Part shown: one piece after another, positions 1 to 44,776 of the stretch | How the letters are laid out: the number at the start of each line of letters is the position of its first letter | Position numbering within the stretch: position 1 is the stretch's first letter | Assembly: GCA_023132955.1 (NCBI GenBank) | Contig: JAGLXK010000407.1 | Location: 1 to 44,776, forward strand | Direction of reading: 5' to 3' | From: Candidatus Heimdallarchaeota archaeon | GTDB taxonomy: Archaea; Asgardarchaeota; Heimdallarchaeia; Heimdallarchaeales; Heimdallarchaeaceae | DNA: 44,776 nt | Made by a program: the position numbers and the translations under genes | The notes under the pieces: model-generated | Seen by the model: the letters and a program-made list of their open reading frames with translations, nothing else | The model's database searches: none | What the model was told of the DNA's origin: nothing

Positions 1-367
1 TCCCAGACATTATGACGAGATCGTGTCTATATTCCCTCCAATAATCAACAATAGCTTTGGGAACATGAGGTTTCTTTATTGTAATCAGATCATGTTCAAC
101 TTCAAACTTATGAAGTTTTTTGAGATAACCATCAATATTACTACCAGGATCAGTTCCAATATGGAGTAAGTCTAATTTTGCTCCATATTCATGAGATATG
201 TAAAAAGCTAATTCTAAACCTGTACATTCGAACGGTTTTCCTCCAATTGGTACTAATATTTTATCCAGATTTAGGAAAAATTCATCTTGATAATCTGGGT
301 GTAATTTGGAGGGAATTTTAGTCATTCTCTTATTCGATTTAAAACAGATTTCATCTAATATAAACAT
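1..367 (-). CDS. Universal stress protein (UspA-like domain), C-terminus cut by window edge
   Basis: Translating the minus strand from the ATG at 367 gives an open frame of 122 residues that runs off the window edge. The core KILVPIGGKPFECTGLELA and the later HDLVIMSG match the start and the nucleotide-loop region of the Usp fold, in which a beta strand KILVP(I/V) opens the domain and (A)DLIVMG precedes the ATP-binding glycine loop. Usp proteins are small cytosolic nucleotide-binding proteins, or domains attached to transporters; the missing C-terminus prevents a choice. A second ATG at 325 (MTKIPSKLHP) may be the true start. The gene lies 12 bases downstream of purA on the same strand, so co-transcription is likely. 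Confidence 0.7.
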   Translation of the reverse strand, partial: MFILDEICFKSNKRMTKIPSKLHPDYQDEFFLNLDKILVPIGGKPFECTGLELAFYISHEYGAKLDLLHIGTDPGSNIDGYLKKLHKFEVEHDLITIKKPHVPKAIVDYWREYRHDLVIMSG

Positions 368-379
368 TATGCAGTTCAG

Positions 380-1390
380 TTAGATGGAATTTCTTAAATC
401 TATAATGTCCTCAGCTGAAGGGCCAGTACCAATTATAGCTACTTTGATTTTGGTAGCTTCTTCTATTTTATCAACGAATTCAGCAACATCCCCTTTAATC
501 TGACCAATATCATTTGATTTTTTTATCTCGGGAAAGACAATGTCAAGTTTAGTTAGAGCAATTTGAGTAGCACCATTTAGTCTAACTGATTTCTTAGCCA
601 AAGCGTAATTGAATGGAGCAGCTCTTCTTAATCTCCCAGTAACAGCTCCGTATTCAGTCCATCCACGTTTCACAGTTTCTTCTTCAGATAATTCACCAGG
701 CAAATCACCAGCACCAACTCTAGTAAGGAATGCTTTCATAACAACTATCACTTCATCAACTCTTGTAGGACCTACTCCAACATCGGAGCAAATTGCGGCT
801 GCAGAAGTATCTTTTGAAGTAACATAGGGATATGAGCCATGGAATAATGAGAGTAGAATAGCTTGGCTTCCCTCCGCCATAACATTTTTTCCTTCATCTA
901 AAGAATCATTTATTTCAACACTGACATCGGTTAGATACGGTTGTAACTCGGGGATGTCTCGTGCTAGTTTGAGAGAACGCATAGCTCGGTCCATGTTAGC
1001 AGGACCTGTTCCGCTGCCTGTAGAGCCTATTTTTTCTTTTAGATGAGCATTAGTAGAATCAATTTCTATGTGTTTTTGCTCAATTATACCACATTGATAA
1101 TCAACGCCCATTCTATCCTCAGTCTTAGTTTCCTTGAGTTCTTTAAACAAGACCTTTGGATCTACCAACACTCCAGCTCCAATGAGCATTCTTACCTTAG
1201 GGTTAACAAAACCAGAAGGAACCATTCGAAGTTTATATTCACGATTCTCAAATTCGATTGTATGACCAGCATTTGTTCCAACACCAGCACGAACAACGCT
1301 TTCAAGATCATCTTTCAAGGCCAGATAGGAGAGGAGTTTTCCTTTTCCTTCATCTCCCCAAAAACCACCGCAAACTACTGTGAAAGGCAT
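380..1390 (-). CDS. purA: Adenylosuccinate synthetase, short archaeal form
   Basis: PurA condenses IMP with aspartate using GTP to give adenylosuccinate, the first committed step of AMP synthesis, in the cytosol. The 336-residue product starts MPFTVVCGGFWGDEGKGK, which holds the GDEGKGK phosphate-binding loop near residues 12-18, followed by NAGHT near residue 40, the segment with the catalytic histidine. The SGTGPANMDRAMR segment near residues 125-137 and GPTRVDEV near 208-215 also fit the family. The length matches the short archaeal enzymes and is about 90 residues below the bacterial form. The ATG at 1390 is the only sensible start because the loop begins 11 residues in. A T/A-rich block just upstream probably serves as the TATA box and makes the mRNA nearly leaderless. 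The universal-stress gene follows. Confidence 0.93.
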   Translation of the reverse strand: MPFTVVCGGFWGDEGKGKLLSYLALKDDLESVVRAGVGTNAGHTIEFENREYKLRMVPSGFVNPKVRMLIGAGVLVDPKVLFKELKETKTEDRMGVDYQCGIIEQKHIEIDSTNAHLKEKIGSTGSGTGPANMDRAMRSLKLARDIPELQPYLTDVSVEINDSLDEGKNVMAEGSQAILLSLFHGSYPYVTSKDTSAAAICSDVGVGPTRVDEVIVVMKAFLTRVGAGDLPGELSEEETVKRGWTEYGAVTGRLRRAAPFNYALAKKSVRLNGATQIALTKLDIVFPEIKKSNDIGQIKGDVAEFVDKIEEATKIKVAIIGTGPSAEDIIDLRNSI

Positions 1391-1473
1391 ACAACTTTGT
1401 TATTTTATTACATATTGTTAAACTTTTCATCTAACCTCATCATTTGTGAAACAGAAGGAATATTAGAAAACCT

Positions 1474-1484
1474 AATAAATATAC
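1474..1484 (+). promoter_or_regulatory. TATA box of the small GTPase gene
   Basis: The AT-rich element AATAAATATAC is centred about 26 bases before the ATG at 1505. That is the archaeal TATA-to-start distance for a leaderless transcript. It supports 1505 as the true start rather than the long upstream extension of the frame. Confidence 0.5.
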
Positions 1485-1504
1485 AATTTAGGAATAGAAC
1501 TGTC

Positions 1505-2068
1505 ATGTCTGTTTACGGAACTGTCAAAATTGTACTTCTAGGAGATTATGCTACTGGAAAAACCACTTTAAAAAGGAGTTTTATGGGACTTCATCTTGAA
1601 GAAGCATATATGAGCACTCTTGGAGTGGATTTAGCCTCTCACAAACATATAGACGAGGATATAGAGATAATGTTTCAAATCTGGGATCTTGGTGGTCAGG
1701 AAGAATTTGCTAGACTTAGAGAGAAACAATATCTTGGTTCTGAAGGGGGCTTACTAGTTTTTGACAAGAGTCGCCCTGAAACGTTTGCTAATCTGGAGAA
1801 ATGGTTAAAAGAACTTAATTCATCTATCAAGGAAAAAATTCCAATATTAGTATTAGGTAACAAAGACGATTTGATGGAAGAAGCTCAAAATAACTTTTGG
1901 AACGAGCAAGCGAAGACTTTTGTAGATAATTTCAAAGATAAATATCCTCACATTGAATTAACTGATTTCTATTCAACTTGTGCTCTTGTAGGAACAAATG
2001 TTAATGAAGCTTTTATCGATTTGGGACGTGACATTATCAGAAGAAAAAGCGACAAGATGAAGATATAA
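1505..2068 (+). CDS. Eukaryote-like small GTPase (Ras/Arf superfamily)
   Basis: The 187-residue protein has the five G motifs of a Ras-superfamily GTPase: P-loop GDYATGKT at 13-20, switch I threonine near 38, WDLGGQE at 60-66, NKDD at 119-122 and STCAL near 157-161. The double glycine in DLGGQ is Arf/Sar-like, whereas Rab proteins have DTAGQ. The body otherwise resembles the many small GTPases of Asgard archaea. There is no C-terminal prenylation cysteine and no N-terminal myristoylation signal, so any membrane attachment must be through partners. The open frame extends upstream to 1043 antisense to purA, but homology begins at 1505 and a TATA box sits at the right distance. The CCDC47-like gene begins 62 bases downstream. 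The cellular role cannot be read from the sequence. Confidence 0.9.
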   Translation: MSVYGTVKIVLLGDYATGKTTLKRSFMGLHLEEAYMSTLGVDLASHKHIDEDIEIMFQIWDLGGQEEFARLREKQYLGSEGGLLVFDKSRPETFANLEKWLKELNSSIKEKIPILVLGNKDDLMEEAQNNFWNEQAKTFVDNFKDKYPHIELTDFYSTCALVGTNVNEAFIDLGRDIIRRKSDKMKI

Positions 2069-2130
2069 CAAAACCAAGAATTAAAATAGGTGTTCTTCTC
2101 TGAAGGGTTAGAATAATACCGGTAATTATC

Positions 2131-3051
2131 ATGACTAATTCAGATTTATTCGACTTTGGATCAATTCTAGTAATGCTTCTTCCCGTACTTATATTTATTG
2201 GATTATATCTTGGTTTTTATGTTTGGGGTAAATTTGCCAATAAGAAGAAGAAAGAGTTCTATATAGATGAAGTTCTTACAGCAATAGATCCGTATATTAT
2301 GAATTATTCTAGAAAAGACCCTAATGATCGTCAAATAGAAATTAGGTGCCAAATGGGTGAAGAGTATGCTGTAACGAGTACTTCTGCTTGGATTATTTTA
2401 TTACCAAGAACCTCTTTTCCAACCATGCTAGTAGATGGATTGTTCTTTAGAAATAAAGATTCATTCGGTTTAGCAGCGAATTTTCCAGATAAACCTAGAG
2501 TATTATTCGAAGTGATACCTTATAAGATGAAATCAGCTATTCGAAAGGATTTTGATTATCTTGTAGAAATTGACGATATAGCTTCTCCTGAACAAAAAGT
2601 TAATGACTCATTCTTGATAAAGTCCAATAGAGTAAGAGCCATTAATCAATTGATAAGGAGCAAAACTTTCCTGAAAGCTCTTGGAGAATATCCAAAGGAA
2701 ATTCAGTGGATTTCTGTTCGAACTGATGAACCTCATTTCGAGCTAAAATTCAACATGACTAAAAAACCTGCAGATCTCCTAGTACTCACAAAATTTGCTA
2801 TGACAGTTCTCAAGTATTTTGCTAAAGTTACTGCTCAAACAAAGGATTTACCTATTCCAACTGTTGTAAAGAAGGAAGTTAAGAAACTCTCTGACAAAGA
2901 GAAACAAAAGCAAGAGAAAGAGAAAGATAAACAAATGAAAGAACGAGAAAAACGAAGAGAGAGAGCTAGAACTGCAGAAGAAAAAAGAGCTAAAAAGAAA
3001 GCAAAAGAAGAAGAAAGAGCAGTTCGAAAAACAAGAAAAATTCGAAAATAG
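2131..3051 (+). CDS. Single-span membrane protein with basic coiled-coil tail, CCDC47 (DUF1682)-like
   Basis: The 306-residue protein has one hydrophobic helix at about 12-34, followed by a basic GKFANKKKK segment (tail inside by the positive-inside rule), an alpha/beta globular part to about 235, and a tail of some 60 residues made almost only of K, R, E and Q. This is the order seen in eukaryotic CCDC47, a subunit of the PAT complex in the ER multipass translocon: membrane helix, cytosolic DUF1682 domain, basic coiled coil that contacts the ribosome. Local resemblances include a (L)(K/T)FN segment, then a helix ending in a YF/YS-(A/I)K motif before the charged tail. The similarity was judged by eye from memory of the human protein. 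The alternative is an unrelated Asgard membrane protein with a charged tail. The gene follows the small GTPase and precedes a DegV gene. Confidence 0.5.
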   Translation: MTNSDLFDFGSILVMLLPVLIFIGLYLGFYVWGKFANKKKKEFYIDEVLTAIDPYIMNYSRKDPNDRQIEIRCQMGEEYAVTSTSAWIILLPRTSFPTMLVDGLFFRNKDSFGLAANFPDKPRVLFEVIPYKMKSAIRKDFDYLVEIDDIASPEQKVNDSFLIKSNRVRAINQLIRSKTFLKALGEYPKEIQWISVRTDEPHFELKFNMTKKPADLLVLTKFAMTVLKYFAKVTAQTKDLPIPTVVKKEVKKLSDKEKQKQEKEKDKQMKEREKRRERARTAEEKRAKKKAKEEERAVRKTRKIRK

Positions 3052-3188
3052 TTGTTTGTTTTTCTTCATATATTCTTTTATCAGAGAATGTTTAGTGAAA
3101 TAATTTATATAGTTCATAGATGATTGTTCTCAACCATTTAGATTATTTATCATCAATTGTACCAATTAACAGAAAGTAAAATTTGAAG

Positions 3189-4052
3189 ATGATTAGTATG
3201 GAAATTAAGAAAGTGAAAGTAATCGTTGATAGTACCTCTGATCTTCCTCAGGAATTAGCTGAGAAGTATGATATCGATATAGTGCCGGTTTATATTCATT
3301 ATGAAGATAAAATGTATGCAGATGGAATTGATCTCAAAGTTGAAGATTACTATAAAATGCTTAGAGAATTCAAAGAATTACCAACAACTTCAGCTCCAAG
3401 TCCTAAAGATTTTCTTGACAAAATCTCAGAAGCAATGAAAAGTTACTCCTCCATATTTATAACAACTTTATCATCTAAATTATCAGCAACATTTCAATCA
3501 GCAAGAATTGTTACAAAAAGAATCAAAGATAAAAAAATTTATTTAATAGATTCAAAATTTGGTTCTGGTGTTTTAGCATTTGTCTCTTTAGCAATTGCTA
3601 AACTGGCGAGAAGGGGGGTTCCTGAAGAAGAGATAGTTAAGAGAGCAGAAGAGATACGAGACGAATCTCTTCTTGTTGGATATGTAGAGAATCTAGATAA
3701 TCTTAAGAAATCAGGAAGAATATCTAATCTTAGATTTTTCGTTGGGAATCTGCTTAAAGCAAAACCAATTATTGAGCTTAAAGATGGAGTTTTGGTACCA
3801 GTAGACAAAGCCGCAGGAAAAGAAAAGGCTCAAAATAGAGTTATTAAAGAAGTTCTAAGTAGAATAAAGAAGAACAAACAATATGATCTAATGATAACTC
3901 ATGGTGATGATGAGGAAGCAGCAGCCAAGATTATGAAAGAACTCGAAACTAAGATACCTTTAGGTGAAAAGATTATTAATTATTTAACACCTGCACTTGC
4001 TACTCATTTGGGAATTGGAACAATTGTAGTCTCTTTATCACCAAGTCCCTAA
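3189..4052 (+). CDS. DegV family lipid-binding protein (copy 1)
   Basis: DegV/FakB proteins bind a fatty acid in a two-domain fold; bacterial FakB presents it to the kinase FakA. The family hallmarks are present: VIVDSTSDLP at the N-terminus, TSAPSPKDF in the ligand loop, LSATFQSAR in place of the common LSGTYQSA, DSKFGSG, and a C-terminal GIGTIVVS close to the usual G-G-x-x-x-V end. At 287 residues from the ATG at 3189 the length is normal and the protein looks complete. A TTG at 3183 and a further ATG at 3198 are alternative starts. A TATA-like TTTATATA lies near 3103-3110. The stop is four bases from that of the convergent Nnr gene. The physiological ligand in an archaeon with isoprenoid lipids is unknown. 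Confidence 0.88.
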   Translation: MISMEIKKVKVIVDSTSDLPQELAEKYDIDIVPVYIHYEDKMYADGIDLKVEDYYKMLREFKELPTTSAPSPKDFLDKISEAMKSYSSIFITTLSSKLSATFQSARIVTKRIKDKKIYLIDSKFGSGVLAFVSLAIAKLARRGVPEEEIVKRAEEIRDESLLVGYVENLDNLKKSGRISNLRFFVGNLLKAKPIIELKDGVLVPVDKAAGKEKAQNRVIKEVLSRIKKNKQYDLMITHGDDEEAAAKIMKELETKIPLGEKIINYLTPALATHLGIGTIVVSLSPSP

Positions 4053-4056
4053 ATAT

Positions 4057-5601
4057 TCAAATTTCTTTAGCTCTAAAATTTAATGCCTTTTCTATAATAG
4101 GATATATGAAATTAGGTATATCTGATGCTATGAGACCATCACCGAAACTTCTAGCCGCTAGTTCTCCAGCCGCACCTGAGATAAAAACACCTAAGCATGA
4201 AGAAAGAAAAGGATCTTCAGTTACTGATAATAACGCTGCAACTATTCCTGTTAGAACATCTCCAGTTCCTCCTACGCTCATTCCAGGATGACCTGTTTCA
4301 TTAAATTTGGTTATTTTACCATTTGAGATTATATCAATTTCTCCTTTCAGTAGAATTGTGGTATTCCATTTCTGAGCTGTTTCAGTAACAATCTTTGAAT
4401 TGGATTCTAAATCTCCTGTCAAATTTATGCCAAAAATACTCCTAAACTCTCCTTTATGTGGTGTTAAAACAACATTATGATTCTTAAGCAGTTTGAGATG
4501 TTCTTCATCCATCATACTTAGAGCACTTGCATCAATCACAACCTGTCGCTTTTCTTCATTCTCCAAGAATTTAAGTAGAGTGTTTCTCGTAGTTTGTGAA
4601 TTCATCATTCCAGGTCCTATAATAAAACTGGAACCTTCAATCCTTGGATGTGAGAAAAGGTCTTCTATATCTGACGGTTCTATCTCTTTTTGACTAGCTG
4701 GAATAGTAATAAAATCTGGTCTGTAAGATGCTACTGTATTCCTAATATCAGAAGGAGTAAGAATAAAGATAAGATCCGCACCTGTCCTAAAAGCTCCCAT
4801 TCCAGCTAAAGCTGGAGCACCAATATAGTCCATCGAACCTGCAATGATTGTAATCACACCGTTTTGACGCTTATGGCTGTTTGATTTTCTTCTAGGGTAA
4901 TACCATTTCAAATCTCCGAAACCAATGTATTTCTCAGCTTTTAATGGGATTCCTATATTTCTGACTACAGTTTCGGTTTCAGAGAAAATCTTTGCTACAA
5001 TTTTGTTTCTTCCAATGCATATTATTTTTTTGGGATTTCTGATGAACATCTCATTATCTACTTCAGAATCATACCCAGATGGTAGATCTACGGAAATTAT
5101 GCCTCCCTTGTATTCTTGATTAATGAAATCAATCAAAGAATAATAAGGCTCTCTCAAACTTCCTTGGATTCCAATTCCAAAGATGCAGTCTATGAGAAGG
5201 TTTTCTTTTCCAATCTCCACAAATATTCGTTCAATATCAGATATTTCTCTTATCTGATACCAGTTTTCTATTGGTAAAACAGCTTTCAGTTTATTGTAAT
5301 TTTCTTGTGATGCCAAAGAGTTGAATTTGGTCTTATCCCCTACCACAACTATCTTACAGCTGTATTCTTTTTCTAGAAGATATCTAGCAGCAACTAATCC
5401 GTCGCCTCCATTATTTCCAAATCCAACCAGAAAGACAATATCCTTCAGATATTTTGAATTAAAATAATTTTCGATTTCTTCAGCTATTACTTGTCCAGCG
5501 GTTTCCATCATCTCATAAATTGTTACTCCTGTAAAAAAGACATTGTCTTCTAAAGCTCTAGTCATTTTGATAGTAAAAACTTTTTCAGAATTATTATTCA
5601 T
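4057..5601 (-). CDS. nnr: Bifunctional NAD(P)H-hydrate repair enzyme (epimerase plus dehydratase)
   Basis: The enzyme repairs hydrated NADH and NADPH: the N-terminal YjeF_N domain epimerises the hydrate and the C-terminal ribokinase-like domain dehydrates it with ADP or ATP. From the ATG at 5601 the protein has 514 residues. GFGNNGGDG at about 60-68 is the signature of the epimerase domain, and TIYEMMETAG just before it is the family N-terminus. In the second half GSMDYIGAPALAG, the NVVLTPHKGEF segment and GGTGDVLTG near residue 460 define the dehydratase, with the GTGD aspartate as the likely base. The frame is open upstream to a TTG at 5640, so a 13-residue extension is possible. It follows a coiled-coil gene on the same strand and is tail-to-tail with DegV copy 1. 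Confidence 0.93.
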   Translation of the reverse strand: MNNNSEKVFTIKMTRALEDNVFFTGVTIYEMMETAGQVIAEEIENYFNSKYLKDIVFLVGFGNNGGDGLVAARYLLEKEYSCKIVVVGDKTKFNSLASQENYNKLKAVLPIENWYQIREISDIERIFVEIGKENLLIDCIFGIGIQGSLREPYYSLIDFINQEYKGGIISVDLPSGYDSEVDNEMFIRNPKKIICIGRNKIVAKIFSETETVVRNIGIPLKAEKYIGFGDLKWYYPRRKSNSHKRQNGVITIIAGSMDYIGAPALAGMGAFRTGADLIFILTPSDIRNTVASYRPDFITIPASQKEIEPSDIEDLFSHPRIEGSSFIIGPGMMNSQTTRNTLLKFLENEEKRQVVIDASALSMMDEEHLKLLKNHNVVLTPHKGEFRSIFGINLTGDLESNSKIVTETAQKWNTTILLKGEIDIISNGKITKFNETGHPGMSVGGTGDVLTGIVAALLSVTEDPFLSSCLGVFISGAAGELAARSFGDGLIASDIPNFIYPIIEKALNFRAKEI

Positions 5602-5663
5602 TGAATCAAATAAACAGTATCTTCTAATAACTTTTTTCAAATATTAGAAAATAAAAGAGAAAA

Positions 5664-6233
5664 TTAGACAATGTCTCCATATTTGCGTGCTTTTTTGAAC
5701 TCTTTTTCTAATTCTTTCTCTAGATTTGCAGTTAGAAATCTACTGATATCTATGACTTCATTATATTCTGTAAAAGCAGATTCAAATGATTTTAATGAGG
5801 TTTCTAATAATTCAACATATGTTATATTTTGTTCTATGAAATTCATTGTCTTACTGATGTTATGAGCAATGGTTTTCAACAATTTATTCGTTTCTACATC
5901 CCTTTTGCATAAATCGAGCAATTTTTTGGGCGTTTTAATGGGAAAGTCTAAGCCTTCCATCTCAATCATTAGATCAACTCGTTCTGCACTGACTTGCTCC
6001 ATCTCATTGTAAAGATTACATAATGTTGTAAGGTTTGCAATTATTTTTTCCTTTTTTGTAACGATCTTGCCTTTTGAAGAAATGACCTCTTTAACATCTC
6101 TAAACACATCAGGGCTTAAGGAAATTATTTTCTGGGTTTTTTCATCCCAAACATTGTTTACATCCTTTAAAATGCCAATAAAAGAACCTGTTGTGTGTGC
6201 AAGTGTATCACTTTTTCTTAGATTTTTATTCAC
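5664..6233 (-). CDS. Unrecognised helical protein, 189 residues
   Basis: I do not recognise this family. The protein is predicted to be almost wholly helical and rich in K, E, L and I, without membrane segments, cysteine motifs or a signal peptide. Heptad-like stretches suggest a coiled-coil or helical-bundle protein in the cytosol. The start is a GTG at 6233, supported by a strong Shine-Dalgarno match, AGGTGAT at 6239-6245, seven bases upstream. The stop lies 23 to 62 bases before the nnr start, depending on which start nnr uses, and both genes run on the minus strand, so they probably form an operon; nothing in the sequence shows that it helps in nucleotide repair. Confidence 0.7.
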   Translation of the reverse strand: MNKNLRKSDTLAHTTGSFIGILKDVNNVWDEKTQKIISLSPDVFRDVKEVISSKGKIVTKKEKIIANLTTLCNLYNEMEQVSAERVDLMIEMEGLDFPIKTPKKLLDLCKRDVETNKLLKTIAHNISKTMNFIEQNITYVELLETSLKSFESAFTEYNEVIDISRFLTANLEKELEKEFKKARKYGDIV

Positions 6234-6238
6234 TTTTA

Positions 6239-6245
6239 ATCACCT
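6239..6245 (-). promoter_or_regulatory. Strong Shine-Dalgarno site fixing a GTG start
   Basis: Read on the minus strand this is AGGTGAT, a near-perfect complement of the archaeal 16S 3' end. It is seven bases before the GTG at 6233 and decides the start of the helical protein. Most genes in this window lack such a strong site. Confidence 0.6.
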
Positions 6246-6461
6246 ATACCATGAAAAGATAATACTATGTCTATTGAAAATTTACAAACAAAAATCGAAT
6301 CTTTCCCTTTTGGAAACATTACAATAATTAGTAGCACACGAACATAATTAAACTTAACGTTAGTCCGATATGATACATAAGATATCTTTTCAACAACCCG
6401 CAATCTATTAGTTTCTCAATTACCGATGCATTCAAAATAGAATACAATTTACTTTTTTTGA
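6246..6461. other. Divergent intergenic region
   Basis: About 216 bases separate two divergently transcribed genes. It is AT-rich and must hold both promoters, but I cannot single out a convincing TATA/BRE pair on either side. No RNA gene or repeat is seen. Confidence 0.4.
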
Positions 6462-7466
6462 ATGCCTTTCTCAAAAATATCTAATGATGTTAAAGGTAAG
6501 GTACTTGATGTACAATTATATGTCTCTCAATGTGCTGTTCTTTCACATAACCTCTTATATGCAACAGATTCAAAGCCTGGAGGTGCTTCCTTTAGAAATG
6601 AATTTAAAGATACTAAAACTGAGCACTTCTTAGTGGGAGGTAGTAATCTTTATGCTCCAATTTTTGGACTTTCAAAGAGAGGAATTCTTGTTGCTGAAAA
6701 TCATTTGTGGTATGAGGATGCGGAAATTGGTTTTTTCATTGAAAGAGCTCTAGACAGAGCACTAACATGGTACAAGAGTCCAGGAAATACTATACTAGGG
6801 ACTTTGATAATGTTTGCACCACTTACGCTTGGAGCAGCTCATAGTTTTGCTAATGAAGGTATGAAGACCAATACTCGATTAAATCTAGACAACGTAGTCT
6901 ATATATCGGAACAGTTTCTCAAAAATTCCACTACAGAAGATTGCATCTATCTCACAGAAGCTTTAAATAAATCTGTTTCAGATAATTTGCTCCCATCTGA
7001 TAAGGAGGAAGATGATTTCAATTCATTTTTGGAAATCTATAAACATGAAAGAACAAATCTTTACGAATACACAAAATTCTATAAGGGTAGAGATCTCATC
7101 TTTCACGAATTATCACATAAATACCAGATCACACTAAAATATGGTTATACTACGTTTTTGAGAGCATTTGAAGAGAATCAGAATTTCAGAAAATCAATTA
7201 CTCAAACTTATATTACATTGCTTTCAGAAAAGAAAGATACTCATATAGCTAAAAGATTTGGTAATGAAATTGCTTCATATGTTAATAAAGAAGCAAAGGA
7301 AGTTGTTCAAGCTGGTGGAATATTTACTGATGATGGCCAAACAAAAATAAAAGAGTTAGATGCCTATCTTAGAACGTCACAAGATTCCCAAATAAATCCA
7401 GGAACTACAGCTGACATTACTGCCACTACTGTCTTTCTAGCACTGCTGCAGGGATATCGTCCTTAA
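6462..7466 (+). CDS. Triphosphoribosyl-dephospho-CoA synthase family protein (CitG/MdcB-like)
   Basis: CitG and MdcB make the triphosphoribosyl-dephospho-CoA precursor of the prosthetic group of citrate lyase and malonate decarboxylase. This 334-residue protein has the family marks: DSKPGGASFRN near residues 36-45 (family: KPGLVD.. in the ATP site), a HSFANEG segment near 126-132, HELSHKY in the helical middle, and NPGTTADITATTVFL near 311-325, matching the family's SPGGSADLLAATWFL. No citrate lyase or malonate decarboxylase gene is present in the window, so the function is inferred at family level only; distant archaeal members may act on another nucleotide. The ATG at 6462 has no strong Shine-Dalgarno. 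The last 41 bases overlap the 3' end of the convergent longin-like gene. Confidence 0.8.
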   Translation: MPFSKISNDVKGKVLDVQLYVSQCAVLSHNLLYATDSKPGGASFRNEFKDTKTEHFLVGGSNLYAPIFGLSKRGILVAENHLWYEDAEIGFFIERALDRALTWYKSPGNTILGTLIMFAPLTLGAAHSFANEGMKTNTRLNLDNVVYISEQFLKNSTTEDCIYLTEALNKSVSDNLLPSDKEEDDFNSFLEIYKHERTNLYEYTKFYKGRDLIFHELSHKYQITLKYGYTTFLRAFEENQNFRKSITQTYITLLSEKKDTHIAKRFGNEIASYVNKEAKEVVQAGGIFTDDGQTKIKELDAYLRTSQDSQINPGTTADITATTVFLALLQGYRP

Positions 7467-8502
7467 CAATTATCGCTTCTTCGAACACTTTCTTCGTATG
7501 TTCTATAATTGTTGACACAGAAACTGTTCTGTTAAATTCCATGATAATTGTTCGATTAATTAATTTAACATAGATATAGCTTTTCTCATCATAGTTTAGA
7601 ATCTGTAAATGTGTTGGGGAATCAAATAAGTATTGAAATCCTTTTTCTGCTGCTTTGAACAGATCTAGTATAAACTTTTGATCTTCATGGATTTCTTTTT
7701 GTGTTGTGGTTGAAACCAAGTTTTTACTATAAACATCTATAGAATCTGGGGTGTATGTTTTAGTAAATATTTTAATCAACTGCTGAGCTGTTTTTGTTTT
7801 AAATTGTTTTATTCCTTTTGCTTTTAGCTCTTCTACATATGATTCGGTTATTATAATAGCGTGAGGTAGAATAATTGTTTGAATAACATTTCCATTATGC
7901 GTAACGTGGAAGCAAGTTCCTTTAGAGTAGTTAGCTAACTTAGAAGTAACCTTCTTCACACTTTTACCTAATACCTGAAAAATGGTAAAACTATCAATAT
8001 TATAGTTTGGAGCACTTGCTCTTACAATAAGTGGTTCATAATCAAGTGATAATAAACACCAAGCTCGAAGATTTCGACCTTCTTGATCATGAATTAAGAC
8101 ATCAGCCACATCTGCACCACATTCAAGGAGGATTTCCTTACATCTATCTTGAAATTCACGAAAAACGCTTACGTTTCCATTAAAAGAATTAATCTGCTCA
8201 CCATACTCCTTCACAAATTTTTCAAACATACAATTACTTACATATTCTGCATAATCACTAGGCATCTCATCTGAAATCTGGAAAATGAAAATAAGAGATT
8301 CTTTGGAAATAACAAGAAACTGACTTTCCTCGAGAAGAAGCCTTGAAAGTTTTTCCTTTTCAGTTTCCTCAACGAATCTTAGGATTGCTGTCAATAATCC
8401 TGAAACTAAGACTTCATCATCTCTTCCATACTCTTCATAATCAAAGATAGGAACACCATGTTCTGTAATGATTAAGATTCGTTTGATTAGCACTTGCTTC
8501 AA
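7426..8502 (-). CDS. Longin-like domain protein with unrecognised C-terminal half
   Basis: The N-terminal 125 residues have the longin order: strand pair RILIITEHGVPIFDY, a helix (SGLLTAILRFVEE), three strands including FLVISKESLIFIFQI, and a long helix (YVSNCMFEKFVKEYG). Longin domains occur in eukaryotic SNAREs, adaptins and Mon1/CCZ1, and are numerous in Asgard genomes. The remaining 230 residues are alpha/beta and I do not recognise them. There is no membrane segment. The start is not ATG: TTG at 8502 overlaps the stop of the upstream GIFT-like gene as TTGA, which suggests translational coupling; GTG at 8493 is an alternative. A partner function with the GIFT-like protein is inferred from the overlap. 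The 3' end overlaps the CitG-like gene by 41 bases. Confidence 0.65.
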   Translation of the reverse strand: MKQVLIKRILIITEHGVPIFDYEEYGRDDEVLVSGLLTAILRFVEETEKEKLSRLLLEESQFLVISKESLIFIFQISDEMPSDYAEYVSNCMFEKFVKEYGEQINSFNGNVSVFREFQDRCKEILLECGADVADVLIHDQEGRNLRAWCLLSLDYEPLIVRASAPNYNIDSFTIFQVLGKSVKKVTSKLANYSKGTCFHVTHNGNVIQTIILPHAIIITESYVEELKAKGIKQFKTKTAQQLIKIFTKTYTPDSIDVYSKNLVSTTTQKEIHEDQKFILDLFKAAEKGFQYLFDSPTHLQILNYDEKSYIYVKLINRTIIMEFNRTVSVSTIIEHTKKVFEEAIIVKDDIPAAVLERQ

Positions 8503-9377
8503 CTTCCACTTCTGAAATATTCAATAGTTTCAATTATCTCTTCAATATTAGGTCTTTCACTCAATACTTTCTGTCTAGCTATTATTGAATGGATTCTTTT
8601 AGGTAAGTTAGTTTCAATTGCTAGATTGATTGTTTCTTGATGGAAAACAAAATCATAATGGTAGAGGGACAATAAATAACTATCCAAACAAGCATGTTGT
8701 AGTAGCAGAAAAAAATTTGAATCTCCGATCTGGTCCTTTTGTACAGTTTTTGATAACATGAAATCCTTTTTGCTTCCTGATAAAAGAATTAATCTGCTCA
8801 AGAAATCTGAATTTTGTTTGTTGAATATTTCAGGAGAACTGAAAACAATGAATCTTCCTCTTCTCTTGAAAGCGGCTAAAACTATAGGTTGATCATCCAT
8901 TAGAGCAAGAGGGATAAATCGCTTTATTCCACTCTCTTTCATAAAATTTTCATTCATATTTGAATTAATAACATGAGCTTTTGTTATGGTTAAATCTGAT
9001 CCTAATAACCGAACATTCATTGGTATTTTTGGCAATCCATATACAAATTTTGATTGAAAAGATATCCCTATCTCTTTTCTGAATTCCTCAAAAAATCTTC
9101 CTAACTCTGTCCAAGGTGGAGAAGGTAATGTTAAAATCAAACAACCCCCAATGTCAATATAGGAAATCAATTCGATGTATTGCTCTTGAGTTAGTTTTTT
9201 TCGGGGAAGACTTATGAAAAGGATGTGAGATTTCTCGAGAGTTTTCCAATCTAATCCATGACTCCTTCTTTTAATAATGTTAAACTTTACATTAGCTATC
9301 TCAGGATTAATGGAATTAGTAATGACTTTAGGGTTGATTTCTTCATTGAGCGAATAATCTATCGAACAAAGTCTCAT
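8499..9377 (-). CDS. GIFT-domain (IFT52/GldG-like) protein
   Basis: The 292-residue protein has no membrane segment. Residues from about 48 to 90 read HILFISLPRKKLTQEQY followed by a helix and DIGGCLILTLPSP, which matches the GIFT/GATase1-like pattern (ILLIPGPR..F...E...L..Y.D.GGSVLVL) found in IFT52 of the intraflagellar transport B complex and in bacterial GldG-like proteins. A later GRFIVFSSPEIFNK segment fits the second part of such a fold, where G.V.V.GS...F is common. The C-terminal 90 residues are helical. The downstream longin-like gene overlaps its stop codon. The identification is by pattern only; a DUF4350-type or glutamine-amidotransferase-like protein is the alternative. Confidence 0.55.
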   Translation of the reverse strand: MRLCSIDYSLNEEINPKVITNSINPEIANVKFNIIKRRSHGLDWKTLEKSHILFISLPRKKLTQEQYIELISYIDIGGCLILTLPSPPWTELGRFFEEFRKEIGISFQSKFVYGLPKIPMNVRLLGSDLTITKAHVINSNMNENFMKESGIKRFIPLALMDDQPIVLAAFKRRGRFIVFSSPEIFNKQNSDFLSRLILLSGSKKDFMLSKTVQKDQIGDSNFFLLLQHACLDSYLLSLYHYDFVFHQETINLAIETNLPKRIHSIIARQKVLSERPNIEEIIETIEYFRSGS

Positions 9378-9443
9378 CTAGTCTTATCTAATGAAAAACA
9401 TATAAACACATTGCGGTAGTAGAAATGAGAAAACTGCCGTTCT

Positions 9444-10502
9444 CTACTCAATAGATTTGAGTTTTCGCCTAAGGTCTCGTCTTAATTTTCTTGCAGAGTT
9501 GTTCTCAGGAGTAATTTTCAAAGTCTGTATGACCTCATCATATGCTTCCTGATATCTTTCTTTTGCATTCAAGCTTATAGCTCTAAGTAAATGAGCTCGA
9601 GAAGTCATATGAGGTCTGTCATGATAATCTTCACCAATTTCAGCTAACACTTTACCTGCATATTCCAATGTCTTATCATAATTGCCTTCCTTGGTGTGCA
9701 TTAAAGCTAATCTAGACACCAAAACAATATTATTTGGATCTACTTCTAAGTGATCTTTAATAAGCTTGAAGCTTTCTTCAATAAGATCTGCTGATTCATA
9801 ATAATCTATTGCTTTCAACAATAAACTTGGATCCTTTATTCTATCAAATGACATGGTTTTGTAATAAATGAACAAATACAAGCTTATTGCCAGAGGAAGA
9901 GTCACAAATTGCATAATGATTAGAACAATATCTTGTGATGTGAATATTGATACTATAGGGAAATAAGTCATCCCTAAACTGATTAATGTGAATATTGATA
10001 TGATAAAGTAAAACCTAGTTCCAAAGAGCAACTTGAATCTCTTCTTAAGAAATAATTTATCGTCTTCATCATCTAATTTGACTAAAACTTCAAAATTATC
10101 TGCCACTAGTACGTGTCCTGCAAACTCCAGAATTGATATGAAAAATAGAGCTACAAAATTAAAGATTAGTGCTATCAAGAAATCATTGTCCTGATAAGCA
10201 GGATATCTAAATAATATGAATAAATATCCTAAAATTATTTGTATAAGATGGTAGTTTCTTAACACTTTGATAGATGATAAATATATCATTCTTTTATAAT
10301 GAACTTGCTTTGGCAAAGGTCTTCGTCTAAATCTGACAATTCCCCAACTTACCAGCAATATTCCAATAGCTGGAAAGGAAGCGAAAGCTATAGTATCATC
10401 AGATTTTATATCAGTAAAAGCTAATATAAGAACTACCAAACAAGCTATGACCATACTTAAGTCTTCAGGAGAGAGAGACATTTCTTTATCTAACTTATAC
10501 AT
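9444..10502 (-). CDS. Polytopic membrane protein with cytosolic TPR domain
   Basis: About six hydrophobic helices occupy residues 10 to 215, followed by a soluble C-terminal region with two to three tetratricopeptide-like repeats, for example the segments LLKAIDYYESADLIEESFK, NNIVLVSRLALMHTKEG and RAHLLRAISLNAKERYQEA. Such TPR units mediate protein contacts, so a scaffold at the membrane is likely, but I do not recognise the family. The ATG at 10502 is preferred; a GTG at 10511 lies almost exactly at the predicted transcription start and is the alternative. Gene neighbours on both sides run on the same strand with their own spacing, so co-function cannot be claimed. Confidence 0.72.
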   Translation of the reverse strand: MYKLDKEMSLSPEDLSMVIACLVVLILAFTDIKSDDTIAFASFPAIGILLVSWGIVRFRRRPLPKQVHYKRMIYLSSIKVLRNYHLIQIILGYLFILFRYPAYQDNDFLIALIFNFVALFFISILEFAGHVLVADNFEVLVKLDDEDDKLFLKKRFKLLFGTRFYFIISIFTLISLGMTYFPIVSIFTSQDIVLIIMQFVTLPLAISLYLFIYYKTMSFDRIKDPSLLLKAIDYYESADLIEESFKLIKDHLEVDPNNIVLVSRLALMHTKEGNYDKTLEYAGKVLAEIGEDYHDRPHMTSRAHLLRAISLNAKERYQEAYDEVIQTLKITPENNSARKLRRDLRRKLKSIE

Positions 10503-10535
10503 ACACTGCACTAACCCTTCGATATGAATAAAAAG

Positions 10536-10543
10536 TATATATA
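10536..10543 (-). promoter_or_regulatory. TATA box of the membrane-TPR gene
   Basis: TATATATA lies about 27 bases before 10513 on the minus strand, which predicts a transcript with a leader of at most ten bases for the gene starting at 10502 or 10511. Confidence 0.5.
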
Positions 10544-10570
10544 TTGATAAATTTGACGCATAGACAGAAT

Positions 10571-13174
10571 TTATTTTGTTTGTGGTTTTTCGATTTCTTT
10601 TGTATAGTTTTTAGCACTTTTCTGTAACTGTGTCTTATCTAAAACCTTTGCTAAGCGCTCAATTGCATTCAAGTTATGCACCAATGCATCTAACCATGAA
10701 TACAAATCACCGGGATAGAGCTGAATATTATAGTTCTTACGAAATTCACTAGATATACGGATGGGGGAATAGCTCAATTTCCTTAGTTCCACTAGTTTTT
10801 TCGAAAGGTTAACTTCTCCACAATCACAAAAAGGTCTATCTGCGCATTTACAAGTAAAGAATTCTTTAGTCCAAATTGCAAATGTGTCAATAATCAGTTT
10901 TGTTGGACTCCTTCTTCCCCAACCATGCCCTGAATAAAGGTCAAGAATTGCTCCTGAGAATATATTTGTTGAAATATTTGTTTTTAGAGTTCTTTCTATA
11001 TCCCCATGCACTCTCGGAACTAAATGAGCGGATCTGAAAGGTTGTATTTTGATGGCTAAAGTTAAAGCAAAATCTTCCTCAAAGCCTTTGGATTTTTTCC
11101 TTTCAATTTCTTGTACTAAACGGAGAGCATATGCAGGGGATAAAAATGATAAAGAAACAGCTTTTCCTAAATTTGTAGGAATGATTATCATATTTTCAAC
11201 ATCAATCATTTTCATCTTGCGTAATGCTCTCATATTATCAGGAAGGGAACTCGATCTCCCTATAATATTTGCAAAAATCATCTTATCATCTGAAATACTG
11301 ACATTTTGGAAAGCAACTATAGTTGCTAAAATTTCCTCCTCTTCTTCAATTGTATCTAGAATAGGATCAACATCTTCTATAGGTTTGGTTAACAAATCAA
11401 AAGCTACTTGCTCTTCAGTTTCTTTTTGACCTGCAAATATTTTTCTCCCAGGCTCAATTAAAAGATAGACCTTTCCTTTATCGTGATAACCATATCTTCC
11501 TGCTCTTCCTAACATTTGATGAAATTCTGCAACAGATAACCATTCAATACCCATTGCAAGGTTTTCGAAAATAACTGTGGATGCTGGAAAATCTACTCCT
11601 GCACCTAAAGCTATTGTTGTTACAACTACGGAGTATCTTCCTTTTTCGAAACCTTTCTCAACAATTTTCCTTTGACGATAAGTTAAACCGGCATGGTAAA
11701 AAGCAGCTGTTAAACCTCTTTTCTTAAGTTTTTTTGCAACATTCTCACAGTTTCTTCTTGAATTAGTAAAGACTAATGTTTGACCTTTATATCCTGTTTT
11801 TGACCTAATTTTTTCTTCATGTTGACAGATTTTGAATAGATGTTCGAATCGTTCATGTTCGTTTTCCGTTAGAACTGAATGTCTTTCCAAAGGTATAGGT
11901 CTACCCATATACTCTACTACTTCGGCATTGAGATCTTCTCCTAAAACCTTTGGATTTCCAATGGTTGCGGAGAGATAGATAATTTGAGCTTTGGGAAATA
12001 GAGCTTTTAATCGAGAAATTAAACCATTTAATCTAAAACCTCTTTCTTTAGCAACGAGCATCTGTACTTCATCAATGACAATGACACCTATATCCCCAAT
12101 TTCTTTGTTTTTACCATCTCTTAGAAGAAAATCAAATGCTTCATAGGTTGCAACAATGATATTTGCTGTCCTAAAATTTTCATCGATTATAGGTTTATGT
12201 TCGCCTTCAACTTGAATTCTACTCATTCCTACTCTTATAGTAGTTTTTAGTTCCAATGCTTTATACCGTTTTTTGAACTGCTCATATTTCTGATTGGTAA
12301 GAGCTACTAGAGGAGATAGATATATGAATTTTTTACCTTTCAAAGCTGAGTTTATGCCTGCTAACTCACCTACAAGAGTTTTACCTGAGGTAGTACCCGC
12401 TAATACAAGAAGGTCCTTATTTCTTAGAAGTCCTTTTTCTAGAGCCAATTTTTGAATTGGAAGAAGAGTCTGAATTCCATCACTTATGAGCACTTTTTTG
12501 AATTGAGAAGATAATCGGTCAACTTGATTTACCTTCATTTTATTTTCAATTTTCTTGGCTGGAATAATATCAAAAAGTGTTGAGTCTGGTCTGTTTATAG
12601 GATCCTGGTCTGCACCAAAGGAAATATTCTCTAGAACATCATCCAGTTTACCTTCTCTTTGAGCTTGTTGTTGGAAGAATTTTGTAAGTCCTCCTGTTAC
12701 AACTAAATTGCTTCGTTGTAGTTCACTTGTTAGTAGATTTTTACTACAGTAATCACAGATACGTTTCCCTTTAAATTTAATAGAATCGTTATCTAAAGCA
12801 GTCCACTTGATTCTTCTAGATAAACAAAATGAACAAAGGGGAGCAAGTTTTGGTTTTGATATCTTGAAAGTACGACAATATTCTAGTAATCCTGCATTAT
12901 CCCAAGGGAGATCTGTATCGGGAATAAGGAGATATTGGGCATCTCTCAAATTTTCTGTAGCAAAGCGGGGGCGAATGTAAATGTTAGAACTTCGTCCAAC
13001 TTTGAGATATTTGTAAACCCTCAAATGATTCCTTTCATACACAAATTGCAATCTAGTATGAGTCAAAGATCGCCTCTCCTTACTCGAACCAAGACTAAAA
13101 TAAATTATGTCTGTAGAACGTTTTTCTTTGTTCCAACTAAAAAGAATAGCAACATAAGGCTTTGGGAGTTTCAT
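10571..13174 (-). CDS. Ski2-like superfamily 2 helicase with N-terminal zinc finger
   Basis: This 867-residue ATPase carries the SF2 motifs in order: Walker A AGTTSGKT at 259-266, DEVQ at 368-371, SAT at 402-404, LVFTNSRRNC (motif IV region), TTIALGAGVDFPA and QMLGRAGRYG (motif VI). The layout and the DEVQ box place it near Ski2/Hel308/Brr2-type helicases, which unwind RNA or DNA 3' to 5'. About 250 residues precede the helicase core and include two CxxC pairs (C114/C117 and C140/C143), a likely zinc finger; a second cysteine cluster, CKCADRPFCDC, lies near the C-terminus. The layout resembles archaeal helicases annotated with DUF5814, a recollection I cannot verify here. The gene sits 21 bases after a zinc-ribbon protein gene, suggesting an operon. 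Confidence 0.85.
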   Translation of the reverse strand: MKLPKPYVAILFSWNKEKRSTDIIYFSLGSSKERRSLTHTRLQFVYERNHLRVYKYLKVGRSSNIYIRPRFATENLRDAQYLLIPDTDLPWDNAGLLEYCRTFKISKPKLAPLCSFCLSRRIKWTALDNDSIKFKGKRICDYCSKNLLTSELQRSNLVVTGGLTKFFQQQAQREGKLDDVLENISFGADQDPINRPDSTLFDIIPAKKIENKMKVNQVDRLSSQFKKVLISDGIQTLLPIQKLALEKGLLRNKDLLVLAGTTSGKTLVGELAGINSALKGKKFIYLSPLVALTNQKYEQFKKRYKALELKTTIRVGMSRIQVEGEHKPIIDENFRTANIIVATYEAFDFLLRDGKNKEIGDIGVIVIDEVQMLVAKERGFRLNGLISRLKALFPKAQIIYLSATIGNPKVLGEDLNAEVVEYMGRPIPLERHSVLTENEHERFEHLFKICQHEEKIRSKTGYKGQTLVFTNSRRNCENVAKKLKKRGLTAAFYHAGLTYRQRKIVEKGFEKGRYSVVVTTIALGAGVDFPASTVIFENLAMGIEWLSVAEFHQMLGRAGRYGYHDKGKVYLLIEPGRKIFAGQKETEEQVAFDLLTKPIEDVDPILDTIEEEEEILATIVAFQNVSISDDKMIFANIIGRSSSLPDNMRALRKMKMIDVENMIIIPTNLGKAVSLSFLSPAYALRLVQEIERKKSKGFEEDFALTLAIKIQPFRSAHLVPRVHGDIERTLKTNISTNIFSGAILDLYSGHGWGRRSPTKLIIDTFAIWTKEFFTCKCADRPFCDCGEVNLSKKLVELRKLSYSPIRISSEFRKNYNIQLYPGDLYSWLDALVHNLNAIERLAKVLDKTQLQKSAKNYTKEIEKPQTK

Positions 13175-13195
13175 CTTAATTCACTTATTCCTAAT

Positions 13196-13744
13196 TCATT
13201 TCTCAACCAAAGGTTTGATTGATTTTCCACATTTGGTGCAGAACTTGGAGATGACAGAGTTAACTTTTTGGCAATGGGGACATTCTTTATGCAATTGATA
13301 ACCACAGTTTTTACAATATTTCAAGAATGAAACCTCTTTAGAACAGTTTGGACATTCAATTGATTTCTTACTTATTTGAGTAGGGATTGATTTTGAATCT
13401 TGGCTAACTTCTTGAGGAATTTGTTGTGAAGCTTTGGGAGCTGTTGGACTTCCTAGCCATGAGGGTTTTGCAGGTTGGTATGTTGCTCCTGGTGGGGTTC
13501 TAGCTTGATGATCTCCTGTTTCAGATGCAGGTTTAGCAAAAGTAATGTCTTCAGCTGTTTTAGGATCTACATCAATAACATAATCTAAAGCAGAAGTTTG
13601 TTCTGGAATGGTGATTTTCTTTTTTCTTTGCTTAAGAAGTACAAGAGCTAAATAATCCTTTATCTCATCTTGATTTGACCCACAATGCAGGCAAATTCGG
13701 TCTTGTTCTTCAATGTCTTCCCAGCAAGCTAAACACTGCTTCAT
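13196..13744 (-). CDS. Zinc-ribbon protein with three CxxC-CxxC ribbons
   Basis: From the ATG at 13744 the 182-residue product begins MKQCLACWEDIEEQDRICLH, a compact zinc ribbon with C4, C7, C18 and C21. A low-complexity linker rich in P, S, Q and T follows, and two further ribbons fill the C-terminus (CPNCSKE...CKNCG and CPHCQKV...CTKCGK). Such tandem double-zinc-ribbon proteins are common in archaea and usually mediate protein or nucleic-acid contacts. The frame extends upstream to 13804 but the extra 20 residues are basic and look untranslated. The adjacent helicase also has zinc-finger cysteines, which makes it a plausible partner; this is inference from the 21-base spacing. Confidence 0.75.
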   Translation of the reverse strand: MKQCLACWEDIEEQDRICLHCGSNQDEIKDYLALVLLKQRKKKITIPEQTSALDYVIDVDPKTAEDITFAKPASETGDHQARTPPGATYQPAKPSWLGSPTAPKASQQIPQEVSQDSKSIPTQISKKSIECPNCSKEVSFLKYCKNCGYQLHKECPHCQKVNSVISKFCTKCGKSIKPLVEK

Positions 13745-13879
13745 GAAAATCACTTTTCTAGTCAACTTTTTCTTAACATGGCCTCTTATAAAACTAGCTT
13801 TCAAGCTAAGATATAGTTATTGGAATAATAACTCATAGAAAAGATTTTATTCAAGTGAACTGAACGATATTTGAGATTT

Positions 13880-14269
13880 ATGGCAAAGAAGAAACTGATA
13901 AAATGCAAAAATTGTGGAGAAGAATGGCTTCCGACAGATGTTCCAACAAAAAAAGAATGGAATATCGTAAGTCCAATGCCTGATAAACAAGGCAACGTTA
14001 CTATTACTAGAATGGCAACCTGGGATTGCCCAAAATGCGGTAAAAACCGAACTGGAGCTAAGGCAAAAACCAAAGGTGAGTTCAAAGAAGAGGAAACTCC
14101 CAAATATAAGATTGAGCATGCTATTAGTTCTGGAGAAAAATTCAACATAGTTGATCTTGCAGATGAAATTGGTTTTGATGTCGAGAGTATTAAGAAAATA
14201 ATTCCTATGTACCTCAAGAAGCAAAACATTAAAGGAAAAATAGCTGGGGATTTCTTTATTCCCGGATGA
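13880..14269 (+). CDS. Zinc-ribbon plus winged-helix-like small protein
   Basis: The 129-residue protein has one split zinc ribbon (C9/C12 and C50/C53) with 37 residues between the pairs, then a basic linker (KAKTKGEFK), and a C-terminal region of about 55 residues that looks like a helix-turn-helix (FNIVDLADEIGFDVESIKKI followed by a short wing). This suggests a nucleic-acid-binding regulator, but no named family is recognised. The frame is open to a TTG at 13871; the ATG at 13880 gives the cleaner N-terminus MAKKKLIKCKNCGEEW. It is divergent from the zinc-ribbon/helicase operon. Confidence 0.7.
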   Translation: MAKKKLIKCKNCGEEWLPTDVPTKKEWNIVSPMPDKQGNVTITRMATWDCPKCGKNRTGAKAKTKGEFKEEETPKYKIEHAISSGEKFNIVDLADEIGFDVESIKKIIPMYLKKQNIKGKIAGDFFIPG

Positions 14270-14311
14270 ATTTCATTTCATGAACTGTTCAAGCTGTCTG
14301 CATGGCAAAGA

Positions 14312-14319
14312 TTTTTAAA
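14312..14319 (+). promoter_or_regulatory. TATA box of the small two-helix membrane protein
   Basis: TTTTTAAA is followed by a predicted start near 14342, leaving a 20-base leader with a weak GGGAT site before the ATG at 14363. Confidence 0.4.
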
Positions 14320-14362
14320 CGTTTAAAAAAATCACGCACAGAAGATTAAAAAGGGATTAAGA

Positions 14363-14587
14363 ATGGCATACACAGCATATAATGGGCTCTTAACCGGTGG
14401 TTGGCTAACCTTTATGGTAGTAGTATTTTCTATATTGACAGTTGCAAGCATTATTTGGTTTATATTGTATGTTGAAATGTCACAGAGGAAGAATTGGAAA
14501 ATGGTTGTTCTAATAGTTTTTATTTGTGCATTAATAACAGCTTTTGAAATCCAGCTCATCCTTCTGAAAACAAATGTGGTTTTCTGA
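14363..14587 (+). CDS. Small membrane protein, two helices, unknown
   Basis: This 74-residue protein consists of two hydrophobic helices at about 11-37 and 46-68, joined by a short basic turn (EMSQRKNWK), so both ends should lie outside. It has its own TATA box and a start ATG at a fitting distance. I do not recognise a family, and nothing in the adjacent genes suggests a role. It lies between a zinc-ribbon gene and an unknown gene on the same strand. Confidence 0.6.
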   Translation: MAYTAYNGLLTGGWLTFMVVVFSILTVASIIWFILYVEMSQRKNWKMVVLIVFICALITAFEIQLILLKTNVVF

Positions 14588-14736
14588 TTTGATGGACACA
14601 TTTTAATTCACTTATCTTTGTTTTTGAGTTCATCTCGTTTTCTCACGCCAGAAACGATGAAAAAGTTAAATAATCAGTTAATCGTAGAACATCAAGATAG
14701 ACTGTCAAATACAAGTGCTATTCAAGAGTGGTAGAT

Positions 14737-15591
14737 ATGACGAAAGAAACCATATTCAAGTATATCTCAACAGATGAAATAATTTCTGTCTTATCTACTA
14801 CTAGTAAAACAGTAAAAAAGAAACCAAAAGATGATCTTCAGAAGCTTCTATTCAAGGAAATCAACGAGAAAAAAATAACCAGTACAAAAATTCGAAATTT
14901 CTGGTCTAAAGCAATAGAAAATCAGTTTTTTGAAGAATTTCAACGTGTTTATTTATTTACCCCTGTCACAAAGTACAATACTTCAACTAAGCTAAAAAAT
15001 GAATTAATCAACAAGTCCAAAAAATTGAAAGAAGAGAGTGGTTTGAAATTCAGTAATAGTTACATTTCCAAATTGAATTCATCACCATTGCACTTTGTAT
15101 ATATGTTTGGTTTCAAAGAACTTCAAGATCAAAATGATTTAATGAAGTTACCTTTGGATTCGCTTATGTTTCTCTCAATTTTACCAGAGTTAGGTATAGC
15201 TATTTGTCCTGCATGTGAAAAAACTAAAAAGCATAAGTTCATTGTAGATCTTCTCAAAACTACTTTTGCTAATGCCGCTGAACTCAAAGTTAATGCGCTT
15301 TTACTTAGAAAATATGCAACACAGGAGACCATAACCAAATTAAGCATAGCTACTCCTCAAGAGATAGCAGGATTTGCTGGACTTGATGTTATTGAGTTTA
15401 AAGGGCCAAATGTGATGCTAGGTTTGTCTGGTTTGAAACGAAGACATGATGCAAATGTTGAGGTAATTACAAGAGTAGGCCCATTTACAGAAATTGAATC
15501 TGATTCAATAAGATTGATGTGTGGGAAAGGTATTCATTTTAAGAAATATGCAGGACTTAATTCACTCTTAAACGCCCTTAAAATTGGTTAA
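14737..15591 (+). CDS. Unrecognised 284-residue protein
   Basis: The protein is soluble, with a basic N-terminal third (KKKPKDDLQK, TKLKNELINKSKKLKEE), a CPAC pair near residue 160, and a helix-hairpin-helix-like stretch (ETITKLSIATPQEIAGFAG) near residues 197-215, which hints at nucleic-acid binding. I recognise no family. A GTG at 14728 three codons upstream is an alternative start to the ATG at 14737. The last 34 bases of the gene contain the left arm and loop of a perfect 14-bp inverted repeat described separately. The por operon follows in the same direction after 99 bases. Confidence 0.6.
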   Translation: MTKETIFKYISTDEIISVLSTTSKTVKKKPKDDLQKLLFKEINEKKITSTKIRNFWSKAIENQFFEEFQRVYLFTPVTKYNTSTKLKNELINKSKKLKEESGLKFSNSYISKLNSSPLHFVYMFGFKELQDQNDLMKLPLDSLMFLSILPELGIAICPACEKTKKHKFIVDLLKTTFANAAELKVNALLLRKYATQETITKLSIATPQEIAGFAGLDVIEFKGPNVMLGLSGLKRRHDANVEVITRVGPFTEIESDSIRLMCGKGIHFKKYAGLNSLLNALKIG

Positions 15592-15601
15592 GAGTGAATT
15601 A
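15558..15601 (+). repeat. Perfect 14-bp inverted repeat across a stop codon
   Basis: TAATTCACTCTTAA at 15558-15571 is exactly complementary to TTAAGAGTGAATTA at 15588-15601, with a 16-base loop. The right arm contains the end of the stop codon at 15589-15591. The oligo-T stretch that follows (ATTTTTATAC near 15605-15614) is what an archaeal terminator would show, and the site is also 90 bases before porG, so an operator is possible. Confidence 0.6.
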
Positions 15602-15690
15602 CGAAATTTTTATACAACCTTTAATGTAATACCTAAAATATTATAATAAATGAAACAAACCTCACAGCAGAGCTGACAAGGTTAGAAGTA

Positions 15691-16245
15691 ATGATAGAAG
15701 TTATACAAATCAGTCGAGGCGGCAGTGGTGGTATTACAGGTGCGAAGATTCTAGCTGAATCTGCAATGTATGAAGGACTAGATGCTCAAGCAATACCAAA
15801 ATATGGCTCAGAGCGAAGAGGTGCAGCAGTTGAAGCTTATATAAGATTCAGCAATGCCCCTATTAGAATACATAGTCCTGTATATGAACCAAACCATGCC
15901 ATGATTTTAGATATTTCACTGCTTGACCGAATAGATATTTCTAAGGTAGACCCGAATGGAGTAATTGTAATTAACTCCAAAAAAGTTCCTGAAGAATTGA
16001 AAGGAACTGGAAGGAAAGTAGCCTATGTAGACGCAACAGGTATTTCACAAGAGTTAGGTTTAGTTCTCAGTGGATTTACTCTAGTGAATATGACTATGTT
16101 AGGAGCTTTTGTTAAGGGAACTGAATTAATAAGTTTTGAAAACCTAGAGAAAGCTATCAGAAATTATTGGGGCGAAAAGCGCGCTCCTAAGAATGTTGAA
16201 GCTGCAAAAAGAGCTTACGAAGAAACAAAGGTGGTTAGAGCATGA
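15691..16245 (+). CDS. porG: Pyruvate:ferredoxin oxidoreductase, gamma subunit
   Basis: The 184-residue gamma subunit of the four-subunit thiamine-dependent ferredoxin oxidoreductase. It opens EVIQISRGGSGGITGAKIL, the family's (R/G)G-G-G-(V/I)-(V/T)-A segment, and continues with YGSERRGAAVEAYIRFS, matching the YGPE(R/V)RGG.V.A..R.S pattern. The gamma subunit packs against the alpha and beta chains that bind thiamine diphosphate. The stop overlaps the delta start as ATGA. In the gamma, delta, alpha, beta order this is a standard archaeal por operon; the substrate could in principle be another 2-oxoacid. Confidence 0.9.
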   Translation: MIEVIQISRGGSGGITGAKILAESAMYEGLDAQAIPKYGSERRGAAVEAYIRFSNAPIRIHSPVYEPNHAMILDISLLDRIDISKVDPNGVIVINSKKVPEELKGTGRKVAYVDATGISQELGLVLSGFTLVNMTMLGAFVKGTELISFENLEKAIRNYWGEKRAPKNVEAAKRAYEETKVVRA

Positions 16246-16514
16246 CAGAGGGACCAAGTCAACCAATATTGTACCCAATGGAAGGAGTAGCTGGAAAAAC
16301 AGGTGAATGGAGAACTTTCTATCCTGTACTAGATCCAGATTTATGTATTAAATGTAATATCTGTTGGAAATATTGTCCAGATCATGCAATTTATCCAGCT
16401 GATAGAGAAAAAGATGAACCTATAAGTTTTGATTACGATTATTGTAAAGGATGCGGCATTTGCGCTCAAGAATGTCCAAAAAGTGCAATAAGAATGGTTC
16501 CACAAGGTGAATGA
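16242..16514 (+). CDS. porD: Pyruvate:ferredoxin oxidoreductase, delta subunit (2x[4Fe-4S])
   Basis: The 90-residue delta subunit is a ferredoxin-like electron carrier with two [4Fe-4S] motifs: CIKCNICWKYCP near residues 31-42 and CKGCGICAQECP near 68-79. It passes electrons from the thiamine site toward ferredoxin. The start ATG overlaps the porG stop as ATGA, and its TGA is one base before the porA ATG, so translation of the operon is tightly coupled. Confidence 0.92.
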   Translation: MTEGPSQPILYPMEGVAGKTGEWRTFYPVLDPDLCIKCNICWKYCPDHAIYPADREKDEPISFDYDYCKGCGICAQECPKSAIRMVPQGE

Positions 16515-16515
16515 G

Positions 16516-17658
16516 ATGGTAGTTAAACAAGAAACAAAATCCATGACAGGAAATGATGCGGCATCTTATGCAGCTTTATTTGCTAAACCTGATGTTATTG
16601 CTGCATATCCGATAACGCCCCAGACGACAATTGTTGAGAATCTCAGCAGATTCGTAGATGAAGGCAAACTTGAAGCTGAGTTTATTATTGTTGAAAGTGA
16701 GCATTCTGCTCTTGCAGCATGTATGGGTGCTGCCTGGAGTGGTGTGAGAACATTCACTGCAACTTCATCTCAAGGATTATTATATATGGCTGAAAATGTC
16801 TTTTGGACAGGATATGGTCGTCTTCCAATTATTATGCCTGTAGTAAACCGTTGTCTTGCTCCTGGATGGAACATATGGCCAGATTTTCAAGATTCGATGG
16901 CTTTCAGAGATGCAGGTTGGATACAAATGTATACTAAAAATAACCAAGAAGTTTTTGATACAACTCTTCAAGCGTTTAAGATTACTGAAAGCAAAGATAT
17001 AGCACTCCCAAGTATGCCATGCTTAGATGGTTTTGTAATCAGTCATACAACAGGACAAGTAGATTTGCCAGACCCAGAGGATGCTTTTGAATTTGTAGGT
17101 CCTTATGATGATCCAGTAATTGAATTGGATGTAGAAAATCCTTGGGCTTATGGTTCAATGACTGGTCCTGATCAATATTCAAAACACAGACGAGATTTAA
17201 TGGTAGCTATGGATAGAGCTAAGAAAAAAATTATTGATGTTCATAAGGAATTTGAAGAATACTTCGGTCGTTCATATGGAAACGGATTAATTGAACCTTA
17301 CGGAGATGACGAAGCAGACTTGACTTTGGTAACATTAGGAACTATAGGTGATGAAGCTCATGAAGCTATTGACAGATTGAAAGCAGAAGGTCATAGTGTC
17401 AATGCGTTAAGAGTAAGAACTTTTAGACCATTTCCAGTCGAAGATATAGTTGAATTTGCTAAAAAGAATCATAAGCTTGTGGTTATTGATCGTGCTGTAA
17501 GTTTTGGTCATGAAGGACCTCTAAGAATTGAAGTTGAAGCAATTCTAAAAAGACACAACGTTGATACTTCAGTTTCTGGAAAGATTATGGGTCTTGGTGG
17601 TGAAGATGTTCCATATTCTGCAATTATGGATTTAGTAAAAAAGGAGCTAAAGGAGTGA
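16516..17658 (+). CDS. porA: Pyruvate:ferredoxin oxidoreductase, alpha subunit
   Basis: At 380 residues this is the alpha chain, which carries the pyrimidine-side thiamine domain and domain II. VIAAYPITPQTTIVENLS near residues 30-47 and ESEHSALAACMGAAWSG near 60-76 are the hallmark segments, followed by RTFTATSSQGL, then IWPDFQDSMAFRDAGWIQ near 120-137, which in pyruvate enzymes reads IW.D.QDS...RDSGW. The MPCLDGFVISH segment also fits pyruvate-type alpha chains better than 2-oxoglutarate ones. The ATG at 16516 is one base after the porD stop; a GTG at 16507 is less likely. Confidence 0.9.
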   Translation: MVVKQETKSMTGNDAASYAALFAKPDVIAAYPITPQTTIVENLSRFVDEGKLEAEFIIVESEHSALAACMGAAWSGVRTFTATSSQGLLYMAENVFWTGYGRLPIIMPVVNRCLAPGWNIWPDFQDSMAFRDAGWIQMYTKNNQEVFDTTLQAFKITESKDIALPSMPCLDGFVISHTTGQVDLPDPEDAFEFVGPYDDPVIELDVENPWAYGSMTGPDQYSKHRRDLMVAMDRAKKKIIDVHKEFEEYFGRSYGNGLIEPYGDDEADLTLVTLGTIGDEAHEAIDRLKAEGHSVNALRVRTFRPFPVEDIVEFAKKNHKLVVIDRAVSFGHEGPLRIEVEAILKRHNVDTSVSGKIMGLGGEDVPYSAIMDLVKKELKE

Positions 17659-17667
17659 GATGATAAA

Positions 17668-18570
17668 ATGCCAGTAACTCAAAAAGATTTAATGATAAAG
17701 CCAAAAGATGCGTTGTTGAAAGGCCATTTTGCATGTGCCGGATGCGGTTCTGCACTAGCTTTCCGTCATGCAATAGGTTCGGTCGCTGATAAAGCAGTTT
17801 TAGTAGTACCAGCAAGTTGTGCTAGTGTTTATCAAGGATCAGGAAAGGGCGTTGCTTTTAATGTTCCTACAATAAACACAGCTTTTGCTGCAAGTGATGC
17901 AGTTGCTTCAGGAATATCTAGAGCACTGAAGAAGAAAGGAAAAGATGACTTGAAAGTTATAGTCTGGGGAGGAGATGGTAGTGCTGCAGATATTGGTATC
18001 GCAACAGAGATTGGTGCTTGTGATCGTCAAGAGAACATTCTTCATGTTATGTATTCCAACAATGTCTATGGCAATACAGGTGGTCAACGTAGTGGAGACA
18101 CCATGATTGGAGCAAGAACAGCAACAACTCCTAAAGGAAATACAACTCCTAGAAAAATGGTCCCCTTTATTATGATGGCGAATAATGCTCGTTATGTAGC
18201 AACAGCTAGTGCAGCATTTCTTGAAGACTTTGTAGAAAAATTCCAAAAAGCACTTTCTTTGGAAGGTTTCAAATTCATCCAAATTGATATAAGTTGTCCT
18301 CCTAACTGGCGTGCTGATTCTGCTCATTCTATCGAAATTTCTCGTTTAGGCGTTCAGACAGGTATTTGGCCTTTATTTGAGTGGGATCGTGAAACCAACA
18401 CAGCTGTCCTCAGTCGTCCTGGGAAAAAATATGGTGACAAAGCGAACAGAAAACCCATTTCAGATTGGACTAGCTTGCAAGGTAGATTTAGAGGTATCAC
18501 TAACGAAGAATTAATTGCACTTGACGAAGATACTGAGAGACAATGGAACTTTCTTAGAAAATTCATGTAA
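17668..18570 (+). CDS. porB: Pyruvate:ferredoxin oxidoreductase, beta subunit
   Basis: The 300-residue beta chain binds the thiamine diphosphate and one [4Fe-4S] cluster. GHFACAGCGSALAFRH near residues 19-34 supplies two cluster cysteines, GGDGSAADIG near 92-101 is the metal and diphosphate site, and SNNVYGNTGGQRSGD near 121-135 is the thiamine loop typical of pyruvate oxidoreductases. A TTTPKGNTTPRKMVPFIM segment further matches PorB. A GGAGTGA site precedes the ATG. The gene ends the operon and is followed by a small inverted repeat. Confidence 0.9.
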   Translation: MPVTQKDLMIKPKDALLKGHFACAGCGSALAFRHAIGSVADKAVLVVPASCASVYQGSGKGVAFNVPTINTAFAASDAVASGISRALKKKGKDDLKVIVWGGDGSAADIGIATEIGACDRQENILHVMYSNNVYGNTGGQRSGDTMIGARTATTPKGNTTPRKMVPFIMMANNARYVATASAAFLEDFVEKFQKALSLEGFKFIQIDISCPPNWRADSAHSIEISRLGVQTGIWPLFEWDRETNTAVLSRPGKKYGDKANRKPISDWTSLQGRFRGITNEELIALDEDTERQWNFLRKFM

Positions 18571-18573
18571 TCA

Positions 18574-18601
18574 TGTAAGACAGAATCTTTTCTTTCTTAC
18601 A
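18574..18601 (+). terminator. Possible por operon terminator hairpin
   Basis: TGTAAGA at 18574-18580 pairs with TCTTACA at 18595-18601 around a 14-base T-rich loop, directly after the porB stop. The stem is short, so this is a weak call. Confidence 0.3.
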
Positions 18602-18661
18602 CTTCCATTACCCTCATCGATTGTTTTAATAACTCTGATTCAACTTTTTTTACTGACTGAC

Positions 18662-19303
18662 TTGACAGAGACGAATACGTTGGATGAGCTATACCAATTG
18701 ATATATGGATTCATAGAAAGTGCTATTCAGCTGAAGAGATTGCCGAGACAAGGGTGGATTAGGGTTGGTATCTCTCTTTCAGATGTCGAAAGCATCGCCG
18801 ACCATGCTTATAATACCACCATGCTATCATTACTTCTTTGTGATCTTCATAATGCTCTTTATCCTGAAGAAACTCTTAATACAGAAGTTGTAATGAGAAT
18901 TGCTATAATTCATGATTTACCTGAATGCCAGTATCAAGATTTTGATAAACAAATCGAAATTCTTCTTGGTCAAGATAAATACCAGCAGTTCAAAAGCCAG
19001 TTATTAACAACCGCAAGTACTGAACTTCTCTCTTTAATTTTGAATGAAGAAGTCAAAAAACTGTGGAAAGAATCATTCGTTGAATTGCAAAATAAAGAAT
19101 CGAAAGAAGCAATGTTTGTTTCATATATTGATAAGGTTGAATTACTAGTTCAAGCTATTTCTTATGAATCTCTTGGGTATCAATCATCACTTTTTGATAG
19201 TTTTTGGGAAACATCTAGCAAATACCTCGAAAAATGCACTTTTGAGGTCATAAATGACCTTTTACCCATTTTAGAAGAAGAAAGAACACGATTAAGTGAG
19301 TAA
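18662..19303 (+). CDS. HD-domain phosphohydrolase, HDDC2/YfbR-like
   Basis: HDDC2 and YfbR hydrolyse deoxynucleoside 5'-monophosphates with metal bound by an HD motif. Here KRLPRQGWIRVGISLSDVES-IADHAYN matches the family's KRTGWV.R.V..PES(V)(S/A)(E/D)H.Y, IAIIHDLPE gives the central HD pair, and SYIDKVELLVQAISYE matches the family's LDQCEMILQASEYE with the last metal ligand. The frame is open to 18515 inside porB, but the sensible start is the TTG at 18662 (product 213 residues); TTG at 18680 is also possible. An ATG is absent. The substrate is inferred from the family. The gene stands alone after the por operon. Confidence 0.75.
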   Translation: MTETNTLDELYQLIYGFIESAIQLKRLPRQGWIRVGISLSDVESIADHAYNTTMLSLLLCDLHNALYPEETLNTEVVMRIAIIHDLPECQYQDFDKQIEILLGQDKYQQFKSQLLTTASTELLSLILNEEVKKLWKESFVELQNKESKEAMFVSYIDKVELLVQAISYESLGYQSSLFDSFWETSSKYLEKCTFEVINDLLPILEEERTRLSE

Positions 19304-19456
19304 AACTTAAAATTATCAATTCTCTTTCTAAATACTATAGACACATATAGGACTATCAATCAGTTTATTAAATGGAAAAGTTATAAGATAAATAGGTTTG
19401 GTAGCTGTTATTAGAGGGTTCTTTAAACAAAAGAATTATAGATAGAAAGTGATTAA

Positions 19457-20638
19457 ATGAGCGGCGCAGATAAGTACCAGGAATTGAAAATATCTCCCTT
19501 TCATGTACCTTTTCTGCGAGATTTAGGAATTAAAACTGTTTCAATGATACAGTTTGACATTATTTTTGGTCCTGTGTGTTATATCAAAGAATTGTCCCGA
19601 TCTATTTTCGGTGAAAAATTAAAAGATGTTAGTTCACTTGCTGAAATATACACAGGTTTTGCTAGAACTAATGCAGATGTTATCACAAGCCTTGAAGAAA
19701 GAGTTGTTATAGGTCGTTATATCTCTATACAAGAAGAAGTTGAACAAATAGTTGTTTTGTTATTTGTTTGCGTCCCATCAGCAAATCTAGATAAGCTGGC
19801 TAAATATGCAAGATCCCTTTCTGAAAGAACTCAGGGAAGACCACAGTTATTTGATGATGCTTTAACCCAGCTAATAGATGCAGAAAAATCCGCTGCTTAT
19901 AAAATCCCATTATCTAAGAATGGCAACACAATGAAAGGATTGGTTATCAACGATAAGTCTGAAGTCACAGGGAATGAATTAAATAATTTCCATGGGTTTT
20001 TGTTTATTCCATATCATAAAGGAACGATGGATGGACGATTCTTCCCTAAGATGATAGATGGTAAAAGAATCGAATTCGCACATCTTTTCAAATTTATTGA
20101 TATTCAAAAGAATGAAGCTGATCTCAGGGAAGGGGATTTAATAAGTCTTTACTACAAAGGTTTGGAACTACTCGTTTACAGACATCTTAAGAAAGATGCC
20201 TTGATGGTAGGAGCTAAAAAACCTCAAAGCAAAATAAATTACTCCTATCTGGATGATTGGTTTACAATTCTGTTTAACTCTTACATAAATATTCCAGGAG
20301 AAAGTAAAGTAAAATCAACTTTAGAAGCAATTTCATATCTAGATAAAAATATCTCAAAGCAACCTAAGAAATTTATCGTAACAGAAATTATGGATTTAAT
20401 TATAAATTCTGAAGATGATTATCCTGAATTGTCTGAAACACCCAAAAATCTCCAAGAAAAAGGATCGATTACACTTAATCAGAAATTCCAACTATTTTTG
20501 GAAAATCTATCTCTTCTTAAAGGAAATACTTCAATTCATACAATAAGTCAAGATTTATCTGTACCTATATCTTCAGTAGTCGAATTTATCATTTTCTTAA
20601 AATCTAGAGGTTTTGTTGACGTTTACAGAAGAAAATAA
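19457..20638 (+). CDS. Longin/roadblock-like domain protein with C-terminal winged helix
   Basis: The 393-residue protein begins with an alpha/beta domain: strands TVSMIQFDIIFGPVCYIKEL, a helix around SLAEIYTGFA, strands VITSLEERVVIGRYISI and EQIVVLLFVCVPS, then a long helix (NLDKLAKYARSLSERTQ). This is the order of longin/roadblock-like domains, common in Asgard proteins that bind small GTPases. The middle is unrecognised. The last 45 residues look like a winged helix (HTISQDLSVPISSVVEFIIF then a basic wing). There are no membrane segments or cysteine motifs. The ATG at 19457 follows a GTGAT site. Function is unknown; a GTPase regulator or transcription-linked role are both possible. Confidence 0.55.
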   Translation: MSGADKYQELKISPFHVPFLRDLGIKTVSMIQFDIIFGPVCYIKELSRSIFGEKLKDVSSLAEIYTGFARTNADVITSLEERVVIGRYISIQEEVEQIVVLLFVCVPSANLDKLAKYARSLSERTQGRPQLFDDALTQLIDAEKSAAYKIPLSKNGNTMKGLVINDKSEVTGNELNNFHGFLFIPYHKGTMDGRFFPKMIDGKRIEFAHLFKFIDIQKNEADLREGDLISLYYKGLELLVYRHLKKDALMVGAKKPQSKINYSYLDDWFTILFNSYINIPGESKVKSTLEAISYLDKNISKQPKKFIVTEIMDLIINSEDDYPELSETPKNLQEKGSITLNQKFQLFLENLSLLKGNTSIHTISQDLSVPISSVVEFIIFLKSRGFVDVYRRK

Positions 20639-20741
20639 TTTTTAGAAGTCTAAATATATCGAGTGAGAGTAACGATAGAAATTAAAATACTTATTGCATT
20701 TTAGTAGTATAAACAATCGAATTGTTAGATTGGTGACCCAG

Positions 20742-21743
20742 ATGAATAAATTCCCTCTTTCATTTGAATCTTCTGAAGAAGAAGTATCTAAAAACCTCAA
20801 TAATCTGCTAAAATTGTCAGCGTTCAAAGCTTCTGATATGCTAAAGGATATAGGTGTTTATGAAATTTTGAATCGTCCTAGATCGCCAGAAGAAATCTTT
20901 CACATGTTAAATTTCAATTCTTTAGATGAAGAATTTGTTAAGATTTTTGATTTACTAGCTAATCAAGAATTATTGACTAAACAAGGTGAATTCTATGGTG
21001 ATAGTCCAAGAAGAGAATATTTGGAATTAACTTTTAAAGATGATATTAAGGCACTAAATAACGGACTTCTTTCTCCATTCATTAGTTTCTTTGATAATTC
21101 GATTCAAAAATACAAAGCAATATTAAAAGGTGAACAAGGCAAACTCACTGAAAAGGATCTTACACAAACTTTGGATTCCTTGCATAGTACAGAATTCTTC
21201 TTTTTAATAAGGGATTTATTTTTTAAAAGTCTTAAGCTTAGAATGCCTTTATTTGACATTAAGGAAACAATACAAGTTTTTATTTGGGGAAATGGTTCTG
21301 GTTATAATTCGTTACATTTTGCAGATTTCTTCGGAGAAAAAGTTAACATTCTTAGTGTTGAACCTGCTAATTCGCTTTACAGATGCAATGTACTACAAGA
21401 TTTGTATGAAATCTATAATGTCAAATTTGTTGTGAGAGAAGAGTTTCAACTTTCTGAAATTAAGGATTCGATAGATCTCTATCTCGGATCAAAATTCATA
21501 TTCCAGAATGACTTGAAAGAATATATTCAAACTCTACAAGCAGTACTTAACCCTGATGGATATTTCGCTTTCCAAATGATTCCTGAACTTTCCTTTGCTT
21601 TAGATTGGATATTAAGTATTTATGGACCTTATTTCTTCAACTTGGAAAAAGATTCCCATATGGCAAATCTAAAACATCATGGGATATCAAGAGAAAAATA
21701 TATCGGGTTGGATAATAGTTTTGTATTAATGCGGAAAACGTAA
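20742..21743 (+). CDS. Class I methyltransferase-like protein
   Basis: The 333-residue protein has an N-terminal helical or winged-helix region, as in O-methyltransferase-type enzymes, followed near residues 180-215 by IQVFIWGNGSGYNSL and a NILSVEPAN segment. These resemble motif I (D.G.G.G) and the acidic end of strand 2 in SAM-dependent methyltransferases, but the first acidic residue and one glycine of motif I are changed. VLNPDGYFAFQMI later resembles the L.PGG.....D segment. It may be an inactive or diverged methyltransferase. The frame is open to a TTG at 20694; the ATG at 20742 is preferred. Confidence 0.5.
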   Translation: MNKFPLSFESSEEEVSKNLNNLLKLSAFKASDMLKDIGVYEILNRPRSPEEIFHMLNFNSLDEEFVKIFDLLANQELLTKQGEFYGDSPRREYLELTFKDDIKALNNGLLSPFISFFDNSIQKYKAILKGEQGKLTEKDLTQTLDSLHSTEFFFLIRDLFFKSLKLRMPLFDIKETIQVFIWGNGSGYNSLHFADFFGEKVNILSVEPANSLYRCNVLQDLYEIYNVKFVVREEFQLSEIKDSIDLYLGSKFIFQNDLKEYIQTLQAVLNPDGYFAFQMIPELSFALDWILSIYGPYFFNLEKDSHMANLKHHGISREKYIGLDNSFVLMRKT

Positions 21744-21748
21744 AAAAA

Positions 21749-21773
21749 AGAGAAGCATTATTTTTTCTTCTCT
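21749..21773. terminator. Bidirectional terminator-like hairpin
   Basis: AGAGAAG at 21749-21755 and CTTCTCT at 21767-21773 form a 7-bp stem with an 11-base T-rich loop between two convergent genes. A-run on the left and T-run in the loop give oligo-T on both strands. The right arm lies in the last codons of the flotillin gene. Confidence 0.4.
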
Positions 21774-22897
21774 ATAGGAAGTTCAGATTTTCTAGCTAAT
21801 TCAGGTACAATTTGTAAGAATGGTAGTATCGCATTGGCTATTGAAGAAAAAGCATCTTCCTTGTTTCCTGTTATTATCATTTTGTCAATTTCCAAATTCT
21901 GATAAATTTCTGGCAGTTTTTCTATTATCATTTCTTGGAATAAACGACCATCAGCTTTGGCTAGAGCTTCTATTCTCTTAAGAATACCTTCTGCTTCAGC
22001 CTTTTTAGCTTCTCGAATAGCAGCAGCATCACCCCTAGCTCTAGATTCCATTTCAAATTGTTTAGCTTCAGCTAATTGTTTGATTTTTTGAGCTTCAGCT
22101 TTGGCCTCAATTTCTATTTTTGTTTGATAAGTTAGTGCTTCAATTTCTGTACGTTTCCTTTCTAATTCTTGAACTGCTATTTCCTTATCCTTTTCTTTAG
22201 ATTCAACTTCTAAACCGACTTCTTGCTGTTCAACACCTACTTTTCTACTAACTTCTAAATCTCTAATTTTAGTAATTTCTTCCATTTCGGCGTTTTTTAA
22301 TCGAGCAAGTTTTTCTTGTTCAATCTTCATTATTGCACTTACGTTTGCTTTAAGACTTGGATCAATGATTTCAATATCCCTGATTTCACAGCTTTCTACA
22401 AGCATACCCCAATCTTTGGTTAAAGAATATAATTCCTTAGTAACTGCTTCAATAATTGCTTGTCTGTCTCGAATGATTTTTTCAAGAGCCATGTTTGCAC
22501 ATGTTGTTCGAATAATACTTTCTGCTGCATTTTTAATGATGTTTTCAATATAAGCATCAGAGGCTTTATCCCAAGAAGTTCTTGAGAAAGCTACCTCTGG
22601 ATCAATTACTCGCCAGAAGACAAAGGCGGTAACTGAAATCTCTTGGAATTCTCTAGACAATACTTTTTCTTTAGCTTCTAAAAAGGTTGATTGTGTCGTA
22701 ACTGGTACCACACGAACCTCATCTATCAAAGGTATTGTTACAGCTTTCCCTCCAATTCCAGCTTTGATGACTTTCCCATTTCGAAAATGTATCATGTAAA
22801 CATCTGAAGTAAATTTCCTATAACGAGATGCATAAAATAATACGAATAATACTAATACTATTGCTAACCCTACTGGTATCCATATCCACCATATCAT
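21758..22897 (-). CDS. SPFH/Band 7 flotillin-like protein
   Basis: The 379-residue protein has an N-terminal membrane helix at about 3-25, an SPFH domain from about 30 to 210 (with STFLEAKEKVLSREFQEISV and ESCEIRDIEIIDPS as typical segments), and a long E/K/A-rich coiled coil to about 310, the flotillin layout. Flotillins assemble rings that organise membrane microdomains and protein turnover. The C-terminal end is short and basic (PIEKKK). An NfeD-like membrane gene, the standard partner of SPFH proteins, lies 125 bases upstream on the same strand, which supports the call. Confidence 0.87.
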   Translation of the reverse strand: MIWWIWIPVGLAIVLVLFVLFYASRYRKFTSDVYMIHFRNGKVIKAGIGGKAVTIPLIDEVRVVPVTTQSTFLEAKEKVLSREFQEISVTAFVFWRVIDPEVAFSRTSWDKASDAYIENIIKNAAESIIRTTCANMALEKIIRDRQAIIEAVTKELYSLTKDWGMLVESCEIRDIEIIDPSLKANVSAIMKIEQEKLARLKNAEMEEITKIRDLEVSRKVGVEQQEVGLEVESKEKDKEIAVQELERKRTEIEALTYQTKIEIEAKAEAQKIKQLAEAKQFEMESRARGDAAAIREAKKAEAEGILKRIEALAKADGRLFQEMIIEKLPEIYQNLEIDKMIITGNKEDAFSSIANAILPFLQIVPELARKSELPIEKKK

Positions 22898-23022
22898 TGT
22901 ATTTTGACCCTCATTTCTTAGGTGTTTAAAATACTAACATGGATGCTTTTTAACCTATCTAAATGAAGATTTTTGTAGTTTTGCACTAAATAACTATCTC
23001 AAAAACAAAAAAAGAGAGGATT

Positions 23023-23763
23023 TTAGTTGTTATCTACCAAATAAACACCATTCTTTACTGCTACTATTCTTACAGTCTCTTCTCTCTCATATCTTTTATA
23101 GAAATCAAAACTTTTAGCAGGTAATTTTTGTTCACCCAAACCTTCCCCTAAATCTACGTGAATCATTCCACCTTTTGAATCAACTGCAACAAAAACTTTT
23201 CCTACTTTTCCAATTAGTTGGACTCCCCTGACTATTGGTTTAACTGTTGTTGCTGAAATTCTTCTCCAAACATTTGTTATCACTAAAGCAAGTAGATAGG
23301 GGGAAATAACAATTATTACAATGCGGAAAATACGCAAGCCTATACTTGAAGAAGGTATTTTCAATGTTGATAAACCTAGTATTCCAAACATTACTGAATA
23401 AGTAGATAAAATAAGAAAAATTGGTGCAGATGAATGAGTAACATCCCTTATCCCATCAGCATGAACTGCAGAGAGATCTGAATCTACATCATGATCCAAA
23501 GTAAAATCTTTGTCTAATGTGATCTCATGATCTACTGAAACATCATGGTCCATAGATATATCATGATCAATGGATATATCGTGGTCTACTGAGATGTCAT
23601 GATCTGCCGAGATATCATGATTCCCTGCTCCCAAAGCATGCATTAAGCTCTGAAAATTAAATACAAATGATAGAAAAACGAAGATTCCTCCTGCAATTAA
23701 TAGACCTACAGCTAGATAAAATAGAACATTTTCAAATCCTGATATGAAAGATTCAAATGTCAT
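23023..23763 (-). CDS. NfeD-like membrane protein with His/Asp repeat
   Basis: The 246-residue protein has a membrane helix at about 11-35, a hydrophilic loop with a DHDISx repeat (about 48-93), two or three further helices between 112 and 165, and a C-terminal OB-like domain from about 175 (GVQLIGKVGKVFVAVDSKGG, GEGLGEQKLPAKS). That last domain is the NfeD fold, whose genes pair with flotillin/SPFH genes. The flotillin gene is the next gene downstream. The repeat falls between membrane helices, so by topology it is a loop; whether it lies inside or outside is not decided by the sequence. Confidence 0.75.
   Translation of the reverse strand: MTFESFISGFENVLFYLAVGLLIAGGIFVFLSFVFNFQSLMHALGAGNHDISADHDISVDHDISIDHDISMDHDVSVDHEITLDKDFTLDHDVDSDLSAVHADGIRDVTHSSAPIFLILSTYSVMFGILGLSTLKIPSSSIGLRIFRIVIIVISPYLLALVITNVWRRISATTVKPIVRGVQLIGKVGKVFVAVDSKGGMIHVDLGEGLGEQKLPAKSFDFYKRYEREETVRIVAVKNGVYLVDNN
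23485..23622 (-). repeat. In-frame 18-bp tandem repeat encoding DHDIS(V/I/M)
   Basis: About seven to eight copies of an 18-base unit encode hexapeptides of the form DHDISx, with the sixth residue A, V, I or M, degenerating to DHEITL, DKDFTL and DHDVDS at the end. Silent and conservative differences between units suggest the repeat is not recent. Confidence 0.8.
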
Positions 23764-23887
23764 TCAGTCCCCTACTCTTTAATCTTCTATCAAGAATAAT
23801 TTATACTTGCGGTCTTAAAAACCTATAGAAATCAATTGGAAAACAATTCTTATATTCCATAGATGTATTGATTAATTGCTGATTGAG

Positions 23888-25303
23888 ATGAAGAAAGATA
23901 CTGATTTTGAAATTTGCAGGAAAGAACTTATTGAGTCAGGAATTAATTTCGAATCTCACCATATAAACCAAGAAGTAAGAACAAATATCAGTCAAAAAAT
24001 TAAATCAAAGATAGAAAACATTCAAGAAATATCTGGAAAATTGAACTGTTCTATAGGTATAGTTGGTGGTTTTGTAAGAGATTTACTTCTTGAAAGACAA
24101 TCTGAAGATGTTGATTTCCTAGTTTTCAGAGGTGATTTCCATAAATTAACTCTAAAAATCGCGGAGACAATGGGGGCAAAGATTGGCAAGATGAGTAATA
24201 GAACTCTCACAACACAAGTTAGATTTCCCGATGAAGTAGTATTTGAATTCAACTCAACTAGGAAAGAAAGGTACGAGTATCCTTCCCGAATCCCTATAGT
24301 AGAAAAAGCATCTATTGTAGAAGATTTGCAGAGAAGAGATTTCACTATAAATGCTCTAATAATGTTTGAGGATTTCTATATTGATCTTTTTGATGGAACA
24401 GCTGATTTACAAAATCAACTTATACAAACAACTCGAGAACCTGATATTGTTTTCCATGAAGACTATCTGAGAATTTTTAGAGCAATAAGAATTGCATGCA
24501 AGCTTGGTTTTTCACTTAGTTCTGAGATTAATAAAGGAATAAGGAAAAATGCACCAAATTTGTTGGACATTCCTAAAGAAAGAATCCTCCAAGAACTAAA
24601 ATTGTCCTTCAGTTATGCTCCAAGCAGAGCTTATAGACTGATTAGGGACTTAAAGATACTGGAAGTTTTGTTTCCTGAAGTAAAAAACATTGAATTGAAC
24701 TCTCAAGTTTTTACTACAAAAGATACATGGACGAAAATTGAAGAGAAAATAAATTTTCTAGAGATCAAAGGTTCAACAAATGTTAACCTCTTCATCGCTA
24801 TGATTTTTGTGGAAATTGTATCTGAAAAATCTTCAGAAATGGAAGACAGAGATCTAGTTCAGATTGCAAATGAAATCCTTCAAAAGTATAAATTTTCGAA
24901 CAGAGAAAGAACAGAAATAACAGCTTACATTAGTTTTCGTAATTCTCTGATAGATATAATAGAAAATCCTCCACAAGACTTTGAAATTAGAAAGATGTTA
25001 AGAGAACAAAGTGATTTGATTGATAACATTATATTACTGACTAAAGCAGAATTATCTACTAGAACCGAGGATTTAGATCTTGATCCTCTCTTAAATCGTA
25101 TTGCTATGTTGCGGGATAGAAAGGATTTGATATTCTTTGAACCTGAACTAAATGGTCATGAAATAAGAAAGATTTTTAACGTTAAAGGTGAAAAAATAGG
25201 TACTATAAAATCAAAACTTGTTGAGGCAATAATGAAAGAAGAAATTAAAAATAAGAGAGAAGATTGCATTTCATATATTAAAAAATATATGATTTCCCAA
25301 TAA
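23888..25303 (+). CDS. tRNA nucleotidyltransferase/poly(A) polymerase, class II (bacterial type)
   Basis: Enzymes of this family add CCA to tRNA 3' ends, or A residues to RNA. The catalytic block is class II: GIVGGFVRDLLL near residues 58-69, then DVDFLV with the two metal-binding aspartates, RRDFTINAL, DLFDGTADL, EDYLRIFRAIRIACKLGF and PKERILQEL. These are motifs A to E of bacterial and eukaryotic CCA enzymes, whereas typical archaeal CCA-adding enzymes are class I and unrelated in these motifs. The C-terminal half is helical and no HD phosphohydrolase motif is seen. From the ATG at 23888 the product is 471 residues; a TTG at 23876 is an alternative. Whether the product adds CCA, A or CC cannot be told from sequence. 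Confidence 0.82.
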   Translation: MKKDTDFEICRKELIESGINFESHHINQEVRTNISQKIKSKIENIQEISGKLNCSIGIVGGFVRDLLLERQSEDVDFLVFRGDFHKLTLKIAETMGAKIGKMSNRTLTTQVRFPDEVVFEFNSTRKERYEYPSRIPIVEKASIVEDLQRRDFTINALIMFEDFYIDLFDGTADLQNQLIQTTREPDIVFHEDYLRIFRAIRIACKLGFSLSSEINKGIRKNAPNLLDIPKERILQELKLSFSYAPSRAYRLIRDLKILEVLFPEVKNIELNSQVFTTKDTWTKIEEKINFLEIKGSTNVNLFIAMIFVEIVSEKSSEMEDRDLVQIANEILQKYKFSNRERTEITAYISFRNSLIDIIENPPQDFEIRKMLREQSDLIDNIILLTKAELSTRTEDLDLDPLLNRIAMLRDRKDLIFFEPELNGHEIRKIFNVKGEKIGTIKSKLVEAIMKEEIKNKREDCISYIKKYMISQ

Positions 25304-25357
25304 ACATTTGCAGGAACCTCTAACTCTCCTAGGATGCCTTTCTCCAATCTAGTTTTG

Positions 25358-26125
25358 TCATTCATTTTTTGACCACTTGTCTCTAATGTCATTAATAGCT
25401 GTTCCAGGTCTTACTCCTTTTGGACAAACTTGGTTACAAACAAAGTATTTTTCACATGCTGGAACAGCATTTTCTTGCCACACTTTGTCTAATATTTCTT
25501 GTCTGTGTTCTTCTGATAATCGATTATCAGCAACGAAACGATCTGCTTTAGCCAGAGCAGCTGGACCAAAATATTCTTTGTTATTGGCATTAACAGGACA
25601 TGCCCAACACAGACCACAAGCAATACAATTAATTAAGTGCTCTATTGATTTAGCTGCATCAGAACCCTGGTGCGATTCAGGTGCTTCATCATTCCACTCT
25701 CTTTTGAAATATGGTTCAACTTTTCTGTAAAACTTCCAGAAAGGTTCCATATTAACTACTAAATCTTGAATGACTTCCATATTAGGTAATGGCTCAATAA
25801 GTATCTCATTTTCCTGATCCCAATCAGAGATTTGACCAAAATTAAACTCTGGAAGCTTAACTGGTTTCTTTTTGGTTTTAACAGCGGATATCTGCGTCCT
25901 ACACGCAAGCTCTGGAACTTTGTCTATAGTCATGCCACAGCTGCCACAAATCGCCCCTCTGCAAGAATATCTAAAAGCTAGTGTTGAATCATAGTTATCT
26001 TGAATATAGAAGAGTGCTTCTAGAATTGTAAGACCTTTTCTCTTTGGAACTTCGAATCTTTCGTATCTACTTTCTTTATCTTCTGAATCCTTTCTAAATA
26101 TTAGAAATTTCTGCATCTCTACCAT
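25358..26125 (-). CDS. sdhB: Succinate dehydrogenase/fumarate reductase iron-sulfur subunit
   Basis: The 255-residue iron-sulfur chain carries electrons between the flavoprotein and a partner. Its [2Fe-2S] domain has SCRGAICGSCGM near residues 53-64 with a further cysteine at about 73, and its C-terminal part has CIACGLCWACP for one cluster and CEKYFVCNQVCPKG for the other, the usual SdhB arrangement. The ATG overlaps the stop of the flavoprotein gene by one base; M at position 4 is an alternative start. No membrane anchor (SdhC/D) gene is adjacent. Confidence 0.92.
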   Translation of the reverse strand: MVEMQKFLIFRKDSEDKESRYERFEVPKRKGLTILEALFYIQDNYDSTLAFRYSCRGAICGSCGMTIDKVPELACRTQISAVKTKKKPVKLPEFNFGQISDWDQENEILIEPLPNMEVIQDLVVNMEPFWKFYRKVEPYFKREWNDEAPESHQGSDAAKSIEHLINCIACGLCWACPVNANNKEYFGPAALAKADRFVADNRLSEEHRQEILDKVWQENAVPACEKYFVCNQVCPKGVRPGTAINDIRDKWSKNE

Positions 26126-27840
26126 TAATACACACGCTCCTTTACCTCAAATTGACCAAGTTTCACGGGTTTAGTTTCAATTTTCAATTTGCTTTCTTCA
26201 TCTCTTGTAACCATAGAATGAACAAGGAATTCTTCATCATTACGGTTTGGAAAATCTATTCGAGAGTGCGCTCCTCTGCTCTCTTTTCTCCACAAAGCTG
26301 AAAAAGCAGTAACTTCTGCGATATCAAGCATATTTCTAAGTTCAAGTGTTCTGATTAAACCAAAATTAAACTTCCTCTTAGAAGTGGAAACTTTTACGTT
26401 TTTAAACTCTGTTTGCAATCTGCAAATCACCTCATATGCTTCTTTAAGCTCATCTTCTGTTCGAAAAACGCCAACTTTAGTATCTAATGCTATTCCCATT
26501 GCCTCTTGAATCTCAAAAGGTTTCTTACCTAAGCTGTTATCCCATTTCTCAAGAAGTTCCTCAATTTCTTTGATAGCTTCTTCTTCAGCTGCCATTACTC
26601 TAATTTCTTCCTGCAGATTAGGCAAGCCTTTCTCTAACATCAACCTCCCAACATGTCTACCGAAAACAGCTGTTTCGAGCAAAGAATTTCCTCCTAATCG
26701 GTTAGCTCCATGAACGGATATACAAGCTGTTTCTCCAACAACGTAGAGACCAAAAAGTATAGTTTCACATATATCCCCATCAAATTTTGTGCCAACTCCA
26801 CCCATTGAATAATGTTGTCCTGGTTGTACAGGGATTGGTTCATTGATAGGATCGACACCAGCAAAACAAATAGAAATTTCTCTTATTCCCGGTAATCTTT
26901 CTCTAATTCTTTCTTCACCAAGGTGTGTAAGATCTAAATGAACATAAGCATCTTCAAATCCTCGTCCCTCTCTGATTTCAGTATCAATAGCTCTAGCAAC
27001 AATGTCTCTGGGAGCTAATTCTTTAGCATCAGGTGCAACATCTAACATGAACCTTTCTCCAAGATTGTTGTAGAGTAATCCACCCTCACCTCTTGCCCCT
27101 TCAGTAATCAGAATGTTAGTTCCATATAGGGTTGTAGGATGGAATTGAACAAATTCAACATCTTGCATAGGAACCCCTGCTCTAAAAGCCGCACCTACAC
27201 CATCACCTGTATTGATAATGGCATTAGTAGAACGTTTGTAGGTTCTACCAAATCCTCCAGTAGCTAAAATGACATAACCTGATCTAAAAACAACTAATTC
27301 CCCGGAAGTCATGTCTAAAGTCAATATGCCTGTTATTTGATCATCAACTTGTATCAAATCTATTAGGAAAAACTCATCAAAGAATTCGACATTCTTATGA
27401 ACACATTGTTCGTAGAGGGTGTGAAGTAGAACATGACCCGTTCTATCTGCAGCATAACATGTTCTTGGAAACCCCGCTCCTCCAAAAGGCCTTTGTGCAA
27501 TAAGCCCAGAATCTAACCTAGAAAATGGCGCCCCCATACTCTCAAATTCAACTACAATTTTTGGTGCTTCTTCGCACATTAGTAAAACTGCATCTTGGTC
27601 GGCTAAATAATCGGAACCATAAACCGTATCATAAGCATGCTTTTCAGGAGAATCATCTTGTCCATCTTCAGTGTTTCCCAAAGAAGCGTTAATACCTCCT
27701 TGAGCGGCACCAGAATGGCTTCTAATTGGATGAACCTTGCTGACAACAGCAACCTTCCAGTGTTCAGAAAGTTCAAGAGCTGCACGTAAACCGCTTAAAC
27801 CAGCTCCGACAACAACAATATCATATTCTTCAATTTTCAT
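26125..27840 (-). CDS. sdhA: Succinate dehydrogenase/fumarate reductase flavoprotein subunit
   Basis: The 571-residue flavoprotein interconverts succinate and fumarate. [18 protein letters not shown] near residues 8-25 is the FAD-binding fold, [17 protein letters not shown] near 40-56 supplies the covalent-FAD histidine region, [20 protein letters not shown] near 230-250 holds catalytic residues, and HYSMGGV and [13 protein letters not shown] are typical of the family. Length and motif order are those of SdhA/FrdA. Without a membrane anchor nearby, the direction of the reaction and the electron partner are open. It is the first gene of a two-gene operon with sdhB. Confidence 0.92.
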
Positions 27841-27905
27841 GAAACAACCTTCAAAGGTATTTTTAACAAGAAGACAACTTTTGTTATATAATTTTAACTT
27901 TGCGT

Positions 27906-27929
27906 CAAAAAAAGAAAAAAAAAGAAAAA
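27906..27929 (-). terminator. Oligo-T terminator
   Basis: On the minus strand a run of T broken only by single C residues follows directly after the stop of the LVIVD gene. Such oligo-T tracts end transcription in archaea. Confidence 0.5.
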
Positions 27930-30269
27930 TTATTTATCTAATTTTCTTTTTCTCTTGAAAAAAACTCCAGAGATTGTAACAATTAGAGTAGCCGATACAA
28001 TTAGCAATTCAATTTTTCCGATTTCATGTATAACAGCTTGAATACTAAAAGAATAATAATTTCCTTCATTATCATTAAAAGCATAGTTTTTATTTGATGA
28101 ATTATCAAATGCGCTAATATAATAAGTAATCTGTTCTCCAACTGGGAAAGGTTCTAAAGTATAGAAATAAGTTGAGTTCTCTAGAAAAGTCATGTTATGA
28201 GAGTTCCATATGTCTGTATTGTTTTTGAAAATAATATGAGCAGATACAACTCCAGAAGGATCAATTACCTCTGCACTCACATTAATAGAGTCTTCACTAG
28301 TTGGTGATACAGGATTATGTTTGATATTGGAAATTGTAGGACCTGTTGAATCTAGTTTAATTAAAATAATTTCAAAACCATCATTGACATTTGCTACATA
28401 TATATAGTTATTGTCATAGAAAATTTCACCCCAACCAGATCCACCATCATCGAATTCACCCACAATAATAGGATTTGAAAGATCAGAAATATCGCACATT
28501 TCAAGACCAGAATGATGTGTTAGGAGATATGCGTATGATCCTTCAACAAAAACACCTATATCGGGTGTTTCTCTCGCAATGAGTTGAGGATTTGAGGGGT
28601 CGGTGATATTTACAATTTCAAAACCATACATGTCGACTGCGAGATAAGCAATAGAACCAATAACTTGAACATCATTTATCCATTTATAAAAAGGAGGTCC
28701 TCCTCCGTACTCGCCAACAAAATAAGGGAGACTCGGATTAGAGATATCTAAAATTTTAAACCCTTGACCACTACCATAGCCAACATATGCATAGTTTCCA
28801 TTAGCAAAAACACATTGAGCGTTGTCTCCATCGGTATAGTTTCCAATTTTTGTTGGAACTGTAGGATCCGTTACATCAATAATGTGTAATCCTCCACTGC
28901 CAAAAGTAGCATAGATGACATTTCCTGACACATAGATATCGTTAGGATTCTCATTATAAACCCCTAGTTGTACTGGAATTAGTGGATTAGAAACATTAAC
29001 TATCTGAATTTCTCCAAAATCAACATAAGCAATATTCCCACTCACAAATACATCATTTGCTGATGATCCAGGATTGTATTGAGAAATATTAATGGGGGAT
29101 GACTTGTCGGAAATATCTAAAATTCTCATTCCTTTAGATTGAGTAGCAATATAAGCATAGTTTCCTAAAACATGAAGATCATAAACTTCGCTTGTATCAC
29201 AATCAAAAGAGCCCTCTTTGATGGGATTTGCTTTGTCTATAACATTTATACATTCTAAACCATGATCAGGATTAGCCAAATAAACAAAGTTGTTAGTGTA
29301 AAATACTCCTGAATAAAAACCATTTCCTGTTAACGGATATGTTCCAATTTCCTCTGGAGTACTAGGATTGGACACATTTAGTATTTTCAGATCATCACTA
29401 AAACCAACATACGCAATTCCGTTTTCAACATGAATATCCCTTGGTGAATTTGTTGTTGTTCTGTCAAATTGTCCTACCTCTTGGGGATCTGTTTTATTAG
29501 ATATATCTATTATTTCTAATCCTTCGGCAGCATCAAGTACATACGCATAATCATTTTCGACATATATGTCATAAGTTGTTCCTCCATCATTAAACTGTGA
29601 TACCAGAGTAGGATTGGCTTTATCTGAGATGTCAATAATTTCTAAACCGTAAGATCCATAAGCAACATAAGCATATTCTCCTACTATAGAGATATCTTCT
29701 GCAGAACTAAATGATTCCAGATAATAACCAACTTTGTATGGGTTCATAGGATCAGAGACGTTCACTATTTCAAACCCTCCATTACTTCCATCAGCAATAT
29801 ATGCATAATCACCTTCAATGTAGATGTGTCTTGCTTGACCCCCATCAAAAAATTGTGACAGTTTAACAGGATTAGTTGGATCAGAAACATCCAGAATTTC
29901 AAAACCGTCACCATATTCAGCTACATAAGCGTAATTATCACTAACAAAAACACCTTGAGCAAAACCTCCATCATCAAATTCGCCTAGTTTCTCGATATTA
30001 TTTAAATCAGAGATATCTAGAATCAACAGTCCTCCATATGTATAAGTTAAGTAAGCGATAGAACCTGCAACCATAACCTCATATGCTTCTCCATCATGAT
30101 AGTCTGATACTTTTTCTAGCTCAAATGTATCCATATTCAAACTCATAGGGTTTTTATAATTATCATTATTTGATTGAATACAAATTATTGATGTGTTGAA
30201 ATTTACTAAAAAGAGAATTATAACTAAAGAATAACTAAATCTTAATACTGTCTTCATTCGATTTTTCAT
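27930..30269 (-). CDS. Secreted, membrane-anchored protein with 14 LVIVD repeats
   Basis: The 779-residue protein has an N-terminal signal (hydrophobic core near 10-28), fourteen repeats of about 42-50 residues with a core such as [20 protein letters not shown], an Ig-like module near residues 655-750, and a C-terminal membrane helix followed by KRKRKLDK. The repeat is the LVIVD unit, which builds beta-propeller blades in surface proteins of archaea and bacteria. Fourteen units would fit two seven-bladed propellers. Potential N-glycosylation sites (NxS/T) are frequent. A binding or adhesion role on the cell surface is inferred from the layout. A second Met at 30257 could be the start. Confidence 0.87.
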
Positions 30270-30549
30270 ATTTTACACCCAAAAGTATCAAATTATGTTT
30301 ATATATTTGAAGTATTTAAGTTTATATCATCAAATATTATCTTATTTTCATATTCAAACTCTTCAAGACTCATTTACAAATTGTTAAACAATAGGTAATA
30401 CAATTTTCAGCTCTAAGGATTCTTATTAAAAAATTCAGCAGTTTTTCTGTCTAGAACATTTTCTTTAGCAAACGTTAATATTGGTGTAATTGTGAAGTAT
30501 ATTTTGAAGATATACGGGGGAAAAGTTACTTTCACTTGGGGTGTGAAAA
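30270..30549. other. Intergenic region between divergent genes
   Basis: An AT-rich stretch between the LVIVD gene and a plus-strand ORF. It must hold both promoters; TATA-like ATATATTTGAAG near 30300-30311 may serve the LVIVD gene. I see no RNA gene, repeat or conserved ORF. Confidence 0.4.
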
Positions 30550-31059
30550 ATGACTGAAAACAATAACAACAATATAGAAGAAATGTTAACGACCTTAGAA
30601 AGTTATGTTCAACAAGCAAAGCTGAACAGAATTAAGGGAGTTCTTGAGAACTATGTGAGGGAATGGGAAGTTAAAGCGAATGTGATAATACCTACGAGAA
30701 TAACATATCCAAAACCTATTTTCCTGTATCTTGAAGAATTAAACGAAATCCCCATGGAGGTCTTTGACTGGATAAGTGAATTTAGCAAATATTATGATAT
30801 GAAATATGTCAACTTAAAGGGGAATTTGTTTGCACTGTACATCTACAAAGACTTTGATCGAAGAGAGGAGAAGGGAGAAAAAGAAGCTTCATTGTATGAA
30901 ATCTATGAGAGAGAAAGAAAGTCAATATATCAGAGAGAAGATATCAAAGAAGAAAGTGTATATGATTACAATATTAAGAAAGGAATAACACCTTTAGTTA
31001 CTGGAGAAAGAGAACGAAAAATAAAAGCAATTAAAAAAGATAACAAAGAAGAAGAATGA
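30550..31059 (+). CDS. Unrecognised charged protein, 169 residues
   Basis: No family is recognised. After an Asn run at the N-terminus (NNNNN at residues 4-8) the protein has a mixed alpha/beta middle (ANVIIPTRITYPKPIFLYLE) and a highly charged C-terminal third rich in E, K and R, probably disordered or helical. The ATG at 30550 is preceded by GGGGTGTGA, a fair Shine-Dalgarno site. It lies in a gene-poor stretch with no clear functional neighbours. Confidence 0.5.
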   Translation: MTENNNNNIEEMLTTLESYVQQAKLNRIKGVLENYVREWEVKANVIIPTRITYPKPIFLYLEELNEIPMEVFDWISEFSKYYDMKYVNLKGNLFALYIYKDFDRREEKGEKEASLYEIYERERKSIYQREDIKEESVYDYNIKKGITPLVTGERERKIKAIKKDNKEEE

Positions 31060-31214
31060 TTTCGCAGGTGAAACAATTTTAACATAGTTTAATGATAATC
31101 ACTTTTAGAAGTTAACAAAAATCTAGAAAAACTACACATTTGTGAAGTAAAAACTACATTTTTCTAAATGTTAGATGATAAAAGTGTCCAAAGTACTCTA
31201 TATCATGGAGAAAA

Positions 31215-31403
31215 ATGATAAAATCAAGCAATATTTACCTCTATAAGGACTGGAAAATTGTAAAGAAAATAGAAATAAATCGAAAACTAGAAAGGGAAAT
31301 TGAAGCAATATTGAGCAAAAGCATCTCTGTAAAAAGCGAAAACAAAAATAGTAGTTACCAGAAAAAAGGAAAATTAATATTTAGAAAAGAAAGAAGAAAG
31401 TAG
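31215..31403 (+). CDS. Possible small basic protein, 62 residues
   Basis: A short open frame rich in K, R, E and S without recognisable motifs. It starts with ATG after an A-rich GGAGAAAA stretch that could be a ribosome site. With this base composition such a frame may occur by chance. If it is not a gene, 31060-31441 is a 380-base gene-free stretch in which I see nothing else. Confidence 0.3.
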   Translation: MIKSSNIYLYKDWKIVKKIEINRKLEREIEAILSKSISVKSENKNSSYQKKGKLIFRKERRK

Positions 31404-31441
31404 ATAGTGTTTATCAATGCTTAAACGAATAGCTCTTGTTC

Positions 31442-31813
31442 ATGATTAGATCATCTGTAATTAAATTTACAATAGCAGGAATAGTTGGAATCACTCTAGC
31501 AGCTCTAGGGATGAGATTTTTTATTTCCTTCTTCAGTGGAATGGGTGTGATGTTTATTGGTATACTAGTAGAGGGAATTATCATAAACAGGAAAAGAAAA
31601 AAAGGGAAAAACTGCAGAATTCTAACGTTTCAGCTTGAATCATTAAGTTTGGAGTCAAATTCTTGGGTTTTCAAATTCACCTTAAATAATTTTCGGAAGC
31701 GTCCTTTATCCTTAAAAGGAGAAATCTCGGGTAAAAAGCCTTCTAACAGGAAACAAGATATTTTTCAAGTCATAGAAACATTTATAAGGGAGAAGCGAAG
31801 TTTAGGAGTTTAG
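31442..31813 (+). CDS. Small membrane protein, 123 residues, unknown
   Basis: Two adjacent hydrophobic helices occupy residues 8-50 (a GIVGITLAALG stretch and a GMGVMFIGILVEGI stretch), followed by a basic NRKRKKGKN segment and about 65 soluble residues. By the positive-inside rule the C-terminal part is cytosolic. No family is recognised. The frame opens at a TTG at 31436, but the ATG at 31442 is preferred. Confidence 0.45.
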   Translation: MIRSSVIKFTIAGIVGITLAALGMRFFISFFSGMGVMFIGILVEGIIINRKRKKGKNCRILTFQLESLSLESNSWVFKFTLNNFRKRPLSLKGEISGKKPSNRKQDIFQVIETFIREKRSLGV

Positions 31814-31830
31814 CATAGAGCTGCGAAAGA

Positions 31831-31838
31831 TTTAAAAA
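31831..31838 (+). promoter_or_regulatory. TATA box far upstream of tfb
   Basis: GCGAAAGATTTAAAAAG is a good BRE/TATA match. Transcription would start near 31861, which is 180 bases before the tfb ATG. A second, weaker TATA-like AAGAATATAA at 32003-32012 would give a short leader instead. Confidence 0.45.
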
Positions 31839-32041
31839 GAGAAGTGTCGGGACATTTGGAAGGGTTCTCTCTTATTTTATGAGGTTGAAACATGAAATAG
31901 TGCTGGGATTCACACCAAACAACTAGCATTAAGTGAGTAGTGTTGTACAATAAAATCATTGTAATGCGTAAAAAAGATTACTGCTCTGTTTAGTTTTTCG
32001 TTAAGAATATAACAGACAATTCATTGTAGGTTGATACAAGA

Positions 32042-32989
32042 ATGAGTAAAAAACCAGATAAATCATCACAAAGAGACGAAGAAGAAGACATGGAATGCCC
32101 TGAGTGCGGTAGTATAGATGTTATTCTGGATGAGACTAGAGGAGAGCATATTTGCAGAAATTGTGGAACAGTTGTCGAGGAAAAGCTAATTGATGACGGT
32201 CCTGAATGGAGAGCCTTTACTGCTGAAGAACGATCTAAGCGCAGTAGAGTAGGATCCCCTACCACAATTACAATTCACGACAAAGGCCTTAGTACACAAA
32301 TTGGATGGGAAGATCGCGATGTTTACGGTAAGAAGCTTTCACCCAAACGAAGAGCTCAGATTTACCGTCTTAGAAAATGGCAGATAAGAACAAGAGTTCA
32401 CAGTTCTATTGACAGAAATCTTGCTTATGCTATGTCTGAGTTAGACCGTTTATCTTCACAACTAGGTATTCCACGAAGTGTGAACGAAACCGCTGCCAAT
32501 ATTTATCGAAAAGCCATCGAAAAAAGGTTAATCCGTGGTCGTTCCATTGAGGCTATGATTGGCGCAACTGCATATGCAGGAGCTCGTATTCGTCGTGTTC
32601 CACGAACACTAGATGAAATAGCTCGTCATTCAAGAATTTCTAAAAAAGAACTTGGACGATGCTATCGATTAATAATTCGAGAATTAAACATTAAAATTCC
32701 ACTAGCTAATCCTACTGACTATATTGTTCGTTTTGCAGCAGAACTGAGATTAAGTGGTAGAACTGCACGTAAAGCTGTTGAACTACTTAACAGAGCAAAA
32801 GAACATAATTTGACAGCTGGTAAAGATCCAACAGGTCTAGCCGCAGCTTCAATTTATATCGCTGGAATTACTGAAGGAGAGAGAAGAACTCAGAGAGAAA
32901 TCGCTGAGACTGCAACAGTCACAGAAGTTACAGTACGTAATCGATACAAAGAGTTAGTACGAAAACTCAAAATCGAAGTTACTATTTAA
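32042..32989 (+). CDS. tfb: Transcription initiation factor IIB
   Basis: TFB bridges TBP on the TATA box and RNA polymerase. The 315-residue protein has the N-terminal zinc ribbon CPECGS...CRNCG (about residues 19-41), the B-reader segment DDGPEWRAFTAEERSKRSR, and two cyclin repeats (about 115-205 and 210-305) with an HTH in the second, ending EVTVRNRYKELVRKL. The RGRSIEAMIGATAYAGAR segment is a family signature. It is complete and of normal length. The gene is monocistronic here, with unrelated genes on either side. Confidence 0.95.
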   Translation: MSKKPDKSSQRDEEEDMECPECGSIDVILDETRGEHICRNCGTVVEEKLIDDGPEWRAFTAEERSKRSRVGSPTTITIHDKGLSTQIGWEDRDVYGKKLSPKRRAQIYRLRKWQIRTRVHSSIDRNLAYAMSELDRLSSQLGIPRSVNETAANIYRKAIEKRLIRGRSIEAMIGATAYAGARIRRVPRTLDEIARHSRISKKELGRCYRLIIRELNIKIPLANPTDYIVRFAAELRLSGRTARKAVELLNRAKEHNLTAGKDPTGLAAASIYIAGITEGERRTQREIAETATVTEVTVRNRYKELVRKLKIEVTI

Positions 32990-33025
32990 CTTCCTCTTCA
33001 TTTTTCTTTTATTTTTCAAATTTAG

Positions 33026-34264
33026 CTATATAGTCTTTGTAGACTTTATTTTCACTTGCGTAGATAGATAACTCCAAGATACTCCTGTTATTAATAAACA
33101 GATAATTGAGAGAATTTGAAGGGAAGGAAAATACTCTATGGGATTTCCTCCCAACTGAAAAACAAATTCAATTATTTCGAAAATTGGATAAAGTAATGAA
33201 AACATAAGCAGTATCCATTTTACTTTTTTATGTAAATCAGTATGTAAGAAAGTTATAACTACTATCAATCCAAATAAAAGGATATTTGGTATATATGATA
33301 AAGACATGGTCAAATTGAAATATCCCCAGGTTATAGAATACTGAATAATGAAAATGAGCTGCCAGAAAAATAAAGCAATAATTATCAATGTAAATCCAAC
33401 TGATATATACTTCAGCGTTCTCATCCATTTTTTACTGTATTTTATAGTTAGAAGGGTTAAGGAAAACAGAAGTAATATCATAGATATGAATACCAATTCT
33501 ATTCCATATTCAAAAATGTCAGACCCTAGCCAAGGAGGTGTTAGGAAATCAAGCCAAATGAGAATTTTAGCAATTCCCAAAACTATAATCATTGATGACA
33601 AGAAAGTTAGAGCATTAGTTTTCAATTCTCCAAAACTTGTTACAATATACAGGATACAGAAGATAAAAACAAGAGCTGATGATTCAATAATTATCATCAA
33701 AAACTGAAACTCTATGTAGAATGATAGAGTTCCCAAGTAGAATGATAGAATTCGCAAAATGATATAGGGTATTATTATTGCAGAGATAACTATTTTCTTA
33801 ATCATTCTATATTTTTCTAAAACCAAAAAGATCAATGTAATAAGTAGAATACATGATGCTACTACTGCTATGGTGGCAAATGTTTCATAACCAAATGAAA
33901 AGATGAAATTTGATAATTCCCTAATGACTAAAATGTCTCCAAAAATTGCCAGTATAGAATAAGCTGCGTTAACTAATATCATCGCTAAACTAATTATTTG
34001 TATTATTCTTTTTTCTTTCACATCATCAGATTTCATAGCTTGCACGAAGAAAAAAGATCCTAAGAGAACAAACAGAATTGGAAAAAATGCTTCCTTGAAA
34101 ATAGTATAAAAAATAACCATTCCAATAAGTGTCCAAAAACCAATAGATTCATATATTACAAATATGTTGATAATTATTCCATAAACAGATTTAACTATGA
34201 AAGCACTAATAGCTGCAAATAGCAGAATTTGTAAAATAGACATAGAAACATTATATTTTCTCAT
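33026..34264 (-). CDS. Polytopic membrane protein, about 12 helices, unknown
   Basis: The 412-residue protein is nearly all hydrophobic helices with short basic turns such as KSDDVKEKR, KYRMIKK, KYSKKWMR and HKKVKW. It has no catalytic motif I can recognise and no clear resemblance to a known transporter family. Isoleucine, leucine and phenylalanine dominate. It is convergent with tfb and divergent from glyS; the neighbourhood gives no hint of a role. Confidence 0.65.
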   Translation of the reverse strand: MRKYNVSMSILQILLFAAISAFIVKSVYGIIINIFVIYESIGFWTLIGMVIFYTIFKEAFFPILFVLLGSFFFVQAMKSDDVKEKRIIQIISLAMILVNAAYSILAIFGDILVIRELSNFIFSFGYETFATIAVVASCILLITLIFLVLEKYRMIKKIVISAIIIPYIILRILSFYLGTLSFYIEFQFLMIIIESSALVFIFCILYIVTSFGELKTNALTFLSSMIIVLGIAKILIWLDFLTPPWLGSDIFEYGIELVFISMILLLFSLTLLTIKYSKKWMRTLKYISVGFTLIIIALFFWQLIFIIQYSITWGYFNLTMSLSYIPNILLFGLIVVITFLHTDLHKKVKWILLMFSLLYPIFEIIEFVFQLGGNPIEYFPSLQILSIICLLITGVSWSYLSTQVKIKSTKTI

Positions 34265-34374
34265 CTGAATCTCAGGAAACTCTCTCTTACAACTAAGTTA
34301 AAGCTAAATATAACCTTTTTTCACTTTTTCCAAAGATTTAATAATCTATTTTCTTTTGAGGGCTTTAGATACTA

Positions 34375-35904
34375 ATGACTGAAGAAAGATTGATGGATAA
34401 AATCATAGATGTTTGCAAAAGAAGAGGATTTGTTAGCCCTACAGCTGAAATATATGGTGGAGCTGGAGGATTCTTTGATTATGGTCCATTAGGCACATTA
34501 ATGCGTCAGAAAATAATTGAGCTTTGGAGGCAAAGCTTTGTTTTAGATGAAGACAAAGTCTTCGAAATTTCAGGATCAACTCTCTTACCTGAATCTGTTT
34601 TTCAAGCATCAGGTCATCTTGAATCTTTTGATGATCCCTTAATTCAATGTGCTAAATGCAATTCAATGTATAGAGCTGACGATATCATAAAAAGGAATAC
34701 TGGCGAATCTGCTGAAGGATTACCTATTGCAGAATTGGATAGGAAAATCAAAGAAAATGAGATTAAATGTCCTAACTGCCAAGGAGAATTAGGTAATATA
34801 AGACAATTCAATCTAATGTTTAAGACTGAAATAGGTTCTACTGGTGGAGTTAAAGGTTATTTGCGACCCGAAACAGCTCAAAATATTTTCATTAATTTCA
34901 AACAATTAGCTGGTTTCATGAGGAATAAACTCCCCTTTGGTATAGCTCAGTTTGGATCTTCCTTCAGAAACGAAATCTCACCTAGAAGCTTCCTTATTCG
35001 AGGAAGAGAATTCGAACAAATGGAAATAGAAATGTTTTACGACCCAGAAAGAGAAAATGAGCATCCACGATGGGAAGAAGTAGCTGATATAGAAATAAAT
35101 ATTGTCACACGAGATATGCAAGAAAAAGGATGGGAAAAACCTTTGACCATGACAGCTGAAGAAGCTGTTAATAAAAAACATGTACCTAATCAATACTTGG
35201 CTTATTATCTAGCATTAGAAACTGAAATGCTACTAGTTTTAGGAGTAAAAGCTGAAGATTTCTGGTTCAGACACATGCAAGATCATGAAGCTCCTCATTA
35301 TTCAGCAGGAAATTACGATCTTGAAGTAAATCTTTCAATTGGTCATATGGAAATAGTTGGGAATGCACTCAGAACAGATTATGATTTACAAAAACATGCT
35401 AAAGCTTCAAAATCGAATTATGAGATAGTTGTGGATGAGAAAAAGATTCTTCCTCATGTTTGTGAACCTTCATTGGGAGTGGGAAGGATATTATATACTG
35501 TTCTAGAAAAATGTTACAGAGAAGATGATAGAGGTTGGACATGGTTCCAGTTTCCTCCAGCTGTCGCACCTTTAGAGGTAGCTGTTTTTCCACTTATGAA
35601 GAAGGATGGACTTGCTGAATTGGCTCATGATGTTCACACTGAACTAAAAGAAGCAGGATACTTATCATTCTATGATGAAAGTGGTAAAATCGGTAAGCGA
35701 TATGCTAGAGCTGATGAGGTTGGAATACCATTCTGTGTTACAATAGACTATGATTCACTCAAAGAGTATTCTGTTACAATAAGAGATAGAGATACTATGG
35801 AACAAATCAAACTACCTTTAGAAGATTTAGAAGTTGCTCTTGGAGAATTGATGGAAGGAGATTCAGATTTCCAAGAATTCATTGATTTCGCAAATGAAAA
35901 ATAG
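34375..35904 (+). CDS. glyS: Glycyl-tRNA synthetase, dimeric type
   Basis: GlyRS charges tRNA(Gly). The 509-residue protein starts MTEERLMDKIIDVCKRRGFV and holds SAEIYGG-like motif 1 (TAEIYGGAGGFFDYGPLG), a zinc-binding insertion with CAKC and CPNC, motif 2 around FGSSFRNEISPR, motif 3 around EPSLGVGRILYTVLE, and an anticodon-binding domain at the C-terminus (KEAGYLSFYDESGKIGKRYA). This is the alpha2 form of archaea and eukaryotes, not the bacterial alpha2beta2 form. Another gene, rpoP, follows 43 bases downstream. Confidence 0.95.
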   Translation: MTEERLMDKIIDVCKRRGFVSPTAEIYGGAGGFFDYGPLGTLMRQKIIELWRQSFVLDEDKVFEISGSTLLPESVFQASGHLESFDDPLIQCAKCNSMYRADDIIKRNTGESAEGLPIAELDRKIKENEIKCPNCQGELGNIRQFNLMFKTEIGSTGGVKGYLRPETAQNIFINFKQLAGFMRNKLPFGIAQFGSSFRNEISPRSFLIRGREFEQMEIEMFYDPERENEHPRWEEVADIEINIVTRDMQEKGWEKPLTMTAEEAVNKKHVPNQYLAYYLALETEMLLVLGVKAEDFWFRHMQDHEAPHYSAGNYDLEVNLSIGHMEIVGNALRTDYDLQKHAKASKSNYEIVVDEKKILPHVCEPSLGVGRILYTVLEKCYREDDRGWTWFQFPPAVAPLEVAVFPLMKKDGLAELAHDVHTELKEAGYLSFYDESGKIGKRYARADEVGIPFCVTIDYDSLKEYSVTIRDRDTMEQIKLPLEDLEVALGELMEGDSDFQEFIDFANEK

Positions 35905-35947
35905 TACGAACAGAAAAGATTAAGAATAATCTAAGGAAGTGAAAACG

Positions 35948-36094
35948 ATGACTAAATATATTTGCCAAAGATGTAAGAATGAGATAACACCTAGTGAACT
36001 AAGATTATTACCTGGTGTTAAATGTCCTAAATGTTCAAATCGAATTTTAACAAAACAACGTTCCCTTATTGCAAAACCAGTAAAAGCTAGATAA
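35948..36094 (+). CDS. rpoP: DNA-directed RNA polymerase subunit P (Rpb12 homologue)
   Basis: This 48-residue protein is MTKYICQRCKNEIT... with CQRC at 6-9 and CPKC at 26-29 as one zinc ribbon, and a basic C-terminus (KQRSLIAKPVKAR). It matches RpoP/Rpb12, whose ending (R.L.KxRP.....K.V.AR) is well conserved. It anchors Rpo3 and Rpo10 in the polymerase core. GGAAGTG lies ten bases before the ATG. It follows glyS on the same strand. Confidence 0.88.
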   Translation: MTKYICQRCKNEITPSELRLLPGVKCPKCSNRILTKQRSLIAKPVKAR

Positions 36095-36167
36095 GACTCT
36101 TCTTGTTTTTATTTTTATCAATTTTGTTTCATCAAAACGTTGATGTTAACCCTTTTCTGAATCATTC

Positions 36168-37265
36168 TTAGAAAGGAATTGCAGCTATAAAAATACCATA
36201 AATAAGACCAGATAGAGCTGCTGCAACAGGGAAAGTTATGATCCAACTTATAACCATCTTTCTGAATGATTTTTTATCTGGACGTTCTCCTTTAACCATT
36301 CCTGCTCCTATAATAGCGAAAATAAGCACATGACTCCCAGAGATAGGAAATCCAAAAATAGTTGCTAGAAAAATAACACTACTAGTTGCAAGCTCAATAC
36401 TAAAAGCATCAGAAGGTTTTATTGCTATTAAATTGTTACCAACATTTTTGATTACGTTTCTTCCGATAACGATTATTCCTAGAGCAATCATAGCTCCTAC
36501 AGCCATAACTATGTAGATTGGATTTATACCTGTTGCAGTAAATTTCGTGAATATGCTTGAAGTTAAACCTACTCCTGGTTTGGCTATTAAAAAGAATGGC
36601 ATGAAGTTTCGTAAAGAATCATTCTCTATTAAACCATATAAAATACCTAATGCATTTGCTGAATCATTTCCTCCTCTACTGAACTGTGACCAACCAACTG
36701 CTACAATGAGTAGTACAGCAAATATCCTCTCAATTTTTTCAACTCTATCCAATCCTTTCTGCATTTTCGAAAGAAATTTTTCTATTAGAATTTTGAAAAT
36801 AATAGCTCCAATAAACCCTAGTAAAGGCGAAATTACCCACCCTAATGCTACTTCTCCAAGTGTTCCCCAATCCATAGATTGACCAAATGATCCTGACTCT
36901 TGAAAACTCCAAACAATTGCTACTCCAAAAACAGCTCCAACTACTGAGTGTGTAGTCGAAATTGGAGCTCCTGTTTGTGAAGCTACAACCAACCAAATAG
37001 TTGTACTAATAATAATTGCAAAAAGCATATAGATATTGTACTCTACATTTTCTCCTAGAAGATTTTCTCCAATGGTTTTACTTACGCTTTCTGAAAAAAA
37101 TACCACCCCTAAGAAAACAAGTATTGCTCCTAGAGCAATTGCATATTTTGTTTTTACAGCTTTACTCCCCACTAAAGTTGCCATAGTCTCATCATTACTT
37201 CCGATGCCAAAGGCTAAGGCTAGCATCAAAATCAGAAGAATGATAACTATAACTGCAACTGTCAT
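36168..37265 (-). CDS. PiT family inorganic phosphate transporter
   Basis: The 365-residue protein has about ten membrane helices and the two inverted PiT signature repeats: GIGSNDETMATLVGSKAV near residues 20-37 and GGNDSANALGILYG near 202-215, both of the G.ND.(A/T)N.. type that binds phosphate. PiT carriers import phosphate with a cation (Na+ or H+). The first repeat has DETMATLVG where most have D(V)ANA.G. The DUF47 gene, a PhoU-like regulator commonly paired with PiT, lies 27 bases upstream on the same strand. Confidence 0.9.
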   Translation of the reverse strand: MTVAVIVIILLILMLALAFGIGSNDETMATLVGSKAVKTKYAIALGAILVFLGVVFFSESVSKTIGENLLGENVEYNIYMLFAIIISTTIWLVVASQTGAPISTTHSVVGAVFGVAIVWSFQESGSFGQSMDWGTLGEVALGWVISPLLGFIGAIIFKILIEKFLSKMQKGLDRVEKIERIFAVLLIVAVGWSQFSRGGNDSANALGILYGLIENDSLRNFMPFFLIAKPGVGLTSSIFTKFTATGINPIYIVMAVGAMIALGIIVIGRNVIKNVGNNLIAIKPSDAFSIELATSSVIFLATIFGFPISGSHVLIFAIIGAGMVKGERPDKKSFRKMVISWIITFPVAAALSGLIYGIFIAAIPF

Positions 37266-37292
37266 TGATAATCTACTTCCATAATTTTATGA

Positions 37293-37964
37293 TTATAGTG
37301 CATATTTGTGGATAAGTATAAAGACTCTGTCTGCGAAAATTTCAGCTCTATCAGCAGCTTCCATTAAATATTTGATTAGAGTTTCAGTATATCTAAAAGC
37401 TTGAAAATCGTGTTGGTAATTATAATTCAGCTTTTGAAGCTCCCATTGTTTTTCTCTAACAGATCTTCTTAAATTTGTTATATTGGTAATATTCTCTCTT
37501 GCTTTTTCAAAATTATCTTGGACATTGATTACCATTTCATGAACTTGGGCTCCAATTTGATTGTTTAATTCGGCTATTTCTTTAATTCCTTCTCTCAGAT
37601 TTTCATTGATTTCAACTTGAAAAAGAAGTAATTTTCTTACAACAATTTCTATTTTGTCTGTGATTTTATCTATGTTTTCAATAATTTGAATACGATCAGT
37701 TCTGGAAAAAACCATTGTTTCTCTAGAAAAAATTCTTTCGAAAATCTTTTCTTTCGTTCTATCTTGCTGTTTCTCTAAAGCTATGGTTTCATCAGCGTAT
37801 TTTTGAGCTTCTGTGAAATTACCCTCAACATATGCTAAAACAGCTTTTTTCATTGTTTCAAATGCTTTTTTTGTCAACTCACTACATTCTGTAAACAATT
37901 CTTTCAGACTTCTAGCATGCTTTTTGCGTGAAAATATTTTTATCACCTTTATTTTATTCTGCAT
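37293..37964 (-). CDS. DUF47/PhoU-like regulator of the PiT transporter
   Basis: The 223-residue helical protein has the DUF47 layout: helix bundle with E...D....K segments such as ETIALEKQQDRTKEKIFERI and ENIDKITDKIEIVVRKLLLF that carry metal-binding acidic residues in PhoU relatives. DUF47 genes are found next to PiT genes across archaea and bacteria and are thought to control phosphate uptake. Here it is the first gene of the pair, so both are likely co-transcribed. Confidence 0.87.
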   Translation of the reverse strand: MQNKIKVIKIFSRKKHARSLKELFTECSELTKKAFETMKKAVLAYVEGNFTEAQKYADETIALEKQQDRTKEKIFERIFSRETMVFSRTDRIQIIENIDKITDKIEIVVRKLLLFQVEINENLREGIKEIAELNNQIGAQVHEMVINVQDNFEKARENITNITNLRRSVREKQWELQKLNYNYQHDFQAFRYTETLIKYLMEAADRAEIFADRVFILIHKYAL

Positions 37965-38114
37965 TGCAAAGATATTAACTTTTCTTTAAACCTAATTTTA
38001 TCCTTTGCTTTTAGGTTTCATTTAATTGATGTTCTTTGTATTAGAAGTTTTTCGAAAAATGCTTGAAAGGCTGTATAACCTTCAAACAAGGCTTAAAGAA
38101 TTTCTGTATGATTA

Positions 38115-38122
38115 TATTTAAA
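38115..38122 (+). promoter_or_regulatory. TATA box of the small membrane protein at 38157
   Basis: TATTTAAA predicts a start near 38145 and a 12-base leader that contains AGGAA before the ATG. Confidence 0.4.
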
Positions 38123-38156
38123 AGTTAGAATTTGATAATATACTTAGGAAATTTTA

Positions 38157-38429
38157 ATGAGTGAAAAGAATCCAGTGGAAATTCAAAAATCAACAGAAGC
38201 ACTTTTTAGAAAACTTCGAACAGTTTCCTTCATTTTCATTGTATTAACTTTCTTGTTCTTTGGATTAGGAGTAGGTTTTGGGTGGAATTACATTTTAACT
38301 ATCTACTTAATGATTGGATGTATGATCATTGCATTTGTACTACCTTTCTCTGTTAAAAGAATAAGAATCAAAAGAGATATGGAATTGGTTAAACTTATGC
38401 ATCTAGATTCAGGCGGTAGGAGGATCTGA
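38157..38429 (+). CDS. Small two-helix membrane protein, 90 residues
   Basis: Hydrophobic helices lie at about 24-44 and 48-67, separated by a short WN.. turn, with a basic cytosolic C-terminus (KRIRIKRDMELVKLMH). Both termini should be inside. No family is recognised. It has its own TATA box, and its stop is four bases from the stop of the convergent radical SAM gene. Confidence 0.6.
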   Translation: MSEKNPVEIQKSTEALFRKLRTVSFIFIVLTFLFFGLGVGFGWNYILTIYLMIGCMIIAFVLPFSVKRIRIKRDMELVKLMHLDSGGRRI

Positions 38430-38433
38430 TATA

Positions 38434-40032
38434 TCAAATCGAAATTTCGCCTTCTAATAGTTTATCAGATATTACATCTATTACTTTTATTTTGCACGTA
38501 TTGCCAATGATTAGTTTTTCAGAGTATACACTAATAGCTGGTCCACTGAAAATGGGATAACCAATAAAAGTATTTTTTCTAACTTTATCTTTTTCAGCAA
38601 TAATAGTAATCATTTCTTCCCCTATCATTTGCTTCTTCTTTTCTAAATTAAATTGAATAATAGCTTCTTTCAGTTCATTTCGACGGATATTTAAAAGATG
38701 TCTTTTTGTTGGTAATGGAACACCAGTTACAGTAAAAGGAGAACCAGGTAAAGATAAATACCTATAAACAGTAATTTTATCAGCAAAATTGGAAAGTTTG
38801 TTATCGACTACTTCTTTAGTCATTTCTAGAGATTTTACTGTTTCTCCAGGTAATGAATGAATTAAATAGATCTGTGGGGATAAACCTTCATCAAAAAAGA
38901 ATCTTGAAGCTTCTAAGGCGGTATTAGGCTCTGAAGGTCTTCCTATTTTGTTACTAAGTGATTTATCAAATGTTTCACAACCAATACTGATAGATGTTTT
39001 GGGAAGATACTTACCAATCAAACTAGCTATCTCCTTTGTAACTAGTGATGGTTTGACATTTTCAATTGAAATGCTGCAAACTTTTTCTTGGTTGTCTCTA
39101 ATTTCTGATAGAGATTGCAATAAGTTAGCAATTTCAACATAGTTTGCTTCGGGTTTGGTTGGGGAATAGATTTCTTCTTTTTTTCGACCTCGGAAATAAT
39201 CCAAAAATCCTGGAGCTGATAGAACTATTCTTCTCACTCCTTTATTCAATAAATCTTCAACTTCTTTTTCTACTTGATTGAGTTTCTTACTTCTTGGTGC
39301 CCCGAAGGTTGCAGATACTGAACAGAAACCACACCCAGCAGGGATATTTTCAGGGCAATCTCCAGTACTAATGGTATCAGGATCATCACACTCACCACAT
39401 TCACTACATCCTCCCGCTGTTTTAACCAATTCTCCTCTGTAATGGTTTGAACATCCTCTAACTAGTTCAACATAAACTTTAGAAAACCAGTAATCGGGAT
39501 AGTCCAATATTCTTTCTGTTGAAGGTATGAATTCTTCAAATATTTCAGTTCCTGATATACTCTTTTCTTTTATGAGTAAAGCACCGTTTTTTTTCTCAAT
39601 ACTAAATTTATCTGCGGATTCTTGTTCTTGAAAAAAACTGAAATCAAAATCACATCTAATTAATTCTTCTATAATTCTCTCACCTTCACCAATAACACCC
39701 ACATCAAATTGAATTTCCTTAATTAGATCCTTCTCTGAAAGAATAGGACCACCAATGATTATTTTGCTATTCTGTTGCTTTTTTGATATTTTTTGAACTG
39801 CTTTCTGGACAGCTACTTTGTCCACAGACATAGCACTGATGAGAAATAAGTCAGATGAATTAACACCTTCCTCGTTTTCTTCTATAAAATCCTCTACTCT
39901 TGTTATGCGAACATTTACTTTGTATTTTTCAAATACTCCTGCTACTAATCGTGGTCCTGCTCCAATAGTGTCCCTTGAAAATTTTCTTCTCCCCTTATTA
40001 GCAGCTAAGGCATCCACGATTAAAACATTCAT
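38434..40032 (-). CDS. B12-binding-type radical SAM protein with Cys-rich insertion
   Basis: The 532-residue protein starts with a Rossmann-like domain of the type that precedes many radical SAM cores (MNVLIVDALA, IIIGGPILSE, VGVIGEGE), followed by a radical SAM TIM barrel. In the cluster loop the first cysteine (RGCSNH, C194) is split from the terminal CGFC pair (C234/C237) by about 40 residues with further cysteines at 209, 212, 215 and 226. GCETFDKSLSNKIGR and YLIHSLPGET are barrel segments typical of methylthiotransferase/YgiQ-like proteins. The last 60 residues resemble a TRAM-like beta barrel. A GTG at 40053 is a less likely start. The reaction catalysed is not evident. Confidence 0.8.
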   Translation of the reverse strand: MNVLIVDALAANKGRRKFSRDTIGAGPRLVAGVFEKYKVNVRITRVEDFIEENEEGVNSSDLFLISAMSVDKVAVQKAVQKISKKQQNSKIIIGGPILSEKDLIKEIQFDVGVIGEGERIIEELIRCDFDFSFFQEQESADKFSIEKKNGALLIKEKSISGTEIFEEFIPSTERILDYPDYWFSKVYVELVRGCSNHYRGELVKTAGGCSECGECDDPDTISTGDCPENIPAGCGFCSVSATFGAPRSKKLNQVEKEVEDLLNKGVRRIVLSAPGFLDYFRGRKKEEIYSPTKPEANYVEIANLLQSLSEIRDNQEKVCSISIENVKPSLVTKEIASLIGKYLPKTSISIGCETFDKSLSNKIGRPSEPNTALEASRFFFDEGLSPQIYLIHSLPGETVKSLEMTKEVVDNKLSNFADKITVYRYLSLPGSPFTVTGVPLPTKRHLLNIRRNELKEAIIQFNLEKKKQMIGEEMITIIAEKDKVRKNTFIGYPIFSGPAISVYSEKLIIGNTCKIKVIDVISDKLLEGEISI

Positions 40033-40132
40033 CAATCGCAAGTGTTCTTCCACATATTAAATTATTTCTTTACTTATATAATCGTTCCAGATTTGAGAAA
40101 TATAATTCAAATAATTTAAGTTTAGATGAAAA

Positions 40133-40142
40133 CATATAAATA
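40133..40142 (+). promoter_or_regulatory. TATA box of the aIF1 operon
   Basis: CATATAAATA is centred 27 bases before the GTG at 40165, predicting a leaderless transcript that begins at the GTG start codon. Confidence 0.6.
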
Positions 40143-40164
40143 ACATCTTGACGTTTGGTAATTT

Positions 40165-40482
40165 GTGCTAGAAGACGAATTATGTATGGTATGTGGCTTA
40201 CCTCAAGATCTTTGCGTTTGTGAAGAGATAGCCAAGGAAGAGCAGATTATTAGGGTTTTTATGGTTAAACGAAGGTACGGTAAGAAGTATACTCTTGTTA
40301 CTGGTATTGATCCAAATGAAGTCGATCTTAGTGCTTTAGCCAAGAAATTGAAATCAAAACTTGCTTGTGGTGGAACTTACAAAGAAGGAAGAATAGAACT
40401 TCAAGGAGACCATAGATTCAAAATCAAAGGTATTCTAGAAAATTCTGGTTTTGCCTCAAATAATATTGAAGTACAATTCTAA
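40165..40482 (+). CDS. Translation initiation factor aIF1 (SUI1 family)
   Basis: aIF1 helps the small ribosomal subunit select the start codon. The 105-residue protein has an N-terminal zinc knuckle (CMVCGLPQDLCVC at residues 7-19) typical of archaeal aIF1, then the SUI1 fold with RRYGKKYTLVTGID (the basic loop), LKSKLACGGTYKEGRIELQG and HRFKIKGILENSGF. The GTG at 40165 is needed to include the knuckle and agrees with the TATA box. A zinc-ribbon gene follows after five bases. Confidence 0.93.
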   Translation: MLEDELCMVCGLPQDLCVCEEIAKEEQIIRVFMVKRRYGKKYTLVTGIDPNEVDLSALAKKLKSKLACGGTYKEGRIELQGDHRFKIKGILENSGFASNNIEVQF

Positions 40483-40487
40483 CTAAG

Positions 40488-40766
40488 GTGAACTACATTC
40501 GAAAATCTAAGAAAGCTACCCGAATAGATAAATCTTCAAAGGCTAAAAGAAGAAGAGGTTCTAATGACGAAATTGTAAAAGTTTGTCCCGTTTGTTTTTT
40601 CCCTGCAAAAATTGAATCTAGTTTTTATATCATGTATTATTTTACTTGTTCAAATGAAAACTGCAATTGGCAAGGTCCTACACCAGTTGAGGTACGGCTT
40701 GAGGATTATAAGGAATTTATTAATGAGCATCTTAAGGATTCTTCCTTCCAAGAAAGCGATAATTAG
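40488..40766 (+). CDS. Small basic zinc-ribbon protein in the aIF1 operon
   Basis: The 92-residue protein begins with a strongly basic tail (KSKKATRIDKSSKAKRRRG) and has a zinc-binding pattern CPVC (33-36) and CSNENC (54-59). The basic tail and ribbon suggest RNA or ribosome binding, in line with its position five bases after aIF1. The start is GTG at 40488. I recognise no named family, and the ribosomal link is inference from the operon. Confidence 0.6.
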   Translation: MNYIRKSKKATRIDKSSKAKRRRGSNDEIVKVCPVCFFPAKIESSFYIMYYFTCSNENCNWQGPTPVEVRLEDYKEFINEHLKDSSFQESDN

Positions 40767-40805
40767 AAATATTTATCAAACTACCATCTACAATGGGATG
40801 TAATT

Positions 40806-41642
40806 ATGAAACCTGCAATCGTTATAGATAGTTCTTCTGAACTACCTCAGAAGCTTTATCCGAAGTATAATATCTTTCCTCTAGGTTATGTTATAAGAGA
40901 TTCTAACAATGAAACTCATAAAGAGCGAACACAGGTTCAAACATTACAAACAAGCAAGCTACTCTCAATAATTTCCAACGATAATAATGCACAGCTTTTT
41001 GCTCCCAGCATAAAGGATTTTGTAGAGCTTTATACTTTTCTCTCAGAAGAATTTGATTCTATTATCAGCATTCATTCTTCTTTTGCAACCCCTGCTGTAT
41101 TTGAGAACGCTTTGGTAGCAAAGAAACTTGTTTCTGAAATAAGTATTGATGTTATTGATACTCATACATTAGGTTCTTCTTCTGGTTTATTTGTTGAAGA
41201 ATTGTCAAAATTCATCGTAGAAGCTAAGAATATTAATGAAATCAGAAAGGAAACAATAAGTTTAGACAAACACATTAATTCCTTCATAATAACGAAGAAT
41301 GAACATTTAAACTTAACAGGTTTAAAGAAAATTGATTGGAGAAAGAGCTTAACTACATCGTTCAAAACATATAGTTTGTACAATTATTTCCAGACTAATT
41401 GGAACATTCTCTCTAACAGTCGAAACACAAACAAGCTTTTTTACAAAATACAAGAAAAATTGGCGGTTATTATTAAAACTAAAGATCTGAGAAATGTGTT
41501 TTACACATCCAGTAAGAATTTTTCAAAAGATACTAAATCCACTTTAAGCAAAATGAGGAAAATCCCTAAAACTGAAACAAAATCTTCTCTAGTTGCTTAT
41601 TATTTGTTAGGAGATAATTCATTTGATATCTCTTTCATTTAA
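40806..41642 (+). CDS. Divergent DegV family protein (copy 2)
   Basis: The N-terminal half resembles DegV: AIVIDSSSELPQKLYPKY matches the family start, FAPSIKDF the ligand-loop TSxPS..DF, IISIHSSFATPAVFENA the SS..SGTYQ. segment with SGT changed to ATP, and VIDTHTLGSSSGLFV the D(T/S)....G.G segment. The C-terminal half is much altered: the S(G)R motif and the usual G-rich ending are missing. It is 278 residues long. The lipid-contact serine region is changed, so binding may be lost or different. It follows the aIF1 operon and is convergent with tatD. Confidence 0.7.
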   Translation: MKPAIVIDSSSELPQKLYPKYNIFPLGYVIRDSNNETHKERTQVQTLQTSKLLSIISNDNNAQLFAPSIKDFVELYTFLSEEFDSIISIHSSFATPAVFENALVAKKLVSEISIDVIDTHTLGSSSGLFVEELSKFIVEAKNINEIRKETISLDKHINSFIITKNEHLNLTGLKKIDWRKSLTTSFKTYSLYNYFQTNWNILSNSRNTNKLFYKIQEKLAVIIKTKDLRNVFYTSSKNFSKDTKSTLSKMRKIPKTETKSSLVAYYLLGDNSFDISFI

Positions 41643-41648
41643 TCCATA

Positions 41649-42455
41649 TCATGGTTGGATTCTATAAAATGTGCATGTGTTATTGAAAGTTATATCAGCT
41701 AATAGTTTCTCATCTAAATCAAGCATCTTAGCTGCTTTGTCACAAAATATTGGAATGCTAGTTGGATCATTATTTACTCCTTTCTCTAACGAATGAAATG
41801 GACTGTCGGTTTCAAACATTAGGCTGTCTAATGAAGTTGCTTTGAGGATTTTTTGAAAGTTTTTTCTATAAACTGCGCTTGTTGGAACAGTTATGTACCA
41901 TGATAATTTAGAGATTTCACTAGCTTGTTCTTCTGTACCTCCAAAACAGTGCATAAGAACGTCCTCAGCTCCTTTCTCTTTGAGAATTTCAATTGCTTTG
42001 CCCTCTGCTCCTCTTGAATGGATCACAATTGGTTTATCATGTTCTTGAGCAAAATCTATTAACTTTCTAAAGTATTTTTCTTGAAGTTTTCTTAAATCAG
42101 ATTCTTTTATCCAATGAAAATCAAGACCAATTTCACCTATTGCCATGATGTTATCTTCATTTTCATTGAAAAATTTTACAAATTGATCATATCTCTCTTG
42201 GGAGATTTTTGTTGTTTCAACACCTATTGATAGATAAATTTCTCTGAATTGTATGGTTTCTAGTCCAAACTGATATTTTTCTTCTTCTAGTGCACTATTT
42301 ACAATAACTTTCACATTTGCTCGTTGAGATTTTTCGACAATTATCTCAATATCCTCCATGGTAAACCAATCAGGAACCAGATGGCAATGACCATCTGCAT
42401 ATGAAGTACCAGATTCTTTTTCGCTTAATATTGAGGAGTCTGTCTGAGAAAACAT
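41649..42455 (-). CDS. TatD family metal-dependent hydrolase
   Basis: TatD enzymes are metal-dependent deoxyribonucleases with a TIM-barrel fold. The metal ligands are visible: DGHCH at residues 21-25 (HxH), IGEIGLDFHW (Glu), VIHSRGAEG (His), LMHCFGGTE (His) and FETDSPF (Asp). At 268 residues it is of normal length with a 20-residue N-terminal extension. It lies ten bases after the Get3-like gene on the same strand and may be co-transcribed. Whether the target is DNA, RNA or another ester is not shown. Confidence 0.87.
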   Translation of the reverse strand: MFSQTDSSILSEKESGTSYADGHCHLVPDWFTMEDIEIIVEKSQRANVKVIVNSALEEEKYQFGLETIQFREIYLSIGVETTKISQERYDQFVKFFNENEDNIMAIGEIGLDFHWIKESDLRKLQEKYFRKLIDFAQEHDKPIVIHSRGAEGKAIEILKEKGAEDVLMHCFGGTEEQASEISKLSWYITVPTSAVYRKNFQKILKATSLDSLMFETDSPFHSLEKGVNNDPTSIPIFCDKAAKMLDLDEKLLADITFNNTCTFYRIQP

Positions 42456-42465
42456 TTCATCACAA

Positions 42466-43443
42466 CTATAGTAGTTTTTCTTTGAATACCTGAAGCATAT
42501 CTAGTCCTCTAATTTCTCTATCTAATGCTTCAATTTCTGTAATGATTGTTTCTGGAAAAGCTGATTTGATATACTCGATATTCTTTAGGTGCTCTTTGTG
42601 TCTATGCATACAATAGGAGCAACCATCATTAGCTGGATTTATCTGATTTACTACTGCAAATTTATGTGAAATAAGATGTTGATCTAGTTCTTCAACGAGT
42701 CTTTCCGTTTCAAAAACACTCATCATTGTTGGAATTAGTACTTTAATGAATTGTGTTTGTTCTTCATCCATCAGCTTGTCTCTCGCAACCAAAACCTTCT
42801 CTTTCATAGTTTCAAGAGTTTCAACAGTTCTATCCTTCTCTTGACTTCCTCCAAACAAGGATTTCATCATTGTCATAGCGTTTGAAATGAAGGTTTTCAT
42901 TTTAAGCATTCTTCCTAAAAATGAATCAAGGAACTCAGGAATATTTAATAATCGTAAAGTGTGACCAGTTGGAGCTGTATCAAGGATTACTGTGTCGTAT
43001 ATCTCATCCTCTGCATATTCTAGAATTTTTGCGAAAGATAAGGCTTCATCCATACCTGGAGGAGGAATTGATTGTAAATCTTGACCCAAACCTTGTTGTA
43101 ATTCCCCCAAACCAGGAATAGCCGAAAATTGTGAGAATTGATCTGAATCAACAGGTTGTCCTATAGCCTTAGATATTTCCTCACCTGCTGCAGCAGGATT
43201 GATTTCAAGAGCAAATAGGTCACCAGCAACTCCTTTGACTTTAGTTATTTCACCCTTAGAAAAATCCATATCAAATGAATCAGAAACACTATGGGCAGGG
43301 TCAGTTGAGATAATTAAAACTCTTTTACCTAGTTCAGCCAAAGCTATTCCTAGTGCTGAGGCAACGCTTGTTTTTCCTACTCCTCCTTTTCCCCCAACTA
43401 AAATGTATTTTAGATCCATGCTAGTAATTTCTTTTAAGGACAT
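42466..43443 (-). CDS. Get3/ArsA family ATPase
   Basis: Get3 is the cytosolic ATPase that ferries tail-anchored membrane proteins to the membrane in eukaryotes; ArsA, its relative, drives arsenite export. From the ATG at 43443 the protein has 325 residues: P-loop GKGGVGKT at 18-25 (deviant Walker A), STDPAHSVSDSF (switch I), DTAPTGHTLRLL (switch II), and CSYCMHRHKEH with the zinc-binding CxxC that joins Get3 dimers and is absent from bacterial ArsA. A methionine-rich helical region (MLKMKTFISNAMTMMKS) could be the substrate groove. The TATA box places the mRNA start at this ATG. The TRAP-beta-like gene lies directly upstream. Single-domain ArsA without arsenic genes nearby favours Get3. Confidence 0.88.
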   Translation of the reverse strand: MSLKEITSMDLKYILVGGKGGVGKTSVASALGIALAELGKRVLIISTDPAHSVSDSFDMDFSKGEITKVKGVAGDLFALEINPAAAGEEISKAIGQPVDSDQFSQFSAIPGLGELQQGLGQDLQSIPPPGMDEALSFAKILEYAEDEIYDTVILDTAPTGHTLRLLNIPEFLDSFLGRMLKMKTFISNAMTMMKSLFGGSQEKDRTVETLETMKEKVLVARDKLMDEEQTQFIKVLIPTMMSVFETERLVEELDQHLISHKFAVVNQINPANDGCSYCMHRHKEHLKNIEYIKSAFPETIITEIEALDREIRGLDMLQVFKEKLL

Positions 43444-43462
43444 CAAAATCAATTGCTTCTTG

Positions 43463-43475
43463 TTATATATAAAAT
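43463..43475 (-). promoter_or_regulatory. TATA box of the Get3-like gene
   Basis: The element TTTATATATAAC on the minus strand is centred 26-27 bases before the ATG at 43443. This predicts a leaderless transcript and fixes that start over the ATG at 43419. Confidence 0.6.
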
Positions 43476-43511
43476 ATGAGATTTGTTGAAGTTTTAAAGA
43501 AAAAGAAAAGA

Positions 43512-44288
43512 TTACCTTCTTTTCTTGGTTTTTCTTTTAATCTGCTTCTTACTTTTTTGAATAACGGTTCCTTTTTTATCCCTTTGTTTCTCCTTCCCTT
43601 TCTTAGCTTCTCGAGGTCTCTTAAAAACAAGATAATCAATTAAAACAAGAGCGCCTATTCCAAATACTATTGCTAATGAATAATACAAGATATTCAACCA
43701 GAGCTTTGCATCTAAAACTACAATATTCTCAGGTTTAATAGATGAAATGAAGAATCTCTGAGACTGTGCATTATATTTTTTTTCATCAATGCCGTAATAT
43801 TCAATAGTAGTTGGTTCTAAAGTAAAGTTTCCTTCAGAAAGAGGTTTGAAGTAATAGTAATAGTATATAGTTGCATTTGGTTCTACTATAACATACTTTT
43901 GGGTTGTTAAATTTAAACTAGAAATAGCCCAATCAGAAAAACTTGGATCAACTATTGTAAGATTATATGCAGTTTGATTACCAATGTTCTTAATAGTAAT
44001 ATTAACAAAAACCCATTCCTCGATATCTGGGTTGATTTCTGTATCGTTAACATCTTTAGCAAGATCAAGAATGGGCCTATCAAGGAAAGAATCATTGATT
44101 TGACTAAATGTTTGAAGAGTCTTGTCTATTGTTGTAGTCATATTGTTTTCCGAATTAATAGCTATTGCACTATTAATGGATGAGTGTGAAATAGTTAAGC
44201 CTAGAAATAGCATAATTGTAAGATATACTGTTGCGGGTCTAGAGATTCTTTTAATCATTGATTTCTTATTCCTTAATCTTCTAAACAT
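43512..44288 (-). CDS. TRAP-beta (SSR2)-like single-span membrane protein
   Basis: From the ATG at 44288 the 258-residue protein has a signal-type helix at about 19-38, an Ig-like domain at about 85-185, a membrane helix at about 197-222, and a very basic tail of 36 residues (KKSKKQIKRKTKKRR-like). The Ig-like part reads ITIKNIGNQTAYNLTIVDPS, then AISSLNL, IVEPNATIYYYYYFKPLSEG and FTLEPTTIEYYG. This follows, block by block, my recollection of eukaryotic TRAP beta ([55 protein letters not shown]). TRAP is the translocon-associated complex that assists secretion. The basic tail would face the cytosol. An ATG at 44258 is a possible start. It is 68 bases upstream of the Get3-like gene. A generic Ig-fold surface protein is the alternative. 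Confidence 0.55.
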   Translation of the reverse strand: MFRRLRNKKSMIKRISRPATVYLTIMLFLGLTISHSSINSAIAINSENNMTTTIDKTLQTFSQINDSFLDRPILDLAKDVNDTEINPDIEEWVFVNITIKNIGNQTAYNLTIVDPSFSDWAISSLNLTTQKYVIVEPNATIYYYYYFKPLSEGNFTLEPTTIEYYGIDEKKYNAQSQRFFISSIKPENIVVLDAKLWLNILYYSLAIVFGIGALVLIDYLVFKRPREAKKGKEKQRDKKGTVIQKSKKQIKRKTKKRR

Positions 44289-44400
44289 GCTTGAATCAGC
44301 CAATTTAAATATTTTGCTCTTCTGTATCTTTCTTTGTTCACATTCAGAAATTAATCTCTAATTATTCAAACCATTATTATTTGTTCATAAAAGTAGTAAA

Positions 44401-44408
44401 TATTTAAA
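44401..44408 (+). promoter_or_regulatory. TATA box of the third DegV gene
   Basis: TATTTAAA is centred about 29 bases before the ATG at 44434 and predicts a nearly leaderless mRNA. Confidence 0.5.
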
Positions 44409-44433
44409 AAAAAGCTATTTTAACAATATAGCT

Positions 44434-44776
44434 ATGACAGTTAAGATCATATGTGACACAAGCGCCGATTTAAACTTACAAAATGATGAAACACTATACG
44501 AGAAATATGACATTGAGTGGGTTCCAATGCAAGTTATGTTTGGAACAGAAGCATACAAGGAATTAGAAAATCTAAAAACATCAGAATTTTATGAAAAACT
44601 TTCTAAAACTGATGTTCATCCTACAACCTCTCAGTCTACTCAAGCAGATTTACTTGTAGCTTATGAGAAATTTGGAGACAAAGTTGATGAAATTATCTCT
44701 ATACACATCTCAGGAGAAATTAGTGGAGCTGTAGCCAGTGCTCGTATGGCTAAAAAAATGTATGAAAAACAGCATC
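44434..44776 (+). CDS. DegV family protein (copy 3), C-terminus cut by window edge
   Basis: The first 114 residues are visible. MTVKIICDTSADLNLQNDE, HPTTSQSTQADLL and ISIHISGEISGAVASARMA are the N-terminal, ligand-loop (TSQPS..) and SG..S(G)..Q(S)A segments of DegV/FakB. The order and spacing are normal. It is the third DegV in this window. The C-terminal domain is beyond the end. Confidence 0.85.
   Translation, partial: MTVKIICDTSADLNLQNDETLYEKYDIEWVPMQVMFGTEAYKELENLKTSEFYEKLSKTDVHPTTSQSTQADLLVAYEKFGDKVDEIISIHISGEISGAVASARMAKKMYEKQH

Follow-up and report, generated by a model that had tools for sequence, protein, structure and literature searches.

CCDC47 is a subunit of the PAT complex in the eukaryotic multipass translocon, and its Pfam family (PF07946 CCDC47) was formerly named DUF1682. 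The protein consists, in this order, of a flexible luminal domain, a membrane helix, a globular domain and a basic coiled coil (PMC7505659). In mammals the globular domain contacts eL6 and rRNA helix 25, and the coiled coil lies between Sec61 and helix 24, reaching the mouth of the tunnel (PMC7505659). Together with Sec61-beta, CCDC47 stops the nascent chain from opening Sec61, insertion being left to the insertase behind (PMC12572126, PMC13261788). The Chaetomium protein was docked in three parts (PMC12572126); the middle part, of 47 residues, is taken here to be the latch. A 2022 paper stated that the PAT components CCDC47 and Asterix are missing from prokaryotes. Our literature search, whose coverage excluded most subscription-journal papers and bioRxiv preprints, found no paper joining CCDC47 with Asgard archaea; the Asgard translocon papers found treat TRAP, OST and Sec61, and a paper on archaeal insertases makes no mention of CCDC47. 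Some relatives of the protein described here score above the Pfam cut-off, so that a few Asgard proteins probably already carry the CCDC47 label in public databases, without further remark.

The DNA analysed (the window, 44,776 nucleotides) belongs to a Candidatus Heimdallarchaeota assembly of 3.58 Mb that is 89% complete. Taxonomic families of Asgard genomes are designated by f-numbers; f1 is the window's own family and f1-f7 are included in its class.

Layout of the protein and homology to CCDC47

The preliminary description of the window had assigned to one of its genes (Table 1) a CCDC47-like product made of a membrane helix, an alpha/beta domain and a basic coiled-coil tail, and this layout was borne out by hydropathy, charges and an AlphaFold2 model. 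The open reading frame is intact. A single hydrophobic segment was found at residues 9-27 (best 19-residue Kyte-Doolittle mean 2.51; values beyond residue 40 were ≤1.31). Charges of +5/-1 at residues 34-42, right after the membrane helix, predict an N-out/C-in topology; the position of the N-terminus outside the cell and of the domain and tail in the cytosol is thus inferred, and rests on prediction only. Within the same region, a conserved G-x-x-x-N-x-K stretch (residues 33-39) aligns with mammalian CCDC47. The AlphaFold2 model, built with 38 family members, reached a mean pLDDT of 93.4 (93.0 without the tail) and displayed a single long helix (residues 4-55), the alpha/beta domain and a C-terminal helix, which is joined to the core by residues 237-254, without regular structure. 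The tail (residues 237-306, 70 residues) contains 31 K/R and 15 D/E, of which 25 and 13, respectively, fall in helix 255-305; this charged helix is kept in the examined members of f1.

Table 1. Coordinates of the CCDC47-like gene, of the parts of its product and of other genes of the window.
Feature	Position	Strand	Basis and remarks
CCDC47-like protein gene	2131..3051	+	ATG to TAG, 306 aa; stop codon included in coordinates
Residues 1-8, short acidic N-terminal end	2131..2154	+	Charge count and model; location outside the cell is a topology inference
Membrane helix, about residues 9-29	2155..2217	+	Hydropathy, charges, model
Alpha/beta domain, residues 56-236, predicted cytosolic, CCDC47 fold	2296..2838	+	AlphaFold2 and structure matching; PF07946 match at residues 81-215
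Basic charged C-terminal helix, coiled-coil-like, residues 255-305	2893..3045	+	Model, charge count
Ras/Rab-like small GTPase, directly upstream of the CCDC47-like gene	1493..2068	+	Pfam Ras 4e-33; start assumed, not proven
189-residue protein, probably helical	5664..6233	-	No Pfam match over cut-off
TRAP-beta-like protein	43512..44303	-	PF05753 6.9e-11, 42.3 bits vs. cut-off 22.4

Matches of the full-length protein in phmmer searches against the PDB fell mostly on the charged tail, and CCDC47 was no longer found there by a profile that included tail columns; the main sequence tests were therefore run without the tail. The whole protein matched PF07946 only around the membrane helix (E = 0.05, 13.2 bits). 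Without the tail the match improved to E = 7e-4 (19.3 bits) and its best stretch, residues 81-215, was collinear with profile positions 77-211; whole or tail-less, the window protein itself stayed under the curated PF07946 cut-off of 27.7 bits. PF07946 was matched by 26 of the 37 tail-less family members tried (best E-value 1.1e-9), no other Pfam family was matched by more than one of them, and one member alone matched anything else. When the PF07946 model was run over 228 Asgard genomes, the cut-off was passed in seven, each time at the locus of the CCDC47-like family, with orthologues scoring up to 36.8 bits (33.7 and 33.0 in genomes G001 and G019, of the window's genus); it was passed in none of the 14 control genomes. 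A profile of the family retrieved mammalian CCDC47 from the PDB at E 0.7, a weak and non-significant match whose alignment starts at the membrane helix, with G-K-x-K-N in common at the cytosolic helix end.

The three best Foldseek matches in the PDB were 7tm3 chain 4 from rabbit (4.4e-10), 9i78 chain 4 from Chaetomium (2.5e-8) and 6w6l chain 7 from human (2.9e-6); 7tm3 and 6w6l chains are named CCDC47 in the PDB search, and 9i78 chain 4 was assigned to CCDC47 on the grounds of its rank and of PMC12572126. The tail-less model matched rabbit CCDC47 (7tm3 chain 4) with E 1.1e-10, TM 0.74 and rmsd 3.6 A. The core is thus confidently predicted to share the fold of the CCDC47 cytosolic domain. Together with the tail-less PF07946 match, this shows that the local similarity noticed beforehand is genuine and not an effect of the low-complexity tail. 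Absence of a DUF1682 match together with a different fold at residues 40-235 had been set in advance as refutation, and both went the opposite way. The PF07946 matches and the CCDC47 chains at the top of the fold search make homology to CCDC47 as good as certain. The CCDC47-like interpretation has three limits: the window protein lies under the Pfam cut-off, it has neither the luminal domain nor an obvious latch pair, and its long tail is special to f1.

The next unrelated fold after the CCDC47 chains, weaker by about six orders of magnitude, was TtfA of mycobacteria (PDB 6t84; E 3.3e-4), which displayed TM 0.33-0.40 and 6% identity with the core; a relationship is unproven. Corynebacterium glutamicum was the sole control genome with a PF07946 match below the cut-off. 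These two likenesses possibly reflect a deeper family link.

Genomic partners, neighbourhood and proposed role

The Oxa1/TMCO1 insertase family (PF01956) was present in 56 of the 57 related genomes (1.5e-17 in the window's own genome), and the EMC6 family in 33 of them at E≤0.01, 16 being over the cut-off. Asterix (PF03669) gave no match over the cut-off in 224 Asgard genomes, although a partner of very divergent sequence would escape detection, and TMEM147 gave none in the Asgard genomes searched; both searches returned only matches below the cut-off, many of them with internal stop codons.

Given that it shares the domain and the position of the membrane helix with CCDC47, ends in a basic cytosolic stretch and occurs alongside insertase and, in many genomes, EMC6 genes, the protein is taken, by inference, as a ribosome-facing subunit at the SecY-insertase site. 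We consider it probable that it is the archaeal counterpart of CCDC47, facing the ribosome beside SecY and the Oxa1/TMCO1-like insertase and steering the segments of multi-pass proteins. It would be anchored in the cell membrane, with the N-terminus facing outwards and the alpha/beta domain and the basic tail reaching into the cytosol; there it would contact the ribosome in the area of the tunnel exit, next to SecY (the archaeal Sec61) and the insertase, and guide emerging segments of multi-pass membrane proteins to the insertase side. Binding to ribosome and SecY, as well as steering, are inferred. Against a translocon role stand the lack of Asterix and TMEM147 matches over the cut-off, the lack of observed linkage to SecY or insertase genes, a latch that seems missing or reduced, the absence of the long tail in most relatives and the absence of functional data.

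Gene neighbourhood varied among lineages. In f1 the order GTPase, CCDC47-like gene and two genes that are presumably DegV-like and NAD(P)HX-repair-like is shared by nearly all members, while nucleotidyltransferase and KaiC-like ATPase genes occur in f2-f4 and f6 and ubiquitin-system genes in f5. No SecY or insertase gene linked to the CCDC47-like gene was seen among the neighbourhoods compared. Neighbourhood was therefore rejected as proof of a translocon role.

A true CCDC47 homologue may also have had another job in archaea, for example as a general membrane-anchored scaffold or as a factor of other membrane machinery, the translocon role having arisen later, in eukaryotes. We regard this as unlikely, but it is the alternative that survives best: the lineage-specific neighbours just described are not translocon genes, Asterix and TMEM147 were not found, and there is the weak structural likeness to TtfA, a membrane-anchored transport factor (E 3e-4). 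However, a single N-out helix followed by a basic cytosolic C-terminus suits a ribosome-facing role, and Asgard genomes have other old translocon parts, namely TRAP, OST, Oxa1 and EMC6 (PMC11417166, PMC8675477).

Several further observations concern the neighbouring genes. In four families (f2, f3, f4 and f6; loci L147-L155) the KaiC-like ATPase gene directly adjoins the CCDC47-like gene and is followed in most by a gene with a nucleotidyltransferase domain, on the same strand in most. The gene of the 189-residue protein is found close to the CCDC47-like gene at 24 of the 40 loci, from several families. In one f5 genus (L156, L158 and L159 in genomes G054, G040 and G053) the cluster comprises a ubiquitin-like protein, E1, E2, a JAB protease and Arf-like GTPases, along with a PCI/zinc protein whose similarity to the UFM1 ligase family stays below the cut-off (E 0.009, 16.1 vs. 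23.2 bits). UFMylation in eukaryotes acts on ER-bound ribosomes (PMC10183829); by analogy, a link of this kind may be worth testing for the f5 cluster. The TRAP-beta-like protein, which had been put forward as a second translocon-type candidate making chance resemblance less likely, is genuine but lies 41 kb off and adds little alone. Its C-terminal tail is basic, somewhat like that of the CCDC47-like protein.

Distribution and descent of the family

The CCDC47-like gene is a real conserved gene. Of the 57 related genomes, 48 gave a hit in protein searches (E≤0.01); identity was 57-97% inside f1 and about 20-35% beyond. A census with the family profile yielded 51 positives among the 59 genomes of the window's class (20/23 in f1, 10/13 in f2-f4 and 21/23 in f5-f7) and 29 among the 165 genomes of the phylum outside this class; three of the 29 are marginal, all three in f19. 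The profile contains many of the sequences counted, and the counts are thus a census and not a test. Negative genomes of the window's class were represented by assemblies 63-87% complete. The family is therefore near-universal in the class and patchy in other Asgard groups; non-Asgard archaea were covered by the control genomes only, so that absence there is not established.

In a tree restricted to archaeal sequences, without eukaryotic rows and with the root untested, the taxonomic families stayed together, with two paralogous groups in both f5 and f26. A second, diverged CCDC47-like copy occurs in genomes of f5 and f26 (L172-L176, L183, L188 and L191) and forms its own branch in each family. 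Divergence across Asgard families is deep (16-25% identity). Tree and spread are consistent with vertical descent plus losses, one loss having probably occurred in f19.

Transfer of the gene from an early eukaryote into Asgard archaea, instead of shared descent, appears very improbable. Gene exchange between proto-eukaryotes and Heimdallarchaeia has been proposed (PMC12395588), but the gene is spread over many Asgard families at the low identities just given, and the tree, within the limits stated, keeps these families together. The resemblance could also be due to chance, the protein being membrane-anchored but unrelated and its charged tail of low complexity; the weak single-sequence searches (PF07946 at 0.05, phmmer matches mostly to the tail) could be ascribed to this. 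Such a reading can practically be discarded: it is already contradicted by the PF07946 match, which persists and grows without the tail and with family members, and by CCDC47 as best fold match, about six orders of magnitude ahead of the next unrelated fold.

With shared descent as the preferred reading, a near-universal CCDC47 homologue in a Heimdallarchaeia-type class puts the origin of CCDC47 in archaea and joins the TRAP and OST subunits already known in Asgard. It also provides a smaller natural version, in which the function of the core domain could be studied in the absence of the luminal domain, Asterix and an evident latch. If the protein works as in eukaryotes, part of the machine for multi-pass membrane proteins predates the endoplasmic reticulum. 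We propose only tentatively, as a possibility that may well prove wrong, that a forerunner of the multipass translocon (SecY, an insertase of Oxa1/EMC6 type and a CCDC47-like subunit facing the ribosome) was working in the cell membrane of Heimdallarchaeia-type archaea, and that it passed to eukaryotes before they had an endoplasmic reticulum, the luminal domain, latch, Asterix and BOS parts being later additions.

Comparison with known systems

The window protein has the same predicted cytosolic fold as CCDC47, a single preceding membrane helix, a basic helical C-terminus and the same predicted N-out/C-in topology, its parts following the order described in PMC7505659; identity amounts to 15-16%. 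The long luminal domain of CCDC47 is replaced by about 8 residues before the helix. Where CCDC47 has its two latch helices, about 18 residues (237-254) lie between core and tail helix, which suggests that the latch acting on Sec61 may be missing or reduced. Unlike CCDC47, the archaeal protein resides in the cell membrane, and its partner Asterix was not found.

The comparison is weakest for the tail. The long charged helix occurs in f1 only; f3 tails, of about 40 residues, are basic and probably unstructured, and other families have 6-28 residues. Either the coiled coil is early and was often lost, or it was gained independently in f1 and eukaryotes. As the coiled coil is confined to f1 and the other families have only short basic tails, the docking of the tail at the tunnel exit, as envisaged in the preliminary description, is the least secure element.

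TRAP-alpha/beta/gamma and OST subunits of Asgard archaea (PMC10307638, PMC11417166) are likewise translocon accessory proteins first known from eukaryotes; they differ from the CCDC47-like protein in complex and fold, and they have already been reported in Asgard. The archaeal Oxa1/YidC-like protein (PF01956), with its EMC6-like partner, is an ancient insertase and the presumed precursor of TMCO1, the insertase of the multipass translocon (PMC8675477); its fold is unrelated to that of the CCDC47-like protein, of which it is a likely partner and not a relative.

Follow-up and report, generated by a model that had tools for sequence, protein, structure and literature searches.

The mammalian TRAP complex contacts Sec61 through a cradle made up of the luminal Ig domains of TRAP-alpha, TRAP-beta and TRAP-delta, and its ribosome contacts and anchors are TRAP-alpha and TRAP-gamma (PMC10279528). 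TRAP subunits in Asgard archaea were the subject of a 2023 report (PMC10307638), and TRAP in strain MK-D1 was studied in 2024 (PMC11417166). In these two papers, Asgard TRAP subunits were found by distant-homology search as well as by sequence search, and the distant-homology work places three subunits broadly in Asgard archaea. The claim of an Asgard TRAP-beta family is not new. The main texts of the two papers contain no mention of Get3, and we found no literature report of a TRAP-beta/Get3 pairing in a search that covered few subscription papers and preprints and is thus weak evidence of novelty.

The window analyzed here is the whole stretch of 44,776 nucleotides, contig C343 of the 3.58-Mb, 673-contig genome of a heimdallarchaeal Asgard archaeon; loci nearly identical to it occur in deposited Candidatus Heimdallarchaeota MAGs. 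Genes for SecY and STT3 are present in this genome as well, together with one for ribophorin I that scores over its cut-off. The Pfam models of TRAP-alpha and TRAP-gamma gave no match over cut-off in 148 Asgard genomes, which, set against the subunits published from distant-homology work, indicates that these two models miss reported subunits. A TRAP-alpha-like match near Get3 in one genome of family f7 (G048) was taken as chance, since two other f7 genomes have M50 peptidase genes at the corresponding place beside Get3. Here and below, f1, f2 and so on are anonymous rank labels for families among the surveyed Asgard genomes.

The features of the locus are listed in Table 1. Counted from the ATG at 44288, the minus-strand open reading frame at 43512-44288 contains 258 codons. 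Two other in-frame starts exist, a TTG upstream at 44303 and the ATG at codon 11 (44258), and the latter is plausible as the true start. The hydropathy profile contains two hydrophobic stretches, at residues ~15-44 and, more strongly, at ~196-225, and hydropathy and alignment together predict a signal peptide, one Ig domain and one membrane helix near the C-terminus. This architecture agrees with an earlier note on this DNA, made from the sequence alone, which had described a signal-bearing single-span protein with an Ig-like domain followed by a membrane helix. A plausible signal-peptidase site is the A-x-A at residues 41-43, which six close relatives share without variation, and the predicted ectodomain contains nine N-x-S/T sequons. 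The basic tail that had also been pointed out after the helix is borne out by its composition, with 20 K/R and 3 D/E among 36 residues; in the alignment of short Asgard relatives, a tail of this length occurs only in f1, the family of the window. AF2 models, for which the input was limited to this protein and five of its close relatives, were of very low confidence, with a pLDDT of 36.8 for the full protein and 34.1 for the Ig domain.

Table 1 Features of the TRAP-beta-like gene and its Get3-type neighbor in the window
Feature	Position	Strand	Details	Basis
TRAP-beta-like gene	43512..44288	-	258 aa; start ATG 44288, ATG 44258 possible alternative	ORF and profile matches
Predicted signal peptide	44160..44288	-	residues 1-43; basic n-region, hydrophobic core, A-x-A 41-43	hydropathy and conservation
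Ig-like TRAP_beta domain	43719..44075	-	residues 72-190; Pfam match 93-190; N-x-S/T sequons	profile and alignment
Membrane helix	43623..43694	-	residues ~199-222; W197 just before	hydropathy and alignment with human TRAP-beta
Basic cytoplasmic tail	43515..43622	-	residues 223-258	composition and Asgard alignment
Get3/TRC40-type ATPase	42466..43443	-	P-loop GKGGVGKT and CxxC; directly downstream of TRAP-beta-like gene, same direction	

The TRAP-beta assignment was assessed with profiles in both directions. The Pfam model TRAP_beta (PF05753) matches the window protein with 42.4 bits (E=6.7e-11, cut-off 22.4) and is the only Pfam family to exceed its cut-off; the next family, BatD, reaches 18 bits and stays under its cut-off, and Ig families of the DUF11/BatD type score far lower than TRAP_beta. 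In a single-sequence phmmer search of the whole PDB, just two sequences fell below E=1, both mammalian TRAP-beta (0.7 and 0.98). These values alone are not significant, and it is the profiles rather than this score that indicate common ancestry. The phmmer alignment pairs query residues 97-166 with human TRAP-beta 44-114, and the blocks that the earlier note had pointed out do recur in the same order and spacing. Next, 32 short Asgard relatives were aligned (A2), and the resulting profile was compared with all PDB sequences. TRAP-beta chains came out on top (8bf9_B, 8b5l_v and 8b6l_F at 9e-10, 1.2e-9 and 1.4e-9), and the first match outside TRAP-beta, a bacterial grappling-hook protein, followed at 0.0023. 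All 32 relatives in A2 in turn match PF05753 at E<=0.01. A broader profile of 34 Asgard sequences, including Get3-linked members of f13, f19 and f4, aligned with residues 27-182 of human TRAP-beta at 50.1 bits, a range that covers the membrane helix and tail; the human sequence was confirmed to be identical to 8b6l_F, and the shuffle control for this profile reported 0 of 2000.

These results support the window gene as an Asgard homolog of TRAP-beta, a sequence resemblance that holds under formal tests. The outcome named beforehand as speaking against this assignment was a generic Ig or CARDB match with no TRAP-beta match, and the searches gave the opposite. The earlier note had gone on to suggest an archaeal ancestor of an ER translocon subunit. 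The homology contained in that suggestion stands on the profiles, while direct ancestry finds no support in the tree, where the position of human TRAP-beta among the Asgard proteins was not resolved and its branch is very long (2.92). The survey of Asgard genomes that had been proposed for the same architecture found the short form in 11 families (f1, f2, f4, f5, f13, f14, f16, f19, f20, f21 and f23) among the 148 genomes.

The neighbor of the TRAP-beta-like gene matches TIGR00345 with 262 bits (cut-off 135) and is the only gene of the Get3/TRC40 type in the host genome. Among proteins of solved structure, it is closest to algal ArsA1, to ArsA/Get3-type ATPases of archaea and to eukaryotic GET3/ASNA1, with bacterial ArsA farther away. 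Besides Get3, some Asgard genomes carry two divergent Get3/ArsA-like ATPases in tandem (L116:4461-6479, L117:4334-6375, L120:754-2891 and L122:4326-6345). In the window, 68 bp separate the TRAP-beta-like gene from the likely ATG of Get3 at 43443, and an A/T-rich promoter-like box precedes each of the two genes. Two DegV-family genes (40806-41642; 44434-44776, plus strand) flank the TRAP-beta/Get3/TatD group, and more DegV copies lie near the locus in sister genomes.

Of the 148 Asgard genomes, 46 contain a TRAP-beta-like match scoring 80 bits or more; 43 of these 46 also have Get3, and the two genes are adjacent in 37 of the 43 (counted by hand from tables). We take 37/43 as an estimate of linkage frequency, with the caveat that related genomes do not count as independent observations. 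By family, the adjacent pairs number 17 in f1, five in f2, two in f4, six in f5, one in f13, one in f16, four in f19 and one in f6. The f6 case (G082:C32) was not counted as an additional family, its protein being nearly identical to one from the window genus (L047 compared with L049, G100:C143), and the contig is probably misbinned. With f6 left out, the pair is linked in 7 of the 10 families that have both genes. The six genomes with both genes unlinked all belong to f20, f21 and f23, families in which the short TRAP-beta-like protein does occur, and Get3 neighborhoods sampled from further families contain no TRAP-beta-like gene. In f13 and f19, there are two short TRAP-beta-like proteins each, only one of which lies beside Get3 (L016, L021 and L037 compared with L097, L118 and L080).

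The surroundings of the pair were compared by BLASTP clustering of neighbors at 14 representative loci from seven families. These loci were picked because they are linked, so what the clustering shows is the lack of any further conserved neighbor, and it does not measure linkage frequency. Exactly two gene families, TRAP-beta and Get3, are present in all seven neighborhoods, and any other neighbor cluster spans at most two of the seven. In f4, a pilin-like gene lies next to the pair; it was rejected, as it is not common to all families. The pair is arranged in tandem or divergently depending on the family (divergently in f5), and in f2 the gap between the genes is as small as 1, 5 or 8 bp. This conserved pairing suggests a module for membrane-protein biogenesis that connects the translocon with Get3.

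The resemblance to TRAP-beta could also reflect a common Ig-type fold, with the window protein being a generic membrane-anchored archaeal surface protein of the DUF11, BatD or CARDB kind that has no translocon role. The weak secondary matches to BatD and DUF11 would fit such a protein, and the Pfam match taken by itself lacks full specificity: PF05753 exceeds its cut-off in 113 of the 148 Asgard genomes and, among 14 control genomes, in that of Methanosarcina acetivorans. Long multi-Ig Asgard proteins match it as well; they account for several of its best Asgard scores, some of them above the window protein and one at 63.8 bits. (A separate open frame of 567 residues, listed under L002:1501-1845, G000:C432:9349-9693, has no obvious signal peptide. 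Its PF05753 match is weak, at 23.5 bits, and falls in an Ig-like stretch with repeat-like and coiled-coil-like regions on either side; sister genomes have similar frames.) Against a generic Ig protein, TRAP-beta chains lead every other PDB sequence by ~20 bits with the A2 profile, and the match to human TRAP-beta runs through the helix and tail, beyond the Ig domain itself. The A2 profile also separates short signal-Ig-helix proteins (at least 80 bits) from long ones (at most 71 bits), a gap that partly reflects the choice of short proteins to build it. Together with the linkage to Get3, a gene of membrane-protein biogenesis, these observations make the generic reading quite unlikely.

Two further explanations concern Get3. 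The adjacency may be leftover ancestral gene order that carries no functional meaning, as might be expected from a linkage that is not universal and is missing from f20, f21, f23 and the sampled Get3 neighborhoods of other families. However, nearly all other neighbors have been shuffled away between families while the pair persists, even in f5, where its orientation has switched from tandem to divergent, and we regard leftover order as an unlikely account, if the least unlikely of these three alternatives. The protein may instead serve mainly as a dock for Get3, in which case the SecY channel would come second or not at all. In eukaryotes, Get2 and CAML recruit Get3 through a basic cytosolic segment, and the basic tail of the window protein may do the same. 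The adjacency kept in seven families, the nearly overlapping genes in f2 and the richness of the tail in K/R are all compatible with docking, but f2, f4 and f5 have short tails despite their linkage to Get3, and short basic tails are also expected from the positive-inside rule and are present in unlinked members. A dock of this kind seems very improbable.

We consider it most likely, at roughly 75%, that the window protein is an Asgard TRAP-beta homolog acting beside SecY/Sec61, with the Get3 pairing suggesting co-regulation or coupling. It would be a type I membrane protein with a signal peptide, its Ig-like domain outside the cytoplasm and its basic tail inside. Because of the homology to TRAP-beta, a position of this extracytoplasmic domain near SecY is the most likely one. 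We infer a chaperone-like role, in which the domain may help with the reception or folding of nascent chains as they exit the pore, similar to the luminal domains of eukaryotic TRAP. The tail could contact rRNA or Get3. In these archaea, co-translational and Get3-guided insertion of membrane proteins may be co-regulated or physically coupled. We note that the separate promoter-like box of each gene means that co-transcription is not implied in the window, which counts against this explanation. The same holds for the very low confidence of the AF2 models, the limited specificity of PF05753, the lack of TRAP-alpha and TRAP-gamma matches over the Pfam cut-offs and the unlinked Get3 genes of f20, f21 and f23.

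A bolder and rather doubtful extension is that, in these Asgard archaea as kin of the eukaryotic cell lineage, TRAP-beta and Get3 make up an ancient module of two genes, in which the TRAP-beta homolog couples Get3-guided insertion of membrane proteins to the SecY/OST translocon. If so, the separate TRAP and GET systems of eukaryotes would descend from a single connected unit of membrane-protein biogenesis. Apart from this extension, the reciprocal profiles and the coverage of the membrane helix provide independent confirmation that a eukaryotic ER translocon subunit has Asgard relatives, and the Get3 neighborhood across seven Asgard families offers a clue linking two insertion systems that are usually studied apart.

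Compared with known systems, the window protein is of the same family and from the same phylum as the Asgard TRAP-beta of the 2023 report (PMC10307638) and the MK-D1 study (PMC11417166). With eukaryotic TRAP-beta (SSR2, PF05753), the shared features are a signal peptide, a single Ig-like domain, a membrane helix and a short basic tail, the N-x-G...A and KPL-x-x-G-x-F blocks, and profile homology across most of the protein. Unlike its eukaryotic counterpart, the window protein is archaeal and expected in the plasma membrane, and its partners TRAP-alpha and TRAP-gamma go undetected by Pfam in Asgard archaea. Its neighbor resembles Get3/TRC40 (TIGR00345) in the P-loop and CxxC motifs, and delivery of tail-anchored cargo is its putative function. 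Relative to eukaryotic TRAP-beta, the window lineage further has an N-terminal spacer, ~25 residues long, ahead of the Ig domain, and it extends the tail to a 36-residue basic segment.
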